Shown: positions 1-64,000 of the stretch, in pieces
How the letters are laid out: each line of letters begins with the position of its first letter
Numbering within the stretch: the first letter of the stretch is position 1
Assembly (NCBI GenBank): GCA_020439745.1
Contig: JAGQSC010000021.1
Location: 124,001-188,000, forward strand
From: Acidobacteriota bacterium
GTDB taxonomy: Bacteria; Acidobacteriota; Holophagae; Acanthopleuribacterales; Acanthopleuribacteraceae
DNA: 64,000 nucleotides
Direction of reading: 5' to 3'
The notes under the pieces: generated by a model
What the model saw: only the letters and a program-made list of their open reading frames with translations
What the model was told of the DNA's origin: nothing
The model's database searches: none
Made by a program: the position numbers and the translations under genes

Positions 1-802
1 GGTTGCCAAAGCTTTGTGCTTCGCCAACTGATAAATCAGCACCTTGGGATCCAGGCGATTTCAAGAGAGCAAGACTCAGCGCCTCCATGGTAACGGCCGC
101 AGTCATCGCACCCTGCGCCCGGGTCATTTCTGCGATCTTTTGAAGCGGTTCTACCGCGCCAAAAAAATTGGGATAGCCCACCACCACAGCGCAAACGTCG
201 TTGCCCAGGCTGGTCTCAAGTGCATTGAGATCGGTGAGGTGTCCGAGGCAAGGAATCGTTTCAAGGGTCAAGTCCAGGTTCGACAAATAGGTGGCAACCA
301 CCTGACGATAGTAGGGGTGCACGCCTTCGGAAACTAAGACACGGGAGCGCTTGCGCTTTAGTCGAGAGGCCATCAAGACGGCTTCTGCTGTTGCCGTGGC
401 ACCGTCGTACATCGAGGCGTTGCTCACATCAAGCCCCGTTAAGACGCACATCATGGTTTGAAACTCGAACAGATACTGAAGGGTCCCTTGCGATATCTCA
501 GGTTGATAGGGTGTGTAAGAGGTCAAGAACTCCTGGCGCTGTGACAGTGTGTCCACGACCACGGGCCAGAAATGGGCATAGGCACCCCCCCCCATGAAAC
601 GGGCCCTAAACGATGTGTTCTGTTGCGCGAGTTCTTCGAAATGGGCCCGAATCTCCATTTCGGATTTGGCCTTGGGCACATGGAGTGCATCGTCGAATCG
701 CAACGACTTGGGAATACTCGTGAACAAATCATCGATGTTTGAGACGCCTATGAACTCCAGCATCTCACTTTTGTCCTTAGGGCTGAGGGGCAGGTATTTC
801 AC
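1..802 (-). CDS. gcvPA: Glycine dehydrogenase (decarboxylating) subunit 1, partial
   Basis: N-terminal half of the split P-protein of the glycine cleavage system, which with GcvPB decarboxylates glycine and loads the aminomethyl group onto GcvH. The first 267 codons are visible (families are about 450 aa) and the gene runs off the left edge. Family-typical segments include the N-terminus VKYLPLSPKDKSEML, GGGAYAHFWP near residue 75, TPYQPEISQGTLQYLFEF and the NASMYDGATA motif. The start is GTG, directly abutting the gcvH stop codon (no gap), with a GAGGA-like SD inside the end of gcvH, so translation is probably coupled. gcvPB, which would carry the PLP lysine, is expected just outside the window. 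Confidence 0.93.
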   Translation of the reverse strand, partial: MKYLPLSPKDKSEMLEFIGVSNIDDLFTSIPKSLRFDDALHVPKAKSEMEIRAHFEELAQQNTSFRARFMGGGAYAHFWPVVVDTLSQRQEFLTSYTPYQPEISQGTLQYLFEFQTMMCVLTGLDVSNASMYDGATATAEAVLMASRLKRKRSRVLVSEGVHPYYRQVVATYLSNLDLTLETIPCLGHLTDLNALETSLGNDVCAVVVGYPNFFGAVEPLQKIAEMTRAQGAMTAAVTMEALSLALLKSPGSQGADLSVGEAQSFGN

Positions 803-1189
803 TTACTTTGATTCCTCTTCCACAAAAGACTCGTAGGCTTCAGCATCCATCAATTCGTCCAATTCGGACGGATCGGTAATGCGCACACGAATCAGCCAGC
901 CGTCGTCGTGAGGGCGTTCGTTTACCAGCTCAGGACGCTCTTCCAAGTCTTCGTTGATCTCTGTGACTTCGCCGGTAATCGGCATGTACACTTCGGCAAC
1001 CGCTTTGACGGATTCCACTGTGCCGAACTCATCGCCGGCCGAAAAGGTCGATCCGTCTTCTGGCAGTTCAACGAACACAATATCGCCAAGTTGATGCTGG
1101 GCATGGTCTGTGATGCCAATCATGGCGAAATCACCTTCAACTTTTACCCATTCGTGGTCTTTGGTGTAACGGTACTCACTTGGATACAT
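803..1189 (-). CDS. gcvH: Glycine cleavage system H protein
   Basis: Lipoyl carrier protein (128 aa) that shuttles the aminomethyl intermediate between the P, T and L proteins. The lipoyl-attachment site is seen in GTVESVKAVAEVYMP, with Lys62 as the modified residue, inside an all-beta biotinyl/lipoyl fold. A longer open frame exists upstream, but the ATG at 1189 is preceded by AGGAGGCGTTGC and starts the family-typical MYPSEYRYTKDHEWV, so this start is chosen. It lies 16 bp after gcvT and directly before gcvPA, in one operon. Confidence 0.95.
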   Translation of the reverse strand: MYPSEYRYTKDHEWVKVEGDFAMIGITDHAQHQLGDIVFVELPEDGSTFSAGDEFGTVESVKAVAEVYMPITGEVTEINEDLEERPELVNERPHDDGWLIRVRITDPSELDELMDAEAYESFVEEESK

Positions 1190-1205
1190 GCAACGCCTCC
1201 TGTTT

Positions 1206-2312
1206 CTATTTCTGCCTTTGGTAAAACGGACCTTTAACGACGCAGGCTGCAACCGCCTTCTGTCGGACTTGAATGGCTATCTCTGTGTTGGGCTCGCTAT
1301 ATGCCACATCCACGTAACCCATGCCAATCGCCTTGTCCAGTGTTGGTGAGTGGCTACCGCTGGTCACCACACCGATCGTCTCTCCAGATGCGTTAGCGAT
1401 GGGGTATCCGTGCCGTGCAATACCTCGGCCGGTCACTTCAAAACACACGAGTTTTCGGACGAGACCCTCTTCTTTGATACGCAGAAGTGCATCTCGCCCC
1501 ACAAACGGATCATCCTTTTTGAATTTCACAACCCAACCCAATCCCGCTTCGAGGGCGTTGGTGGTCTGGTCGATATCGTTGCCATAAAGTGCCATGCGGG
1601 ATTCCAGTCGAAGTGTGTCGCGGGCACCCAAACCTGCAGGCTTGATGCCGTGTTCCGCCCCTTTGTCTAACATGGCTCGCCACAACGAGACGGCATGTTC
1701 GGAAGCACAATAGACTTCAAAGCCGTCCTCTCCGGTATATCCCGTTCGTGAAACAACCGCCGCTACAGCGTTTACCGGGCCCTCATAGAAATGATAGTAA
1801 GGGACTTCGCTGAGATCGCGATCGACCAACTGTTGCAGGACGGTTTCAGCCAACGGACCCTGAATGGCGATCTGCGCAGTTCTATCACTTTCATTGGTCA
1901 GTTCGATGTCGAATCCTGTAGCATGTTGTGTGACCCAAGACCAGTCCTTGTCAATGTTGCCTGCGTTGACCACCATCCAGTAATTGTTCTCGTCAAAGCG
2001 GTAGATAAGCAGATCATCTACAATGGTACCTTCCGGATAGGTCAGTAAGGTGTAATGGATGCGGCCATCCGTTAATTTGGCCACGTGATTGGTGGTGATT
2101 GACTCCAGAAAACGAAGGGCGTCGGGTCCTTTGACTCGAAATTCACCCATATGGCTGACATCGAATAGGCCTACCGACTGACGTACGGCATGGTGTTCGT
2201 CCATCAAACCCGAATACTGGACGGGCATGTTCCAGCCTGAAAACCCCACCATGCGCGCACCTAAACTGATGTGCTCCGCGCACAAAGGTGTTGTCTTCAA
2301 AACGTCACTCAT
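1206..2312 (-). CDS. gcvT: Glycine cleavage system aminomethyltransferase (T protein)
   Basis: GcvT (368 aa) transfers the methylene group from aminomethyl-GcvH to tetrahydrofolate, releasing ammonia. Visible family features are SGWNMPVQYSG near the N-terminus, LFDVSHMGEF, a C-terminal GCV_T barrel with GVVTSGSHSPTL, and the usual length. The start is ATG at 2312, behind GAGGCGGATGGGATC; an upstream in-frame TTG has no SD. First gene of the gcvT-gcvH-gcvPA operon, driven by the promoter at 2354-2382. The leader is only about 35 nt, so there is no room for a glycine riboswitch. Confidence 0.95.
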   Translation of the reverse strand: MSDVLKTTPLCAEHISLGARMVGFSGWNMPVQYSGLMDEHHAVRQSVGLFDVSHMGEFRVKGPDALRFLESITTNHVAKLTDGRIHYTLLTYPEGTIVDDLLIYRFDENNYWMVVNAGNIDKDWSWVTQHATGFDIELTNESDRTAQIAIQGPLAETVLQQLVDRDLSEVPYYHFYEGPVNAVAAVVSRTGYTGEDGFEVYCASEHAVSLWRAMLDKGAEHGIKPAGLGARDTLRLESRMALYGNDIDQTTNALEAGLGWVVKFKKDDPFVGRDALLRIKEEGLVRKLVCFEVTGRGIARHGYPIANASGETIGVVTSGSHSPTLDKAIGMGYVDVAYSEPNTEIAIQVRQKAVAACVVKGPFYQRQK

Positions 2313-2353
2313 GATCCCATCCGCCTCGCACAACTAGTCGCCTGACCAAAGGC

Positions 2354-2382
2354 ATTCTAATCACAGTTGATAGGGTTGTCAA
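2354..2382 (-). promoter_or_regulatory. Sigma70-type promoter of the gcv operon
   Basis: On the minus strand, TTGACA (2377-2382), a 17-bp spacer and TAGAAT (2354-2359), an almost perfect housekeeping promoter about 40 bp upstream of gcvT. It is back to back with the aldehyde dehydrogenase promoter. Confidence 0.8.
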
Positions 2383-2441
2383 AATGATCCTGACACGGTC
2401 TGATTTGTCTCTCAGACAAGGCGCCAACTGGGTTTCCGGGC

Positions 2442-2469
2442 TTGTAATAAGGCATGGAAGTTCTATAAT
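2442..2469 (+). promoter_or_regulatory. Sigma70-type promoter of the ALDH7 gene
   Basis: TTGTAA (2442-2447), a 16-bp spacer and a consensus TATAAT (2464-2469), with transcription expected from about 2476. The 50-nt leader ends in AAGGAGGAAGAA before the ATG. Confidence 0.7.
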
Positions 2470-2525
2470 CCCCAGGTTTGACGGAAATCGTCGTCGGCAT
2501 GGCGTGCCGATGTAAGGAGGAAGAA

Positions 2526-4037
2526 ATGCAGGGATTTATGCAACGGCTAGGTCTCAAAGAGTTGAATTCCGGCGCATTTGCGGGTGAATGGCTGCCTTGT
2601 GCAGGCGGTCAGTTGGAGAGTTTTTCGCCGGCGGATGGCTCCCTAATCGGTAAGGTCCAAATGGCGACCAAGGCTGAGTATGAACAAGTGATGCGGTCCA
2701 GCCTTGAGACTTTTGAAAAATGGCGCACGGTACCCGCGCCGGAACGCGGATTACTGGTGCGTGAGATTGCCGATGCGCTGAAAGCCAACAAAGAGGATCT
2801 GGGTCGCCTGGTAAGCCTAGAGATGGGCAAGATTTACCAGGAAGGTTTGGGTGAAGTACAGGAAATGATTGACATCGCTGACTTTGCTGTGGGCTTGTCG
2901 CGTCAGCTGTACGGTTTAACCATGCATTCGGAACGTCCCGGTCATCGTATGTACGAGCAGTACCATCCACTGGGTGTCGTTGGTGTGATCAGTGCCTTCA
3001 ACTTTCCGGTCGCTGTATACGCTTGGAACGCCATCATCGCCGCGGTGTGTGGCGATACCGTCGTTTGGAAACCGTCCTGGAAAACGCCACTATGTGCCGT
3101 TGCAGTGAATCATATATTCGAACAAGTTGCCGCTCGCCGTGGTTTCCCCGGTCTTTTCAACTTAGTCATAGGGACAGACCAAGAAATTGGTGAGACGATG
3201 GTCGCCGACGAGCGTATTCCCTTGATCTCGGCGACTGGATCGGTTCGCATGGGCAAGATCGTGGGCGCAAAGGTGGCTGCCCGATTGGGACGCAGTTTGT
3301 TGGAACTAGGCGGCAACAACGCCATTATCCTGACGCCCGAAGCCGACATAGATATGGCCATTCCCGCCATTGTGTTTGGCGCTGTCGGCACGGCGGGTCA
3401 GCGTTGCACCTCAACCCGGCGGCTCATTGTTCATGAAGATCTGATGGAAGAAGTGTCGGAACGATTGGTTAAAGCCTATCGGCAAGTTCGAATTGGTGAC
3501 CCATTAGATGAAAACACCTTGATGGGCCCCTTAATCGACCAAGATGCAGTCGATCAAATGATGCGTGCGGTTGCCAAACTGCGTGAAGCGGGAGGGGAAG
3601 TGCTTTATGGAGGCGAATCTCTTGATCGGCCGGGATTCTACGTGACGCCCTGCATTGCCAAAGCATCCAACGACTACCAGATTGTACAAGACGAAACCTT
3701 TGCACCCATTTTGTACCTAATACCCTATCGAGAACTCGATGAGGCCATCGGTTACCAAAACGGTGTCCGCCAGGGCCTATCTTCGTCGATCTTCACCCGC
3801 AATATGTTGGAGAGCGAGAAGTTTCTCAGTCATGAAGGTTCGGATTGCGGTATTGCCAACGTAAATATCGGTACCTCGGGTGCTGAAATTGGTGGCGCAT
3901 TCGGCGGTGAGAAGGAGACCGGAGGCGGCCGAGAGTCAGGGTCTGATTCCTGGAAAGTCTACATGCGTCGGCAAACGAACACCATTAACTATTCCAAAGA
4001 ACTGCCCTTGGCTCAAGGGATCAAGTTCGACTTGTAA
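2526..4037 (+). CDS. ALDH7-family aldehyde dehydrogenase (probable alpha-aminoadipate semialdehyde dehydrogenase)
   Basis: NAD(P)-dependent aldehyde dehydrogenase of 503 aa resembling antiquitin (ALDH7A1) and bacterial piperideine-6-carboxylate dehydrogenases, which oxidise alpha-aminoadipate semialdehyde in lysine catabolism. Catalytic Cys294 lies in GQRCTSTRR and general base Glu260 in LLELGGNN. The C-terminal segment with [20 protein letters not shown] and [15 protein letters not shown] is characteristic of the ALDH7 subfamily. The open frame extends upstream to 2478, but ATG 2526 has an excellent AAGGAGGA SD. It ends 3 bp from the convergent miaE. A lysine-ketoglutarate reductase at 21-22 kb supports the substrate guess, which remains inference. 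Confidence 0.88.
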
Positions 4038-4040
4038 GTC

Positions 4041-4676
4041 TCAATTCTGCGCGCTGGATGAAACCACCCCAGCTGGCACACCACTGTGAAAACGGAACTG
4101 GTTGTCGGGACTGGAAATGAGGGAGGATTCCAGCGCGCGGAAAAACTCAATTCTGTCGTCAATTTGGGTAGGGCTGAACGATCGGGCGAAATCAATATAG
4201 GTCTTGTAGTGGCGAGCTTCGGACTGCAACAGTCCCCGATAAAAACCTGCCAGCTCTTCGTCTAAGTGTGGGGCAAGTACCATAAAGCGTTCGCATGAGC
4301 GCGCCTCGATAAACGCGCCTACGATTAAGATATCGACGAGTCGCTGTGGATCCGTTTTAGCGCAATGCGACCTCAATTGTTCTGCATAACGGGCTGCCGT
4401 CAGGTGTTGATAGGGTATGTTGCGTTTCTGCATCATCGCCAGAACCTGTTCGAAGTGACGGAGTTCTTCTCGTGCCAATCGCGACATTTTCTGCAAAAGG
4501 AGTGGGTATTGGACATAGCGGAACATCATATGCAACGCTGTGAATGCAGCCTTCTTTTCGCAATGCGCGTGATCGATCAATAAGATGTCCATGTGCTCGA
4601 GTGCGGCTTCTAACCAAGCATGTGGTGTGGGCTCGCCGAGAAACTCGATCAGGGCATGTAAGTGTTTTTGAGACAA
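4041..4676 (-). CDS. miaE: tRNA-(ms2io6A37) hydroxylase
   Basis: Carboxylate-bridged di-iron monooxygenase that hydroxylates the isopentenyl side chain of 2-methylthio-N6-isopentenyladenosine at tRNA position 37. About 211 aa; ferritin-like helices carry the metal-ligand pattern: CEKKAA, EELRHFE, EARSCERF and SEARHYKTY (two ExxH motifs). No upstream ATG fits. TTG 4676 has GGAGG eight bases upstream; TTG 4682 in the same frame would have a spacing of only two. A consensus TATAAT on the minus strand (4697-4702) lies just upstream, with a poor -35. RimO, another sulfur/RNA-side modifier, lies elsewhere in the window; no miaA or miaB was seen. Confidence 0.9.
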   Translation of the reverse strand: MSQKHLHALIEFLGEPTPHAWLEAALEHMDILLIDHAHCEKKAAFTALHMMFRYVQYPLLLQKMSRLAREELRHFEQVLAMMQKRNIPYQHLTAARYAEQLRSHCAKTDPQRLVDILIVGAFIEARSCERFMVLAPHLDEELAGFYRGLLQSEARHYKTYIDFARSFSPTQIDDRIEFFRALESSLISSPDNQFRFHSGVPAGVVSSSAQN

Positions 4677-4777
4677 GGACAATTCCTCCCGGGGCGATTA
4701 TAGACGATGACGTCCGGCCGAAATGCGTGGATGTGTGAGATGAATCGCAAAATGCCCATTAATCGCGCTGAATCCGC

Positions 4778-4806
4778 TTGACAAGGGACTTTGAGGTGCC
4801 TAAACT
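4778..4806 (+). promoter_or_regulatory. Sigma70-type promoter of the HU gene
   Basis: TTGACA (4778-4783), a 17-bp spacer and TAAACT (4801-4806). The leader is about 48 nt and ends in AGGAGG before the HU start. Confidence 0.75.
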
Positions 4807-4860
4807 CCAGTATTCCGTAAGGGTTTTCCACCTTTCAATGTTTCCCCAGGAGGATATCGC

Positions 4861-5133
4861 ATGAATAAAGCTGATTTGGTGAGCATTATCGCGAACGGTG
4901 CTTCAATTTCTAAGGCGCAAGCAGCAAAGGCCTTGGATACCGCACTAGATGCGATCGTTACAGCGCTGAAAAAGGGCGAAAAAGTAACGTTGGTTAATTT
5001 CGGGACATTTTCAGTAGCAGAGCGCAAGGCACGCACGGGTCGTAACCCGCGCACCAATGCCGTGCTCGAGATTGAAGCCAAAAAAGTGCCGAAGTTCAAA
5101 CCCGGCAAAACGTTCATGGACGCTGTAAAGTAA
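4861..5133 (+). CDS. hup: HU family DNA-binding protein
   Basis: Histone-like nucleoid protein of 90 aa, the standard HU length, that dimerises and bends DNA. It has the N-terminal helix pair starting MNKADLVSIIANGASISKAQ, the VTLVNFGTFSV strand, the beta-arm with the RTGRNPRT DNA-intercalation motif (including the conserved Pro), and the C-terminal KVPKFKPGKTFMDAVK. The gene is monocistronic with its own strong promoter and a terminator right after it, as expected for an abundant protein. Confidence 0.96.
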   Translation: MNKADLVSIIANGASISKAQAAKALDTALDAIVTALKKGEKVTLVNFGTFSVAERKARTGRNPRTNAVLEIEAKKVPKFKPGKTFMDAVK

Positions 5134-5158
5134 ATAGCTTTCGCGATCGATTGATTGA

Positions 5159-5190
5159 GGAGTGTCTTGCGACACTCCTTTTTCTGTTTT
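5159..5190 (+). terminator. Rho-independent terminator after HU
   Basis: An 8-bp perfect stem (5159-5166 with 5171-5178), a TTGC loop and a T-rich run TTTTTCTGTTTT. It slightly overlaps the stop codon of the convergent helicase gene; in the opposite direction there is no T-run, so it is unidirectional. Confidence 0.9.
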
Positions 5191-6823
5191 AGGCCTCAGA
5201 AATCAGAATCTCAGTTTGGCGGTAAAACTTGCCGTTGGCCTTCATGACGTACTTCACTGCGTTGGCGTTGATCTGGAACGTACTTTCGTATTCGCCCATC
5301 TGAATGTCCATCAGGTCGTCTTTCCGCAAACGGGCAGCCTTCTTGATGGTGCTACGAAGGTCGTTGGGCGACAGTCCATCTCGTCTGCCTAGTGCGACGC
5401 ACAATGTCTTGGTACGGCTGGGTCGATCTCTATCTCGTCGCTTTTTCTCTCGCGGTTCCCTGAAGCTCGAAGATTCGGCAGCAGATTGTTCAGCTTCCGT
5501 AACAGCCCCACCGCCAGATGTTATGTCAAGTGGTTCACCAATGCCTTGGCGCAGGAACTTCTCCAGCAGGAATGGCAATAGGGTGTGGGCTTGGTCGGCC
5601 GTCAAACGTTCGGCCAGGCGTAAGTAGTCGTCATGGACATCTGCGTCTTTTGCATAACCGATATCTTCAAGGACGCGATGTTCGGAAGCGACTCGAGCTT
5701 CGATGATCTCCTCATCAGTGGGTATGGGAACCTCTGTTGCTTTGATGCTGTGTGCTTTCAGCGCGAGGTTGAAGTTGGCGATGTCGGTGCCGCTTACCAA
5801 CGAAATGGCCCGACCCGACTTGCCCGCACGACCTGTGCGGCCACTTCTGTGTACGTAAGTCTCTAGATCTTCAGACGTGGCGTAAATGAACACGTGAGAT
5901 ACGTTGGGCACATCGATGCCGCGGGCTGCGAGGTCTGTGCATACGAGGACCTGCACCAAACCAAGCCTGAAACGGCTGAGGTTCCTTTCGCGGTGTGCCT
6001 GAGAAAGATCTGATGAGAGATAGACCGCCTTGATCCCAGCGCCGCTGAGGAATTGCGCTACAGCGCGCACGTCAACCTTGGTGTTACAGAACACAATACT
6101 CAATTCCGGTTCTTCCTTCTCGATGAAGCGCAGTAACACCTGGTCTTTCTCCTGCATCGTTGTCATACAGTACAGGTGTTCAATCTCTGCCGGTGCGCGG
6201 GAACTGTCCTCTTGGGAAAGGCGAACAGGTTCGTGCATCAGCGAGTGAATTAAGTGCTCGATGGCAGGAGGAAAGGTAGCCGAAGACATGATGGTCTGAT
6301 GCCGTTTGGGTAGATGCTGAAAGATCAGGCGCATTTCAGGGAGAAACCCCATGGAAAGCATCTTGTCTGCCTCGTCCAGCACCAAACCACGTACGACGGA
6401 AACCGACATGGTGCGTCGCTTCAAGTGATCAAGAACCCGACCCGGAGTACCCACTACCACGTGGGCCCCTTTTTTGAGGGCGTCTACTTGCTTGCTGAAA
6501 GACGATCCGCCGTACACAGCCGTGACGTTCACTGAACTGCCTTCAGCCAAACGCGACAACTCGCGGTACACTTGTAGGGCCAATTCTCGAGCGGGAACTA
6601 AGATCAAATACTGCACCGCAGGGACATCCGGGGAGACAGATTGAACCACTGGGATCCCAAATGCCGCCGTCTTTCCGCTGCCTGTCTTGGACTCGATAAC
6701 TGCGTCCCGTTTATTGATGATCTCGGGGATAGCCTTGCCTTGTATCTCGGTGGGCTGTTCATAGCCCATGACCTTGAGGTTGGCCGTGATGAATTCCTTC
6801 AATCCAAAAGATGAAAATGCCAT
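5189..6823 (-). CDS. DEAD-box ATP-dependent RNA helicase with DbpA-type C-terminal domain
   Basis: RNA helicase of 544 aa, probably acting in ribosome assembly or RNA turnover. In order: Q motif (EQPTEIQ), Walker A SKTGSGKT, PARELALQV, TPGRVLDHL, DEAD box LVLDEADKML, SAT motif, then the second RecA lobe with VFCNTKVDV, TDLAARGIDV and HRSGRTGRAG. After an acidic/basic linker (REPREKKRRDRDRPSR) comes a roughly 70-residue domain resembling the DbpA/CsdA RNA-binding domain. ATG 6823 with GGAGCAACA upstream is preferred over a longer frame to 6877. A promoter at 6938-6966 leaves a leader of about 108 nt with two long U-runs, reminiscent of cold-inducible helicase leaders (inference). Confidence 0.93.
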   Translation of the reverse strand: MAFSSFGLKEFITANLKVMGYEQPTEIQGKAIPEIINKRDAVIESKTGSGKTAAFGIPVVQSVSPDVPAVQYLILVPARELALQVYRELSRLAEGSSVNVTAVYGGSSFSKQVDALKKGAHVVVGTPGRVLDHLKRRTMSVSVVRGLVLDEADKMLSMGFLPEMRLIFQHLPKRHQTIMSSATFPPAIEHLIHSLMHEPVRLSQEDSSRAPAEIEHLYCMTTMQEKDQVLLRFIEKEEPELSIVFCNTKVDVRAVAQFLSGAGIKAVYLSSDLSQAHRERNLSRFRLGLVQVLVCTDLAARGIDVPNVSHVFIYATSEDLETYVHRSGRTGRAGKSGRAISLVSGTDIANFNLALKAHSIKATEVPIPTDEEIIEARVASEHRVLEDIGYAKDADVHDDYLRLAERLTADQAHTLLPFLLEKFLRQGIGEPLDITSGGGAVTEAEQSAAESSSFREPREKKRRDRDRPSRTKTLCVALGRRDGLSPNDLRSTIKKAARLRKDDLMDIQMGEYESTFQINANAVKYVMKANGKFYRQTEILISEA

Positions 6824-6937
6824 TGTTGCTCCATAAAGCATTAAATGCCTGTGGCTGCCAAAAAAAAGTGCCACCAAAAAAATTGCGATCTTGCGTTTGT
6901 CATGGCCGAAACACCAAGCATGAACGGTCGCTGTGAA

Positions 6938-6966
6938 AGTATAACCGCAAAAGGTGATCGCCCCAA
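6938..6966 (-). promoter_or_regulatory. Sigma70-type promoter of the DEAD-box helicase
   Basis: Minus strand TTGGGG (6961-6966), a 17-bp spacer and TATACT (6938-6943). The predicted leader of about 108 nt includes T-runs of seven and eight bases and a GTGGC/GCCAC pairing. Confidence 0.55.
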
Positions 6967-7024
6967 CGCGTTTCGCTGACGTCGAGTTAGTATTCTCTGA
7001 AGACCAAGTCGCTTGGGCCCATGG

Positions 7025-8128
7025 CTAGTGCAAGGCCTGCCTTACATAATCAATGATTAAGTTGATGTTGGCTTGCTCCTGGCTGCCGGCTGTGTCGCCA
7101 CCCACATTCCATTTTGCTGTCGTTACCACAATCAAGTCTTGGTCGGGGAAAGTGGCGATGAATTGGCCGCCCCAACCCCAAGCCAATTGCAGATCATCTC
7201 CCGAGCCTGTACCCAGCCACCAAAGGAACCCATAGTCAATGTCCTTGAATGCGCCATAAGAACCATGACTGTCCCTGGTTTTGGTCTTCATTTGGCGTAC
7301 CCATGACTCGGGCACTATTTCAATTTCACCCCAGGTCCCCGACTGCATAAGCAATCGCCCAATTTTGGCCATATCTAACGTTCTAAGTTCCAGCCCGGCT
7401 CCGCCGTTGTGGTGCCCATCTGCCAAGGTCTCCCAGCGCACGGGCCTAAAACCAAGGGGTTCGAAGAGGTTTGATTCCGCAAAGCTGCGCGTGCTTTGCC
7501 CGGTTGCTTCCGTCAGGATGACTGATAACAGGTGGACCGCACCAGAATTGTAGTTGAATGTACTGCCCGGTTCGTGGGAAAGGGGTCTGTCCAGAACATA
7601 ACGGATCGGATTCGATGAATTGGCCCAGTTGTTGTAACCCGATGCCGAACTTTCGTCCCAGCTAAATCCACTGGTCATTGTCAATAAATGGCGAATTGTG
7701 ATCGCGGCCTTTTCGGGTGCAAGATCGGGTACCGTCGCGGCAAAAAAGGGTCCAATCGGTTGGTCCACATCGTCAAGAATACCTCGGTCAATGGCGATCC
7801 CTATCAAGATAGCCATGACGGTTTTAGTGACCGAACGGACGTGGTGCAGACTGGCACGTTCATTGTCTGAATAATAGGATTCTCCGATCAAGGCATTGTT
7901 GCGAATCACACACATCGATGTGAGTCCGAAGGTCCGCCCGGCTTGTTGGTAGGCAGACTCAAACGCTGCACGATCGAATCCCGCTGCTTCAGGTGAAGCG
8001 ATCGCCCACTCGCTCGTAAAAGCTGGAACCCACGTGGAAGCCTCAGTAGCTCCGTTCGGGCTGTCATCGGAAGAATTGCAAGCACTCAAGAACAATAAGA
8101 GGGCTATGAACAGAACGCGTATGGCCAT
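7025..8128 (-). CDS. Serine hydrolase lipoprotein, beta-lactamase/PBP4* (class C) fold
   Basis: Exported hydrolase of 367 aa with a class-C beta-lactamase/D-alanyl-D-alanine peptidase or esterase fold. The N-terminus has a hydrophobic stretch ending in the lipobox LSAC, so the protein is probably a lipoprotein. The nucleophile motif SxxK is SVTK, the YxN-type motif is in FNYNSGAVHLLS, and the third-motif region is WGWGGQF. The substrate cannot be told from sequence: peptidoglycan, esters and beta-lactams all fit the fold. ATG 8128 has GGAG six bases upstream; the earlier ATG 8140 lacks an SD. It is transcribed in the same direction as the tRNA-Arg gene upstream. Confidence 0.85.
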   Translation of the reverse strand: MAIRVLFIALLLFLSACNSSDDSPNGATEASTWVPAFTSEWAIASPEAAGFDRAAFESAYQQAGRTFGLTSMCVIRNNALIGESYYSDNERASLHHVRSVTKTVMAILIGIAIDRGILDDVDQPIGPFFAATVPDLAPEKAAITIRHLLTMTSGFSWDESSASGYNNWANSSNPIRYVLDRPLSHEPGSTFNYNSGAVHLLSVILTEATGQSTRSFAESNLFEPLGFRPVRWETLADGHHNGGAGLELRTLDMAKIGRLLMQSGTWGEIEIVPESWVRQMKTKTRDSHGSYGAFKDIDYGFLWWLGTGSGDDLQLAWGWGGQFIATFPDQDLIVVTTAKWNVGGDTAGSQEQANINLIIDYVRQALH

Positions 8129-8214
8129 GCTTCGCTCCATGCAGGGGTCTTAACACCTCATACGAAAACTGTCAGGAAACGACTCGATAACGCGAAATAC
8201 CCTCTATTTGTTGA

Positions 8215-8289
8215 TGGTACCCCCGGATGGAATCGAACCATCGCACCTGGCTCCGGAGGCCAGTGCTCTATCCACTGAGCTACGGGGGC
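8215..8289 (-). tRNA. tRNA-Arg(CCG)
   Basis: Full cloverleaf on the minus strand: acceptor stem GCCCCCG/CGGGGGT (closing pair G-U), D arm GCTC...GAGC, anticodon stem CTGGC/GCCAG with loop CTCCGGA (anticodon CCG, reading CGG), 4-nt variable loop, and T stem GATGG/CCATC with loop TTCGATT. The 3' CCA is encoded. The G1-U72 closing pair is slightly unusual. Confidence 0.95.
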
Positions 8290-8347
8290 AAATCCGCACA
8301 CCATTTAACTCTGAACCCATCAAATTGGCAAGTTCTGTGGGGTTTGC

Positions 8348-8376
8348 TTGACTTTGCCAAAGTGGATCTATATAGT
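8348..8376 (+). promoter_or_regulatory. Sigma70-type promoter of the rimP-nusA-infB operon
   Basis: TTGACT (8348-8353), a 17-bp spacer and TATAGT (8371-8376), with a start expected near 8383. The resulting leader of about 64 nt contains an intrinsic terminator directly before rimP. Confidence 0.75.
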
Positions 8377-8421
8377 TCAAACGGTCGCCAAGCGCGGCAC
8401 TACCAAACTTGTCGTGATGAG

Positions 8422-8446
8422 AAGTGGGTTTGACCCACTTTTTTTT
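8422..8446 (+). terminator. Intrinsic terminator in the rimP leader (attenuator candidate)
   Basis: A perfect 8-bp stem (8422-8429 with 8433-8440) and a 3-nt TTG loop, followed by T's running directly into the rimP ATG at 8447. It sits downstream of the operon promoter, so all transcripts from that promoter must read through it. It may be a control point for NusA-dependent feedback. Confidence 0.8.
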
Positions 8447-8926
8447 ATGCCCATGTCCAAATCGAGCAAAACCGAACAAATCAAACTCATTGTAGATCAA
8501 ACCCTTGCAGGCACTCCATTTGAACTCGTTTTATTGGAGTACCGAAAAGAGGGTTCGGCCTGGGTATTGCGCCTGTATATCGATCATACAGAAGGCGTGA
8601 ATCTGGACCATTGTGCGGAGGTTTCCCATTTGGTTTCCGGGGCGCTGGACGAGGCAGATATGATGGCTGATGCCTACACCATTGAGGTTTCTTCTCCCGG
8701 CGTGGATCGCCCGCTGGTGGAGTTGGCTCATTTTCAGCGTTTTGTCGGCGAACGCGTTTTTGTGAAATTGTCGCGCAAAACGGAAGGCATCAAACAGGTT
8801 ACCGGAATCTTGCGTCATGTACATGGCGAGGAAATAGAAGTGGAGTCGGAAAACGACGGACAGCTTCACAAGCTCCCCCTGGAGCTGGTTGCCAAGGCAA
8901 CCTTAAAGCCTATTTTGGAATTTTAG
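8447..8926 (+). CDS. rimP: Ribosome maturation factor RimP
   Basis: 159-aa factor for late 30S subunit assembly. The N-terminal alpha/beta domain carries the conserved pattern from GTPFELVLLEYRKEG through LRLYIDHTEGVNLDHCAEVSHLVSGALDE, and YTIEVSSPGVDRPL, and the C-terminal SH3-like domain follows. First gene of rimP-nusA-infB-rbfA-truB. The start is ATG 8447 (ATG 8453 is possible). Neither has a real SD; the only upstream element is the U-run of the leader terminator, so initiation may rely on S1 or be deliberately weak. The frame stays open further upstream through the hairpin, but those residues do not look like RimP. Confidence 0.92.
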   Translation: MPMSKSSKTEQIKLIVDQTLAGTPFELVLLEYRKEGSAWVLRLYIDHTEGVNLDHCAEVSHLVSGALDEADMMADAYTIEVSSPGVDRPLVELAHFQRFVGERVFVKLSRKTEGIKQVTGILRHVHGEEIEVESENDGQLHKLPLELVAKATLKPILEF

Positions 8927-8940
8927 TCAGAGGTTGAACC

Positions 8941-10383
8941 ATGACCTATCAACTGCTCAGTGCCATTGAACAAGTGAGTCGGGAAAAGAACATCGAAGCC
9001 GATGTCATTATCACCGCATTGGAGGAAGCCATCGTGGCAGCCTCCAAGAAGATCTTCAAGTCCGACGAGAACTTCGGCGCGCGATTCAATCGCTCAAGTG
9101 GCGATATTGAAGTGTGGGCGATTAAGGAAGTGGCTGAGGAAGTCAGTAATCCGCGTCGTCAGATTACGCTTGAAGAAGCCGCCCTGTATTACGAGAACCC
9201 TGAAGTGGGCGATACGATCGAGTTCACCAAAGACACAAGCAAGTTGGGTAGAATTGCGGCACATACTGCCAAACAAGTGATCATGCAGAAGGTTCGCGAC
9301 GCGGAAAAGGACAACATATTCCAGGACTTTAAAGGCCGTGAAGGCGAAGTTGTGACGGCCATCGTTCGCCGCTTCGAGCGGGGCAACGTGATCTTCGATT
9401 TGGGCAACAACGTGGAAGCGATCATGTATCGCGAAGAGCAATCACGTGCCGAGCGTTACAACCAAAATGATCGCGTCCGTGTGGTGATTGTGGGTGCCGA
9501 CAAGAGTTCGCGTGAACCCCAAGTCAAAGTCTCCCGAGCTGATGAACGGCTGTTGATGAAACTGTTTGAAATGGAAGTACCCGAGATCTACGACGGCACC
9601 GTCGTTCTGAAAGTTGCGGCCCGCGAAGCAGGCGATCGCTCCAAAATTGCCGTCTACTCCACGGATCCCGATGTGGATCCAATCGGTGCCTGCGTAGGCA
9701 TGGGCGGCTCACGCGTGAAGAGTGTCATTCGCGAATTGAAAGGCGAACGCTTGGATATCGTGCGTTATTCCGACGATATCGCCATGTTTGCCTGTAACGC
9801 CCTTTCACCCGCCAAAATCAACCGCGTCATTATCAGCGACCCAGAGAATCGTCGCCTTGAAGTGATTGTGGACGAGGACCAATTGTCCCTTGCCATTGGT
9901 AAGAAGGGCCAGAATGTCCGCTTGGCCTCAAAGCTGGTGGGCTGGTCTCTTGAAGTGAAATCTGAAGAGCAAAAACGGATTGAAGCGGACGAAGAAATGC
10001 AGCGTATGGCTGAACGGGCTAAAGAAATCGAGGCACTCAAAGAAGCTGGCGAATATGTGGAGCCCGAAATTGAGGAAGTGGCCGCGGATGTGGTATCCGA
10101 AGCCGAAATTGGAGCCGATGTCGTAGAGGACGAGACTCCTGTTACCGAAGAAGAATTCGTTGAGACCGAAGAAGAAGAGGTCGTAGACGAAGGGGTATCC
10201 CTGGAGTTTCTCGACGGCCTGACCGATGAAGATCGGCGATTGTTGGAGATCTATAACATTCTGTATATCGAGGATATACTATATACGCCTCGTGAGGTGC
10301 TCGCTGAGATCCCAGAGCTGGCGGATCACATTGATCGCATCATTGAGTTGGCTAAGAAGTACGCCAGCCAATTTGGGGAATAA
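8941..10383 (+). CDS. nusA: Transcription termination/antitermination protein NusA
   Basis: RNA polymerase-associated pausing, termination and antitermination factor of 480 aa. Order: N-terminal RNAP-binding domain (to about residue 125), S1 domain from about residue 131 (GREGEVVTAIVRRFERGNV), KH1 with IGACVGMGGSRVKSVI near residue 246, and KH2 with LSLAIGKKGQNVRLA. An unusually acidic linker (many Glu/Asp, about residues 375-420) leads to a C-terminal helical segment (LTDEDRRLLEIYNILYIEDIL) resembling the helix-hairpin repeats of long NusA proteins. It sits 14 bp after rimP. It is the natural candidate to act on the terminator in the operon leader. Confidence 0.96.
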   Translation: MTYQLLSAIEQVSREKNIEADVIITALEEAIVAASKKIFKSDENFGARFNRSSGDIEVWAIKEVAEEVSNPRRQITLEEAALYYENPEVGDTIEFTKDTSKLGRIAAHTAKQVIMQKVRDAEKDNIFQDFKGREGEVVTAIVRRFERGNVIFDLGNNVEAIMYREEQSRAERYNQNDRVRVVIVGADKSSREPQVKVSRADERLLMKLFEMEVPEIYDGTVVLKVAAREAGDRSKIAVYSTDPDVDPIGACVGMGGSRVKSVIRELKGERLDIVRYSDDIAMFACNALSPAKINRVIISDPENRRLEVIVDEDQLSLAIGKKGQNVRLASKLVGWSLEVKSEEQKRIEADEEMQRMAERAKEIEALKEAGEYVEPEIEEVAADVVSEAEIGADVVEDETPVTEEEFVETEEEEVVDEGVSLEFLDGLTDEDRRLLEIYNILYIEDILYTPREVLAEIPELADHIDRIIELAKKYASQFGE

Positions 10384-10429
10384 CGGGACGCGAAAGAGCG
10401 AGTAGTTCAAGGACTGAGGAGGACTTTAT

Positions 10430-13159
10430 ATGGCGATACGTGTTTACCAAATCGCGAAGGAGTATGCGACATCATCTGACGTGGTGCTGCAGCTTCTCGA
10501 AGAGGCGGGTTGTCCCGTATCGTCGCATACGGCGGAATTGGACCAGCATGCTGTGCTCACCGTCCGTGCGAAGTTGGGTAAGTTCAAACTTACGGTGATC
10601 GACGGTGAGGAAGTCACCGTGCCTGCCAGCGAGCATGCACCTTTGCCGGATGTCTTATCGAAAAAGGCAAAGAAAAAACGTACCGACGATGAATCTGCCA
10701 TTGCCAATAAGCCTTCCATGAAAGTCCGAGTCATCAAGACCAAACACGATGAGGAAGAAGCGGTTGACGAGCCTGAAATGGAAGTGGAAGCACCACAACC
10801 CAAGGCCCCTAAGCAACCGCCCCGACCTAAATTGAAAGCGCCCGCTGAGCGTATGCGCAGTGTGAGCGTACGTGCCAGGTTGCAGGAGATCCATCGCATT
10901 GCCGAACAGCGTTCGGAACCCGGTGCTCCCGCTGAAGTCGAGCAGGCTCGTCCCGCTCAACGCGACGATCGCCGGTTTGAAAGGCCTGCCCGCCCAGGTG
11001 ATCGACCGCCCCGTGGCGATCGGCCGCCCCGCGGAGATCGACCTGCGCGAAGTGGTCCGCCCCGTCCGGGTCAGGATAACCGCCGTCCGGGCCCCGGCGA
11101 CCGTACAAGACCGGGCCAAGACCGAAACCGTCCAGCACGACCCACGGATCGTAGGCCGGTACCCGATAAGGGTGCCGTATTTACGGCAGATGACCTGAAC
11201 CGAGCGTTTCAAGGCGATATGCCCGGCGAAATGGGGCAAAGTGCCCGCACGGCGCAACCGGGGCGCATGCGCGGTACGGCTGCGCCAGTACACGGCAAGA
11301 AAAAGAAAAAGAAGCGCCGTCGTTCAGAGAACGTCGACAAGACTGGACCCATCCTGCCATCAGCCAGTAAGGTGAACCTGCCTGAACACGAAATTGGTGT
11401 CATCATGTTGTCCGAAGGGGTGACGATCAAGGAACTGGCGGAGAAAGTGAATCGGCTGTCCAAAGACATCATCAAACGCCTGTTTGAAAAGGGCATCATG
11501 GCTACCATCAACGATGTCTTGGACAAGGAGCTAGCTGTCGAACTCGCAAAGGATTTCGGTTACCTGGCCGATGTCGTGAGTTTCGAGGAGGAAATGCAGA
11601 TTCGAGAAGAAGAACAAGTCACGCAGCAAGAAGGCGATGAAGAAGCGGTACCTCGCGCACCGATTGTCACCATCATGGGCCATGTGGATCACGGTAAGAC
11701 TTCGTTGCTGGATCGCATCCGATCGACTCGAGTGGCTTCGGGCGAAGCGGGTGGGATCACCCAGCACATCGGCGCCTATGCAGTCGAATGTAACAACCGT
11801 CCTATTGTCTTTCTCGACACACCGGGTCACGAAGCATTTACCAAGATGCGCGCGCGCGGTACGTCAGTTACCGACTTGGTGATTCTGGTTGTGGCGGCCG
11901 ATGATGGCGTCAAGCCGCAAACCATCGAAGCCATTCACCATGCACAGGCTGCGAAGGCCCCGATCATCATCGCAATCAACAAAATCGACAAACCGGAAGC
12001 CAACCCCGACCGAGTCAAAACCATGCTCACGGAACATTCGCTGATTGTGGAAGAGTTCGGTGGTGATAGTCCTTGTGTGGAAGTATCTGCCAAAACGGGC
12101 ACGGGCATTCAGGATCTGTTGGAGATGATTCTCCTTGTGGCTGATATGCAGAACCTGACGGCGTACCCAGAACGCAAAGGCAAGGGCACAGTGATTGAGG
12201 CACAGTTGGATCGCAGACGCGGTCCTGTGGCCACCATTCTGGTTCAAGACGGAAACGTATCGGTTGGTGAATACTTCATTACTGGTGCCACCTACGGGAA
12301 GATCCGCGCCATGAACGATGATTTGGGTCAGTCCATCAAGAACGTGGGCCCAGCAACTCCCGTTGAGATCATTGGTCTACAAGACGTTCCACAAGCAGGC
12401 GACACGTTCCAAGTCGTGGAAAACGAGGCCACGGCTCGTCAGATCTCTAGTTTCCGCCAGGAAAAAATGCGCGAAGAACATCTGCGTCAGCGAAAACATA
12501 TGTCGCTGGATCAGTTGTTCAGTAAGGTAAACCAAGGCGAAGTGAAAGAACTGCCGCTGATCGTGAAAGCCGATGCCCAGGGCAGTGTGGAAGGCATCAG
12601 TCATGCGCTGGATCAAATTGTCAGCGAGAAAGTGCATCTGCGCGTCATTCACCAAGGCGTAGGTAACATTACCGAAAACGACATTCTTTTGGCCATGGCA
12701 TCAGATGCCATCGTCATCGGGTTCCATGTGAAAGTGGAGCCAAAGGCTCAAGACCTTGCCGATCGCGAGGACATAGATGTCCGCTTATACGAAGTCATCT
12801 ACGAGATTTCCAAACAGATCGAAGAAGCCATGATCGGCATGTTGGCGCCTGAATATCGCGAAAAAGTGATTGGACGCGTGGTGGTTCGTCAGATCTTCCA
12901 AGTTCCCAAGATGGGTCGCATTGCGGGTTCATATGTGGACGATGGTCTGGTGAAACGCGACGCCAAAGTGCGCGTGATGCGTGGCGGAGACCAAATCCAT
13001 CAAGGCGTCGTGGTGGCTCTGAAGCGCTTCAAAGACGACGTCAACGAAGTGAAAAGCGGCTACGAATGTGGCATTAAGGTCAGTGACTTTGAAACCATTG
13101 AGGAAGGCGACATCCTTGAAGTCTTCATCATGGAAGCTGTTCAACCGACACAGCTATAA
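10430..13159 (+). CDS. infB: Translation initiation factor IF-2
   Basis: GTPase of 909 aa that places initiator fMet-tRNA on the 30S subunit. It begins with an IF2N domain ([21 protein letters not shown]). A long basic linker contains a low-complexity block of repeated Gly-Asp-Arg-Pro-Pro-Arg-like units (about 10990-11160). A second IF2N-like domain follows ([20 protein letters not shown]). The G domain has G1 GHVDHGKTS at residues 417-425, G3 DTPGHEAF and G4 NKID, and the IF2 C-terminal beta-barrels complete the protein. A strong GAGGAGGA SD precedes the ATG. The 46-bp gap after nusA is the longest in the operon. Confidence 0.97.
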
Positions 13160-13167
13160 GGTGAAAC

Positions 13168-13524
13168 ATGAATGCGCGACTTGAACCTATCTGCGAGCAG
13201 GTACGTGAAATTATTAGCAGAGCGATTGCTTTCGAGATGCGTGACCCCGCCTTCGAAGGCGTCACGATCACACGGGTTCGTGTGAGCCCCGACTATCAGT
13301 TTGCTGATGTACGTTACACCACCTACGACGATGAAGATCGTGAATTGGCAGAAGCTGGTTTTCAACGGGCCAGAGGGGCCCTGCGCTCAGCCGTTGCCAA
13401 ACAGATCAACATGCGAAAAACGCCGCAACTCAGATTTCACTATGATGAGGATGTGGTGGCTGAACGTCGCATCAGCGATATTCTCGAAGGACTGAAAGAG
13501 GACAGCCCCAACGTTGAAGCGTAA
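13168..13524 (+). CDS. rbfA: Ribosome-binding factor A
   Basis: Small KH-fold protein (118 aa) that binds 16S rRNA in the late 30S assembly intermediate and supports cold adaptation. Recognisable segments are REIISRAIAFEMRDPAFEGVTITRVRVSPDYQFADVRY cut across the usual strands, AKQINMRKTPQLRFHYDED, and the final acidic tail. It lies 8 bp after infB and overlaps the truB start by 11 bp. Confidence 0.94.
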   Translation: MNARLEPICEQVREIISRAIAFEMRDPAFEGVTITRVRVSPDYQFADVRYTTYDDEDRELAEAGFQRARGALRSAVAKQINMRKTPQLRFHYDEDVVAERRISDILEGLKEDSPNVEA

Positions 13525-14410
13525 AGACATTCCCTTTGCGTTCCTGCCCGTAAACAAGCCTGCCGGACCCACATCACACGATGTGGTGGCTGCGGTGCGG
13601 CGTTGTCTGCCTCGAAAGACCAAAGTGGGCCATACAGGCACGTTGGACCCGTTCGCCGAAGGGATTCTGATTCTTGCCATTGGTAAAGCCACCCGTTTTT
13701 CGGACGATGTTCATGGCTTAAGCAAAACCTATGAAGGCACGATTGAACTGGGGCGACAAACCAATACTTTGGATCCGACAGGTGAAGTGACGAGCGAAAT
13801 GGACGTCCCCTATTTGGACGCCTCAATCATTGAGCCTGTGGCCGCTCAATTCCGTGGCGAAATAGACCAGGTTCCTCCAGCGTTTTCTGCTAAGAAAGTG
13901 GACGGCGTTCGCAGTTACCGCCTAGCGCGCAAGGACAAGGCAGTGGTCTTAGAAGCGAAGCGGGTTCAAATAGAGGCACTCACGATTCAGCTGATTGAAC
14001 CGCGATTATTGCGACTAACTGTGACCTGTTCCACGGGCACCTATGTCCGTTCGTTGGCTCGAGACATCGCCGAAAGTCTTGGGACCTGTGGACTCCTGGC
14101 CTCTCTGGTACGAACCTCTGTGGGTCCTGTCCAATTGAACCATTGTGTGGATTTGGCGCAACTGTCTGAAGAAGGTATCCATCAGCATAGGCTGCCGATC
14201 GGTGCCGTTTTGAGTCAATACCCAGAGATTGAACTGCCCGCTGACAGTTACCAGGACTTAGTCAACGGCAGGATATTCCCCACGCATGAACCTTTGCCAA
14301 CATCATTCATCGGACGTATTGAGCGGCATGGTGACGTGCGGGCCATGTTCAAATGCCAATACCAACGCGGCGTCGGTGTCTCCTCGTCTTTTGTCTGTTA
14401 CCATGAGTAG
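13514..14410 (+). CDS. truB: tRNA pseudouridine(55) synthase
   Basis: TruB (298 aa) converts U55 to pseudouridine in the T loop of tRNAs and acts as a tRNA chaperone. The catalytic Asp45 lies in GHTGTLDPFAEGIL. VNKPAGPTSHDVV, the YEGTIELGRQTNTLDPTGE strand and STGTYVRSLARDIAESLG are family motifs. The start is TTG 13514, inside the end of rbfA, with GAGGA eleven bases upstream; no better start is available. Last gene of the operon. Its stop codon abuts the stop of the convergent sensor kinase gene with no gap and no terminator. Confidence 0.93.
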   Translation: MKRKDIPFAFLPVNKPAGPTSHDVVAAVRRCLPRKTKVGHTGTLDPFAEGILILAIGKATRFSDDVHGLSKTYEGTIELGRQTNTLDPTGEVTSEMDVPYLDASIIEPVAAQFRGEIDQVPPAFSAKKVDGVRSYRLARKDKAVVLEAKRVQIEALTIQLIEPRLLRLTVTCSTGTYVRSLARDIAESLGTCGLLASLVRTSVGPVQLNHCVDLAQLSEEGIHQHRLPIGAVLSQYPEIELPADSYQDLVNGRIFPTHEPLPTSFIGRIERHGDVRAMFKCQYQRGVGVSSSFVCYHE

Positions 14411-17400
14411 CTAGACTGTTGAAGTCACCTCGGACCGTGCTTTTAGAGGAATTTCCAAATAGAAGCTTGCGCCCAGTCCGGGACCCTCACTTGCCACGAG
14501 TACTTTCCCGCCCATCTCAGTCATCGCGTTGGCACAGAAATGAAGGCCAAACCCGTGTCCGTGCTCCTTTTTCGTGAAACCGTGGCTGAATAACCGATCC
14601 ATCTCGTCAGGCTCGATTCCATGCCCCGTGTCCAAAAATCGAACCCGCGCCTTGGACTCGTCGGTTTCCGCGGTGATCGATAGGTTTCTGGGCATCTCGG
14701 GCGGAAGATCGTTCATGGCCTCGCAAGCGTTTTTGACAATGTTGATCATGACTTGGAGCATACGTGACTTTTGAGCGTAGATGACGATGTGCGCGGATAC
14801 ATGGACCTCGGTGTGTATGTGCCAATTGGCAATTGATTGACTCATGATGGTCAGGGAGTCGTCAATCAGCGTGCGCAGGTTCAATTCCTCGGATAAGGGT
14901 CCTACCAGGGCATAGTCTTGTTGGGCGCTGATGATCTCTTTGATGTGATTCACACGCACTTGGATCTGGCGGGACTCTTCATGCAGCTTGGAACGCTCAT
15001 TGGTCGACGCATCTGCTATCCGCGTCAAGGCCCTGGCCGTTTCTTCGCGATCATTGTGTGACCGCTTTGCCAAACGCCGACACAGGTCTCCCAGGCGGTC
15101 GAGCGATAGCTGATCCTGAATCATTTCGGCGGATATATACACGCTATTTAGTGCGTTCCCAATATTGTGAAGAATATCTATGGCCATTTCCGCCATGCCC
15201 GCCTTGTGTGCCGAGTCGACCAGTTGCTGTTGTGCGGAAAGCAGGTCATCGTGTGCCGCCTTCAAGTCGGCAGTTCGTTCGGCCACATGTGTTTCCAGCA
15301 TGGTATTGCGACTGGAAAGATCCTGCATACGCCAGAAAATCAATCCTGCTGCGCTCAATAGGCACAAGGCTATGAACCACAGGCGTTGCCAAAATGGGGG
15401 GATTACTTTAATGGGTAGCGCCAGACCTTTCTCGTTCCACACCCCATCGTGGTTGCTACCTTGTACGCGGAACGTGTAGTTACCGCCGCTTAGGTTCGAG
15501 TAGCTTATGTAGCGCCTATCATTGGTGGACCAGTCCGAATCAAAGCCCTCCAGCTTGTGACGATACTGGTTCTTGTCCGGATAGGTATAGTCCAATGCCG
15601 CAAACTCAAACGAGATAAATTTTTCATCGTGATGGAGGACAACCGGTTCAAACGTGCCGTCGATTCGGTTGATCAGGCGCTCCTGGTCAAACACCTTAAA
15701 TGACGTGATGACCAAGGGCGGCACATAAGGACTTTCAGTGATTTCACTGGGGTAGAAGGCATTAAATCCATTGGTGCCTCCAAACATCATCATGCCATCG
15801 GCTGATTGATGAGCCGATCCAGACAAAAATTCATTGGCTTGAAGCCCATCCGATACATCGTAACTGCGGAAATGGATGTCGGCGCCGTCCATGCGCAATC
15901 GGACAATCCCTCGGTTGGTACTGGCCCAAAGGTCTCCTTGATCGTCACGTAACAACGCGTGAATGACAGCATTAGGGAGTCCGGCTTTGGTGTTAAAAAT
16001 CTCGAACGTGTTCCCCGGCAGTCTGAGCCGGTTCAAACCTGAAAAAGTGCCGACCCAATAATCACCGGCGTTGTCTTCACAGACAGCAGTGACGTAGTCG
16101 CTACTCAGGCTGTCACTGCGCCCATTATCGTGCGTGTACCGCCGCACTTTTCGGCTTACCGGGTCATATACCAGCAAGCCGCTACCGTAGGTACCCACCC
16201 ATAAATGGCGGTGGCGATCTTCGTAGATATGCAGGATGGAGTCATGCTCTTCCGGCAAGGCGGCCGTTTCGAAACGGCGTTCTTCGGGTATGAACTTCTG
16301 CATGCCATCTCTAGTGCCAATCCACATGGTGTCGTCAGCCGATCGCAGCATGGTGTGAACGTAGTCATTGCTGATGACCCTATGGTCAGACCGCGTACTG
16401 GCATAGTATTCGAACTGGCCAGTCTGCTGATTAAGGATATTGAGACCTGCGCCGTAGGTACCCACCCAGATTTGACCTTCTGCATCTTCGTTAATGCAAA
16501 GCACTTGGTACTCGGATAGCCCTGTATTGTCGTTGGGATCATGGCGATAGTATTTCTGGACCTTCCAATGTTCGTCTAGTTGGTTGAGCCCATCTATCGT
16601 GCCTACCCAGGTTCGTTTCTGAAGGTCGCGATAAAGAGATCGAACATTGTTGTTGGAGAGACTGAAATCGCTGGACGTGTTGCCGCGCACCAGGTTGAAT
16701 TTCTTTCGGTACATCGAGAACTTGTTAAGTCCTGCCAAATAACATCCGGCCCAAAACACGCCAGATCGGTCCAAGAACAAACAGAGAATATTGTCACTAC
16801 TGAGCTCTGTGCTCAGGCCTGTGTTGCCGCGATAAACGCGAATGTCGAGGGAAATGGGGTCGATGCTCAAAAGACCGCCATTGCGCGTGCCTGCCCAGAC
16901 TAGTTTGTGGATTGGATCTTGAAAAATCGTGTTGATCCAGTCGTCGGGTAAAGCGTCTGGTTTCGAGGCCTGAACGATCCATTTCGTGTAGGTTCCGGTC
17001 TCGCGGTCCAGGCGATTCAAACCTTTGGTGGTGCCCGCCCAGATCGCACCTTGGTCGTCTTCGCACAAGGCACGGACCTCGGAATGGGTTAACTGGTCAG
17101 GCTCTGACCCTTGAAGGTGAAGCTTGTAGGTGAGGTCTACCGGATTGATCTCGTGCAAGCCGTTCTTGGTGCCAACCCACATGGTGTGATCTCGTGCTAC
17201 GAGAATCGCTCGCACTCTTTGGTCGTTTAGTGGTTTGGCTGCGACATCGCCATAGGCTTGATAAGAGTAGTCCTTTGGGTTGAAACGTGTCAGGCCTCCT
17301 GCGAAGGATCCGATCCAAAGGAATCCGTCGTGGTCTTGAACGATCTCAGAGATGCCTTCGCGGATCGGGCCGAGCAGATCTGCATCAGAGTGAAGAAAAT

Positions 17401-17746
17401 GACGAAACCCATCGGTCTGATGTTGATACTGATTGAGACCCGTACGGGTGCCCACCCAAAGGTCACCATTGGCATCCACACAAATCGCCTTGACCCAATT
17501 GTCCAACAGCGAATCGGGCTGATCGCCGTCGTTCTGGTAAACCGTGAATTTGTAGCCGTCGAACTTGTTGAGGCCGTCTTCAGTGGCAAACCACAAGAAC
17601 CCGTAATTGTCTTGGACAATCTCAAACACGGAGCTTTGAGACAAGCCATCTTTGATGCCGAGATGACTGAACACAATTTGGCTGTCCGAGAAATCGGGGA
17701 CCTGAGCCCAGGCAGCGATGCACCCCAACAAGAGTAGGCTTCTCAA
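14411..17746 (-). CDS. Periplasmic two-component-propeller sensor histidine kinase
   Basis: Membrane sensor kinase of 1111 aa. A short signal-like N-terminus is followed by about 700 residues of repeated propeller blades with the LWVGT/IWVGT signature (about a dozen copies), a Y_Y_Y domain, a transmembrane helix near residues 786-806 and a coiled segment. The dimerisation helix carries the phosphoacceptor His860 in LHNIGNALNSVY, and the HATPase domain has NACEAM, DTGHGIEP and GFGLHFCANAM. There is no receiver or DNA-binding domain, so it needs a separate partner. The start is TTG 17746 with GAGGT upstream; an in-frame TGA lies just before it. The periplasmic ligand is unknown; the architecture resembles sugar or polysaccharide sensors. 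Confidence 0.9.
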   Translation of the reverse strand: MRSLLLLGCIAAWAQVPDFSDSQIVFSHLGIKDGLSQSSVFEIVQDNYGFLWFATEDGLNKFDGYKFTVYQNDGDQPDSLLDNWVKAICVDANGDLWVGTRTGLNQYQHQTDGFRHFLHSDADLLGPIREGISEIVQDHDGFLWIGSFAGGLTRFNPKDYSYQAYGDVAAKPLNDQRVRAILVARDHTMWVGTKNGLHEINPVDLTYKLHLQGSEPDQLTHSEVRALCEDDQGAIWAGTTKGLNRLDRETGTYTKWIVQASKPDALPDDWINTIFQDPIHKLVWAGTRNGGLLSIDPISLDIRVYRGNTGLSTELSSDNILCLFLDRSGVFWAGCYLAGLNKFSMYRKKFNLVRGNTSSDFSLSNNNVRSLYRDLQKRTWVGTIDGLNQLDEHWKVQKYYRHDPNDNTGLSEYQVLCINEDAEGQIWVGTYGAGLNILNQQTGQFEYYASTRSDHRVISNDYVHTMLRSADDTMWIGTRDGMQKFIPEERRFETAALPEEHDSILHIYEDRHRHLWVGTYGSGLLVYDPVSRKVRRYTHDNGRSDSLSSDYVTAVCEDNAGDYWVGTFSGLNRLRLPGNTFEIFNTKAGLPNAVIHALLRDDQGDLWASTNRGIVRLRMDGADIHFRSYDVSDGLQANEFLSGSAHQSADGMMMFGGTNGFNAFYPSEITESPYVPPLVITSFKVFDQERLINRIDGTFEPVVLHHDEKFISFEFAALDYTYPDKNQYRHKLEGFDSDWSTNDRRYISYSNLSGGNYTFRVQGSNHDGVWNEKGLALPIKVIPPFWQRLWFIALCLLSAAGLIFWRMQDLSSRNTMLETHVAERTADLKAAHDDLLSAQQQLVDSAHKAGMAEMAIDILHNIGNALNSVYISAEMIQDQLSLDRLGDLCRRLAKRSHNDREETARALTRIADASTNERSKLHEESRQIQVRVNHIKEIISAQQDYALVGPLSEELNLRTLIDDSLTIMSQSIANWHIHTEVHVSAHIVIYAQKSRMLQVMINIVKNACEAMNDLPPEMPRNLSITAETDESKARVRFLDTGHGIEPDEMDRLFSHGFTKKEHGHGFGLHFCANAMTEMGGKVLVASEGPGLGASFYLEIPLKARSEVTSTV

Positions 17747-18004
17747 CTGTGAACCTCATTCGCCATAAATTGCCGCTGTATCTATTTTCGGCCGAGTTTA
17801 CCACGGACTTTTGCGTTTTTTTGGTTCAGGAGATGGGACAATCGACTTGTTGAGGGATAGCATCGTTCGTGAGAGACGTACCTGAACCTCGTGTTCGCAA
17901 CCGCCACAATGGTCTTCGGACGAGTAAAGTCTCAGTTGTTGATGGGGTAAACTCAAGGCAAGTGGCGACCATTACAGACGTTTGTGGATTGCAGCCCGAT
18001 ATCG

Positions 18005-18973
18005 TTAGTAATCAAGGATCGCTTGAGCGATTTGGCGCACAAGCATCAATGCGTGTTCTCGCTGCGCTTCAGATTTGGCGGTCAAGTAATCCCAGTCAGT
18101 CACACTGCCATGTGATGCATTTGGAATGTTGATCTGTTTGATGTTGCGATGTTGATCGAGAAAAGAAGCGTCAATTGGCTTGAGTCGCTCGGTTCGGATA
18201 TTGATGATTTTTGTCTGATAAGTTGCCAATTCACTGTTTTCAACGCCAGGGGCATCAATGTTGACCATGCAAGATACCGAACGATTTCGAAGTGCCAAAC
18301 CCCGTGCCGCCAAGAATCCTGACGAGTGGCCCACCGCAATCACTCTGGTGAAATCAATGTGATGGACGAACGCTGAGTCTGGCTGTTCAGTCCACTTGAT
18401 CAATTGGGCAATCACGAAATCAAGATCAGCTGCATAAAACTGCATGACTTCATCATAGGAATGGAACTGCTTTTCTGTCGCTTCTGTCACAACATCAGAG
18501 GAAAGTGCGATGTGACCCATATAGGGGTGATCCAGCGCCGCTATCACATATCCATGACTCGCCAACTCCTCCGAAATGATGGTGAGAGAGGCATGGGAGC
18601 CTTGCCAGCCATGTGACAAAAGAATCAGAGGAAACCCGCTTCTTTGCGGGTATGGTTTTGCGTTCGCAATGGCGTTTGTTTTGACCCTTTTGATCAAGTC
18701 GATGTCCGACTGGTCCCAGATTGGTGCGTAGGCATCTGGATCGTTGTAATAACTTGCCCTAGTACCTTTTGTGTCGGCTGTAGGGTAATAGAGTTTCAAA
18801 AGTACCTGCCGCTTGTCGTATGGGTCTTCGGTGGCTCGTTCGTCCCTTTCGATATCTGTCCATTGGAGGGACCAAGCGCCCACTTCATAGGAGCCTGTCG
18901 GCTTGGGCAGCGGAAGGTCCTGTAGAAACACGTGGCTGACTAACATGACAATCGGCATCCAGACGGTCCTCAC
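18005..18973 (-). CDS. Exported alpha/beta hydrolase, PAF-acetylhydrolase-like
   Basis: Secreted esterase or lipase-like protein of 322 aa. It has an N-terminal hydrophobic export segment, an oxyanion-hole strand LILLSHGWQGSH, the nucleophile elbow GHSSG, an Asp in NIDAPG and a His in NASHGSV, the order found in platelet-activating-factor acetylhydrolase-like enzymes. The substrate is unknown. GTG 18973 directly follows an in-frame TAG and has AAGGTGA upstream; ATG 18958 is a good alternative. It begins 6 bp after the aspartyl protease gene, so the two form an operon. Confidence 0.8.
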   Translation of the reverse strand: MRTVWMPIVMLVSHVFLQDLPLPKPTGSYEVGAWSLQWTDIERDERATEDPYDKRQVLLKLYYPTADTKGTRASYYNDPDAYAPIWDQSDIDLIKRVKTNAIANAKPYPQRSGFPLILLSHGWQGSHASLTIISEELASHGYVIAALDHPYMGHIALSSDVVTEATEKQFHSYDEVMQFYAADLDFVIAQLIKWTEQPDSAFVHHIDFTRVIAVGHSSGFLAARGLALRNRSVSCMVNIDAPGVENSELATYQTKIINIRTERLKPIDASFLDQHRNIKQINIPNASHGSVTDWDYLTAKSEAQREHALMLVRQIAQAILDY

Positions 18974-18979
18974 CTACGG

Positions 18980-20080
18980 TCACCTTAATGTAAGGGTTTG
19001 TCCATTCCTAACGATGGTAAGTGATAGGTTGGAGTCGGCCAGCGCGGCTCTGATTTGCGCGCCACCGAGGTCCGTTATGGGTGTTCCGTTGATGGCGACC
19101 AGCATATCCCCGGCCAGGAGGCCCATTTTTTCGGCGACTGAACCGGGTTCGGTTCCAGCAATCGCCAAAGTACCGTCTGATTGAGGGTGGGCCATCATAC
19201 CGAATCGCGGACCATTCCCCGCGGGTCTAGCCTGTGAGATTGCGCCCGGTACACCCGGGTAACTTTTGACGAGCCCAAAACGCCTCTTCTTCCAGTCGAT
19301 ATGAAGTATCAGACCGCTGCAACCGGCAGTACCGAGATTAGCCACCGGTACATCTTGAAACGTCACTTCTTGAAGTCGAATAGTCGCATCACCGATTGTG
19401 GCAGTGACCTGGGTGGGTGCACTGCGGATTTCAAATTCTTTATCAATGGTTTTGGCTTTACCTATGGTTTTCAGGGGGCCCGTGAGCGGTATTTGAGATG
19501 CAAACGCGTCGGGTAGGGCAAGCAAGCCCGGGTTGCCCGTGTCGATATGACCGTTGATTGCGTAACCAGCCAGTTTCACTTCGACATCAAGCAATGGCGC
19601 ACTTGGGCCGAAGGCCATCCAAGACGTGATTCCTGGCGGAGGGTGGCCGGCTCCAACAGTGATGGTGTTCTGAGCGAAGTCGATGGTCATGGGTCCAAAT
19701 GTTTCAAAAACGATCGGGCCTATGACGCCCTGGCCCAAGCCCGGACCGCTCATGTCGAGAACGGACGCATCGAGTGACGCTCTTTTGAGACCGTTCACCT
19801 CAACCGATCCAATGCGAACGATGTCGGCAGTGACCGGTGTGCCCTGAGCCGGACTCTGAATTTGTTCTTGTCCAATCACTTCAAGATCCAACTCGTCGAC
19901 CAGCGACCGCATGACCATCACCCCTGGCATGCCGGTGTCAAAAACGAAGGGGAATGGTCCCTTGCCATTGATGTGCAATTGGATCATGGGTCGACCGGTA
20001 TCTGTGCGGAACGGCACGATTGTTTGTGCATGTAGGGAACCCGCCACGATAAGTATGGCAAGCAGGAACATTCGAATCAT
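18980..20080 (-). CDS. Exported retropepsin-like aspartyl protease with PDZ domain
   Basis: Protein of 366 aa with a signal peptide (FLLAILIVAGSLHAQ). Two aspartyl-protease half-domains follow, each with a D-T-G triad: FVFDTGMPG in the first half and HIDTGNPG in the second. This is a tandem, pepsin-like arrangement built from retropepsin-type units. The C-terminal 80 or so residues form a PDZ domain (GTEPGSVAEKMGLLAGDMLVAINGTPI). The protein probably acts in the periplasm or cell envelope. ATG 20080 has TAGGAGGTCTCGTC upstream; the frame extends further but lacks an SD. First gene of a two-gene operon with a palindromic operator over its -10. Confidence 0.83.
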   Translation of the reverse strand: MIRMFLLAILIVAGSLHAQTIVPFRTDTGRPMIQLHINGKGPFPFVFDTGMPGVMVMRSLVDELDLEVIGQEQIQSPAQGTPVTADIVRIGSVEVNGLKRASLDASVLDMSGPGLGQGVIGPIVFETFGPMTIDFAQNTITVGAGHPPPGITSWMAFGPSAPLLDVEVKLAGYAINGHIDTGNPGLLALPDAFASQIPLTGPLKTIGKAKTIDKEFEIRSAPTQVTATIGDATIRLQEVTFQDVPVANLGTAGCSGLILHIDWKKRRFGLVKSYPGVPGAISQARPAGNGPRFGMMAHPQSDGTLAIAGTEPGSVAEKMGLLAGDMLVAINGTPITDLGGAQIRAALADSNLSLTIVRNGQTLTLR

Positions 20081-20092
20081 GACGAGACCTCC

Positions 20093-20136
20093 TATATTAC
20101 GATTAGTAATATATAGCTTATGAGCGAACCGCACAA
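20093..20136 (-). promoter_or_regulatory. Promoter with palindromic operator for the aspartyl protease operon
   Basis: A perfect inverted repeat TATATTAC-N5-GTAATATA (20093-20113) overlaps the minus-strand -10 (TATATT, 20108-20113). The -35 is TTGTGC (20131-20136) with a 17-bp spacer. The palindrome sits between the protease gene and the divergent broken PadR gene, so it is most likely the PadR operator. Confidence 0.65.
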
Positions 20137-20439
20137 CATGCAATTGACGGAACGGGAGGGCGCGGCGCTGGGTGTCGTCCTGCGTGATGGGCCCGTGACG
20201 TCCTATGCCATCAAAGAATTGTTTCGGAAATCGCCGTCTGAGTTTTGGAGTGGCAGTGCCGGTGCATGCAGCGCCTGGAACACAAGGGCTTGATTACCTC
20301 TGAACGCCACCATACGGGACGGAGGAGGGGCAGGCTATATGCAGACCGACTTGGCGCGACGGGTCTTTAGGGAGGGTTGCAAGCTGTTGATCAGGTAATG
20401 GGAATGGGGTTTGATCCGCTACCCTACGTGGGTCTCTGA
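20120..20439 (+). pseudogene. Broken PadR-family transcriptional regulator
   Basis: From ATG 20120 the frame reads a PadR winged-helix start (LTEREGAALGVVLRDGPVTSYAIKEL cut at its end, then FWSGSAG). It then loses register at about 20264 and ends at 20293. The continuation, MQRLEHKGLITSERHHTGRR and RLYADRLGATGL, is in another frame from 20266 and stops at TAG 20368. Matching the family pattern, about 13 bp (the V-Y-P-A region) seem to be missing at the junction. A C-terminal remnant continues to about 20439. It is divergent from the aspartyl protease, as PadR repressors often are. A sequencing error could explain one lesion but hardly all. Confidence 0.75.
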
Positions 20440-20526
20440 ACAAATAGATGCCATTGGAATCGCCTATGGTCATAAGACGGCTACATTCTCTTAGGTTGAG
20501 TATAGGGACTCAGAAATGAAGGCAGG

Positions 20527-21183
20527 TTACGGTTGGGCCAGGTATTGGGCCCAGATTTCTTGCCAGGTGGGCCAGTCGTGACCACCGGGCACCCAGATAT
20601 AGGTGGCATCGGGTTTCATGTTCTGGAGAAGGCGGATAGCGGGTGCAAATTCATCGCTTTCACCGCATCCAACCACCAGTGGTTTCTCAGTCTCCAAGAG
20701 GTATTGCCAAACTTGCAATTGGCGCTTAATCAGGGATGAATCATCGTTTCGAACATCAAGGCCTTGCGCTTCAATACGGTTGACCAACTTTTCGTCAGCT
20801 AAAAAGGGTGCCATCAACAACAAACCGGAAACGTCGTCGGGATACGTCAAGGCATACATGGCCGCGCCCAGGCCGCCCATCGATATGCCACCCACCATGA
20901 TGGGCTTGTTCAGGTTGCTGATCACGTCATCGTGTAAGCGCTCCAAGACCGACTGGTTGCGATAGTAGCCAAAATGTGCGTCTGCGGCGATCAGGTTACA
21001 CACTGCGTGGTCGCCAAACCCATAACGTTTGAAGTCAGATCCGCGGCTGTGCCTTCCCGGCAGCATGACCAATACATGATTGGAACGCGATCTGGCAAGG
21101 GTGTCGTACTGCATGGGGATAGTAGCCTTGGGCATGATGCAACTACACGTGATCAGGCATGCCCATCCCGCCCAGCGACTCAC
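20527..21183 (-). CDS. Alpha/beta hydrolase (esterase-like)
   Basis: Hydrolase of 218 aa with the nucleophile elbow GGISMGGLG, Asp in GESDEF and His in GGHDW, an intact esterase triad of the tributyrin-esterase/S-formylglutathione-hydrolase type. The N-terminus has a hydrophobic run with two Cys (LITCSC), so it may be a lipoprotein; this is weak. The GTG start overlaps the stop codon of the upstream lysine-ketoglutarate reductase gene (GTGA), indicating coupled translation. Nothing in the sequence links its substrate to lysine. Downstream lie 87 bp and the PadR remnant, with no clear terminator. Confidence 0.78.
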   Translation of the reverse strand: MSRWAGWACLITCSCIMPKATIPMQYDTLARSRSNHVLVMLPGRHSRGSDFKRYGFGDHAVCNLIAADAHFGYYRNQSVLERLHDDVISNLNKPIMVGGISMGGLGAAMYALTYPDDVSGLLLMAPFLADEKLVNRIEAQGLDVRNDDSSLIKRQLQVWQYLLETEKPLVVGCGESDEFAPAIRLLQNMKPDATYIWVPGGHDWPTWQEIWAQYLAQP

Positions 21184-22424
21184 AAGTACTGCTCCAGGTA
21201 GCGGTAGTCAGCTGTTAAGTCGCCACGAAACACGATGACGGCCCTGGCCAAAGCTTGGGGCAGTTGGTTGTAGCCACTCAGTTCGCAAACCCGCGCGAGG
21301 TCGGGCATCATGGGTTCCAATGCGGTTGAGAAATGGGATGATGCATCCATAGACAACTCGCAGGGGAGATTGTCTACGGCGATCACAGTAGGCCCATCGA
21401 GACCGATGCCTTCACTCACATCGCTTGTACGCGGGTTGTAGGTCATGCAGGGTTCGTCAATGGTGGTAATACGCGTCGTGCACTCCAGTGAACCCATGAC
21501 ATCGCAGCTGATGTCTCCGATGACGATTGGCAGTTCGTCGGCTCGTCGTTTCATCAATGCCTGGTCCAGGTGTTTCGGGTAGGCGTGGTCCCAGAATGCG
21601 GTTTGGATGAGCACATCAAAATGACCCAGATATTTTTCGAAATCGCTCTCAAAGTGTTCTGCGCCGTGTTGTTTGTAAGCGGGCGCATCGAAAGGTCCAC
21701 CATCCTTACAGCGTATCACGTCTTTCGTGTGTAATAGGGCATACCAGCTTCCCGGTGGGTTGTTGCGCACGTCTGAAGCGGGAATCTTGGGAATGCCTAG
21801 CCACTGCATTACTTCCGCCGCACCTTTGCCGGAATTTCCGCCCCCGACGATCAGGAACCTGACGGGCTCTCCAGATAAGGGAGCCATGCTATTCAATTGG
21901 TGTTTCAGCGCGGCAATGGAGCCATAGCTCAACGTCTGCTTGAGTTCGGTCAGAGCCGTGGATCTGCCCATCAACTCCATCTTCTTACCGGTCACCCACA
22001 AGGTGTCAGCGGCTCCGGCAATTCCGGCATATCTGCCAAAGGCGATCATGCGTTTGTCACTGTCGTCTTTGATGGTCTCGTAATCGATGAGGGTTGCCTT
22101 TTGCTCCAGGAAACGCCGCAACAGGGGCATGTTAGCGGGCTGGCCTTTGATGGTATGTGAGAAGGCCAGATGGGTCTGGCCATGCTCCAGCTGGTCAGCT
22201 ATGGGCTCTTTGATACCGATGATGATGGGGTAGTTCTGTTCGTCGGCCACCACCCGGGCACCTGCCTCGCGGTAGGCTTGATCCGAGAAAATTCGATTGG
22301 GGCTTGTGGCCACATCGATCTCCACACCCTTGGCGATCAGTCTGCTTACCGCATCGGGTATCAACGCCACACGTCGTTCCCATTGATTCTTGGTTTCTCT
22401 GCGAAGACAAATAGATGCAGTCAA
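21180..22424 (-). CDS. Lysine-ketoglutarate reductase / saccharopine dehydrogenase (lysine-forming) family
   Basis: Protein of 414 aa resembling the N-terminal LKR domain of animal AASS and fungal LYS1. It has the opening RRETKNQWERRVALIP, the IIGIKEP strand, the FSHTIKGQPANMPLL and LIDYE motifs, and the nucleotide-binding IVGGGNSGKGAAEV. It would condense lysine with 2-oxoglutarate to saccharopine, or run in reverse. Alanine dehydrogenase-type enzymes are more distant. The first ATG (22457) lies inside the terminator hairpin of the preceding gene; TTG 22424, behind GGGAG, is the likely start. No glutamate-forming saccharopine dehydrogenase is visible in the window. Confidence 0.85.
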   Translation of the reverse strand: MTASICLRRETKNQWERRVALIPDAVSRLIAKGVEIDVATSPNRIFSDQAYREAGARVVADEQNYPIIIGIKEPIADQLEHGQTHLAFSHTIKGQPANMPLLRRFLEQKATLIDYETIKDDSDKRMIAFGRYAGIAGAADTLWVTGKKMELMGRSTALTELKQTLSYGSIAALKHQLNSMAPLSGEPVRFLIVGGGNSGKGAAEVMQWLGIPKIPASDVRNNPPGSWYALLHTKDVIRCKDGGPFDAPAYKQHGAEHFESDFEKYLGHFDVLIQTAFWDHAYPKHLDQALMKRRADELPIVIGDISCDVMGSLECTTRITTIDEPCMTYNPRTSDVSEGIGLDGPTVIAVDNLPCELSMDASSHFSTALEPMMPDLARVCELSGYNQLPQALARAVIVFRGDLTADYRYLEQYL

Positions 22425-22440
22425 TGCGTTGATTTCTCCC

Positions 22441-22467
22441 AAAAAAATGGGCCGCATGAAGCGGCCC
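22441..22467 (-). terminator. Rho-independent terminator of the asnS-rimO-TPR operon
   Basis: On the minus strand a 7-bp perfect G+C stem (22461-22467 with 22449-22455), a 5-nt loop, then A and seven T's (22441-22447). It starts 8 bp after the TPR gene stop. Confidence 0.93.
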
Positions 22468-22474
22468 TGTGATG

Positions 22475-23419
22475 CTACTCAGAAAGTGTGACGATGAGGT
22501 CTTTCGCCTCTTCCGCCAGTTCATGCTTGGGATCGATCTTGATGAATTGTTTGAGGTGCTTCACGGCTTCCTCGAATTCACCGGCACGAACATTGATATG
22601 ACCCAAGTAATAGTGGGCTATGGCGTAGGTGGCGTCCAGTTTCAGCAATTCATTCAGTTTGGCAGCAGCCAGATCATCGTTGTCGGCGTTCATGGCGACG
22701 ACTGCCTCGTTGTAGAGCGTTTCGGGCGTGACGCCTTCTATCTCTTTCACCTGATCGCGGTATTTGGACTCCGTATCAGTGTCGTTCAACATGCGCGCCG
22801 CTTCCAAGGCCAGTTTGCTCATGTTGAGGTCTTCCGGTTCCAGGGCCAGAAAACGTTCCGCGTAGTTCAGGCCATCCTTCCAGGACTCCTTTTTTACGGC
22901 GCAGTAGGCCGCCAATTTCAGGGCGTGTGCCAGTTCGGGATCCTTTTCGATCGCTTGGCTCAATAGCTCCATGGCGCCGTCATAGTCTTCATTCTTATAG
23001 AGCGGGACTGCCTCGTTGTAGAAGTCGATGGCATCGGCCTTCGGGTCCTCTTTGGGGGCTTCAATCAGACCTTTCTCAAGGGCGTCTGCATAGGCTTCTT
23101 CCATGGTCATCATGGTCATGAACAATTCTTGCTTGCCCATGTTCTGCTTGTAGCGATGGATCTGATCGTTGTAGCCCTCTTTCTTGGCGTACACCTCGAA
23201 CTCAATGGGCTTGAGACCAGCCAGCGTGAATTTGCCATGTTCGTCGGTGGTAATTTCGCGTTCGAAGGGGGGGTCCGCATCGATTCCCGTAAACTTCAAG
23301 TGGACATTGGCGAGACCCACACCTTGGGTGTCCAAGACTGAGCCTTGTACGATGCCAACCATTTGGGCGTAGGCATTCGCGGCCAAAACCAAACCTGCCA
23401 GTAACGCTAATTTCTTCAT
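22475..23419 (-). CDS. Exported TPR protein with carboxypeptidase-regulatory-like domain
   Basis: Periplasmic or envelope protein of 314 aa. The signal peptide is MKKLALLAGLVLAANAYAQ. A beta-sandwich of the CarboxypepD_reg type (VQGSVLDTQGVGLANVHLKF, DEHGKFTLAGLKP) occupies about residues 22-100. Several tetratricopeptide repeats follow (FYNEAVPLYKNEDYDGAMEL, AIAHYYLGHINVRAGEFEEA). It is a likely scaffold for protein contacts; no enzymatic motif is seen. The ATG overlaps the rimO stop (ATGA), so it is translationally coupled to rimO, and the operon ends at the following terminator. Confidence 0.85.
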   Translation of the reverse strand: MKKLALLAGLVLAANAYAQMVGIVQGSVLDTQGVGLANVHLKFTGIDADPPFEREITTDEHGKFTLAGLKPIEFEVYAKKEGYNDQIHRYKQNMGKQELFMTMMTMEEAYADALEKGLIEAPKEDPKADAIDFYNEAVPLYKNEDYDGAMELLSQAIEKDPELAHALKLAAYCAVKKESWKDGLNYAERFLALEPEDLNMSKLALEAARMLNDTDTESKYRDQVKEIEGVTPETLYNEAVVAMNADNDDLAAAKLNELLKLDATYAIAHYYLGHINVRAGEFEEAVKHLKQFIKIDPKHELAEEAKDLIVTLSE

Positions 23420-24756
23420 ACTTCCATACCTCCAATCACGCGGCCGGCGAGGTCGTAGTCGAACGCCTCCTCAACCGTCACCGGAATGATATCTCCAGCA
23501 CTGTAGCGACCTTCTGTGATCAGGACTTCACCATCCACATCGGGTGCTTGTCCCATGTGACGTCCTTTCAACAATAGGTCAGTTTCGGGGTGTGGCCCTT
23601 CTACTAGAACATCTAGGGTGTGGCCCACTAATTGATTCAACTTGCGGGCCGAGATGTCCTTTTGAATGGCCAGTAATGTTTCTTTTCGCGCCTCTTTGAC
23701 TTCTGTCGAATGGCCGTCCTGGTGCCGATGCGCGTGGGTGCCTTCTTCGTGGCTGTAGGTAAACACACCCAAATAGTCGAACGCTTGATCTTCAATGAAC
23801 CCGACCAACTCTGTAAATGCAGCTTGGTCTTCGGTGGGGTAGCCCACAATGAAAGATGAACGAAGGAACGCCTTGGGCATGGCCTTGCGGATGCGGTCCA
23901 GAAACGCGCTCAGTTGTTTGCGTCCACTGCCTCGGCGCATATCGGCAAGCACGCGCGCGTCTGCGTGTTGCAGCGGCATGTCGATGTAGGGGCATATTCG
24001 CGGAGATTCCGACATGACTTTCAAGAGTCGGGGTGTGATTTGGTAGGGGTACATATAGTGCACTCTGATCCAAGCAACGGTCTGCACGTCATTGAGACTA
24101 GTCAAGAGTTGTGCCAACCCGTCCTTCAGGCCCAAATCACGGCCGTAATAGGTGCTGTCTTGAGCCACCAAATTGATTTCTCGCACGCCATTTCTACCCA
24201 GTTCCGTGACTTCGGCACAAATATCATCAATGGAACGACTTCGATGGCCACCGCGCAAATGCGGGATGATACAAAAACTGCAGGTGTGGTCACAACCCTC
24301 GGATATCTTAACGTAGGCCGAATGTTTGGGCGTGGTCAGCACGCGCTTGGACGCGGCTGAGTAGAGAAAATCCGGCGACCAAACAGGTGCGGTCGCCCCT
24401 TCGCGGAGGTGGGTTGCGATGTCCCGAGCTGCATTGGTGCCCAAGAAAACGTCCACTTCAGGCATTTCCTGAGCCATTTCGTCGTGGTAGCGCTGAGACA
24501 AACAGCCTGCCACGATCAGTTTCTGCAATCGGCCCTTCTTCTTCAATTCGGCCATTTCCAGGATGGCGTCAATGGATTCTTCCTTGGCCTGATCGATGAA
24601 TCCACAGGTATTGACGATCACCACATCGGCGTCATCAGCATCCGGGGTCACTTCATAACCTTGGCCCTGCAATTCGCCCAAGATCACCTCAGAATCAACC
24701 AGGTTCTTGGCACAGCCCAGACTCAAAAGTCCAACGCGTTTCATGGGCTTGTTCAT
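23416..24756 (-). CDS. rimO: Ribosomal protein uS12 methylthiotransferase
   Basis: Radical-SAM enzyme of 446 aa that adds a methylthio group to the conserved Asp of ribosomal protein S12. Domain order: UPF0004 domain with SLGCAKNLVDSE, NTCGFIDQAKEES and AGCLSQRY; radical-SAM domain with the cluster motif CDHTCSFCIIP; and C-terminal TRAM domain. SGRKQLSAFLDR and YSHEEGTHAH fit RimO rather than MiaB. ATG 24756 overlaps the asnS stop (TGATG); ATG 24744 is also possible. Confidence 0.94.
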   Translation of the reverse strand: MNKPMKRVGLLSLGCAKNLVDSEVILGELQGQGYEVTPDADDADVVIVNTCGFIDQAKEESIDAILEMAELKKKGRLQKLIVAGCLSQRYHDEMAQEMPEVDVFLGTNAARDIATHLREGATAPVWSPDFLYSAASKRVLTTPKHSAYVKISEGCDHTCSFCIIPHLRGGHRSRSIDDICAEVTELGRNGVREINLVAQDSTYYGRDLGLKDGLAQLLTSLNDVQTVAWIRVHYMYPYQITPRLLKVMSESPRICPYIDMPLQHADARVLADMRRGSGRKQLSAFLDRIRKAMPKAFLRSSFIVGYPTEDQAAFTELVGFIEDQAFDYLGVFTYSHEEGTHAHRHQDGHSTEVKEARKETLLAIQKDISARKLNQLVGHTLDVLVEGPHPETDLLLKGRHMGQAPDVDGEVLITEGRYSAGDIIPVTVEEAFDYDLAGRVIGGMEV

Positions 24757-26042
24757 CAAGGCTTCAGTCGATAGAGCATGCGCGGGTAGGGGATCGTCTC
24801 GCGGACGTGGGGCAGTTTGCAGATCCAGGCAACAGCCCGCTCCAACCCCAATCCGAAACCCGCGTGCGGAAATGATCCGTAACGCCTGACATCCAGATAC
24901 CAGGAGTAGGGTTCCTCCGACAATTCATGCTTCTTGATTTGATCGAGCAAAAAGTCAATCGATGAGGCGCGTTCGCCACCACCGATCACTTCGCCATATC
25001 CCTCTGGAGCCAACACGTCCATACCCAAGACGAGGCGTGGATCCTCTGGATCAGGTTCCATGTAAAACGCCTTGAATTCCTTGGGAAAGCGGTGGACGAT
25101 GATGGGCTGATCATATTGCTGCGTCAGCAATGTCTCGTCGTCACCGCCAAAATCACTACCCCATTCGATGTCGCTTCCCAAGGCATGCAGCTGAGCGACC
25201 GCTTCGCTGTAGGTCATGCGGATGAAAGGCTGGAGCGACTGCTTTAGCGTATCGATGTCGCGCTCGAGGATTTCAAGCTCGGGCGTGTTATGTTCAATGA
25301 CTTGAGAGATGAGGTAATGAATAAACTCTTGTGCCAGATCCATGATGTCGGAAAGGTGCGCAAAAGCAATTTCCGGTTCAACCATCCAAAACTCGGTCAG
25401 ATGGCGTCGAGTCTTTGATTTTTCAGCCCGAAATGTGGGACCGAAACAGTAGACCTTGCCAAATGCCGCTACGGCGGGTTCCAGATAAAGTTGACCGCTT
25501 TGCGATAGGAAAGCTTGCTCGCCAAAGTAGTCCACCGCAAACAAAGTGCTGGTGCCTTCGGCCGCAGTAGGGGTCAGGATGGGGCTGTCGATATTGGTGT
25601 AGCCGCGATCATCAAAGAAATCACGAATCGCTTTAGCTAGCCGATGGCGGATTCGTAGAATGGCCCACTGCCGTTGACTGCGGAACCAAAGGTGACGGTT
25701 GTCCATCAGAAACTCGGTACCGTGTTCCTTGGGCGTAATGGGAAAAGGCTCCGATATGTGGATGATTTCAAGGGTACTGGCCACTATTTCGCATTTGTTG
25801 TTGCGCGGATTTTGCTGAACGGTACCGGTCACCGAAATGCTGCTTTCCTGAGTAAGGGTCTTGGCAGCTTCGAACACAGCCTCGTCCACATCATTGCGGG
25901 CCATCACAATCTGTGCGACACCGGTACCATCACGCATGACAATAAACTGAATTTTTCCACTTTTGCGGTGATGGCGAACCCAACCTCGCACCGTGACGGC
26001 TTTCTCGACATGACGATCAAGCTCGTTGATGGAAACGAACAC
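24756..26042 (-). CDS. asnS: Asparaginyl-tRNA synthetase
   Basis: Class IIb aminoacyl-tRNA synthetase of 428 aa. The N-terminal OB-fold anticodon-binding domain ([26 protein letters not shown] cut across strands) is followed by the catalytic core. Motif 2 is seen in [21 protein letters not shown] and motif 3 in [27 protein letters not shown] is the insertion region expected in AsnRS. GTG 26042 starts the family-typical [12 protein letters not shown] and has GGGGGCAGGT upstream; TTG 26060 is less likely. Its presence shows direct Asn-tRNA charging. It heads the asnS-rimO-TPR operon. Confidence 0.95.
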
Positions 26043-26068
26043 ACCTGCCCCCGATCTCAAAACACCAG

Positions 26069-26098
26069 ATTCTACTGATTGGCCGGCTCATTCGTCAA
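26069..26098 (-). promoter_or_regulatory. Sigma70-type promoter of asnS
   Basis: Minus strand TTGACG (26093-26098), an 18-bp spacer and TAGAAT (26069-26074), about 27 bp upstream of the start codon. Confidence 0.7.
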
Positions 26099-26160
26099 GT
26101 TGACAGCCGATGCATAGGCGCGATTTTTGGGCGCGAAGCACCTACCTATGTCTCACGAAA

Positions 26161-26189
26161 TTGCTTCGCTCGGTGGAGTTTCATACAAT
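26161..26189 (+). promoter_or_regulatory. Sigma70-type promoter of the ketosynthase-plsC operon
   Basis: TTGCTT (26161-26166), a 17-bp spacer and TACAAT (26184-26189), 34 bp upstream of the ketosynthase start. Confidence 0.65.
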
Positions 26190-26223
26190 GTAAGGCTCAA
26201 ACGCGGGAAGAGGATGGGGACAC

Positions 26224-27819
26224 ATGACCTGTGCACGCAAGCGTATTGGTATTTTTGGGTGGGGTGTGGTAGCGCCGAAATCGCGCAACATCGAAGCCTT
26301 TGAGAAAAACTTGAGCAGTATGGGCACATGGTTGACCCGATTCGATGGATTTGGGCCCAACTATTTTCTGACTGGTCAGCCAGATTTTGAGTTCAGCGAC
26401 TACAAACCGTGGATCGACGAACGATTCGAGCCGCGAAAGTTCGCCCAATTGGATGCCAAGATGGGCAACATGATCAAATACGCGATCGGTGCATTTGTTC
26501 AATCACTGGGCCAGAACCCAGGCATCGAAAAGGCCCTTCAAGATTTGGGACAGGAAGCACATATCTATGTGGGCACAGGTTTGGGTGACTATGCAGTGCA
26601 ACACGAGATATCAATCAATTATGACCGTGCCCAACGCAAGTGGAACCGTTTCTGGTGTCAGGACGCACAGCACAAGATCTTGGCCCGGTACCATCAAGGT
26701 GACGCTGATCGAAAAGAACAGATCAGACAGGAGTATGGCGCTCCCGACGATCCCGACCAGTTCCCGCCTGACAGTGATGCGCGTGATTTTGCGCGCGAGG
26801 CCTGGAACGCGTTCTGGTTGACCCATTCGGATCAGTTACAAAAGTACCTGGACGAGTTGCGCGAAGTGGAAGGTCTCTCATTGGAAGGCGACGTGGATGC
26901 CAATAAAGGCCATTTGATCCGAAAGAAGGCGATGTCGCGCAAACGCTTGAATATGAAATACGGTTGCCCCGACGAACCCTGGACCTCTGTGGATCCGAAG
27001 TTGCTATGGAACATCGCTAATATTCCGGGTGCACAGATTTCGATGCTGGGCAAGATCACGGGCCCTGTGGTGGCACCCATCGCGGCATGTAGCGGGTTTG
27101 GGACTTCATTGAAATTGGCTGACAACGCTATTCAGCTAGGTTTGGCGAAGATGGCTGTTGTGGGCATGGCAGATCCCGCACCACACCCACTGACCGTGGC
27201 TGCTTTTTTCGGCGCACGGGTGGTGTCTCATGATGGGGAAGTGAGCAAGCCATTTACCGGCATGCGGGGTACCCATGTGGCTGGCGGCTCTTGTATTTGG
27301 ATCGTGGGTGATTACGATTACTGCACCAGTCTAGGTATGAAACCGGTTGGTCTTGAGATCCTGAGCGTGGCGCTGACTTCCGATGCGGACCACATTATTA
27401 CGCCCTCGGATGATGGTCAACGGGCCGCTATGCGACGAGCCATGGATGACGCCGGTATTCAGGCAAAAGATGTGGCTACCTGGGATATGCACGCCACCGC
27501 CACTCCGGGCGATTGGACAGAGCTACAAAACGCCATGTCAATCTTGCCTAAAAGCACGGCACTCACCGCACGCAAGGGCACTTTTGGCCACGGCATGTCA
27601 GTGTGTGGTGGCTGGGAGTTAACGGCCCAGCATCTGGGGCTTAGCCAAGGCAAAGTTCATCCCATACATGTCTCTACAGACGAACTTCACGAACAAATAA
27701 AGGCATTTGAAGATGTCATTGTGACGGATGAGCGCCTTGTGGACGGCACGATCGCAGGCAAGATCAACATGGGCGTGGGTGGCGTGAACGCCTGTGTTAT
27801 CAGCAAACGCTGGGACTGA
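26224..27819 (+). CDS. Divergent beta-ketoacyl synthase with charged insertion
   Basis: Condensing enzyme of 531 aa, about 120 residues longer than FabF. The ketosynthase triad is intact: Cys289 in AACSGFGTS, His423 in MHATATPGDW and His456 in GTFGHGMSVCGGWE. A long highly charged helical segment (about residues 140-250) is inserted between the N-terminal strand region (HIYVGTGLGDYA) and the active Cys. It is not the standard FabB or FabF of type II fatty acid synthesis; it may elongate a special acyl chain. The next gene is an acylglycerol-phosphate acyltransferase, which suggests a lipid product (inference). No acyl carrier protein or reductase is adjacent. Confidence 0.83.
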   Translation: MTCARKRIGIFGWGVVAPKSRNIEAFEKNLSSMGTWLTRFDGFGPNYFLTGQPDFEFSDYKPWIDERFEPRKFAQLDAKMGNMIKYAIGAFVQSLGQNPGIEKALQDLGQEAHIYVGTGLGDYAVQHEISINYDRAQRKWNRFWCQDAQHKILARYHQGDADRKEQIRQEYGAPDDPDQFPPDSDARDFAREAWNAFWLTHSDQLQKYLDELREVEGLSLEGDVDANKGHLIRKKAMSRKRLNMKYGCPDEPWTSVDPKLLWNIANIPGAQISMLGKITGPVVAPIAACSGFGTSLKLADNAIQLGLAKMAVVGMADPAPHPLTVAAFFGARVVSHDGEVSKPFTGMRGTHVAGGSCIWIVGDYDYCTSLGMKPVGLEILSVALTSDADHIITPSDDGQRAAMRRAMDDAGIQAKDVATWDMHATATPGDWTELQNAMSILPKSTALTARKGTFGHGMSVCGGWELTAQHLGLSQGKVHPIHVSTDELHEQIKAFEDVIVTDERLVDGTIAGKINMGVGGVNACVISKRWD

Positions 27820-27828
27820 GGCCGCCGA

Positions 27829-28524
27829 TTGCGTCGTTTCTTTGCAGCATTTCTATTTGCACTCTCGATTCTCATGGGCGCTACGGCTGTCATTCTGGTG
27901 CTTCCTTTTTCGCGCAGAACAATGCCCACCCGCATCATGCAGTGGTGGGGTAGGACCGTGCTTTGGGGCGCTGGTATCAAGCTCCAAGTTGAAGGTCTTG
28001 AACACGTGGATGCAAATAGGCCGTGCATTTACATGTCCAATCATGAAAGTACCATCGATATCCCCGCATTGATTGCGGCATTGCCCGTTCACTTGAGGTT
28101 CGTGTACAAGCAATCCTTGGGTTATGTTCCCTTTGTGGGTTGGGCCATCTGGGCCATGGGTATGGTTCCAATTGATCGTTCTAACCGGTCCAAGGCGATG
28201 GTGAGCCTGAAAAAGGCGGGTAAGCAGGTTAAGTCAGGTCTGCCTGTCTTGATCTTTCCCGAAGGGACGCGCGCTCATGGAACCGGTCTATTGCCCTTCA
28301 AGAAGGGCGGGTTTGTACTCGCACTGAATGCGGGTCTGGATGTGGTACCCATTACGCTGGTTGCCTCGCACAAGTTGTGCTCACGTAACTCGTTTTTGGC
28401 GCGTTCCGGCGTACTCCGAGTGGTCATACACCCACGTATCCAGGTCGAGAACGTAGCGTCCGTGCCGCGCGATCAACTAATGCAACGTGTACGCGAATCG
28501 ATGAGCTCAGCGATTAATTACTGA
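27829..28524 (+). CDS. plsC: 1-acyl-sn-glycerol-3-phosphate acyltransferase family (PlsC)
   Basis: Membrane-associated acyltransferase of 231 aa with an N-terminal transmembrane helix, the catalytic NHxxxxD motif as NHESTID, the glycerol-phosphate-binding FPEGTR, and the KQSLGYVPFVGW segment. It would acylate lysophosphatidate or a related lysolipid. The start is TTG 27829, with GAGG of the upstream stop region acting as SD, so it is coupled to the ketosynthase gene. Its 3' end overlaps the convergent gene by 11 bp. Confidence 0.88.
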   Translation: MRRFFAAFLFALSILMGATAVILVLPFSRRTMPTRIMQWWGRTVLWGAGIKLQVEGLEHVDANRPCIYMSNHESTIDIPALIAALPVHLRFVYKQSLGYVPFVGWAIWAMGMVPIDRSNRSKAMVSLKKAGKQVKSGLPVLIFPEGTRAHGTGLLPFKKGGFVLALNAGLDVVPITLVASHKLCSRNSFLARSGVLRVVIHPRIQVENVASVPRDQLMQRVRESMSSAINY

Positions 28525-29023
28525 CCAGATACCTGTCGTCATCTTCAGGTAGTCGAATTTGATAGGACGATCGAACATCGCCATTAATTCGGATTTTCCA
28601 TTTACCGCCCGCAAAGACCATGGCGCCGTAGGCTCCCCCTTCGATGGCCTCGTCGCCCTCGCCAAAAATGGGGACGCCATCTCGGCGATACGCTTTGACG
28701 ACAAACTTGATGGCGTTTCTGCCCGTTACAACCTTGTCACTGACCATGAGGATGAAGTCGGGATTGTATGGGCTTAAGGCTTTCAATACACCTGAAAGTT
28801 CGCGGGGGCTGGTTACGGCGGACTGAATGATGCGCAAACCCGTTTCGGATGACGCGGTACCAAATTGACCCTCTAATTCGGGGCTTGACTTTGGATTCCA
28901 GAGCACCACGCATGAAGTGGCCCCAGGCATTAGGCCTTGGATCACTTCGATCTGTTGTTTCAGTTGGTTTTGTGCCCACAGAGTCGCTTGTAGCAAGCCC
29001 AACATCATCAATGTGCGCACCAT
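28514..29023 (-). CDS. Small exported protein resembling an ABC-substrate-binding half domain
   Basis: Exported protein of 169 aa with a signal peptide (TLMMLGLLQATLWAQ). The rest resembles one lobe of COG2984-type ABC substrate-binding proteins (PGATSCVVLWNPKSSPELE, then LSPYNPDFILMVSDKVV and GVPIFGEGDEAIEGGAYGAM), at about half the usual length. No permease or ATPase gene is adjacent, so transport cannot be claimed; a sensing or binding role is possible. ATG 29023 has TGGAGGTGACTGCA upstream. A minus-strand extended -10 (TGCTACAAT, hexamer 29090-29095) may be its promoter. Confidence 0.55.
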   Translation of the reverse strand: MVRTLMMLGLLQATLWAQNQLKQQIEVIQGLMPGATSCVVLWNPKSSPELEGQFGTASSETGLRIIQSAVTSPRELSGVLKALSPYNPDFILMVSDKVVTGRNAIKFVVKAYRRDGVPIFGEGDEAIEGGAYGAMVFAGGKWKIRINGDVRSSYQIRLPEDDDRYLVSN

Positions 29024-29143
29024 TGCAGTCACCTCCAGCACAAAACCCGAACCCAGTTGAATCAGAACTAAGCAACTTGGGTTAATGGCATTGTAGCACA
29101 AGGTATGTCAAGTAACTTGCATCACTTTGTGGGGAAATGAATC

Positions 29144-30454
29144 ATGCTAGGATCCAGATTTCTACAAGAGGAACTGTTGGCTAAGAAGAGCGACCACTCC
29201 TATTGGGCCCTGTTGAGGGATCATTCGCAGTACCGACGTCTCTACATCGCACGAACCGTGTCGCTGCTTGGAGATTGGTTTAATTTATTGGCTTTACTGA
29301 CGTTGCTTCGTTTGACCACGGATAACACAGGCAGTGTGGTCGGCGGCCTATTCATCATGAAGCTGTTGCCTACCTTTTTGTTGGGTCCAATAGCCGGTGT
29401 GGTAGCCGATCGATATTCCCGCGTGAAGGTAATGATGTGGAGCGACCTCGCCCGCTTCTTCCTGACAGCGCTTTACTTCACGGTCCCGCTCTTGTCAGGT
29501 GGCCATCTCATAGCAATTTACCTGTTAACAGGGTTGCATGCGGGCGCATCTGCCTTCTTTGAGCCTGCACGAACCGCGACTCTGCCCAATCTGTTACCCA
29601 CCCATATGATCGTGCGAGCGAATGCATTGGGCGCTATGACATGGAGTGGGATTTATGCATTGGGCGCGGCAATAGGAGGGGTTGTCAATGAATTTGCCGG
29701 TTGGCAAATGACTCTGATGATTGATGCCTCGAGTTTTTTGTTCTCGGCCTACATGGTTGGACGCATTGTGGTGTCGCAACGAAAACCGCAACCGGATACT
29801 GAATCCACCGGCAAAATGGCAGAAGCGATTGAATACATGAGACGTGAACCTAAGGTCTTGTTCACCGTTTTGTTGAAGTCTGGCTGGTGCATTGCCGGAG
29901 CGATCCAGTTGGTTTTGACCTTGTATGGGACCCACGTCTTCAACTACGGAGGGAAGCCTGACTTCGGGGTTGCTATGCTTTTTGTCTGTCGGGCTCTCGG
30001 TACCGCAATCGGACCGATTATTGGCCGCCGTCTGACTCGTGAAGAACCGCGGTCGATGTTGAGACTGGTCATCCTTTCCTTTTTTGTCTCGGCGGGTTTC
30101 TATGGCCTGTTTGGATTGGCGCAAACAGTATGGCAGGCATACGCCTGCGTCTTTATTGCGCACATGGGCGGCAGTATCATTTGGGTCTTTTCCACTGTCT
30201 TGCTGCAATGGAGGGTCGAAGACCGCTATCGTGGACGCGTGTTTGCAACCGAGTTGGGACTTGCCACGCTTTTGATTTCCATATCCACCTGGACTGTGGG
30301 CGCCATCAACGATTCAGGCTTTCCGCTTCAGCGGTTACCGGGCATGCTGGGATGGTTGTTGTTGTTATCAGGCGTTACTTTTACGCTTTGGCATCTCATT
30401 GGAGCTCGGCAGGGGCGGTTCGGGCACGGAGATGGTACACCTGGTGGCCGGTGA
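29144..30454 (+). CDS. MFS transporter (MFS_3/EntS-like exporter)
   Basis: Integral membrane protein of 436 aa with about twelve hydrophobic helices. The motif GPIAGVVADRYSRVKVMM between helices 2 and 3 and TATLPNLLPTHMIVRANAL are typical of the MFS_3 group, which exports siderophores, macrolides and similar molecules. The substrate is unknown and no biosynthetic cluster lies nearby. ATG 29144 has a weak GGGGA SD; TTG 29177, preceded by GAGGA, is a possible alternative. The last 59 bp overlap the 3' end of the convergent anti-sigma gene. Confidence 0.82.
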   Translation: MLGSRFLQEELLAKKSDHSYWALLRDHSQYRRLYIARTVSLLGDWFNLLALLTLLRLTTDNTGSVVGGLFIMKLLPTFLLGPIAGVVADRYSRVKVMMWSDLARFFLTALYFTVPLLSGGHLIAIYLLTGLHAGASAFFEPARTATLPNLLPTHMIVRANALGAMTWSGIYALGAAIGGVVNEFAGWQMTLMIDASSFLFSAYMVGRIVVSQRKPQPDTESTGKMAEAIEYMRREPKVLFTVLLKSGWCIAGAIQLVLTLYGTHVFNYGGKPDFGVAMLFVCRALGTAIGPIIGRRLTREEPRSMLRLVILSFFVSAGFYGLFGLAQTVWQAYACVFIAHMGGSIIWVFSTVLLQWRVEDRYRGRVFATELGLATLLISISTWTVGAINDSGFPLQRLPGMLGWLLLLSGVTFTLWHLIGARQGRFGHGDGTPGGR

Positions 30455-31484
30455 AAGTCAGTTCCAACACGTGATGGGTGGTCTCACCGTTGACTGAAAC
30501 GATCACGCCTAGTTGCGGGTTCCAATGCCATTTCTCAAGCTTGAGTTGTGACCATTTAGCAACCCAGTCTTGAGCAGAAATTTGCTTTTCGTCCCAATCT
30601 ACAAGGGCGTCAGAGGTGAAGAGTTGGAGCGCTTCATCCGCGTTTTGACGGGTCCAAAGTGACATCAGTGTTTCCACCCACTGTTGTTCACTCCAAGCGC
30701 GTTCTGGTTCGGCCTCAGCGGCAAGCATCGATCTAGTCCGCTCGTAAGCTGGCGTTTGGGATCGAGCTGGCGCCTGGTCAGTGGTGTCGGCTAATCGGGC
30801 CTCGGATTTGATAGGTGCAGTTGTCGGTGCGGCAAAGTTTCCAGGAGCTTCTGGTTCTGGAGCGGCTTGGACGGAGTCCATGAGGTCGGTTTCTTCGCGA
30901 GCAGATCCAGTTATGGGTGTCTCAGTCATCATGACTTCTTCCTTGTCCTCGGTAACGGCTTCGCCAGACGCGAAATGGGTTTCATCTTCTAAGGTGTCTT
31001 TGTTCAGAGTCCGATCAAGATCGAAGGAATCATGTTGCTGTTGCTTTTGCGCAGTTGTGCGTTTTGCCCCTGCCGATGCTTCGGAGGGTATTTCTTGGGC
31101 GATGGTTACAGGCGCAGGAAGGTCGTCAGCGGCGATAGGTTCAGGTTGGGTTGCGTCTGTTTTCTCAGCCACCTGTGCGTGTTCTTCAAAAGTAGTATTG
31201 GGTGTTTGCCTCTGGACGGGTGACCACAGGCTGATTCCGATGATCGCTACAGCTGCCAGAGGTAATATCCAATATTGCCACCGAATGGTTGGTTTGGCCT
31301 TGGCTGTTGTGGGCGGCGGAACCACTTCAGTCAGTAGCTTGAGCTGATGGTCTAGGCCTTCATAGATCGACAGCATGCGTTCGGCGTCGTCAGTCAACGC
31401 GTCTGCATATTGCTGACGGATGGCTTCCGGTTCCATGTCTTCCAGCAAAAGTTCAAGCTGGTCAAGCGTCAAAGGTTCAGTCAA
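30396..31484 (-). CDS. Putative membrane anti-sigma factor with NTF2-like C-terminal domain
   Basis: Single-pass membrane protein of about 362 aa encoded directly behind the ECF sigma gene, overlapping it by 8 bp (TTG start 31484 behind GGAGG). The short cytoplasmic N-terminus (about 65 aa, DQLELLLEDMEPEAIRQQY) is acidic and helical and lacks the HxxxCxxC zinc motif of ZAS anti-sigmas. One transmembrane helix lies at about residues 69-87, followed by a long Ala/Pro/Glu/Thr-rich spacer. The roughly 95-residue C-terminal domain (WVETLMSLWTRQNADEALQL, WHWNPQLGVIVSVNG) looks NTF2/DUF4440-like. Assignment rests on position and topology, not on sequence homology. Confidence 0.65.
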   Translation of the reverse strand: MTEPLTLDQLELLLEDMEPEAIRQQYADALTDDAERMLSIYEGLDHQLKLLTEVVPPPTTAKAKPTIRWQYWILPLAAVAIIGISLWSPVQRQTPNTTFEEHAQVAEKTDATQPEPIAADDLPAPVTIAQEIPSEASAGAKRTTAQKQQQHDSFDLDRTLNKDTLEDETHFASGEAVTEDKEEVMMTETPITGSAREETDLMDSVQAAPEPEAPGNFAAPTTAPIKSEARLADTTDQAPARSQTPAYERTRSMLAAEAEPERAWSEQQWVETLMSLWTRQNADEALQLFTSDALVDWDEKQISAQDWVAKWSQLKLEKWHWNPQLGVIVSVNGETTHHVLELTFTGHQVYHLRARTAPAELQ

Positions 31485-32016
31485 GGCCCACCTCCGCAAG
31501 TTGTCGCGCCAGCCTAATGCGTGCACGCCGGATATGGGTCTTCACAGTGTTGAGGTTGTCACCCAGCATCTCTGCGATTTCCTTTTGTGGCAGGTCACCC
31601 ACTGCCTCCAGCAAGAGCGTTTCCCGCTGTCGTTCGCTTAGTTGATGTAATGCATGGCGGAGGGTCCGCCATCGCGCTTTTGCAATCACCTGATCAATCG
31701 GTGCTGGTCCTTTGGACTCGATCTCCAAATCGGCGACATCACTCATCAGCTGATCTTTGCGCTTATGGCTGCGAAGCGTGTTGAATGCGATGGCAAACAA
31801 CCATGATCTGAACCGTTCTGCATCTTGCAAGGTGTGCAGTGATTGGGTCACCTTCATCCATGTTTCCTGGTACACGTCCTCTGCCTCCGTGATCGATCGC
31901 AATCGCCCAACCAAGAATCCCCACAGGTCCTTGTGCACCGAGTCAATTAATGCATCCATTGAAGCGCGGTCACCCGCGACTGCTTGCTGCACCAAGGATA
32001 TAGGGGGATTGTTCAT
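31477..32016 (-). CDS. ECF-type RNA polymerase sigma factor
   Basis: Extracytoplasmic-function sigma factor of 179 aa with region 2 (DLWGFLVGRLRSITEAEDVYQETWMKV cut across) and FRSWLFAIAFNTLRSHKRK. Region 4 shows LSERQRETLLLEAVGDLPQKE and EMLGDNLNTVKTHIRRARIRL. ATG 32016 has GGAG eight bases upstream. It is the first gene of a two-gene unit with the membrane protein that probably controls it. No convincing ECF-type autoregulatory promoter could be picked out upstream. Confidence 0.92.
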   Translation of the reverse strand: MNNPPISLVQQAVAGDRASMDALIDSVHKDLWGFLVGRLRSITEAEDVYQETWMKVTQSLHTLQDAERFRSWLFAIAFNTLRSHKRKDQLMSDVADLEIESKGPAPIDQVIAKARWRTLRHALHQLSERQRETLLLEAVGDLPQKEIAEMLGDNLNTVKTHIRRARIRLARQLAEVGLD

Positions 32017-32105
32017 GAATCAGGCTCCAGCCATCCAGAAAGGAGACGCGTATGCATGCGACAAGTTTCACCCATAGCATAACGCCGATAAGATTTTCCG
32101 CGAAA

Positions 32106-32134
32106 TTGGCCGATAAGGTGAAACATGGTTTAAT
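32106..32134 (+). promoter_or_regulatory. Sigma70-type promoter of the degenerate histidine kinase gene
   Basis: TTGGCC (32106-32111), a 17-bp spacer and TTTAAT (32129-32134), 47 bp before the ATG. Confidence 0.5.
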
Positions 32135-32181
32135 GTGAATACCCACGTACTCCCACGATTCCGGGTGCGAACACCTTGAAA

Positions 32182-33738
32182 ATGCTTTTGATTTCTGAGC
32201 CGCTAGATGCGCTTGAGCCGTTTGCCGATCTACTGACAAGCGAAGGGCATCATGTGGATCGCGCACAAAATGGCATTGAAGCCAATGACTTGATCCTAAC
32301 GGGTTTGGCGGTGAGTTCACCTTACGAATTAATTGTGTTGCACCACTCGCAAAACAAATCAGATACCCGTGAACTGATTAAGTATTGGCGCAACCAGGAT
32401 CCCTTTCTGCCTTTGGTGTTGATTTCGATGCCGCAAACGCTCACGGACCAAGACTTGAGAGCGTTGGGTCTTCTGGATTGCATTCCCGAAGATACCCCGA
32501 TACAGCTGGCCAAAAACAGGCTGGATTTATTGCAACAGACCGTGGCCTTGGGGTCCACCTACCGTGTGAAGGCCGATATTTTGACAAAACCTGCGTCCAT
32601 GAACGACCCTTTGGCTTCCGTCAACGAAGCCCTGGATCACATTCAGGACCGAGTCACGGTACGTGCGGTAGCTTTTGTCAGTTATACGGCAGTGATCAAC
32701 GATCCCATCATGCAGTTGGGTAAGCATCTGGAAATATATGATCAAATTTGGTTGGATGACCTCTGCGAACAGGCGTTTGAACGCTTGGAACCCATACTCA
32801 AATCCAACCGCATGGTTTTCGAGCCATCAGAATCCCCACGCTACCTTTTTCCAATATCTACGACGCGTGGGTGGGAAGGACTTTTGGTGTTCTTTGCACC
32901 GGAAACAGGTCGTACCAACATGGACCCGGTTGTTGCGGGACAGTACACCACCATTGCCGATGGCGTTAGAGCCATGTTGGAGCATGTACGTTGTCGGGAA
33001 GCCCTCCAACGAGCCAAGCGTTCGAAAATGGAATACATGTCCATTCTTTCCGAGCGGATTCGTCAACCCATGGCAACCCTACAAGGGACCAGCGATCTAC
33101 TTATGATGGTCGATACCGACGAGACGATTAAGAACATGACATCTCGAATTGCACACAATGCAAGAATGGCGACCACCATGCTGGAAGATATCATCGAGTT
33201 GGGGCGAATCGATGATGGCATGCTGGTGATCCATCCCGAGAAACTATCGATGAAGTCGTTTCTTAAGCGACTCGTGGACCAACTCAGCTTGATGTTCTCG
33301 GAAAAGAATCTGCGTGTGGTGTTGGCGATTGAAAATGACGATGAAGCGATGGTCGTTGGTGACCCTGAAAAGCTGGCGCGTGTGTTTACGAATCTTTTGA
33401 CCAATGCGGTCAGATATTCTCCAGAGGACGCAAGTATCACGATCAGCATTGCGTCTGACGACGATGACTGGATTCGGATTACGGTTGCCGACCAGGGCCC
33501 CGGGCTGATGGCAGGTCAAGAAGAGACCATTTTTGAGCGGCCAGAGCCAGCCCAACATGCCACGATCACCGAACAAGGGATTGGCCTTTACCTCTGTCGC
33601 AAGTTCATCACAGCCCATGATGGGCATATCTGGGTGGAAAGCAATTTGGGCTTTGGCTGTGCTTTCCACGTGCGCCTGCCACCTTCACACGTGCAATGGG
33701 ACGACAACAGCCCGTCGTCTATGGCCGCCGGAGCATAA
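32182..33738 (+). CDS. Histidine-kinase-like protein lacking both phospho-acceptor residues
   Basis: Soluble protein of 518 aa. The N-terminal 125 residues resemble a receiver domain, but the position of the phosphorylated Asp is His54 (in YELIVLHHSQ). A GAF-like middle region follows. In the dimerisation helix the usual SHExRTP motif reads SERIRQP, with Glu291 where the phosphoacceptor His should be. The ATPase domain is well kept: TNLLTNAVRYS (N box), DQGPGL (G1) and GIGLYLCRKF (G2). It thus could bind ATP but not autophosphorylate in the canonical way. ATG 32182 is chosen; TTG 32176 is possible; no SD is visible. No response regulator is adjacent. Confidence 0.82.
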   Translation: MLLISEPLDALEPFADLLTSEGHHVDRAQNGIEANDLILTGLAVSSPYELIVLHHSQNKSDTRELIKYWRNQDPFLPLVLISMPQTLTDQDLRALGLLDCIPEDTPIQLAKNRLDLLQQTVALGSTYRVKADILTKPASMNDPLASVNEALDHIQDRVTVRAVAFVSYTAVINDPIMQLGKHLEIYDQIWLDDLCEQAFERLEPILKSNRMVFEPSESPRYLFPISTTRGWEGLLVFFAPETGRTNMDPVVAGQYTTIADGVRAMLEHVRCREALQRAKRSKMEYMSILSERIRQPMATLQGTSDLLMMVDTDETIKNMTSRIAHNARMATTMLEDIIELGRIDDGMLVIHPEKLSMKSFLKRLVDQLSLMFSEKNLRVVLAIENDDEAMVVGDPEKLARVFTNLLTNAVRYSPEDASITISIASDDDDWIRITVADQGPGLMAGQEETIFERPEPAQHATITEQGIGLYLCRKFITAHDGHIWVESNLGFGCAFHVRLPPSHVQWDDNSPSSMAAGA

Positions 33739-33746
33739 TTACTGCT

Positions 33747-34109
33747 TCAGGACTGCTGGTCTCGCTCCTGTAAGAGAAAGTCCATACTGAGCCGGGCATG
33801 TCTCAGGTGCGGGATCACAATGGAGCCACCCACCACCAGGGCCACATTTAGAGCATCTTCCAATTCTGCCTCGGTGAACCCTGCTTGGACACACTGTTCC
33901 AAGTGGTAGTCAATGCAGTCATTGCATCTCAATACCGCAGATGCCACCAGCCCTAAGAGTTCCTTAATACGTCCTGGCAGGGCCCCGTCGCGGTAGCATT
34001 GGCTGTCCAGTGAGAAGAATCGTTTGATACCCAAATGGTCCGTATCGAGTACGCGCTGGTTGGCATGAGCGCGGTGTTCGCGGAACTTCTCAAATGGCTG
34101 TTTCTCCAT
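33747..34109 (-). CDS. Carboxymuconolactone decarboxylase/AhpD-like protein
   Basis: All-helical protein of 120 aa of the CMD/AhpD family. The redox-active motif is CNDCIDYHL (CxxC followed by His), so it is more likely a peroxidase-type antioxidant protein than a decarboxylase. GFTEAELEDALNVALVVGGS is the typical second helix pair. The ATG abuts the stop codon of the upstream GYF/AIM24 gene, so they share a transcript. Confidence 0.88.
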   Translation of the reverse strand: MEKQPFEKFREHRAHANQRVLDTDHLGIKRFFSLDSQCYRDGALPGRIKELLGLVASAVLRCNDCIDYHLEQCVQAGFTEAELEDALNVALVVGGSIVIPHLRHARLSMDFLLQERDQQS

Positions 34110-35111
34110 TTAGTCACCGTCCAGCAGGTTGCCAAGCGCACCTAGGACGCTGCCTTCACCTTGTCTGCGACCGCCGGTTTGAGGCGCCGCAGCATAAATG
34201 CGATCGGCAAGACGCGAAAAGGGAAGCGACTGCAGCCAAACTTTGCCGGGACCAGTCAGCGTGGCCAGGAACAATCCCTCACCACCGAAAAACATGGACT
34301 TCAGACCCTTGACCATTTGCACATCGAAGACAACTTGCTTGGTGAACGCCACGATGCAACCCGTGTCAATGCGCAGTGTTTCTCCTGCTTTGAGCTCGCG
34401 TCCGACAATGGTGCCGCCCGCTTGAATAAATGCTCGTCCATCGCCATTCAGGCGTTGCATGATGAAGCCTTCCCCGCCAAAGAATCCAGCACCAATGCGC
34501 TTGTTCAACGCAATCCCAATTTGGGTGCCCATGGCAGCGCAAAGAAACGCGTCTTTCTGGCAGATGATCTCGCCACCGATTTCTTTCAAATCAATGGGAA
34601 TGATTTTTCCGGGATAGGGTGCGCCAAAAGCGACGCGCTCCTTGTTGTGCGCTTTGTTCGTAAACCAGGTCATAAACAGTGATTCACCCGTGAACTTGCG
34701 TTTGACGCCCTCCCAAAGCTTGCCGCCGAATCCCTGGTCGGGCTTGGAACCATCGCCAAAACGCGTTTCCATCTCGATGCCCGCCTCCATGTACATCATG
34801 GCGCCGGCCTCTGCGATTACTGTTTCCTGCGGATCCAACTCGATTTCAACGAACTGCATTTCCTCGCCAAATATCTCGTAGTCGATCTCATGGGACACCT
34901 GAAATCCGGGTGTGGGATCCGGTGGGGGTGGCGGTACCTCCATGTGCAATGCGGATATTTGGCCGATGGGGGTCCAGTTGGCCATGCCCGATGTGAACGC
35001 TGGCGTCTCGTTGTTCAATTCGCCCGTGCGAAGTTTATTGAGCAGGTCGTCCTTACTCATGGGGCCCACTTGTTGGCCAGCTATAGCGACATACCAAACG
35101 TTATCCGTCAT
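34110..35111 (-). CDS. GYF_2-AIM24 (TIGR00266) fusion protein
   Basis: Protein of 333 aa. Residues 1-55 form a GYF_2-type domain ([20 protein letters not shown], ending in NWTPIG), followed by a Pro-rich hinge. An AIM24/TIGR00266 double-layer beta fold makes up most of the rest ([44 protein letters not shown]). A Gly/Arg-rich tail ends the protein. The family's function is unknown; GYF_2 is a protein-interaction module. ATG 35111 has GGAGGAACGC upstream. It is followed without a gap by the AhpD-like gene. Confidence 0.85.
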
Positions 35112-35139
35112 GCGTTCCTCCACCCAAATTCTTTAGCAA

Positions 35140-35182
35140 ATTGTAACGGAAGGTGCCCGCCGAATCAATCATAACGGGCACC
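35140..35182 (-). promoter_or_regulatory. Promoter with embedded inverted repeat for the GYF-AIM24/AhpD unit
   Basis: Minus strand TTGATT (35163-35168), a 17-bp spacer and TACAAT (35140-35145). A perfect 8-bp inverted repeat GGTGCCCG/CGGGCACC (35152-35159 and 35175-35182) flanks the -35, and one arm lies in the spacer. This could be an operator or the base of the clpB transcript end; it has no T-run, so it is a poor intrinsic terminator. Confidence 0.6.
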
Positions 35183-35208
35183 GTTCGTGTTGCATAAAGG
35201 CTTTGCTT

Positions 35209-37812
35209 CTAATCGTTTACAACTGAAGCCTGTGTGGTGAATTTCAATTGATCACCTTTCAGTGATACGTGAATACGATCTGTTTCGTTCAGACTGCCAT
35301 CCATCAGCGCAATGGAAAGAGGGTTGAGTAACAGGTTCTGAATCGCTCGCTTCACTGGACGCGCGCCAAATGCTGGGTCATACCCCGCTTCAGCAAGGAA
35401 ATCCAAGGCAGAAGGATCCAGTTCAATTGTGAGATTACGCGCTTTGAGTCGGTCGTTCACTTCCTTGATTTGCAGTTCGACGATTTGCATGATCATGTGG
35501 TGTGTGAGCATTTCAAACGTCACAATGTCATCCACGCGGTTGATAAACTCAGGCCTGAACTGCTGTTTGAGCCGGGCCAGGATTTGTTGTTGTTTCTCGT
35601 TGATTGGCAGCTCCGTATTCGCTGCAATGTCGGATGCAAGATTGCTCGTCATGATGATCACGGTGTTGCGGAAGTTAACCGTTCTTCCTTTTCCATCCGT
35701 CAAACGACCATCATCCAGGATCTGCAGGAGGATGTTGAATACATCGGGATGTGCTTTTTCGATCTCATCCAAAAGGATGACGGCGTAGGGAGATCGACGT
35801 ACCTTTTCAGTGAGTTGTCCGCCCTCGTCGTAACCTACGTAACCTGGAGGAGCGCCAATCAATCGCGACACTGCGTGCCGTTCCATGTACTCCGACATGT
35901 CTAGCCGTATCATCTTGTGCACGTCATCGAATAGGAGCTCGGTGAGACGTTTGGCCAACTCAGTCTTACCCACACCCGTGGGTCCCAGGAACATGAAGCT
36001 ACCCAGCGGTCGATTGGGGTCGCCCAAGCCACTCCGTGATCGGCGGATGGCATTCGCTACAGATGAAACCGCTTGGTCTTGGCCAACGAGGTGTTCATGG
36101 AGCCGTTCCTCCAGTTTGAGGATTTTCTCGGTTTCCGATTCCAACATTTTGTTCACGGGAATACCGGTCCACAGTCCCACCACACGCGCCACATCTGCGT
36201 CGGTGACTTCTTCGCGCAGCAGACTGCCCTCGCGTTGCACGTCTTGCAGTTGTTGTTCCACGGCTCGCGCCGTCTTCTCCAATTCCACAAGCTTGCCGTA
36301 ACGGAGCTCTGCTGCTTTGGTTAGGTCACCTTCGCGTTCAGCCTGTGCCGCTTCCAGCTTGGCGGATTCAGCATCTTCTTTGGCTTCACGTAGTTTTTGA
36401 ATCAACTGTTTCTCGTGTTGCCAGCGATGCTTTAGGGCAGCGAGTTCTTCGTCTAGATTGGCGATGGCGTGACTCAGCTCGTTTATTCGACCTTCGTTTT
36501 GCGTGTTTGCATCCATGTTCAGGGCTTGAAGCTCGATTTCCATTTTGGTGCGTTGGCGCATCGCGGTATCAATCTCAAATGGCATGGAGTCGATCTGCGT
36601 TCTCAATGTGGAGGCCGCCTCGTCAATCAAATCAATCGCTTTGTCGGGTAGGAATCGGTCGGAAATGTACCTTTGCGATAGCTGAACGGCTGCCACGAGT
36701 GCCCGGTCGCGGATGGAAATGCCGTGAAATACTTCGAACCGTTCTCGCAAGCCACGCAAAATGGCCAAAGCTGAAGCTTCATCCGGTTCCTGTACCAGAA
36801 CTGGTTGAAAACGCCGCTCAAATGCTGCGTCTTTTTCGATGTGTTTCTTGTACTCGTTGAGCGTGGTTGCGCCGATGCAGTGCAGTTCACCCCGAGCAAG
36901 GGCAGGCTTTAACATGTTGGACGCATCCATCGATCCTTCAGCCGCGCCAGCACCCACAATGGTGTGCAATTCATCGATGAATAGAATAATCTCGCCCATG
37001 GATCCTATGACTTCATCAAGAAGCGCCTTGAGGCGGTTTTCAAATTCACCGCGGAACTTAGCACCTGCAATCAATGCTGCCAGGTCCAGTGACACAACCC
37101 GCTTTCGTTTAAGGCTTTCTGGTACATCTCCAGCCACAATGCGCAGTGCCAAACCCTCAGCGATGGCGGTCTTGCCGACTCCTGGCTCACCAATCAGAAC
37201 CGGGTTGTTTTTGGTTTTTCGCGAAAGTACTTGGACCACGCGCCTGATCTCTTCATCGCGCCCAATGATAGGGTCCAGTTTGTTGGTACGCGCCCGGTGT
37301 GTCAGGTCAATGGTGTATTTTTCCAGTGCCTGGAAGGTGTCTTCCGGGCTCTGGTCGTCTATAGACTTCCCGCCACGCACCTCTTTGAGGGCCAGCATGA
37401 TGCTTTCTTCGCTGACGCCTTGTTGCTTGAGCCAGCGCGCCAGTTCGTTCTTCTGCTGTTGATGCATGGCCAACACGAAATGCTCGGTTGAGGTGTACCG
37501 ATCACCCATCTTCTGAGCGAGACTGTGGGCTTGGTTCGCAATCTGGACTAGTTCACGGCCTACCTGCGGTTCCAAATCTCCGCCACTTACTTTGGCCTGG
37601 CTTTGGAGACGCGATTCAAGAACCTGCTGCAAAGCTTGAGGATCCACGCCGATCTTCTGCAGCAGGGGTCTGGTGGATCCGTCCTTTTGTGAAATAAGTG
37701 CCAGTGCCAGATGATCTATGTCTACGTGACTGTGCTGAAAGGACTGAGCAAGCTGGACCGCCTGCGCAAAAGCTTCTCGAGCCTTGAGTGTAAGTTGTTC
37801 AAATCGCAGCAT
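35209..37812 (-). CDS. clpB: ATP-dependent disaggregase ClpB
   Basis: Hexameric AAA+ chaperone of 867 aa that extracts proteins from aggregates with DnaK. Domain order: double Clp-N repeat ([20 protein letters not shown]), first AAA+ module with [13 protein letters not shown], coiled-coil M domain (rich in Glu/Lys/Leu, with [19 protein letters not shown]), and second module with [14 protein letters not shown] and [14 protein letters not shown]. The M domain and the length mark it as ClpB rather than ClpA or ClpC. The SD is GGAGGTGCGTT. No CIRCE element or clear sigma32-type promoter is seen upstream, only an AT-rich stretch with TAAAAT. Confidence 0.97.
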
Positions 37813-37956
37813 AACGCACCTCCATCCACCCTATTTTACACAATATGATCTTCTTGCGCGCAAAAAATTTGACAAAACAACGCTAAGGTATTTGGGTCTC
37901 CGGTTTGGAGTTACCTGATCTGCGCATCTTTGCTAGAGTGGGGCGTGAGGTGAATG

Positions 37957-38772
37957 ATGACTCAACTTTCTGGAAAACGGGTGTTGATTACGGGCGCAGC
38001 GCAGGGGATTGGCTTTGCCATCGCACGCGCCTTCGCCGAGAAGGGGGCCGAGATTGTGCTCACCGATGTGCAAAGTGAGGTGTTGGATCGTGCCCGCGCC
38101 ACTTTGACGGGCGAAGGCAAGAACGCTCATGCCTATGTGATGGACGTCACCGATCAAAATGCGGTACTTGCTACGCGTGACGCCGTCCACAAAGATTTGG
38201 GACCCATTGACGTGCTCGTGAATAATGCGGGTATCGTGTTTGGCGGTGCTTTTCTAGATGTCCCGCTGGAAAAACATAGATTAACTTATGGCATTAATAC
38301 GCTTGGGGTCATGGGGGTGACTCATGCTTTTCTGCCAGATTTGATCGCCAAACCTGAGGCCCACCTCGTGAATCTTGCCTCGGCATCCGGCTTTTTGGGA
38401 CTGCCCTACGGCACCACCTACGCCTCCAGTAAATGGTCCGTCATTGGTTTCAGCGAAAGTATCCGGCTTGAATTGGAGCAGTTGGGCCACAAGCATGTGC
38501 ATGTGACCACAGTCTGTCCCAGCTACATTAATACCGGTCTATTCGAAGGGGTGAAAGCACCCTTGTTGACCCCAATCCTAGATCCGAAAAAACTGGCTCA
38601 GCAGATTGTGCGGGCGGTCTCGAAAAACAGGATTTTCCTCAGAACGCCCTTTATGGTGAAGACCGTGCCTTTGTTGCAGGGTTTGCTACCTCGTCGAGCG
38701 GTGGATTGGATTCAGGCCAAATTTGGGGTTACCGCCAGCATGAGTTTTTGGCGTGGGCACGGTGCGAAATAA
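37957..38772 (+). CDS. Short-chain dehydrogenase/reductase
   Basis: NAD(P)-dependent oxidoreductase of 271 aa with a Rossmann fold: cofactor motif TGAAQGIGFAIA, structural NNAGIVFGG, and the catalytic Ser and Tyr-Lys in NLASASGFLG and TYASSKW. Asp in VLTDVQ at the end of beta-2 suggests NAD(H) preference. The C-terminal extension (VKTVPLLQGLLPRRAVDWIQ) resembles membrane-associated SDRs acting on lipids or retinol-like alcohols; the substrate is not known. ATG 37957 has GAGG six bases upstream and is preferred over ATG 37954. It ends directly against the convergent lipoprotein gene. Confidence 0.87.
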   Translation: MTQLSGKRVLITGAAQGIGFAIARAFAEKGAEIVLTDVQSEVLDRARATLTGEGKNAHAYVMDVTDQNAVLATRDAVHKDLGPIDVLVNNAGIVFGGAFLDVPLEKHRLTYGINTLGVMGVTHAFLPDLIAKPEAHLVNLASASGFLGLPYGTTYASSKWSVIGFSESIRLELEQLGHKHVHVTTVCPSYINTGLFEGVKAPLLTPILDPKKLAQQIVRAVSKNRIFLRTPFMVKTVPLLQGLLPRRAVDWIQAKFGVTASMSFWRGHGAK

Positions 38773-39183
38773 TCAGTCCTTCATGATGTAGACAAGGGAC
38801 ACATACGGCGGAAGGTGTTCGGCTTCTTCTACTTGCAGGCTGTGTTGATGGGCCCTGATCGGTAATTGATAATCGTTGTCCTTATCGACGCCAACACGTG
38901 TCCCCTCGGCATCGCCCGTGGTACCTGTATGCGCATGGGTGGATGAGCCACCTTCGGTCAATAATTCTTCCATGGAGCCGCCCATGATGAAGCGTCCGCG
39001 TAAGTCAGGCGTCACCAATCCGGTGGAAGTCGTGCTGCCATCGCACAAGGTATACCCGGCAGGGATCGATGGACCTGCAAAGGCGATAACCGTGCCACTT
39101 GGCAAAGACGCGCTGTTTGATTTCTCCGGCAGGCATCCCACCATCAATGACAGGACAACGATTGCGAGTAGGGGTCTGAACAT
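38773..39183 (-). CDS. Small lipoprotein with phage tail-collar-like domain
   Basis: Protein of 136 aa with a lipoprotein signal (LLAIVVLSLMVGC). The rest resembles the tail-collar domain of phage fibres: GTVIAFAGPSIPAGYTLCDG, the hallmark TPDLRGRFIMG, a His-rich HAHTG stretch, and the C-terminal LPPYVSLVYIMK. There are no other phage genes nearby, so this is a cellular surface protein that uses the fold. Its function is unknown. The SD is AGGAGCATACTT. An extended -10 (TGCTATACT) lies upstream. Confidence 0.75.
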   Translation of the reverse strand: MFRPLLAIVVLSLMVGCLPEKSNSASLPSGTVIAFAGPSIPAGYTLCDGSTTSTGLVTPDLRGRFIMGGSMEELLTEGGSSTHAHTGTTGDAEGTRVGVDKDNDYQLPIRAHQHSLQVEEAEHLPPYVSLVYIMKD

Positions 39184-39199
39184 AAGTATGCTCCTGAGG

Positions 39200-39230
39200 T
39201 TGAAATTGTGGTTGATGAGCGGCTAGTATA
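39200..39230. promoter_or_regulatory. Overlapping divergent promoters (collar lipoprotein / SNase-like)
   Basis: Plus strand: TTGAAA (39200-39205), an 18-bp spacer and TAGTAT (39224-39229) for the SNase-like gene. Minus strand: extended -10 TGC-TATACT (hexamer 39225-39230) for the lipoprotein. The two -10 boxes coincide, so the two directions probably compete. Confidence 0.5.
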
Positions 39231-39274
39231 GCACCGGTATCTGTGAATGTTCCGTCACGTAGAAGGGGAGAACG

Positions 39275-39757
39275 ATGTTGTTGATGATTGCCATATTGTG
39301 TATGGGCCCTCAAGCTTCAGGACGCCAGCTTTCTGGCAAGGTCGTGGAGGTGCTCACCGGATCAAAGATTGTCGTCAACGCCAAAGGCAAGCGATTTTTG
39401 GTAAGCCTGCGCGAGGCGGACTGCCCGGAGCCGGGCCAACCTTATTTCAAAGATGCGCTAGCCTTGACTGAATCGCTGGTAGATGGGCAGTTTGTCATTG
39501 TCACGATTGAGTCCGCAAACGAAGATAAGATTGTGGGTGAAGTCCAATATATCAACAGTCAGAATCTCTCATTTCAGTTACTTAAGGCTGGCATGGCTTT
39601 TTGGTCGCCGGAAACAGGTAAGGTCAACTCCTACAAGAACATGGAGCAGAATGCTCGGGACTCAAAGACGGGCATGTTCAAAACACCGGACCTGACACCT
39701 CCATGGGAGTACCGCGAGAATATCAAAGCGGAAAACGATAAGAAACGTTCCAACTAA
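39275..39757 (+). CDS. Exported SNase-like OB-fold protein with altered catalytic residues
   Basis: Protein of 160 aa with a short signal-like N-terminus (LLMIAILCMGPQASG) and a staphylococcal-nuclease OB fold. The family motif VRLxxIDxPE reads VSLREADCPE (the Arg is Ser), the metal-binding DGDT region reads TGSK, and the second catalytic Arg region (DxYGRxxG) reads NEDKIVG. Two arginines essential in classical SNases are therefore missing, and catalysis is doubtful. LLKAGMAFWSPETG is the typical C-terminal helix. A role as a binding domain is possible. The SD is GGGGAGAACG. Confidence 0.7.
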   Translation: MLLMIAILCMGPQASGRQLSGKVVEVLTGSKIVVNAKGKRFLVSLREADCPEPGQPYFKDALALTESLVDGQFVIVTIESANEDKIVGEVQYINSQNLSFQLLKAGMAFWSPETGKVNSYKNMEQNARDSKTGMFKTPDLTPPWEYRENIKAENDKKRSN

Positions 39758-39783
39758 TCAAAGAATTCTCTTGCGCTGTGGGA

Positions 39784-40431
39784 TCACAGTAGGGCAAAAG
39801 CCCGCACCGGGAAGGAACCCAAGCCCTCGACTTTGGGTGGTACGGCAAAGAATCGGAAGGCCTTGTTAGAAAGCGGTGAGAGTCCCGTCAGATGCTCGAC
39901 GATGGGTATGCCCGCCTGGAGCAGTGTTGTGTGCACGGGTCTTATCGGGTCCCGATTGTCATCGATGTTGAGCGCGTCAATACCGACGAGTGCCGCCCCC
40001 TGGTTCACCAATTCCAGTGCGGTTTCTGCTGCCAGGAACGGGTAATCCACGGCGTATTGGGGTGTCCCGAAGTGGATGCTCCAACCGGTATGAAACAAGA
40101 CCGCTTTGCCGGAAACGTCAAGACCCGCCAGACTCTCCGGTCCAATGGACCGGGAGGCGGCTTGGACCGAAACAAGGATACCCGCCAAGTTGGCAATGGT
40201 GCTCAGATCCAATCTGGAAATGTCAGATCCCTCGATAAACCGGTGGAAGGGCGCATCCAGATAGGTTCCCGTGTTGGCGACCATTTCAATTTGGCCTATG
40301 TGAAAAGTGGTGCCCGGCCCGTAGTGCTGGACTGAGTCATCATGATCAATCAAGGCGCGAATAGACGGGCTGGGCAGCCCGGGATAGGTGATCATGTCAT
40401 GGGTTATGGTGTGACTGAGGTCAACAAACAT
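39784..40431 (-). CDS. Cyclase family protein (kynurenine-formamidase-like fold)
   Basis: Protein of 215 aa of the cyclase/KynB superfamily of metal-dependent amidohydrolases. MFVDLSHTITHDMITYPG opens the family fold. The metal motif HxGTHxDxPxH reads NTGTYLDAPFH (residues 53-63), so two of three His ligands are Asn53 and Tyr57, while Asp59 and His63 remain. Either a subfamily with different metal binding or an inactive member is possible. The true start is ATG 40431 with AAGGAGGGACAG; the upstream in-frame extension to 40707 lies within the divergent oxidoreductase gene and is not real. Confidence 0.75.
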   Translation of the reverse strand: MFVDLSHTITHDMITYPGLPSPSIRALIDHDDSVQHYGPGTTFHIGQIEMVANTGTYLDAPFHRFIEGSDISRLDLSTIANLAGILVSVQAASRSIGPESLAGLDVSGKAVLFHTGWSIHFGTPQYAVDYPFLAAETALELVNQGAALVGIDALNIDDNRDPIRPVHTTLLQAGIPIVEHLTGLSPLSNKAFRFFAVPPKVEGLGSFPVRAFALL

Positions 40432-40491
40432 CTGTCCCTCCTTAATTTGCTTGGATAGGATAGTGGGTACGTATCGAAACGGGAGGGTATG

Positions 40492-42489
40492 ATGATTCGA
40501 CCAAGCCATTGCCCCATGGATTGTCCCGATACCTGTGCTCTGGATATTACTGTGGAAAATGGTCGCGTGGTGTCTGTGGCACCGAGCGAGGCGCACAATT
40601 CGAGCGGTTTCATATGCTCCAAGATCGCCAATTTCCATAAACGTGTCTACCATGAATCGCGTGTGTTGCGGCCGCTCAAACGCCGCGGTCCCAAAGGGAC
40701 CGGTCAATTCGAGTCCATCTCATGGGAACAGGCCATTCATGAAATCGCACACCTCTTTAAGGAATTATCGACGCAATATGGACCGGAAAGCATCGTTCCC
40801 TACCATTACGGAGGGTCCAACGGATATTTGACCGAAGAATTCTTGGATCGTCTCTTTTTTGATCGGATTGGGGCATCTCGTTTGTCCAAGACGTTGTGTG
40901 CGGTGCCAACCACTTTGGCTGCCAGTGAGATGTACGGCAAGATGCCCGGCGTCGCTTTTGACGATTTTCCCTTCGCAAAGACGATTGTGATTTGGGGCGC
41001 TAACCCCAAAGTATCCAACACGCATTTGGTCCCCAAACTGAAGGAAGCAAGAAAACAGGGCGCGTTTATTTGTGTGATTGACCCGATCAACAACTTCTCA
41101 GACCGAGAAATCGATTTAAATCTGCCCATTCGCCCTGGAGCGGACGGCCCTTTGGCGCTGGGACTTTTGAATCATTGGCGTCGAAAAGACCAATTGGATC
41201 AAGACTTTCTGGACCAAGCGACCCATGGACAGGAGGCGCTATTTGAAGCTGCAAGGGCCTGGGACCTGACTGCTGTTTCCGACGTAACCGGCCTATCCAT
41301 GCGCGATATCGAGGTGTTGGCGGATCGCCTGGCGACGAACCGACCGGGGCTGATTCGGTGTGGTTGGGGTCTTGAGCGCAATAGAAATGGAGGACTATCG
41401 GCTGCAGCCATATTGGCGATCCCTGCCGCTTTGGGTCTTTTTGGTGTGCGGGGCGGCGGTTATACGCTTAGCAATAGCGGGATGGCCAAGTTTGAAGCCG
41501 AACGCGTCTTAGGTCAGTTTTCGTCGAGCTCCCGCCAATTGAACATGACTCAGATGGCGTCCTGGTTGAATGGCTCAATGGATCCGCCAGTCAAGGCATT
41601 ATTTGTATACAACGCTAATCCGGTGGCAAGTACCCCAAACCAACATAAAGTGATCCAAGGTTTGATGCGTCAAGATCTGGTGACCATTGTCCATGATCAA
41701 GTGATGACGGACACGGCGAAACTGGCGGACTACGTATTGCCGGCCACTACCTTTTTGGAACACAGCGAGATCAGACGCAGTTATGGATCGTACGTGGTGG
41801 CCGGAATCAGACCTGTGACGGGCCCTGTGGGTGAATCGCGTTCCAATCGTGAGGTATTCTCAGCACTAGCGCAAGCGATGGGCCTCAAAGACGAAGCATT
41901 TACTTGGTCCGAGGAAGAATGCATGCAAGCTGCCTTGGATGCGGTGACCCTCCTTGATGGTTCACTCGACGCAGACCTACTGATTCAGGGTCGCGCCCAA
42001 AAGGTGACGTTTCAAAGTGCGCATCCGATCCAATTCAAGAATGTCACCCCGATGACGCCAGACGGCAAGATCCAATTAAACCCATCCTGCCTTGCGCCAC
42101 ACGGCTATTCCTGGCTCAAACCCGACGAATCCGAACACCGGTTTCAATTAATTTCGCCCGCCACATCCAAATTGGTGAACAGCAGCTTGGGTGAATTTCA
42201 ATTACCCCAACTGATCGTGCAGATCAATGATCGCGATGCACAATCAATGGGCATCGAAAATGGCGAAAAAGTGAGGGTATGGAATCACCTGGGTGAAGTC
42301 GTGTGTCCTTGCAAAGTCACGTCTTCTATTCGATCGGGTGTTCTGTCCATGCCCAAAGGGGCTTGGCGGCGATCCAGCGAGAATACTTATACGTCGGTAG
42401 CTTTTTGTTCTGATGAAGTGGGTCATGTGGGCGGCAATGCATGTTTCAATGACACGCGGGTGTCGGTAGAGCCTTGGCCTCAGTTGTAG
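40492..42489 (+). CDS. Molybdopterin-dependent oxidoreductase (DMSO-reductase superfamily)
   Basis: Large catalytic-type subunit of 665 aa. The N-terminal 4Fe-4S motif has Cys7, Cys11, Cys15 and Cys42 (HCPMDCPDTC...GFICSK). Molybdopterin-binding segments include TIVIWGANPKVSNTH, CVIDPINNFS, GGGYTLSNSG and the C-terminal domain with IVQINDRDAQSMGIENG and VRVWNHLGEVV. No Tat twin-Arg signal is seen, so it is probably cytoplasmic. No electron-transfer subunit, maturation or cofactor gene is adjacent, and the substrate is unknown. ATG 40492 has GGGAGGGT at good spacing. Its end overlaps the convergent gene by 10 bp. Confidence 0.88.
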   Translation: MIRPSHCPMDCPDTCALDITVENGRVVSVAPSEAHNSSGFICSKIANFHKRVYHESRVLRPLKRRGPKGTGQFESISWEQAIHEIAHLFKELSTQYGPESIVPYHYGGSNGYLTEEFLDRLFFDRIGASRLSKTLCAVPTTLAASEMYGKMPGVAFDDFPFAKTIVIWGANPKVSNTHLVPKLKEARKQGAFICVIDPINNFSDREIDLNLPIRPGADGPLALGLLNHWRRKDQLDQDFLDQATHGQEALFEAARAWDLTAVSDVTGLSMRDIEVLADRLATNRPGLIRCGWGLERNRNGGLSAAAILAIPAALGLFGVRGGGYTLSNSGMAKFEAERVLGQFSSSSRQLNMTQMASWLNGSMDPPVKALFVYNANPVASTPNQHKVIQGLMRQDLVTIVHDQVMTDTAKLADYVLPATTFLEHSEIRRSYGSYVVAGIRPVTGPVGESRSNREVFSALAQAMGLKDEAFTWSEEECMQAALDAVTLLDGSLDADLLIQGRAQKVTFQSAHPIQFKNVTPMTPDGKIQLNPSCLAPHGYSWLKPDESEHRFQLISPATSKLVNSSLGEFQLPQLIVQINDRDAQSMGIENGEKVRVWNHLGEVVCPCKVTSSIRSGVLSMPKGAWRRSSENTYTSVAFCSDEVGHVGGNACFNDTRVSVEPWPQL

Positions 42490-43358
42490 TCCGGATGTAA
42501 TCCTAACTCTTTTCTCAGTTGACGATCGCCTTGATGGTTCTTATTCCAATAGGCTTCTCTAATGGTGTGCGTTCTTGAAGCCTTCGTTTCGGTCATCCCC
42601 TTTGTCGAGACCAATCGTTCGGACCAGGACTGGATCACATAGGGGAATTGTGGCTCGAACGAGATTGACAGGGTTCTGCTTCCATCGGCATAAGTCAGGG
42701 TATAGGTGGTCAATTCGTCAGTGGTACGCAACGCGCCGTTTGCTTGGACAACCGCCAAATCAAGGTGCTTGAAACGCGTATGGACACTGCCCGGAATGAG
42801 ATCGAAATTGCCGGTGGGTAACATTTTGGGGTTTAAGCGGATGAGCGTCCAAATACCGTCCTCTGCCATGGCCTGAGGCAGCATAAGTTGCTGATCGGCT
42901 TCATCTTGAAAATAGGAATGGCTTAGCACTTGCCATCCTGCATCGCGATGATTGAATTGCAAATATGTATGACCACACCATTCTTGCACGGACGTGGATA
43001 TTTTGAGCGTTTGCTCGGGTGTGCCAACGGGTGTGAAGATAGAGGTCATGGTGCTGTACGGGTAAATACCGGTATTGAATCGACGCATCATGTTCAGCTT
43101 GAGGATGGGTACGGCGTGTGTCTTGGGGCCATGTTCGTGCTTCACCTGAAGATCGCTCAGAAAATCTTCAGTGACGAATACAAGAACCGCTTCACCGGTA
43201 TGAATGTCGCCGTAGCGCGATTGTTGCAATTCGAAGCGTGAGATTTCAGCCAGTCCCTGATACCAGTAATCCTTGTCACCTGGAACCGACCGCGTATTGG
43301 TTGTTTGACCGCTCGAAAATGCAGTTAATAAGCTGAACAGCAAAGGGATCTTACCCAT
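42480..43358 (-). CDS. Conserved exported protein of unknown function
   Basis: Exported protein of 292 aa with a signal peptide (IPLLFSLLTAFSSGQ). Conserved-looking segments are YWYQGLAEISRFELQQSRYG, LNMMRRFNTGIYPYSTMTS and VQEWCGHTYLQFNHRD. I recall similar proteins in Bacteroidetes, sometimes labelled septum formation inhibitor Maf; that label does not fit here, as no Maf motif is present. It is probably a beta-rich periplasmic protein. ATG 43358 has GGAG seven bases upstream and overlaps the end of the DUF2797 gene by 8 bp. Last gene of a four-gene overlapping operon. Confidence 0.6.
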   Translation of the reverse strand: MGKIPLLFSLLTAFSSGQTTNTRSVPGDKDYWYQGLAEISRFELQQSRYGDIHTGEAVLVFVTEDFLSDLQVKHEHGPKTHAVPILKLNMMRRFNTGIYPYSTMTSIFTPVGTPEQTLKISTSVQEWCGHTYLQFNHRDAGWQVLSHSYFQDEADQQLMLPQAMAEDGIWTLIRLNPKMLPTGNFDLIPGSVHTRFKHLDLAVVQANGALRTTDELTTYTLTYADGSRTLSISFEPQFPYVIQSWSERLVSTKGMTETKASRTHTIREAYWNKNHQGDRQLRKELGLHPDYN

Positions 43359-44157
43359 ACTCAATCTCCACTTCGTATCCTTGGTACTTACGTATGTTCA
43401 TGACGCCCTGTTCAAAAACCCAGTACTGACCCTTTATCCCCAGCAAGCGAGAAGAAAGAATAGGGTTCTTGTGGAGGTCCCAGGTTTTCAGTTTGGGCGG
43501 TGGATGGGGTAAAGGGTATTCAAACATCCGCCACGATTCATTCATCCAAGTGACTGGGCCGTCCAGAGGCAGGGTAGGGATTTTGTCTTTGAGGTGGTTG
43601 ACGACGGTAGCGACAACACTTTGCGGATCGTGGTCGGTTTTGGAACCCTTTAACATGGCCCGCCAATCGGTTTGGTCGGCCACCAGTTCGCGACACGCAT
43701 GCTCTAACAATCCTGAATCCCGCCTGGTGGTTACCTGCGCGATGGGCAAAGCTTGGGTGGCACCTTGGTCCAACCAGCGCGTGGGGATTTGCGTCATGCG
43801 TGTAATTCCCACCTTGATGCCTGAAGTGATGGCGAGATAGACCACATGTGGCTGCATGCAATGGGTCTGCGCCCATTCAGGATCGCGACAGGTGCCAGCG
43901 GCGAAGTGACACAGATCGGGTCGCACGATGCAGGTATCACACTGGGCCAGGCGCCTCATGCAAGGGAAGCAATAGCCCTGATTGAATGTTTTCTTAATGT
44001 TGCGGCTACAGTGGATACAGGCAATATGGCCAGTGAACCTGAGTTGGAACTGGCAACCGATCACGCCGCTTAGGTCCAGCTGTTGCTCGTCCAGTCGGAA
44101 TAGGTACCTTGCTGGGCTGGCATCCTCAATGCGCATCTTGCGCAGGAATCCACGCAT
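43351..44157 (-). CDS. DUF2797 family protein
   Basis: Protein of 268 aa. A Cys-rich N-terminal half with pairs CIHCSR, CFPCMR, CDTC, then single Cys in DLCHF and GTCRD, probably binds zinc. The segment VVYLAITSGIKVGITRMTQIPTRW resembles a GIY-YIG-like strand pattern, and LPLDGPVTWMNESWRM lies nearer the C-terminus. The family function is unknown; a nucleic-acid role is a guess. The ATG overlaps the LOG gene stop (TGATG), so translation is coupled. Confidence 0.82.
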   Translation of the reverse strand: MRGFLRKMRIEDASPARYLFRLDEQQLDLSGVIGCQFQLRFTGHIACIHCSRNIKKTFNQGYCFPCMRRLAQCDTCIVRPDLCHFAAGTCRDPEWAQTHCMQPHVVYLAITSGIKVGITRMTQIPTRWLDQGATQALPIAQVTTRRDSGLLEHACRELVADQTDWRAMLKGSKTDHDPQSVVATVVNHLKDKIPTLPLDGPVTWMNESWRMFEYPLPHPPPKLKTWDLHKNPILSSRLLGIKGQYWVFEQGVMNIRKYQGYEVEIEYG

Positions 44158-44735
44158 CAAATACGCCTTTCCCAGTGTAGATGGGATCGAGTCTCCGGTG
44201 CCTGCGCCAGATCATCAAGCAGTGTCTTGGGGTCATTGGCCACCGACAGTTGGTCCAGCGACTGTTGCGGGATGAATCCCTGAGCACCAGCCTGGTGAAC
44301 GAAGTCTATTAGACTGTCGAAGTAATTATCGATATTGAGCAAACCCAGTGGCTTACGGTGTAGTTCCAGCTGCGACCAGGTCCAAACCTCGAACAGTTCT
44401 TCCAATGTACCGATACCTCCGGGCATAGCGATGAAGGCATCGGATCGTTCGGCCATGGTAGCTTTACGATCGTGCATCGAAGTGACGGTAATCATCTCCG
44501 ACAAACCTGTATGACCCACCTCGCGAGCCACTAGGAAATCCGGAATCACGCCCACCACGTGGGCACCCGCGCGTAGGGCGGCATCGGCAAGGATACCCAT
44601 CAGTCCCACTTTGCCACCGCCGTAGACGAGGTTGAAACCGCGATGTCCCAGGGCTTCACCCAGTGCGCGCGCACCTTCGCCAAATGCAGCACGTTCGCCA
44701 GTGCGCGCACCGCAGAACACACCGATGGTCTTCAT
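44157..44735 (-). CDS. LOG family protein (nucleoside-monophosphate phosphoribohydrolase-like)
   Basis: Rossmann-fold protein of 192 aa of the TIGR00730/LOG family, which cleaves ribose-5-phosphate from N6-modified AMP or other nucleotides. The active-site motif is MPGGIGTLEELFEVW, with GGGKVGLMG near residue 40. It was once annotated as lysine decarboxylase, which is wrong for this family. The real start is ATG 44735 (MKTIGVFCGAR), overlapping the stop of the upstream nuclease gene (ATGA); the longer frame to 44828 is inside that gene. Confidence 0.9.
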   Translation of the reverse strand: MKTIGVFCGARTGERAAFGEGARALGEALGHRGFNLVYGGGKVGLMGILADAALRAGAHVVGVIPDFLVAREVGHTGLSEMITVTSMHDRKATMAERSDAFIAMPGGIGTLEELFEVWTWSQLELHRKPLGLLNIDNYFDSLIDFVHQAGAQGFIPQQSLDQLSVANDPKTLLDDLAQAPETRSHLHWERRI

Positions 44736-45730
44736 TTCAGGTTGAAACTCAGATCCAATGTCACGATGAGTGGTCTGTGATCGGACACGGTGAACAAGTC
44801 TCGCTTTTTGAAGTGTTGCGTGTCCCAAAGTGGTTCCACATGCGTGTGGATGCTCTCATTGTTGTCTTGGGGTGGGCGGATCAGGGATCTCGAAACCAAG
44901 ATGTGATCAATGAGGTTGTATTCACCCCGGAAATTATACGTCCAACGGTCACTCCAATGTTGGGGTAGCACGTACTTGCGATCGGCTGTTTGGATGAGTG
45001 CCTCAAAAAGATCGTCGCGCCCGCGGATACGGCGAATCGCAGGTTGACCAATGTGATCGTTGAGGTCTCCAGCTACGATCACGTGCTCACCGTTCATGAG
45101 GTAAGGCAAATAGGAACGTCGAATAATCGTGGCCTGGGCAACGCGTTTTTCGTCTTTTTCATGACCGCCCAACTCGCTGGTGAGATGGGTTACGAAGAGG
45201 TGGACTTTGTGGCTGCCCAGTCGGACGACTACATGTAAACCCTTGTCGACGGTTGCCTCATCCTCGGTATAGGGCTCATCCATTTCTGCATCGTAGAATG
45301 CGACCCCGTCAATGCGCTCCGATATCACGTCCAATGGGAATCGTGAAAGAACGGCGACGTTTTGACCGGTGTGTGTATCAGCCGATTTGGCCGCGGACAT
45401 GTAGGCAAAGGTCCGCCCATGTTTTGCAAATGCATCTTGCAGCAGCTTCACTTCTTCGGCCGTACCAACTTCCGTGAAACACCAGATATCCACGTCCAAA
45501 GGCACCAGAGCTTTCGCAACCGCATCCGTAGCTTCCATGAGTTTGGCGTGTCTGAATCCTGGCTTGGACCAGGCCTCAATATCGGCAGGCTCTTCCAGTT
45601 CAAAGCGATAACCATACTTGATATGTATTTTGTTTTCGTTGAGAAATTCGGCATTAAACGTGCCCATGGTGACGGAGCTACCGGCGGCCAAACAGGGCGA
45701 AATCATCAGAATGAAGCAAAGGTATTTCAT
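44732..45730 (-). CDS. Exported endonuclease/exonuclease/phosphatase family protein
   Basis: Secreted EEP-fold hydrolase of 332 aa with a signal peptide (MKYLCFILMISPCLAAG). Catalytic signatures are TFNAEFL, FTEVG (metal-binding Glu), HLTSELGG, GDLNDHIGQP and the terminal SDHRPL. The substrate could be DNA, RNA or phosphoesters; the export signal suggests nutrient scavenging. First gene of the operon with LOG, DUF2797 and the unknown gene. A consensus TATAAT on the minus strand (45760-45765) lies upstream, without a good -35. Confidence 0.87.
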   Translation of the reverse strand: MKYLCFILMISPCLAAGSSVTMGTFNAEFLNENKIHIKYGYRFELEEPADIEAWSKPGFRHAKLMEATDAVAKALVPLDVDIWCFTEVGTAEEVKLLQDAFAKHGRTFAYMSAAKSADTHTGQNVAVLSRFPLDVISERIDGVAFYDAEMDEPYTEDEATVDKGLHVVVRLGSHKVHLFVTHLTSELGGHEKDEKRVAQATIIRRSYLPYLMNGEHVIVAGDLNDHIGQPAIRRIRGRDDLFEALIQTADRKYVLPQHWSDRWTYNFRGEYNLIDHILVSRSLIRPPQDNNESIHTHVEPLWDTQHFKKRDLFTVSDHRPLIVTLDLSFNLK

Positions 45731-45832
45731 GGTCCCTCATCTATGCAAAGTGGCAGGACATTATAGCGGCACTCTAGCCTTCAACGTTCAGCTTCCGCGA
45801 ACGCATCATCACTTTTGGGTAGGTCGCTTGAC

Positions 45833-47095
45833 CTAATCACCCAGGGTGGGGAAGAGTGGCACCATATCGCCGCGTCGGTAAATCTTGCGATCACCCAAAT
45901 TGGAAATCATGCCGGACTGAAGCTGGTAGCGAATCCGGGAAACGATGTAATCAAAGTTCTGCCGCACGTTTGAGGGCTGTACGTCGGCAAAAAGGCGCTC
46001 AATGGATTGAAGTTGCGCCAGCAGGGCGTCCTGCGTATTCACTGCAACCTTCTTTTTCTTCGGCTGTGGGGTGGCTTCTTTTTGGGTGCGCTTCTCTTTC
46101 AGGCCGCTGAGAATGTATAGCTCGTTCAATTCGTCCTGGAAGTCTTCCTTGTGTTCGGGTGTGGCCTTGGGTTCCGGTTCGGGACTCAATAAATAGGGGA
46201 TCCGGCTGCTGTTGGCTTGATGATACGACTCAGATTCAATGATCCAACCCAAGTTTTGAATGCGTAGACGGGGTGACAACATCTGAGTTAGCTGCGCCAC
46301 AAACGGTTCAATGACTTGCGTATATGAATTCTCCAGTCCATCAAAACGGTTGAGGACATAAAAGACGTCGAAGTTGTCGATCATGGATTGGAGCAATAGG
46401 GAAACCGGGTGGCCCGGAAATTCTTGGTGGACCCGCCGGTAGAAAGCATCCAGATTTTCAATGTGGTCACTGTAGGAATCTTCGGTCTCGTCAATTAGAT
46501 TTTTCACTTGAGCATAGTCGAGTTTGCCTTGAGGGAACTGCTGAAAAAGAGGCGAACCGGGATAGAACAGTGAGCGCAGTCGGCGGAATATCAAGGTCTT
46601 GACGATGTTAGAGGCAGCCAACGTGGCTGCTGGGTGCGACGGCGTAAACACCAAGACGCCACTATTGGTGGTGGGTAAGAAGTCCAGCACGGCTGGGTCG
46701 ATTCCAGCTTTCAAGTCCAAAACCACGTATGCGGCGTCTAACTGGTTGATCGCATCGATCAGTCGATCACGTGCACGCTGGTTCATGTTGGCGATTTCAT
46801 CAACCAGATGCAGGGGTGCTGCGATGAACCCAAATTGCTTGTATTCGCCTCGTGGATCAAGGGCAGGGCTCAAAGGCGTGATACATTGAGTGAGTGGTGT
46901 CTCTTTGCGAAAGAAATGGTAGAGATCGTTGGCGACAGGTGTGTTGATGACGCTGCGGACAGACGAGGTTCCGGTGTCCAAATCAATCAATACGGTTCGT
47001 CCGTATTGGGCGAGCGAAAGTGCAAGGTTAACCGCAAACGTGGTCTTGCCCACGCCGCCCTTACCCGAAGATACCGGGATAATCCTTTTGTGCAT
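45833..47095 (-). CDS. MinD/ParA-like P-loop ATPase with long C-terminal extension
   Basis: SIMIBI-class ATPase of 420 aa with a deviant Walker A SSGKGGVGKTT, switch I DLDTGTSSV and Walker B VVLDLKAGID. The middle (VLNRFDGLENSYTQVIEPF) resembles FlhG/MinD proteins that handle polar structures. A C-terminal part of about 120 residues with a Lys-rich segment (QPKKKKVAVN) has no match I recognise. No flagellar, min or par partner lies nearby; the neighbour is a divergent PP2C phosphatase. ATG 47095 follows GAGGCGCAGTAGT. Confidence 0.82.
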   Translation of the reverse strand: MHKRIIPVSSGKGGVGKTTFAVNLALSLAQYGRTVLIDLDTGTSSVRSVINTPVANDLYHFFRKETPLTQCITPLSPALDPRGEYKQFGFIAAPLHLVDEIANMNQRARDRLIDAINQLDAAYVVLDLKAGIDPAVLDFLPTTNSGVLVFTPSHPAATLAASNIVKTLIFRRLRSLFYPGSPLFQQFPQGKLDYAQVKNLIDETEDSYSDHIENLDAFYRRVHQEFPGHPVSLLLQSMIDNFDVFYVLNRFDGLENSYTQVIEPFVAQLTQMLSPRLRIQNLGWIIESESYHQANSSRIPYLLSPEPEPKATPEHKEDFQDELNELYILSGLKEKRTQKEATPQPKKKKVAVNTQDALLAQLQSIERLFADVQPSNVRQNFDYIVSRIRYQLQSGMISNLGDRKIYRRGDMVPLFPTLGD

Positions 47096-47247
47096 ACTAC
47101 TGCGCCTCAAGCCTTTGTAAAGGCAGACCCCGAACGAATTGCGTTGCAGGGCATCTTATCACGATGTGTGATCTGATCATGATGACCAGATCGAATTTAC
47201 GTGGTAGTTCATGGTTCACATGGAATACGAAACTGGATAGGGTTAAA

Positions 47248-48387
47248 ATGCCATTGAATGTTGGTTCCTCCATGAAGTTCATTCGCAACCTCAAAGCCAT
47301 GATGTCTCGGTCGTCCGAAGATGAGACCGATCAGATCATTGCGCCTTCCGAGACTTTTGTTGTCGCGGCAGAGGGCGTTGTGCTCAACGGAGATGGATGC
47401 TCGTCGCTCCACGCGAAGATCTTTGAATTTCAGTGTGCCGATGGTTCAGTGGGCGCCGCCGCCACCGATGTAGGCATGGGCAAAGTACCGAACGAAGATG
47501 CCGTCGTCATTGTGCCTCGGTCATCGTTTGTATCGGTGATCGATGGAGTGGGCGGTTATTGGGGTGGACAGCACGCCGCATCGTTTTTTGGCGAGGGCAT
47601 GCGACGTTTCCCGGACGATTGCGATCAAGCCATCCACTACGCACAAAGTCAGTTAAAAGCGATGAAGTTTGAGGAAAGCCTGAAACTATACGGCAGCAGC
47701 GCATGTTTCATCTCGGCGCGTATCTTTGTGGAGGAGGGTAAGCGGTGGCTGCGTATCGCCCAGACAGGTGATTGCCGACTCATGGTGTTTCGTGCCAATG
47801 GCGATTTGATCGAGTCTGAGGATGAGTCGTATGTCAACGATCTGGTCTCCAAAGAATTGATATCGCCGGACCAATCGACCTATCACGAACTGCGAAACAG
47901 AATCACTAATTCCTTGCGGCTAGCCTTCAAGAACAACGTCAGTCTCAATCCAAAACTCATATTGAACGGGGTTCGCAGAAGTCTGGATACGCCTCTTGAG
48001 TTGTTTCCAGGAGACCGCATTTGTATGGTCTCAGACGGGATTGCCGATAACTTGACGGCCCGAGAAGTGCGGGATCTTATCCGCGAAAAGACGCCAAAAG
48101 AGAGCATCGAGGTAATATCCGAGGTGACAGGTAGGCGTATGGCCTTTGGCTCGAGAATCATCGACGATCTGGTACGAAGTTTCCTGATGAACCAAGAGAA
48201 CATCGCCGAAGATAAGACGTTGGATGCCGCGATGCTCAAGATCCGCGATCACAGCAGTCAATACCACTGGCTTTACAACGCCATATTCCATCGTGCCAGA
48301 CATAGCCTTGGCAGATTTCCCGATGGTTTTGTGAGCAAACCCAGCCAGGATAATCGCGCGATGGCGGTTTTTGACATCCCTTCTTAG
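47248..48387 (+). CDS. PP2C-type protein phosphatase
   Basis: Ser/Thr phosphatase of about 379 aa. PPM metal motifs are seen in order: TDVGMGKVPNEDAV, SVIDGVGGYWGG, AQTGDCRLMVF, VSDGIADN, and a late Asp-Asn in QDNRAMAVFD. It is more divergent than standard bacterial PrpC, with an insertion around YHELRNRITNSLRLAF. The start is uncertain: ATG 47248 has AGGG nearby, ATG 47272 and several upstream ATGs are possible, and none has a strong SD. It is divergent from the MinD-like ATPase across 152 bp. No kinase partner is seen. The last 4 bp overlap the convergent hydrolase gene. Confidence 0.8.
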   Translation: MPLNVGSSMKFIRNLKAMMSRSSEDETDQIIAPSETFVVAAEGVVLNGDGCSSLHAKIFEFQCADGSVGAAATDVGMGKVPNEDAVVIVPRSSFVSVIDGVGGYWGGQHAASFFGEGMRRFPDDCDQAIHYAQSQLKAMKFEESLKLYGSSACFISARIFVEEGKRWLRIAQTGDCRLMVFRANGDLIESEDESYVNDLVSKELISPDQSTYHELRNRITNSLRLAFKNNVSLNPKLILNGVRRSLDTPLELFPGDRICMVSDGIADNLTAREVRDLIREKTPKESIEVISEVTGRRMAFGSRIIDDLVRSFLMNQENIAEDKTLDAAMLKIRDHSSQYHWLYNAIFHRARHSLGRFPDGFVSKPSQDNRAMAVFDIPS

Positions 48388-49289
48388 CCTTTCTGATGGC
48401 GAGGAACTGTGGCTTGTCGGGGATCTGAGTGTTCCCAGTCCGCGAGAATCGCTCTCAGTGCCGCAATGAATGCTAATGGCTGATCAAGGATCAGATGGTG
48501 GTGCGCTTGGGGTATCTCAATGAGGGGCGCCACTCGATTGAGTGCCTGGTACATGAACTTACTTGTTTCTGGCGGTACCACGGTAGAGAACTCGCCACGC
48601 ATCATGGCAATCCGGCATTTCACCTTGGGCAGGCATTCCGCGAGGGGCTCACGCGTATAGTTGACGAATAGATTAGGATCGAACTTCCAGGTCCAGCCAG
48701 CGTCGGTTTGCTTGATAGATGTTCTTGCAATGTGTTGCATGATGTACTTGTTGTCACATGGCTGTTCAGGAACCAAACGGAAGCGGGACATGGCTTCTTC
48801 GGGGGTAGCATAGACCTTCGCACTTCGAAAACTCTTTCCATATTGACCCTCACGTGACTCTGGGTCCTGCTGGCGGACCGGTGAATCTACGATCACGGCA
48901 CCCCCAAACATGTCTTGCCAGCGTGCGGCTGCAGCTAGGCTCACCAGTCCGCCCATGCTGTGACCAACTAAGATGGGCCGTGCAGCGAAGGGAACGGTGT
49001 GGCACACGGCATGGATATCTTCAGCAAATCGCGATACGGAATAATGGTCGCGCCAATCCGATTCTCCGTGTCCCGAAAGGTCTATGGCGACGACGTAATA
49101 ATGGTGCGTCAGCAGGGGGGCCAGAAATTGCCACCAACCCAAATGAGCCACCCCACCATGAACCAGAACAATCCCTGGCAGATGGGAATCGCCCCAACAC
49201 CGGTAATGGATCCTTCGCCCTTCAAGGTCCGCGTACGCATCTGTGTATGCCATGGAAAGGCTGGTCTCAAACCATTTGGGAACGTTCAT
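48384..49289 (-). CDS. Alpha/beta-fold hydrolase
   Basis: Hydrolase of 301 aa of the epoxide hydrolase/haloperoxidase-like group. It has the oxyanion HGGVAHLGWW, VVAIDLSGHGESDW, the nucleophile elbow GHSMGG, and the catalytic His in AHHHLILDQP. It is probably cytoplasmic as there is no signal peptide. The substrate is unknown. ATG 49289 has GAGGTGTTCA upstream; the frame continues to 49319 without an SD. Confidence 0.87.
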   Translation of the reverse strand: MNVPKWFETSLSMAYTDAYADLEGRRIHYRCWGDSHLPGIVLVHGGVAHLGWWQFLAPLLTHHYYVVAIDLSGHGESDWRDHYSVSRFAEDIHAVCHTVPFAARPILVGHSMGGLVSLAAAARWQDMFGGAVIVDSPVRQQDPESREGQYGKSFRSAKVYATPEEAMSRFRLVPEQPCDNKYIMQHIARTSIKQTDAGWTWKFDPNLFVNYTREPLAECLPKVKCRIAMMRGEFSTVVPPETSKFMYQALNRVAPLIEIPQAHHHLILDQPLAFIAALRAILADWEHSDPRQATVPRHQKG

Positions 49290-49324
49290 TGAACACCTCG
49301 TCAGGGTGCATTTAAACACATGTT

Positions 49325-49816
49325 ATGCTCGAATCCATGGAGAGCAGGCGCGCGTACTTTTTTGGATCAAAGGGCAATTTGTTGCGGGCTCATCAATGGG
49401 GTGCAGAAGGCCATGCCGTTGCGTTATTTCTGGGCGGAGGTTTAGAAAGTTGGATGAAACAGGTTAGCGAACACCTGTTGACGGTTGTGCATCTGAATGA
49501 GAAAGACCTGTCTGTTGCTGATATACAAGCTGCTTACAGCTATCTATCCAATCACATTGGGCCTGTGCGCTTGGTGGCAGCCTCCGGGGATTTGGCCAAC
49601 ATGTGTGTGCTTGCTGGCAAGAGGTGGCCAAGTCAAACGAGACTCGCAGCATGCGACCCAACTCCGGATGACGACGTGGAAAAGGAACTGCGTCATACGC
49701 GCCGCTCATTATTTGTGAGTCCGGCTGAAGGTGCATGGGCTGAAGGTGCGAAATCCTGCCTGCTTGGCGAATCAATTCAATTTGAGGATTGGTTCCTGCG
49801 AGGCGAAAATGAGTGA
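49325..49816 (+). CDS. Hypothetical protein, possibly a reduced alpha/beta-hydrolase-like fold
   Basis: Protein of 163 aa that I do not recognise. Strand-like pieces (AVALFLGGG, LLTVVHLNE, VRLVAASGDLANM) separated by helices suggest an alpha/beta Rossmann-like fold, and the spacing recalls a hydrolase without its Ser elbow (AASGDL in place of GxSxG). No signal peptide or membrane segment is seen. Start ATG 49325 or 49337; no strong SD. The next gene begins inside its last codons, so it is probably a real, coupled gene. No function can be given. Confidence 0.55.
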   Translation: MLESMESRRAYFFGSKGNLLRAHQWGAEGHAVALFLGGGLESWMKQVSEHLLTVVHLNEKDLSVADIQAAYSYLSNHIGPVRLVAASGDLANMCVLAGKRWPSQTRLAACDPTPDDDVEKELRHTRRSLFVSPAEGAWAEGAKSCLLGESIQFEDWFLRGENE

Positions 49817-50744
49817 ATGGCTGGATCTCTTTGTGACGGCATTTCAGCAATATGCGAGCTACATGTGGCGGGAAATCACGCACCCTCATTGGCATAATTA
49901 TTTTTATTGGTTGATAGCCATCTCATTGGCAGTTTATGGCTGGGAGTTGATTCAGCCATGGCGGGTGTATCAGGCCCGCTTGCGCCGTGATTTTTGGCTG
50001 GATGCTTTCTATATGTTCTTCAATTTTTTTATCTTTTCACTGGTGGGATACCACGCGGCCAGTGAAGTGGCGGTCCATGCGTTTCGCGACATGTTGACTA
50101 TGATAGGCGTGGAACATACGATAGCGATTCGATTGAATCAATGGCCCGTTTGGTCGCAGCTCCTAGCCTTATTTGTAGTCCGTGATTTTATTCACTTCAA
50201 TGTCCATCGGCTGTTGCATCGGGTGCCATTCCTCTGGCGATTCCACCAGGTGCATCATTCCATTGTTGAAATGGGATTTGCCGGTCATCTTCGTTACCAC
50301 TGGATGGAAAACGTGGTCTACCGCAGCCTTGAATACATACCCCTTGCCATGATTGGGTTCGGCATACAGGAGTTCATCATCGTGCATCTAGCGGCCTTAA
50401 GTATCGGCCACTTGAACCATGCCAACCTCGTGCTGCCTTTGGGGCCACTTCGCTTCCTGTTCAACTCGCCTCAAATGCATATTTGGCATCACGTGAAACA
50501 ACTGCCCGAAGACCATCCCTATGGCATCAACTTCGGCATCAGTTTGTCCTTATGGGATTACCTGTTTGGCACCGCCTGCATCCCATCCAATGGTCGCGAC
50601 ATCGAACTCGGTTTTCCTGGCGATGAAAGCTTTCCGCGTGACTTTGTATCTCACATCATCTGGGGGTTCAGACGGACCAAGAATTCAGTGCATGGCGTTC
50701 CAGATCCACTTGTCGGCCAGCATGGCTATCAGCAGAAGCGGTAG
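49809..50744 (+). CDS. Sterol desaturase/fatty acid hydroxylase superfamily protein
   Basis: Membrane di-iron oxygenase of 311 aa with four or so transmembrane helices. The His boxes are HFNVHRLLH, WRFHQVHHS and MHIWHH, plus an extra GHLNHAN, as in the FA_hydroxylase family. It would hydroxylate or desaturate a lipid; the substrate is unknown. ATG 49809 with GAGGCGAAA overlaps the previous gene. The C-terminal 60 bp overlap the 3' end of the convergent heme O synthase gene. Confidence 0.87.
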   Translation: MSEWLDLFVTAFQQYASYMWREITHPHWHNYFYWLIAISLAVYGWELIQPWRVYQARLRRDFWLDAFYMFFNFFIFSLVGYHAASEVAVHAFRDMLTMIGVEHTIAIRLNQWPVWSQLLALFVVRDFIHFNVHRLLHRVPFLWRFHQVHHSIVEMGFAGHLRYHWMENVVYRSLEYIPLAMIGFGIQEFIIVHLAALSIGHLNHANLVLPLGPLRFLFNSPQMHIWHHVKQLPEDHPYGINFGISLSLWDYLFGTACIPSNGRDIELGFPGDESFPRDFVSHIIWGFRRTKNSVHGVPDPLVGQHGYQQKR

Positions 50745-51551
50745 ATAGGCAGACAATGAAACAAAGAATAGCTTAGCCTGCCGCTCGTTCTTGGTGATCG
50801 CATAGGCAACGGCGCGATAAAATAACCAGCCGCCCAATACCGAGGCGCTCATGGCATAAAACCAGTCAGCCAGATAGAAGACGTTGGGCATGAGGCTTGC
50901 CGGGATAAGAATGACGATGTGAAGCAGGATCTGTCGCGTGGCTGTCACATTGGATGCCACCACAGGTAGCTGACGCATGCCCGCTTTCAAGTAATCGTCC
51001 CGATGCCTAATGGCAATGATCAGAGCATGGGGAATCTGCCACAAAAACAGAATCATAAATAAGAACCAGCCACCCAAATCCATGGCATTTCGAGCCGCCA
51101 ACCAACCCATGACAGGGAGTAGCGCGCCCGGAATGGCACCCACGAAACTGGATAAGCTGGTGGTGTATTTGAGGGGCGTGTATAGGTATAGGTATGATAG
51201 GCCACACATCATGGTGGCCATGCTGCTTGCCCGATTCACGAATAACCAGAGCCATACATAACCAACCACCATCAGGACCCACCCGAAGATCAGGGCTTGG
51301 GTGGCGGAAACGCGTCCGGATGGGATGGGTCGACTGCTGGTGCGCGTCATCACGGCATCCCGTCGGCGCTCGAGATGTTGGTTCAATGCCAGTGAACCCG
51401 CGGCTGCCACCGCAGTCCCAAAGGCCAAATGACCCAATAACACCCATCGCAGGGGTCCCAGTTCAGCGATCAGGTAACCGGTACAAGTCGTGAAGATAAT
51501 GACCACCAGAGCTCTGGGCTTGGTCAGTTCGAAATAGGCCTTGATGTTCAT
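50685..51551 (-). CDS. cyoE: Protoheme IX farnesyltransferase (heme O synthase)
   Basis: UbiA-superfamily membrane prenyltransferase of 288 aa with about nine helices, which makes heme O for heme-copper oxidases. The hallmark N-x-x-x-E-R-R-R-D-A-x-M-x-R-T motif (NQHLERRRDAVMTRT), RPIPSGR and LYTPLKYTTSL are all present. No cytochrome oxidase genes are in the window. There is little SD before ATG 51551, and an extended -10 lies only about 10 bp upstream, so the mRNA may be leaderless. Confidence 0.93.
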   Translation of the reverse strand: MNIKAYFELTKPRALVVIIFTTCTGYLIAELGPLRWVLLGHLAFGTAVAAAGSLALNQHLERRRDAVMTRTSSRPIPSGRVSATQALIFGWVLMVVGYVWLWLFVNRASSMATMMCGLSYLYLYTPLKYTTSLSSFVGAIPGALLPVMGWLAARNAMDLGGWFLFMILFLWQIPHALIIAIRHRDDYLKAGMRQLPVVASNVTATRQILLHIVILIPASLMPNVFYLADWFYAMSASVLGGWLFYRAVAYAITKNERQAKLFFVSLSAYLPLLLIAMLADKWIWNAMH

Positions 51552-51560
51552 GAGCGGCCC

Positions 51561-51569
51561 ATTCTAGCA
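51561..51569 (-). promoter_or_regulatory. Extended -10 promoter of cyoE
   Basis: Minus strand TGC-TAGAAT (hexamer 51561-51566), with CTGACA 19 bp further upstream. Transcription would begin near 51554, three bases before the start codon. Confidence 0.5.
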
Positions 51570-51669
51570 AGCTTACCGTCCCCTATGTCAGGGAGAACTG
51601 ACGTTCGAAGCACGGGTGACCGACGCAACCACTACCACCCCCCTAAACATTGCTACGCCATGAGCCCAG

Positions 51670-51714
51670 TTGACTGCTACATTGTTACCAATGTAACATG
51701 TGTCACGAGGTGAC
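51670..51714 (+). promoter_or_regulatory. Promoter with nested palindromes for the small-protein/NADAR operon
   Basis: TTGACT (51670-51675), an 18-bp spacer and TAACAT (51694-51699). The spacer holds the perfect palindrome TACATTG-TTAC-CAATGTA (51678-51695), which interlocks with TGTTAC-CAAT-GTAACA (51683-51698). A third palindrome, GTCAC-GAG-GTGAC (51702-51714), contains the ribosome-binding site. This arrangement fits repressor binding between -35 and -10. Confidence 0.6.
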
Positions 51715-51716
51715 TT

Positions 51717-51974
51717 TTGAAGCGTGTGACGCGTGTGCAGACTGGAGTACGCATGGAGAAGCGAATCCTCAAAGTGCTCAAGATGATTGCGGAACATCAC
51801 GAGATCTCGTTGGGCGATTTGCTGGAGGGGATTGTGCTCCATGCGTTTGAAGGGCGGTGTCCGTTTGATGACGCGTCGCTACACATGATCGCCAAAATGA
51901 AAGAGATCTTTGACTTGGATCTGACGGCTGCAGACAGTCACTTGCTGTCCGAAACCGATGACATGGAGTTATGA
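51717..51974 (+). CDS. Small helical protein, possible ribbon-helix-helix-like regulator
   Basis: Protein of 85 aa beginning TTG 51717 behind GAGGTGACTT (ATG 51753 is an alternative). The core GVRMEKRILKVLKMIAEHHE and ISLGDLLEGIVLHAFEG has the strand-helix-helix rhythm seen in ribbon-helix-helix proteins, and the C-terminus is acidic. This is only a resemblance; no DNA-binding residues can be proven. It is the first gene after a palindrome-rich promoter, so autoregulation is a reasonable guess. The next gene starts 1 bp after its stop. Confidence 0.55.
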   Translation: MKRVTRVQTGVRMEKRILKVLKMIAEHHEISLGDLLEGIVLHAFEGRCPFDDASLHMIAKMKEIFDLDLTAADSHLLSETDDMEL

Positions 51975-51975
51975 C

Positions 51976-52404
51976 ATGAATCAACCTGCTCAAGATGATG
52001 TGCAATTCTTGAACGCCTTTAATTCATGTGAGTTGCCCCTGGAAGCGTTTGGCCATCGCCAGCATCTACAGTTGGCGTACGTGCTCTTATGTTCCAACCC
52101 ACCGATTCAAACCCATGGTTTGGTGCGGCAGGGGTTGCAACGATTCTTGAGCCATCACGGTGTGCCGCAAGTCAAGTATCACGAAACACTGACGGCTGCC
52201 TGGGTGATGGCTGTGTTCCATTTCATGAACCAGCGGGGCCCCTTCCGCACTTTTGATGCGTTTATTGAGGCCTGTCCAGAGCTCATAGATACGCGTATTA
52301 TGAACACACACTATTCGACCGAACAGTTGGGCTCTTCCGCTGCACGTTTGGAGGTGGTTGCACCGGACCGGGCACCCATACCTGCGTTTGGCATGTTGAT
52401 GTGA
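51976..52404 (+). CDS. Conserved hypothetical protein, helical, His-rich
   Basis: Protein of 142 aa that I cannot assign. The segment FNSCELPLEAFGHRQHLQLAYVLL, with closely spaced His residues, is reminiscent of a widespread family of small uncharacterised proteins, and KYHETLTAAWVMAVFHFM continues the helical pattern; the His residues could bind metal. ATG 51976 has GGAGTTATGAC upstream and lies 1 bp after the previous stop. The NADAR gene follows 9 bp downstream. Confidence 0.6.
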   Translation: MNQPAQDDVQFLNAFNSCELPLEAFGHRQHLQLAYVLLCSNPPIQTHGLVRQGLQRFLSHHGVPQVKYHETLTAAWVMAVFHFMNQRGPFRTFDAFIEACPELIDTRIMNTHYSTEQLGSSAARLEVVAPDRAPIPAFGMLM

Positions 52405-52413
52405 GGAGACTTG

Positions 52414-52842
52414 GTGGAAGTTGGACTCGATCGGACCCAATTGATGGCCGCCATGGACGCAGGCCTGATCCCCAAGTTCGTCTTTTTTTGGGGTCATCGG
52501 CAGCGCGGAAGACTACGCACAGGTCCCTGGTGTTTCAGCCAATGGTGGTCGTCGCCTTTTGAAGAAAGTGGATACACATATCCCACCGCTGAGCACTTCA
52601 TCATGGCCCAAAAAGCCGCGTTGTTTGGCGATGAACCCATCTGGCAACAAATCATGGAGACGGAAGAACCCGGTCACGCCAAGGCCTTGGTTGAGGCCAG
52701 TCCCCATGACCGGATTTGGGGTATTGGCATGGCTGCCAGCGATCCCGCTTCGCTGTCACCTCATCTGTGGCGGGGAGACAACCTCTTGGGCTTTGTGTTG
52801 ATGGAAGTACGCGCCCTATTGCGGAATGGCGGTGACCTGTAG
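52414..52842 (+). CDS. NADAR (YbiA-like) domain protein
   Basis: Protein of 142 aa of the NADAR family, whose members hydrolyse N-glycosidic bonds of riboflavin intermediates or remove ADP-ribose from guanine in nucleic acids. Recognisable are FSQWWSSPFEESGYTYPTAEHFIMAQKA across the active region, with Glu and Trp in the usual places, and DRIWGIGMAASDP and WRGDNLLGFVLMEVR. GTG 52414 has GAGGAG at 5-bp spacing; TTG 52411 is the less favourable alternative. No DarT-type toxin gene is adjacent. Third gene of the palindrome-controlled operon. Confidence 0.88.
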   Translation: MEVGLDRTQLMAAMDAGLIPKFVFFWGHRQRGRLRTGPWCFSQWWSSPFEESGYTYPTAEHFIMAQKAALFGDEPIWQQIMETEEPGHAKALVEASPHDRIWGIGMAASDPASLSPHLWRGDNLLGFVLMEVRALLRNGGDL

Positions 52843-52858
52843 CTAGCAGTGCAGCTTG

Positions 52859-52971
52859 ACACGGACCGACACGGACAAACAAGGACATACACCTACGTGG
52901 CATAAGCACTCATGTAGCAGGCCATTCACGACACTTTTTCACGGTCCGTGCCAGTCCGTGTTGGTCCGTGT
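52859..52971. repeat. Imperfect inverted repeat built of CACGGAC units
   Basis: Arms 52859-52886 and 52944-52971 (28 bp each) match at about 23 of 28 positions and enclose 57 bp. Each arm is itself made of tandem ACACGGACC/ACACGGAC-type units. It lies in the gap between the NADAR gene and the ferritin gene. There are no coding features inside and no T-run. Confidence 0.8.
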
Positions 52972-53033
52972 TCCCCTAGTCCCTTTTCTCCAGCCACTGC
53001 TAGAATGGGGCAATCACTTTGAGAGAGGTTGTT

Positions 53034-53495
53034 ATGGACCAGAAGAAAGTCATTGATCTACTTAATCGGATCCTAGAGGCTGAGTTGGCTGGCGCGGTAC
53101 GTTACACCCACTATTCGTTCATGGTGTTTGGCTATAACCGCATTCCCATCGTCTCCTGGATGCGCAGTCAGGCCGCCGAAGGCATGGCGCACGCCAACAA
53201 AGCTGGCGAATTGATTACCCATCTTGGTGCCCACCCGTCACTGGGTATTGGCTCACTGCTGGAGACCCACCAACACGACATGCGACAGATCTTGCTAGAA
53301 GCCTTGGAAATGGAACACAAGACCCTTGCCTTGTACCAGGATCTGCTGAAAGAGGTTCAAGACCACTCCGTGCTGCTCGAAGAGTATGCGCGCGAAGCGA
53401 TCGTGCAGGAGTCCATGCACATTGGCGAGGTGGACAAGATGTTGCGAAAGCCGGGTGACATTACCATTTCACCCGAGGCTCAGGACCTTCAGTAA
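53034..53495 (+). CDS. Bacterioferritin-like ferritin
   Basis: Four-helix di-iron protein of 153 aa. Likely iron ligands are the Glu in LEAELAGAVRYTHYS, the E-x-x-H in AAEGMAHANKAG, the Glu in EALEMEHKTLALY and the E-x-x-H in QESMHIGEVDKM. It resembles bacterioferritin but lacks the clear heme-binding Met at the usual place, so the DPS/Bfr-like label is kept general. ATG 53034 has GAGAGGTTGTT upstream. A TAGAAT (53001-53006) could be the -10; no good -35 is seen. Confidence 0.85.
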   Translation: MDQKKVIDLLNRILEAELAGAVRYTHYSFMVFGYNRIPIVSWMRSQAAEGMAHANKAGELITHLGAHPSLGIGSLLETHQHDMRQILLEALEMEHKTLALYQDLLKEVQDHSVLLEEYAREAIVQESMHIGEVDKMLRKPGDITISPEAQDLQ

Positions 53496-53576
53496 AGGTT
53501 ATTTGCTTTGTGACTTGCGACACATTTAACCAGAAAAAGGGACCATTCTCGATCTGGTGAGCTTATGTTGTAAGTG

Positions 53577-54923
53577 ATGTATATCCTCGCTTTGATGTGG
53601 GCATTCCTGCACGAGGATGACCCCAAAATCCATGACCGGCAACCACCCGTGGTTGCACCGCCGTACCGTGCCAGTATTGACGGTCCCTATGAAGGTGTCC
53701 CCTTTGAGGCGCTTCGCGTGACGCTGATGAGTTGGCTGCCCTTGGGTGAGTTCGGTTCCCATGCCAGTGGCAACGACTGTTGGGGTTACACGTCACCCTC
53801 AGGTCGCGAGTACGCCATCATCGGACTCGAGCAAGGTACGTCGTTCGTCGAAGTCACGGACCCAGGCAACGCGCAGATTGTGCGATCTCACATCGGCCCG
53901 ACAAGTTTGTGGCGGGATATCAAGGTCTATCAACACTATGCCTACGCCGTCAGCGAAGGCGGCATGGGTATCCAGATTTTTGACATGAGTGCCATAGACC
54001 AGGGAACGGTCACCTATGTGGGCAATGTGGATGATTGGGCATCCCCCAATACGCATAACGTGGCGATCGATATTCAAAGTGGGTTTCTCTACCGCTGTGG
54101 AGGAGGTGGCTGGGGTTTGCGCATCTACTCACTAGCTAACCCAGCCAACCCTGTACTTGTGGGCAATTGGAATCTGCGCTACGTGCACGACGCTCAGGTG
54201 GTCACCTACCTTGAAGGCCCCTATGCAGGACGCCAGATCGCCTTTTGCAATGCAGGCCTGAACAACGGATGGGCCCTCACCGGGCTCACCATATTGGATG
54301 TCACCCACAAAAGTGCACCCCAACAGTTGGCCCATTTGCAGTACCCGTCTCCCGGCTACAGCCATCAGGGCTGGTTATCTCCAGACCGCAACTTTTTTTA
54401 CCTGAACGACGAGACCGACGAATCGTCTTATGGGATGACCACCACCACACGGATTATTCAGGTGACCGATCTACAACAGCCGGTTGTGGTGGGTAGCTAT
54501 ACAAACGGTAACACCGCCATCGATCACAATCTTTACACCAAGGACGATCTGCTGTTTCTTTCTAATTACCGCAGTGGTTTGAGGGTGTATCGCAGTGACG
54601 GATCAGGCGGCCTGACAGAGGTAGCCTACTTTGACACCTACCCAGGATCGGATTCCGCAAACTACAACGGGCTGTGGAGCAACTACCCCTACTTCGAGAG
54701 TGGTACCGTCATCGGTAGCGATCTGGAACGCGGTCTGTTTGTCTGGCAGTTGGACCTGGCTCCGCCGTTTGGCGACTTGAACGGCGATTTCATCGTGGAT
54801 ATGACTGATTTGATGCTGGGTGTGGCCGGTTGGTGGAGCTGTCCAGAACCCTGCCAGGGTGATCTGAACCACAGCGCGCAAACGGATATGATTGACCTGG
54901 TGACTCTCGCCAATCTGCTTTAG
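53577..54923 (+). CDS. Choice-of-anchor B family protein with dockerin-like C-terminus
   Basis: Exported protein of 448 aa, with a short hydrophobic N-terminus (MYILALMWAFL). The body is a beta-propeller of the choice-of-anchor B type (DCWGYTSPSGREYAIIGLEQG, GYSHQGWLSPDRNFFYLNDE). The end carries two calcium-loop repeats, DLNGDFIVDMTD and DLNHSAQTDMID, as in type I dockerins, joined by a Cys pair. It is probably at the cell surface, tethered through the dockerin-like pair. ATG 53577 or GTG 53574; no strong SD is visible. Confidence 0.83.
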   Translation: MYILALMWAFLHEDDPKIHDRQPPVVAPPYRASIDGPYEGVPFEALRVTLMSWLPLGEFGSHASGNDCWGYTSPSGREYAIIGLEQGTSFVEVTDPGNAQIVRSHIGPTSLWRDIKVYQHYAYAVSEGGMGIQIFDMSAIDQGTVTYVGNVDDWASPNTHNVAIDIQSGFLYRCGGGGWGLRIYSLANPANPVLVGNWNLRYVHDAQVVTYLEGPYAGRQIAFCNAGLNNGWALTGLTILDVTHKSAPQQLAHLQYPSPGYSHQGWLSPDRNFFYLNDETDESSYGMTTTTRIIQVTDLQQPVVVGSYTNGNTAIDHNLYTKDDLLFLSNYRSGLRVYRSDGSGGLTEVAYFDTYPGSDSANYNGLWSNYPYFESGTVIGSDLERGLFVWQLDLAPPFGDLNGDFIVDMTDLMLGVAGWWSCPEPCQGDLNHSAQTDMIDLVTLANLL

Positions 54924-54938
54924 CTGGAATTGATGAGC

Positions 54939-55784
54939 TCAGTCTTTTTTGGACTGGATTCTGGTGATGATGGGTTCGCAAACCATGGTGAATCCCACGC
55001 CGAAGAGGGCCGACAAGAAGAACATCAACGTAGTTTCCAGATTCTCGAGGCGCGCGTTTTCCAGCATTAACTCGATGCCCAGGTTCTCGGCGATGGCTCT
55101 GTCGCCTTCATCGGTTGGTACAGATTTGCCGTATCGATCGTCACCCTCCCAGATCATGCGCGTGGTGGCGAAGCTGGTGACATGGCTGGCTGGTGGCGTA
55201 GCGCGCTTTACGTCCCATTCATCGGGTAAGTGGACGAAGACTTCTACGTCGGTATTGGGGTCGCCTGCCCGTAACCCAATTTTCACGGCTCGGGATGAAA
55301 GCGAACGGGTCGAGAGACCCAGGCCTGAGTGAATTTCTAGGTGCCCATAGGTTTCTCGGAATTCGTTTGCGTCCAGGTTCAGGCAAAAGTCGCCCTCATG
55401 GCAGGGCTCAAGGCGGGAAACCAACTCGACTTTCGAACCGGGAACCACCACGGATGTGGGTTTGAAATTGAAGCGCAGAGTCACGGACGCTACACGGTCT
55501 ATTAAAGCTAACCGTTTTTCTCGGTCCAGCACATCATCAAAAAGGTCGACTTCCATGCGGATGTGGTGGGTATCCCTCAAGTGAACCGCCACACGACACA
55601 GATGGCGTTGCTTGGTGTCGGTCATCCGTACAAAAGCCGTGGTTTGAAGCGAAGTGACATGCTCCACGCCCCCGAAGATACCGCCCGAAATCGTGTCGAT
55701 CAGCACATAGGATCCGATCGTGATCAACAAACCGAGCGAGATGCGCTGCACGATCCAATTGCGAATCTGAAGCCATACCTTCAT
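54939..55784 (-). CDS. Membrane protein with large extracytoplasmic domain, function unknown
   Basis: Protein of about 281 aa with a hydrophobic helix near residues 12-33 (ISLGLLITIGSYVLIDTISGG) and another close to the C-terminus (LETTLMFFLSALFGVGFTMV). About 200 residues of soluble beta-rich sequence, probably periplasmic, lie between (VASVTLRFNFKPTSVVVPG). I do not recognise the family. ATG 55784 is chosen; GTG 55802 is possible with GGAGG lying between them. It is convergent with the choice-of-anchor B gene with 15 bp between the stops. Confidence 0.6.
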   Translation of the reverse strand: MKVWLQIRNWIVQRISLGLLITIGSYVLIDTISGGIFGGVEHVTSLQTTAFVRMTDTKQRHLCRVAVHLRDTHHIRMEVDLFDDVLDREKRLALIDRVASVTLRFNFKPTSVVVPGSKVELVSRLEPCHEGDFCLNLDANEFRETYGHLEIHSGLGLSTRSLSSRAVKIGLRAGDPNTDVEVFVHLPDEWDVKRATPPASHVTSFATTRMIWEGDDRYGKSVPTDEGDRAIAENLGIELMLENARLENLETTLMFFLSALFGVGFTMVCEPIITRIQSKKD

Positions 55785-55932
55785 TTCCCGATTGTCCTCC
55801 ACTCATGTTGGGTACGAAATTCCCCTATCAATCCAAGGTGAATCTCGTTCCTTCATGGAAAGGGATCCTAACACTTCACGACCTGGTCCATCAGCACAGG
55901 GCCAATTCCCGCTACAAGGGGTTCTCTGTGGT

Positions 55933-58296
55933 TCATTTACCAAAGAAGTAAGTGAGTATTCGATCGGATTGGGTCCGCCAACTGGCCCAGCCCCAGCCAC
56001 CGTGGTGTTCACCACCCTCAACCGGGTAGCCCTTCTCTTTCAGTTTGGCAAAGAATTCTCGGTTCAGGTCTGCCCAGTTGTAGCCGCCTTGCTCATTGCG
56101 GTACTCGTAAGAGCCCCAGTCCAGATAAAACCGAACCGGCAACTTGGGTGACGCATCGATTAGGGCATTGATTTCTTCCCCGCCATTTCCGTTCCTCATC
56201 AAGTGTGTGGACTGGCCGCCCAGCATACTGAACGTACCTGGATGTTTGAACGCAGTGTAAATTGCGGCGTAGCCACCTTCATCGCAACCCACGAAGGCGC
56301 GTGATTCGGCTGCAGCGAGCGTGCGGTAGGTCTGGTCGATGTGGGGGACGATTTCTTCCGCGATCATCTGTGCAAATTGGTCGCGTTGATTGCGCGCATA
56401 CTCTTGGCCACTATTTGGCGCGTCAATAAAGACCCCAATCACCGGCTTCATTTTGTTGTGTGCAACCAGGTACTCCATGGTGTTGGGCAGTTGCGCTGCC
56501 GAGATGGACATGGGTCCGTAGTTAACGTACAGAACCGGGTATTTGTCGGTGTTTTCGTTGTAGCCCGGTGGCAAGTAGACCGAAATGTTGCGTTCGTTGT
56601 TGAGGACGGTGCTTTTGAATGAGAACGTATCTAGCTTGCCCTTCAGCTCGCCTGCCTTTTCTTGAAGGTAGGCCGGAGCTTGCCATTGGGGCATGGCTAA
56701 CTGCGACATGTCGCCGAAGAAGCTTGGTACGGTGTGTGGATTTTTGGGGTCCGTAACCGATTGGCCGAAATCCTTGTTGAATCGGTAATTGAGCCGCGCA
56801 TCCGGCTCCAACTCAAAGGAGGCATAGAACAGGTTGGTACCTTCCACCCTTGTCAGGGGCAGTTCTGTGTTGGTCTCAATCATGTCACCGACCAGGGCAA
56901 TATCTTTGGCCTCTCCGTGATAGATGATGTGGGCATACCTATCCCCTTCAATAATGGGAAATTGGTCAAACTGCTTGAGGTAGTCATTAATGGCCGTCTT
57001 TTTATCGTCCGTGTCGGCCAAGCTGGCCACAAAAGCCTGGAACTTGCTGCCTTTGATTTCGGCAACTGGTGTGGCTTCTGGCTGTGCGATGGGCTGCGCC
57101 ACCTTGGCGATTTCCACCACAGCGACATCCTTAAGGCTACGGCTGAATATCTTGCCGGAAGCCACACTTGGAGGTGTCCAGACCACACTATCAAACAGTT
57201 GTGTGTTCGCTAGTTCGTGAAAGTCGTCTGGGGACGCTTTAGCGATATGAAGGGTTCCTGCCTTGGTTAGAATTACCAGGTGATCGTCCACCAGTATTAA
57301 AAAGCCATCTCCTGGTGGACGTGACTTCCAAGCCAATTCACCGGTCTCTGCGTTCAGGCACGTAAGGAATCGCCCCGTGAATCCGTAGATAAAGCCCTTA
57401 TGCGCCACTGGGATGTTAAAGGATCGAGTGAGGTTGCTGGAGCGCCACAGCTCTTTGACTTGCATATCGTTCGTGATTTGGATCATCACCGATTCGCGGC
57501 CGTTTCCGGTAATGAACAGTTTGTTGTCACCCATGTCTAGTGGATTGATTGCGCCGCCACCTACTTTGTGCTCGAAGGTCCAATAGACCGCACCCGTATC
57601 CGGATTGAGGCCCATCACATTCTGACGACCAGCAAATACCAGTTGGGTCTTATTGGCCAGCATGGCCGTGATGGGCGACTCGTAATTCACCTGGTCATCA
57701 ATGGCTGACCACAGCAGCTTGCCAGTAGCAGCATCAATAGCCGTCACTGCTTTTTGCTCGCCGCCGGTTTCAACGATGAGCTTGTTATTGAAAAGTACAG
57801 GGACCGTCGTGAATCCGTGAGGCGGGATGACGGCTTGTAAGTCGTTCACTAAATGGGTTCGCCACAGTGGATCTCCATTGCTTAACTTAAGGGCCAGTAA
57901 ATCGCCAAAGGGCCCCAGTGCAAACACACGGTCACCTTCAATGATCGGTGTGGAGTTGGGACCGTCATGAGATCCGTTGTGTCCCTTGTAGGTCTCACCG
58001 ATTTTACGGCGCCATTGTTCTTCGCCTGTTTCAGGTGAGAACGAAACGACCCAATCTTCTGTCCCGTCCGAATACATGGTTACCGCCTGATTTCCTTGTA
58101 CCGAAACGGAGGAGTAGGCCGATCCCAGCTCTCGCTTCCATACTTCTTTCAGACCGTAACCGTCATTCAGCTTCCATGCGCCTTGGCTGGTGGTGGCGCC
58201 GTTTTGCGCGTTACCGCGCCAGCGGGACCAGTCGCCATCGGAAGCGACGCTCCATACCCCCATTGTAAAAAGCAAAAAGAAACGTCCTGCTTGCAT
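55933..58296 (-). CDS. PQQ-like propeller fused to a Fes-type esterase domain with altered nucleophile
   Basis: Exported protein of 787 aa. The signal peptide (GRFFLLFTMGVWSVASDG) is followed by a PQQ-like beta-propeller to about residue 420 (WSRWRGNAQNG, TAIDAATGKLLW, CLNAETGELAWKSR). Next come an E-set/CBM48-like domain and an esterase-D/enterochelin-esterase fold (SVYLPPGYNENTDKYPVLYV). The nucleophile elbow, normally GxSxGG, reads GCDEGGY with Asp672 in the Ser position; the catalytic-His region EHHGGWGWASWR (His764/765) is kept. ATG 58296 has GGGAGGTCGCT. The fusion may be a binding or sensor protein rather than an esterase. Confidence 0.85.
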   Translation of the reverse strand: MQAGRFFLLFTMGVWSVASDGDWSRWRGNAQNGATTSQGAWKLNDGYGLKEVWKRELGSAYSSVSVQGNQAVTMYSDGTEDWVVSFSPETGEEQWRRKIGETYKGHNGSHDGPNSTPIIEGDRVFALGPFGDLLALKLSNGDPLWRTHLVNDLQAVIPPHGFTTVPVLFNNKLIVETGGEQKAVTAIDAATGKLLWSAIDDQVNYESPITAMLANKTQLVFAGRQNVMGLNPDTGAVYWTFEHKVGGGAINPLDMGDNKLFITGNGRESVMIQITNDMQVKELWRSSNLTRSFNIPVAHKGFIYGFTGRFLTCLNAETGELAWKSRPPGDGFLILVDDHLVILTKAGTLHIAKASPDDFHELANTQLFDSVVWTPPSVASGKIFSRSLKDVAVVEIAKVAQPIAQPEATPVAEIKGSKFQAFVASLADTDDKKTAINDYLKQFDQFPIIEGDRYAHIIYHGEAKDIALVGDMIETNTELPLTRVEGTNLFYASFELEPDARLNYRFNKDFGQSVTDPKNPHTVPSFFGDMSQLAMPQWQAPAYLQEKAGELKGKLDTFSFKSTVLNNERNISVYLPPGYNENTDKYPVLYVNYGPMSISAAQLPNTMEYLVAHNKMKPVIGVFIDAPNSGQEYARNQRDQFAQMIAEEIVPHIDQTYRTLAAAESRAFVGCDEGGYAAIYTAFKHPGTFSMLGGQSTHLMRNGNGGEEINALIDASPKLPVRFYLDWGSYEYRNEQGGYNWADLNREFFAKLKEKGYPVEGGEHHGGWGWASWRTQSDRILTYFFGK

Positions 58297-58447
58297 AGCG
58301 ACCTCCCGCGTAACAGTGCTCTGGCTAGTGTCTGCCTTGATTCTACGACTTTCATGGGTCAATGTCTGTGGCGGAACGGATCGCCAATCATCATTTGACA
58401 AATTGGTTACATCTATGTCTTTGTGATGTCACCAGTCTGTTCCGAGT

Positions 58448-58476
58448 TTGCTCAGGAATTGCTCAACCTTTGCTCA
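58448..58476 (+). promoter_or_regulatory. Three TTGCTCA direct repeats at 11-bp spacing (PhoB/OmpR-type box)
   Basis: Perfect 7-bp repeats TTGCTCA at 58448-58454, 58459-58465 and 58470-58476, each separated by 4 bp, so they repeat once per helical turn. They lie 55 bp before the membrane-protein ATG. The last repeat falls where a -35 would be, and the matching -10 (58493-58498, TTGGTT) is poor, as expected for an activator-dependent promoter. Confidence 0.75.
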
Positions 58477-58531
58477 CGAGACTTCACGCCATTTGGTTTA
58501 GGTTTGATTCGATCCAAAAAGGAGGAAATCA

Positions 58532-59092
58532 ATGTCGCAATCTTCAATGAACATGAATGTCCGATGGTTGGCTTGGGCTGGTGCGGGTAGTCTGTTGCTT
58601 GTTCCTGCTCTTGGAATGCAGTTTTCGGACGAGGTGGCCTGGAGCCGCAATGACTTCTTGATATTTGCCGGTATGTTGTTGGGTACGGGTTTAGGTGTCG
58701 AGCTATTTCTGAGACGATCTTCGAACAGAGCCTACAGATTGGCTGGCGTGATAACGCTTGTGACTGCATTTCTTTTGGTTTGGGTGAATGGCGCAGTTGG
58801 CATCATAGGTTCGGAACAACATCCCGCTAACTTACTGTATTTTGGTGTGTTGGGTGTAGGTGTTGTGGGCGCATTCGCTTCGCGCCTTAGAGCCTCAGGA
58901 CTCGCCTGGACAACCCTGTTATTGGCGATTTTCCAGACCTTGGTTGCCGTGTTGGCGTTTGTTGCGGCCTGGGGCTCAGCAGCGCCGGGCTGGCCATGGG
59001 ACACACTGGTGATGACGCTGATTTTTACGGTGTTGTGGCTTGGTGCAGCATGGCTCTTTCAACGAGCCGCTCGTGGGAATATGATTCAATAA
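58532..59092 (+). CDS. Integral membrane protein, about five helices, unknown function
   Basis: Protein of 186 aa with roughly five transmembrane segments: WLAWAGAGSLLLVPALGMQF, FLIFAGMLLGTGLGVELFL, LAGVITLVTAFLLVWVNGAV, LLYFGVLGVGVVGAFAS, TLLLAIFQTLVAVLAFV and a last one ending near WLFQRAARG. The motif GSEQHPANLLYFG between helices may be functional. The family is not named. It has a near-perfect AAGGAGGAAATCA SD. The repeat box upstream suggests control by a response regulator. The EndoIII-like gene follows 23 bp later. Confidence 0.65.
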   Translation: MSQSSMNMNVRWLAWAGAGSLLLVPALGMQFSDEVAWSRNDFLIFAGMLLGTGLGVELFLRRSSNRAYRLAGVITLVTAFLLVWVNGAVGIIGSEQHPANLLYFGVLGVGVVGAFASRLRASGLAWTTLLLAIFQTLVAVLAFVAAWGSAAPGWPWDTLVMTLIFTVLWLGAAWLFQRAARGNMIQ

Positions 59093-59115
59093 ACTCAGAC
59101 AAAGGATGGCAATCA

Positions 59116-59775
59116 TTGAATCTTCAGGAACTCGCACTCTTGCTGGGGGAAGGGCAGTCGTTTCCTCAATTTAACGATCCATTTGAGTTTGTGCTTTGGA
59201 CGCAAGTCGGCTATCTGGTGAGTCACGAAAAACGCATGGCCGCTTTTGAACGACTGAAAGCCGATGTGGGTCTGCGTGTTGGGGACATTTTGGGGGCTGA
59301 TCTTGACAGGCTTTGCCGAATCACCAGGTTGGGCGGGTCTATTGGCGCGGAACTCCGCGCAAGTCGCATGAAGGCGTCGGCTGAATGGGTTGTGAACACG
59401 TGGCAGGGCGACCTGACTCGGGTGTTTGCATTGCCTGTTGAGCAGGCTGTGAGGACCTTGATGAAGATACCCATGATCGGGCGACCGGGTGCGGAGACGC
59501 TGCTTATGGTCATGGGTGCACAGCCCCTTCTGGGCCTTGAGAGCAATGGGCTTCGCGTACTGTTGAGATTGGGGTTTGGTGAAGATAAGGGGAAGTACGA
59601 CAAAACCTATTCAAGCGTTCAACAGGCAGTCCGCGACAGTTTGCCTCATCGAACTCAAGAACTTGTTGCGCTCCACTTGCGGTTAAAAAGACACGGTGAG
59701 ACGGTTTGTAGAAACAAGAAACCCATGTGCAACACATGTAAGCTCCAGCAGAACTGTACGTTCGCTTCGGCGTGA
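59116..59775 (+). CDS. Endonuclease III-like HhH-GPD protein with non-canonical active site
   Basis: Protein of 219 aa with the HhH-GPD fold and the C-terminal iron-sulfur motif C-x6-C-x2-C-x5-C (Cys198, 205, 208, 214) of the Nth/MutY family. In E. coli Nth the catalytic pair is Lys120 in GVGRKTA and Asp138, 18 residues on. Here the same positions read Pro124 (MIGRPGA) and Glu142 (LESNGLR), also 18 apart. A normal lyase activity is therefore unlikely. The start is TTG 59116 with AAGGATGGCAATCA upstream; longer frames run into the previous gene. Function unknown; possible DNA-binding or unusual glycosylase. Confidence 0.8.
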   Translation: MNLQELALLLGEGQSFPQFNDPFEFVLWTQVGYLVSHEKRMAAFERLKADVGLRVGDILGADLDRLCRITRLGGSIGAELRASRMKASAEWVVNTWQGDLTRVFALPVEQAVRTLMKIPMIGRPGAETLLMVMGAQPLLGLESNGLRVLLRLGFGEDKGKYDKTYSSVQQAVRDSLPHRTQELVALHLRLKRHGETVCRNKKPMCNTCKLQQNCTFASA

Positions 59776-59781
59776 TAAGTC

Positions 59782-60741
59782 TCATGCCGTTATTCGGCCC
59801 AGTCGCTTTCCGTCCGGCAGGCATGCTCCCCAAATGAAGTAGGTCTCTGTGGTACCGGCAGCCCAGTGAATTTGGTCGGCCGTTTGAGCAATCGCGATGG
59901 CTGCCAATCCGTGGGATTTGCTCTTCGACTCCTCCAGTGATCGCTGCAAGGCCATTTCCAGAGACATGCCGTCGGTTACGCGAACGGCTACTCGGGCCGC
60001 AAACGCGTCGTTGATGATTTGTTCACCGTAACCGGTACAACTGATGGCGACGTTCTTGGTGCAGTAGTTGCCGGCTACCGTGGGTGAATCACCAATGCGT
60101 CCTGGGGTCTCGTTGCCCACACCACCCGTTGAGGTTGCTGCGGCCAAATGTCCAGATGTGTCAAGGGCCACGCAACCCACGGTACCTGTGCCGTCGGCAG
60201 TGAGGCTTTGTCTTTCTTGGGTCATCTTGATCAGCTCACGCCATCGCTCGTAGCGTTCGGGAATCACTAAATCCTCGCGTTTCATGCCCAGTTCACCCGC
60301 CAATTTGTCTGCGGCCAGCCCATCCAAAACGCAAAAACGCGCCTCTTGTAGGTGGTGCGCTAGAAAAACCGGATGCCTCAAGGAGGCGGCATTGACCACG
60401 GCGCTGAATTTCTCTTTTGTGCTTTCCATGAACGAAGCGCTCACGCGAATGGCACCGTCTCCTTGAAGGGCGGAGCCATAACCTGCATTGAAATGAGGGT
60501 CGTCTTCAAGTAGATGAACCGCATGCACCACCGTGGCCGTCGCTTGGGTCAGGGCAGAAGGATGGTGGTCAAGATGGTTCGTGTCTAACAGATGCTCCAG
60601 TAATTGATCCAAGGCATCAAAGGCCCTTATGGCTCTGTCGCCGCGCGGGTCTTGTGGTCCGGCACCGCCGTGTACCAACCACAGGCCGTTGCCTTGCAAT
60701 GCGGATCTTGGAACGATTCCAGAATTGAGTTGTAATGACAA
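59782..60741 (-). CDS. Isoaspartyl peptidase/L-asparaginase (Ntn hydrolase)
   Basis: Type 2 asparaginase-like Ntn hydrolase of 319 aa, cleaved autocatalytically before the nucleophile Thr in ADGTGTVGCVALD. Other marks are LVHGGAG, HFNAGYGSALQ, the substrate-binding STGG (ATSTGGVGNETPGRIGDSP) and CTGYGE. It probably hydrolyses isoaspartyl dipeptides or asparagine; there is no signal peptide. TTG 60741 has AAGGAGTTACC. It is the last gene of the rpiR-MBL-peptidase run. Confidence 0.9.
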   Translation of the reverse strand: MSLQLNSGIVPRSALQGNGLWLVHGGAGPQDPRGDRAIRAFDALDQLLEHLLDTNHLDHHPSALTQATATVVHAVHLLEDDPHFNAGYGSALQGDGAIRVSASFMESTKEKFSAVVNAASLRHPVFLAHHLQEARFCVLDGLAADKLAGELGMKREDLVIPERYERWRELIKMTQERQSLTADGTGTVGCVALDTSGHLAAATSTGGVGNETPGRIGDSPTVAGNYCTKNVAISCTGYGEQIINDAFAARVAVRVTDGMSLEMALQRSLEESKSKSHGLAAIAIAQTADQIHWAAGTTETYFIWGACLPDGKRLGRITA

Positions 60742-60806
60742 GGTAACTCCTTCAAGTAACCTTGCCCACCGTGTGACCCAACTATACGCGGTTCAAGGGA
60801 TGAACC

Positions 60807-61607
60807 TCAAGTCTTTAGATCAGGGAGCAAGAGTCCGCGGATGAGATTGCGCTTTGAGAAGTGAAAAAAGGTCATCAAACTCATGAGGTCTTCTCGGCCT
60901 AGTAGCCTCTTGGTAATTTCGGCTTCCGTATCGCCCTGACGCTGTCGCTCACGTGCTTTTGCCTGAAGAGAGCGCAAACGATCCCGTTTCTGCTGCACGG
61001 CCGATTTACCGCCGGGCACCAATCCCCGGTGAGCGCAGAAAACCGTTTCGAAATCTGATTGCAGAATCTGGTCAAGACTGCACAACAATTGAGGTGCGTT
61101 TTCATCAAAACGCATGTGACTGGCGCGACTTGAGATGTAGAGATCTCCTGCAAATAGTCGTCCGTTCTGCCGGTCGAGAAAACAGGTCATGTCGTTGGAG
61201 TGACCTGGCAACAGCAAAGGATGCAGTCCATTTTCTTCAGGTATCCCCGCAAAGGGGAGGGGTGTCACGCGGGGTGGAATACCCCATACGATGCGGCGGT
61301 AGATTTCGATTGGAAATCCGTCACGCAAAGGCGATACAGACATCTCCGGTGCGTGTACAGGCGTTCCCGCGTTCAATAGACGCGATGCGTTGCCTGAATG
61401 ATCTTCATGGTGATGGGTGATCAACACGCGCTTGATGTGTTGGCAAGCGGCAAAATCTCGCACAAATTTCCATTGATTCGGAGGCCCGGCATCAATCAGA
61501 TTGCCTCGCCAAGCGTAGACATAACACGTGGTGTTGATTTTGCGGCGAAACCGACCCACACGAATGCCATGTACGTCTTGGTAGGCGATTTGATCAACGA
61601 TAGCCAT
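60807..61607 (-). CDS. MBL-fold metallo-hydrolase
   Basis: Metallo-beta-lactamase-fold hydrolase of 266 aa with the metal motif THHHEDHSGN, LLLPGHSNDMTCFLD (third His), the bridging Asp in LFAGDLYIS and the late His in FCAHRGLV. The C-terminal helical part has a basic stretch (KRDRLRSLQAKARERQRQ) like lactamase-B/LACTB2-type proteins. The substrate is unknown. ATG 61607 has GAGGTGATCC. It lies 32 bp after the RpiR-family regulator gene, in the same operon. Confidence 0.88.
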   Translation of the reverse strand: MAIVDQIAYQDVHGIRVGRFRRKINTTCYVYAWRGNLIDAGPPNQWKFVRDFAACQHIKRVLITHHHEDHSGNASRLLNAGTPVHAPEMSVSPLRDGFPIEIYRRIVWGIPPRVTPLPFAGIPEENGLHPLLLPGHSNDMTCFLDRQNGRLFAGDLYISSRASHMRFDENAPQLLCSLDQILQSDFETVFCAHRGLVPGGKSAVQQKRDRLRSLQAKARERQRQGDTEAEITKRLLGREDLMSLMTFFHFSKRNLIRGLLLPDLKT

Positions 61608-61639
61608 GGATCACCTCGCGCATGTGTTCCCTAAGCTTG

Positions 61640-62500
61640 TCATTCGGACAATAGACCCTCGTCGTGGCTGATGATTTCATTGATGCGGTTCACGGCATCT
61701 GCCGCGTCGCCATGGCGTACGGCTATTTCCGTGATCAACGCATTCATAAGCACACACAGCCCTCCTAATGCATTCGTCATCATCAGGTTGTCTGACCTCA
61801 TTGCCAAACTGGTGTTTGCTTGTCGCGCGGCTGGAGAGGAGAGTCGGTCGGTGATCGCTAGGCTTGGAATACCCCTTTTCCCCGTGTCGTCTAATAACTC
61901 AATGGACGATTTGGAATACGGGGGAAGCGAAAAGATAACCAGCAGATCAGTCACACGGAGCGGAACTAGTTGTTCCCTTGGTGACGAGAAACTGGGAGAC
62001 AAGGTGGATGCGCGCAATCCTATCTGGACCAGCAAATATCGGAAAAGATCGGCAAGATGCGCGGAGACACCCATGCCAAAGGTATAAACATGATCGGCCC
62101 TAAATAATGCGTTGGCAGCTTTTTGGAAGGACTCCTTATCAATTGTCTTGATGGATGCATGGATGTTGTTGATTTCCTGGTGTGCTGCGGCGGTCAACGT
62201 GTCACTTTGGATCCCGAACGCTTGAATGCCAACCTCAGTCGGTTTCATGCGCTTGCGAATCACAGACATGAGATCCATTTTCAACCCGGAAAACCCGTCA
62301 TAACCGATGCGCTGTGCAAAACGCACAATCGTCGCCTCCGACACGCCCGTGCGTTCAGCCAGCTCAGGAACCGATGTGAATGCGATTTCAGACAAGTGAT
62401 CCAGCATGAATTCACCCACCAGTTGTTGTTGGGGTGGCAGCTCGTTCATGTGCGCTTGGACGCGTTCGCGGAATAACGCCTCACTCTTGACCAGTGTCAC
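61640..62500 (-). CDS. MurR/RpiR family transcriptional regulator
   Basis: DNA-binding regulator of 286 aa with an N-terminal helix-turn-helix (SVPELAERTGVSEATIVRFAQRIG, cut across two helices) and a C-terminal sugar-phosphate-binding SIS domain (VYTFGMGVSAHLADLF, LVIFSLPPYSKSS). Such regulators sense sugar phosphates, aminosugars or similar metabolites. GTG 62500 directly behind GGAGGATCC is chosen; the frame extends to 62521. It is divergent from the TonB receptor, and two TGAAA-N6-TTTCA sites flank the promoters. Confidence 0.91.
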   Translation of the reverse strand: MTLVKSEALFRERVQAHMNELPPQQQLVGEFMLDHLSEIAFTSVPELAERTGVSEATIVRFAQRIGYDGFSGLKMDLMSVIRKRMKPTEVGIQAFGIQSDTLTAAAHQEINNIHASIKTIDKESFQKAANALFRADHVYTFGMGVSAHLADLFRYLLVQIGLRASTLSPSFSSPREQLVPLRVTDLLVIFSLPPYSKSSIELLDDTGKRGIPSLAITDRLSSPAARQANTSLAMRSDNLMMTNALGGLCVLMNALITEIAVRHGDAADAVNRINEIISHDEGLLSE

Positions 62501-62510
62501 GGATCCTCCT

Positions 62511-62528
62511 GTGAAATTCAATTTTCAT
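62511..62528. promoter_or_regulatory. Candidate RpiR operator 1 (rpiR side)
   Basis: GTGAAATTCAATTTTCAT at 62511-62528: half-sites TGAAA and TTTCA, 6 bp apart. It sits between the rpiR transcription start (about 62529) and its SD, consistent with autorepression. Confidence 0.6.
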
Positions 62529-62535
62529 GGTTGGT

Positions 62536-62564
62536 ACTATAGGTGAGACATGAAGGATGAGCAA
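62536..62564 (-). promoter_or_regulatory. Sigma70-type promoter of the rpiR operon
   Basis: Minus strand TTGCTC (62559-62564), a 17-bp spacer and TATAGT (62536-62541). Confidence 0.65.
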
Positions 62565-62581
62565 CAGCCAATTTTTTGTGC

Positions 62582-62610
62582 TTGACAAGCCGCTGGCAGG
62601 CGATTTATGG
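62582..62610 (+). promoter_or_regulatory. Promoter of the TonB-receptor gene
   Basis: A consensus TTGACA (62582-62587), a 17-bp spacer and a weak -10 TTATGG (62605-62610). The leader is about 60 nt and contains operator 2. Confidence 0.55.
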
Positions 62611-62644
62611 TGGGGTGAAAAGTAGATTTCGTCATTTTTGAATT

Positions 62645-62662
62645 ATGAAATTTCAATTTCAT
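62645..62662. promoter_or_regulatory. Candidate RpiR operator 2 (TonB-receptor side)
   Basis: A perfect inverted repeat ATGAAAT-TTCA-ATTTCAT (62645-62662) with the same TGAAA-N6-TTTCA spacing as the site at 62511. It lies just upstream of the receptor's GGAGG SD. Confidence 0.6.
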
Positions 62663-62676
62663 CTCAGGAGGCAAAC

Positions 62677-64000
62677 ATGAGCCGCTTCACGCGAATCACT
62701 ATTCTGTTTTTGTTGCCGGCGTTTCTATGGGCACAGACTTCGTTGACCGGGATTATTCGAGGAAGTGTGACGGATGCGCAGGGCGGCCCATTAATTGGTG
62801 CCTCGATTCGGGTCAATTTGCCTGATGGTTCCCATGCAAAAACGGTATTTGCGGGTGATGAAGGCCAATATCAGATTGGTTTCCTGCGGCCTGGCCGGTA
62901 CCAGGTACGGGTTTCATTTTCTGGATTTTCCACGCACGATATTGAAGGCGTGGTTGTGCATGCTGGCGAGATTACGCCCGTGAGTGTGATGCTTAAGCCC
63001 GAAGCAGTTTCTGAGGCCATGGTGGTGACAGCGGATAGTCATGCCATTGATAAATCCACCCAAAACATCAATTCTTATCTGTCTGAGGGGGAGCGGGAGT
63101 TGCTGCCTGTTTCGCGCACGGCCACCGATCTCCTTGAGTTCACAGCCGGTGCTCGACCCGGGCAAGTTTGGGGTGGATCCACGGACCAAGCCAATAACTT
63201 CCAGTTTGATGGTGTTTCGGTGAACTCACCCGGATTTGGTGGCAGTTTTCTTTTACCCAATGTCAACTGGATTGAAGAATTTCAGGTGAAGGGCCTTGGC
63301 GCTGGTGCTGAGCACGGCAATTTTCAGGGTGGTCTGGTGAATATTGTGACCAAGTCTGGATCCAATACCCAGAAGGGCAATTTCCAAGTGCTCTATGAGG
63401 GTGCAGCATCCAACAGTTCAAATTTGATCCCCGGTGAAGAGGGCGCTGAGCTGGACCGCTTTTTCGAGGTGAATGCTGATATTTCCGGTGCATTCATCAA
63501 AGACAAGCTCTATTACTTTATATCTGCTGAACAGATCAGCAGTGATGTGAATGTGGTGGATATCGATCAATCAGATCAGGAAATCGTTTTTCTGGATACT
63601 CAAGAAGAGCGCACAGAAACCAAGTTGTTCAGCAAAATTACCTGGCAGCTAAACAGCGCTGACACGTTGAATTTTGTATTGGGCTGGGACGATGTGGAAA
63701 CTGAATACCGTGGATTAGACAGTTTTACTCGCCCTGAGGCCACAACCACCCAAGACTCGCCGGCTGTTTTTTGGAATCTAGGTTGGGAGCGGCCATTTGG
63801 CGACGTGCTGTTTATGGAGGCCAAATACACCGGTTATGACGGCTCCAACGACTTCAACCCCCGTCAGGGTGGAGATCTTCCTGGCGTTCAGATCCTTGGA
63901 GGGAACCGCGACTTAGGGCGCAATGCGCCATATACCCGGACGCGTGATTTGGACAACAACGCCTTTAGCTTAAATTTCGATAGCTTTTTCGCAACGGGAT
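62677..64000 (+). CDS. TonB-dependent receptor with carboxypeptidase-like N-terminal domain, partial
   Basis: Outer-membrane receptor, 441 codons visible before the right edge. The signal peptide (ITILFLLPAFLWAQ) is followed by a CarboxypepD_reg-like domain (GSVTDAQGGPLIGASIRV, GQYQIGFLRPGRYQVRV), then the plug (LLEFTAGARPGQVWGGST, NNFQFDGVSVNSPGFGG, VNIVTKSGSNTQKG) and the start of the barrel (YYFISAEQISSD). This Oar/SusC-like architecture is common in Acidobacteriota and Bacteroidota. ATG 62677 has AGGAGGCAAAC. Its divergent RpiR regulator suggests uptake of a sugar- or aminosugar-derived compound (inference). Confidence 0.92.
   Translation, partial: MSRFTRITILFLLPAFLWAQTSLTGIIRGSVTDAQGGPLIGASIRVNLPDGSHAKTVFAGDEGQYQIGFLRPGRYQVRVSFSGFSTHDIEGVVVHAGEITPVSVMLKPEAVSEAMVVTADSHAIDKSTQNINSYLSEGERELLPVSRTATDLLEFTAGARPGQVWGGSTDQANNFQFDGVSVNSPGFGGSFLLPNVNWIEEFQVKGLGAGAEHGNFQGGLVNIVTKSGSNTQKGNFQVLYEGAASNSSNLIPGEEGAELDRFFEVNADISGAFIKDKLYYFISAEQISSDVNVVDIDQSDQEIVFLDTQEERTETKLFSKITWQLNSADTLNFVLGWDDVETEYRGLDSFTRPEATTTQDSPAVFWNLGWERPFGDVLFMEAKYTGYDGSNDFNPRQGGDLPGVQILGGNRDLGRNAPYTRTRDLDNNAFSLNFDSFFATG

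Follow-up and report, generated by a model that had tools for sequence, protein, structure and literature searches.

The window analysed here is a stretch of 64,000 nucleotides from a genome of 5.1 Mb (G000). On its forward strand lies a gene for a histidine-kinase-like protein of 518-520 amino acids. This protein was compared with its orthologues in G001, a genome of the same genus, and G002, which belongs to another genus of the same family. The features of the locus are as follows.

30396-31526, minus strand: protein of no known family, read as anti-sigma-like; divergent to the kinase-like gene in G000 and G001
31477-32016, minus strand: sigma-70-type factor (regions 2 and 4, ECF-like); divergent to the kinase-like gene in G000 and G001
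32043-32069, minus strand: ECF-type promoter motif GAAACTT-N14-CGTCTC, pointing at the sigma gene
32106-32134, plus strand: TTGG-containing hexamer, 17 bases, TTTAAT; conserved, recognised by eye
32176-33738, plus strand: whole kinase-like gene, open frame; probable start TTG at 32176, alternative ATG at 32182
32182-32535, plus strand: pseudo-receiver domain (residues ~1-118), from a profile-profile match to ordinary receivers
32341-32346, plus strand: His54-His55 at the phospho-Asp position and the one after it, from alignments
32536-32991, plus strand: middle domain (residues ~119-270), GAF-like by eye only
32992-33231, plus strand: HisKA (DHp) dimerisation helices (residues ~271-350)
33052-33054, plus strand: Glu291 at the phospho-acceptor His position (S-E-R-I-R-Q-P, ordinarily S-H-E-L-R-T-P)
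33232-33690, plus strand: HATPase_c (CA) domain (residues ~351-503), from Pfam and alignment

The open frame can start at the ATG at 32182 or at a TTG two codons 5′ of it. Because the distant G002 orthologue begins at the homologous TTG, which is preceded there by AGGAAG, the true start is probably the TTG at 32176. A search of seven genomes of the family yielded full-length relatives in G001 (74% identity) and G002 (~32% identity, full-length ORF of 496 residues) and in no other. A profile of the N-terminal half returned the three orthologues and otherwise only weak matches to ordinary receivers in 93 genomes of the class; in 396 genomes of the phylum, drawn evenly from a larger group, it matched G000 and G001 only. 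Neither the 93 nor the 396 genomes yielded a canonical full-length relative sharing this N-terminus. A scan of genome contigs gave only ordinary kinases, which matched the C-terminal half.

The C-terminal half has HisKA followed by HATPase_c, the order of HisKA-type histidine kinases, and both domains score above their Pfam cut-offs (HisKA at residues 284-346, 33.9 bits with a cut-off of 26.9; HATPase_c at 393-501, 83.1 bits). Glu291 occupies the His column in the alignment to HK853 structures, and the same position is Glu in G001 and Asn in G002. The His is present in 28 of the 30 best HisKA matches of G000, the exceptions being this protein and one other, and it is missing from a reported 0.9% of HisKA domains (PMC12632262). 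In the alignment of the orthologues, no His in the DHp helices is common to all three; His324 in the second helix, considered as a substitute acceptor, is kept in G001 and absent in G002. The two outcomes that the earlier note had named as refuting its reading, orthologues with His at position 291 or a different His conserved in the helix, were thus both looked for and not observed. In HisKA proteins the Glu at His+1 and the Thr or Asn at His+4 serve the kinase and phosphatase reactions. These two residues are replaced by Arg and Gln, respectively, in the G000 protein, changes that an earlier note on this DNA had not listed. Because both positions, together with the conserved Lys of the receiver, are altered in addition to the phospho-sites, the G000 protein is expected to have no autokinase activity, to transfer no phosphate and to lack the phosphatase reaction usual for HisKA proteins. 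The G002 orthologue may have kept a residual phosphatase role, since its His+1 and His+4 residues are both Thr.

The receiver went uncalled in a Pfam scan of the N-terminal 120 residues, which gave no match. A sequence profile built from 108 ordinary receivers, with members of this family excluded, scored the three orthologues weakly (20.0, 17.3 and 15.6 bits). Profile-to-profile comparison with ordinary receivers gave a probability of 97.3% and a score of 61.4 over residues 1-117, whereas the best of 30 column-shuffled control profiles reached 17.9; on this sequence criterion the assignment as a receiver homologue can be considered safe. In all alignments the phospho-Asp column holds His54, followed by His55. 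Glu103 stands in the column of the β5 Lys, and the first acidic residue of the pocket reads Ser5; these two changes were likewise absent from the earlier note. Asp is found at the phospho-site in 77 of 78 receivers scored with this gene and its orthologues left out, and receivers without Asp make up 2.0% of a published set (PMC12632262). The alignments thus agree with the earlier note, which had put His54 at the receiver Asp position and Glu291 at the phospho-His position. With His54 invariant, Glu, Glu and Asn at position 291 and no other helix His shared, both phospho-sites are lost in all three orthologues, a conservation read from few sequences (n = 3). The receiver phospho-site might have turned into a site for a ligand or a metal, built around the invariant His54-His55 pair, and would then be a sensor that drives a phosphate-free transmitter dimer, although we consider this quite unlikely.

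The middle domain is 71% identical to that of the G001 orthologue and 37-40% identical to that of the G002 orthologue. It gave no credible Pfam match, and a PDB search with it returned nothing, hence no solved relative; its description as a putative sensory, GAF-like domain was made by eye only. AlphaFold2 run on the three orthologues gave a pLDDT of 50.8, too low for a fold search.

The ATP-site boxes of the CA domain are present in the G000 protein, with N404 and N408 in the N box, DQGPG at 437-441 (G1), FERP at 451-454 (F) and GIGL at 466-469 (G2), and the G001 orthologue keeps every one of them. Only the FERP of the F box and the first N-box Asn remain in the G002 orthologue, which has lost the other Asn of the N box, the Asp of G1 and the two glycines of G2. 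ATP binding by the G000 and G001 proteins is therefore plausible, and it was probably lost in the G002 branch. The earlier note had described the N, G1 and G2 motifs as intact, as indeed they are in both genomes of the genus, and had proposed an ATP-gated protein. That proposal does not extend to the whole family, because the G002 gene has lost ATP-site residues while keeping a full-length ORF; ATP binding would be at most a feature of one genus and unneeded for the function common to the family.

To judge whether the gene is decaying, we ranked its divergence between G000 and G001 among that of working kinases. The identity of this pair was the second highest of 17 reciprocal-best kinase pairs (range 39-80%). 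By module, the DHp ranked 6th (0.80) and the CA domain 5th (0.63) among the 17, both within the upper range of working kinases, and the pseudo-receiver, at 89% identity, ranked second of 16 receiver pairs. Non-synonymous divergence was 0.21; because synonymous sites were saturated, this value does not yield a precise non-synonymous to synonymous ratio. Decay of a gene without function would account for the several missing catalytic residues and for the further degradation of the CA domain in G002. However, open frames of full length are present in three genomes, and the protein is better conserved than most working kinase pairs, its pseudo-receiver being the second most conserved of 16, which makes decay scarcely credible. 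On these ranks the gene is not decaying and is as constrained within the genus as working kinases are. Together with the loss of both sites in three orthologues and the lack of an alternative conserved His, this constraint supports the classification of the protein as a pseudokinase, that is, a histidine-kinase-like protein that lacks at least one catalytic function and is conserved in evolution, and here the earlier note's preference for a pseudokinase over a decayed gene is borne out.

The retained ATP site in the genus bears on two explanations of what the protein does. In the first, ATP held in the intact CA domain reshapes the dimer and so sets partner binding. The four intact boxes in G000 and G001 and a CA identity typical of working kinases are consistent with such a switch, but it is unlikely given the residues missing from the full-length G002 protein, and DivL of Caulobacter, with its boxes kept, nevertheless bound an ATP analogue >19 times more weakly than most kinases (PMC4211667). 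In the second, the protein forms a heterodimer in which its CA domain puts phosphate on the His of another kinase, so that a His of its own would not be needed. The motifs are intact and constrained within the genus, and heterodimers of paralogous kinases are known from ChrS/HrrS (PMC9491836). Against this stand the degenerate CA domain of G002 and the lack of a close paralogue in G000: the DHp-CA clade holds only this family among the kinases compared, and the N-terminal profile has one match in the genome. We regard trans-phosphorylation as very unlikely.

In the DHp-CA tree the three orthologues form one clade (support 100/98), as would fit a single old loss of the His. The G002 branch is long (2.67 vs 0.21 and 0.24 for the others), which could reflect a change of function. 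The simplest history would be that the His was lost once, long ago, that the protein stayed under constraint within the genus and that the G002 line went on to lose its ATP site.

We also considered the neighbouring genes as possible partners. In the intergenic region between the divergent genes, a single promoter-type motif is both clear and conserved, the ECF-type motif facing the sigma gene; it is kept in G001 with the same spacing, and chance would give ~0.01 matches per window, which suggests that the sigma factor is autoregulated. The element with the TTGG-containing hexamer and TTTAAT, which the promoter scan did not report on the plus strand at its position, offers a weak lead to a pseudokinase promoter. 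The head-to-head layout kept in G000 and G001 would suit a pseudokinase that acts as local regulator of the divergent sigma factor and anti-sigma-like pair. However, the clear intergenic motif faces the sigma gene, and the two genes are not distributed together: the same kind of sigma gene occurs in four family genomes (G003-G006) that do not have the pseudokinase, and a search for it in G002, which does, gave no match at the threshold used. This disagreement weakens the pair as a partner, and local regulation appears highly improbable; position was all that we found to connect the pseudokinase with the sigma factor.

Other neighbours are an AIM24 domain protein with an N-terminal GYF_2 domain (34110-35123, minus strand), also kept in G001, and a small protein similar to a portion of an ABC substrate-binding protein (PF04392; 28514-29101, minus strand), which is near the pseudokinase in G001 as well. 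In G002 the pseudokinase is preceded on the same strand by what looks by eye like a PhnD-type periplasmic binding protein (L051, 7813-8634, plus strand), possibly its input partner there. A tRNA-Arg (CCG) at 8215-8289 on the minus strand is the sole tRNA and the sole above-threshold Rfam match in the window.

The pseudokinase probably signals by contact with other proteins rather than by passing phosphate. More specifically, we lean towards a pseudo-histidine kinase of the DivL kind that has a pseudo-receiver at its N-terminus and acts by protein contact on a two-component partner. In this layout the pseudo-receiver is followed by the putative sensory domain, the pseudo-DHp and the CA domain, and neither canonical site can be phosphorylated. 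The dimeric DHp-CA module and the pseudo-receiver would serve as docking surfaces for a response regulator, an active histidine kinase or both in a two-component pathway; docking would alter the activity of the partner, and the middle domain would supply the input. What we infer is that the protein dimerises, that its middle domain is sensory, that it works by contact and that it has a partner at all. Contact is favoured because DivL works by binding and because receiver-like domains of ShkA and Osp bind HisKA modules or transmitters. DivL, which has Tyr for the His with its other boxes kept, is inactive as kinase and as phosphatase and detects DivK~P through binding (PMC4211667); the pseudo-receiver of ShkA is able to bind a HisKA domain (PMC12632262), and Osp, which is receiver-like, inhibits CckA by binding its transmitter (PMC9430884). 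Several points count against the contact model: the genes conserved beside it encode a sigma factor and a putative anti-sigma protein, with no kinase or response regulator; the orthologues number three, of which the distant one has Thr at His+4; and the middle domain is unclassified, with a structure model of low confidence.

Among solved structures, the best relatives of the DHp-CA half are HisKA kinases of the HK853 type (PDB 2c2a, 3dge and 4jas, E ~1e-28), which, unlike the pseudokinase, have the phospho-His and kinase activity. DivL (PDB 4q20) was also matched by the family profile (E 1e-17). DivL, too, is histidine-kinase-like, has its phospho-His replaced with the other boxes kept and works without kinase activity (PMC4211667). 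In contrast to the Glu, Glu and Asn of the pseudokinase, its site is Tyr (Ala in one species), and it has N-terminal PAS domains, for which Pfam scans of the pseudokinase gave no match, where our protein has a pseudo-receiver and an unclassified middle domain. The partners of DivL are DivK and CckA, whereas no such partner is known for the pseudokinase, which also comes from what we take to be another phylum. The pseudo-receiver resembles the aspartate-less receivers of CikA, ShkA, RitR and others in being a receiver homologue without the phospho-Asp, and it is also without the Lys and the first acidic residue; it differs from them in having His at the Asp position and in preceding a dead transmitter. 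A ChrS pseudokinase variant of Corynebacterium is likewise a dead kinase that alters signalling by a paralogous kinase (PMC9491836), but it is a laboratory-evolved CA frameshift with the phospho-His kept.

Pseudo-histidine kinases and pseudo-receivers are each known already and poorly understood; what is new is the presence of both dead modules in one protein. After a short literature search, we know of no described protein in which a Glu-type pseudo-transmitter is joined to an N-terminal pseudo-receiver whose phospho-Asp is replaced by His. One protein kept within a family holds both modules and has, in one branch, probably lost ATP binding as well, which suggests that a two-component fold may be kept purely for contact. 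With the ATP site intact, intact and lost, the three orthologues form a natural series for the role of nucleotide binding in a pseudokinase.

Other proteins with replaced phospho-sites were seen in the two genomes of the genus. The second His-less HisKA protein of G000 (L086; G000:C63:569993-570181, plus strand; frame of 769 aa) has Asp where the His would be, within LIDQLKNP. A HisKA protein of G001 (L129; G001:C32:238168-238362, plus strand) has Gln at the His position (ITQELRNP), and the two are not reciprocal best matches. A receiver-kinase of G000 with an ordinary H-box (L071; G000:C27:280261, ORF of 447 aa) has Glu at the receiver Asp, as does its counterpart L114 in G001 (LMLLELNLP / MILVELNLA in the pair), to which it is 72% identical.
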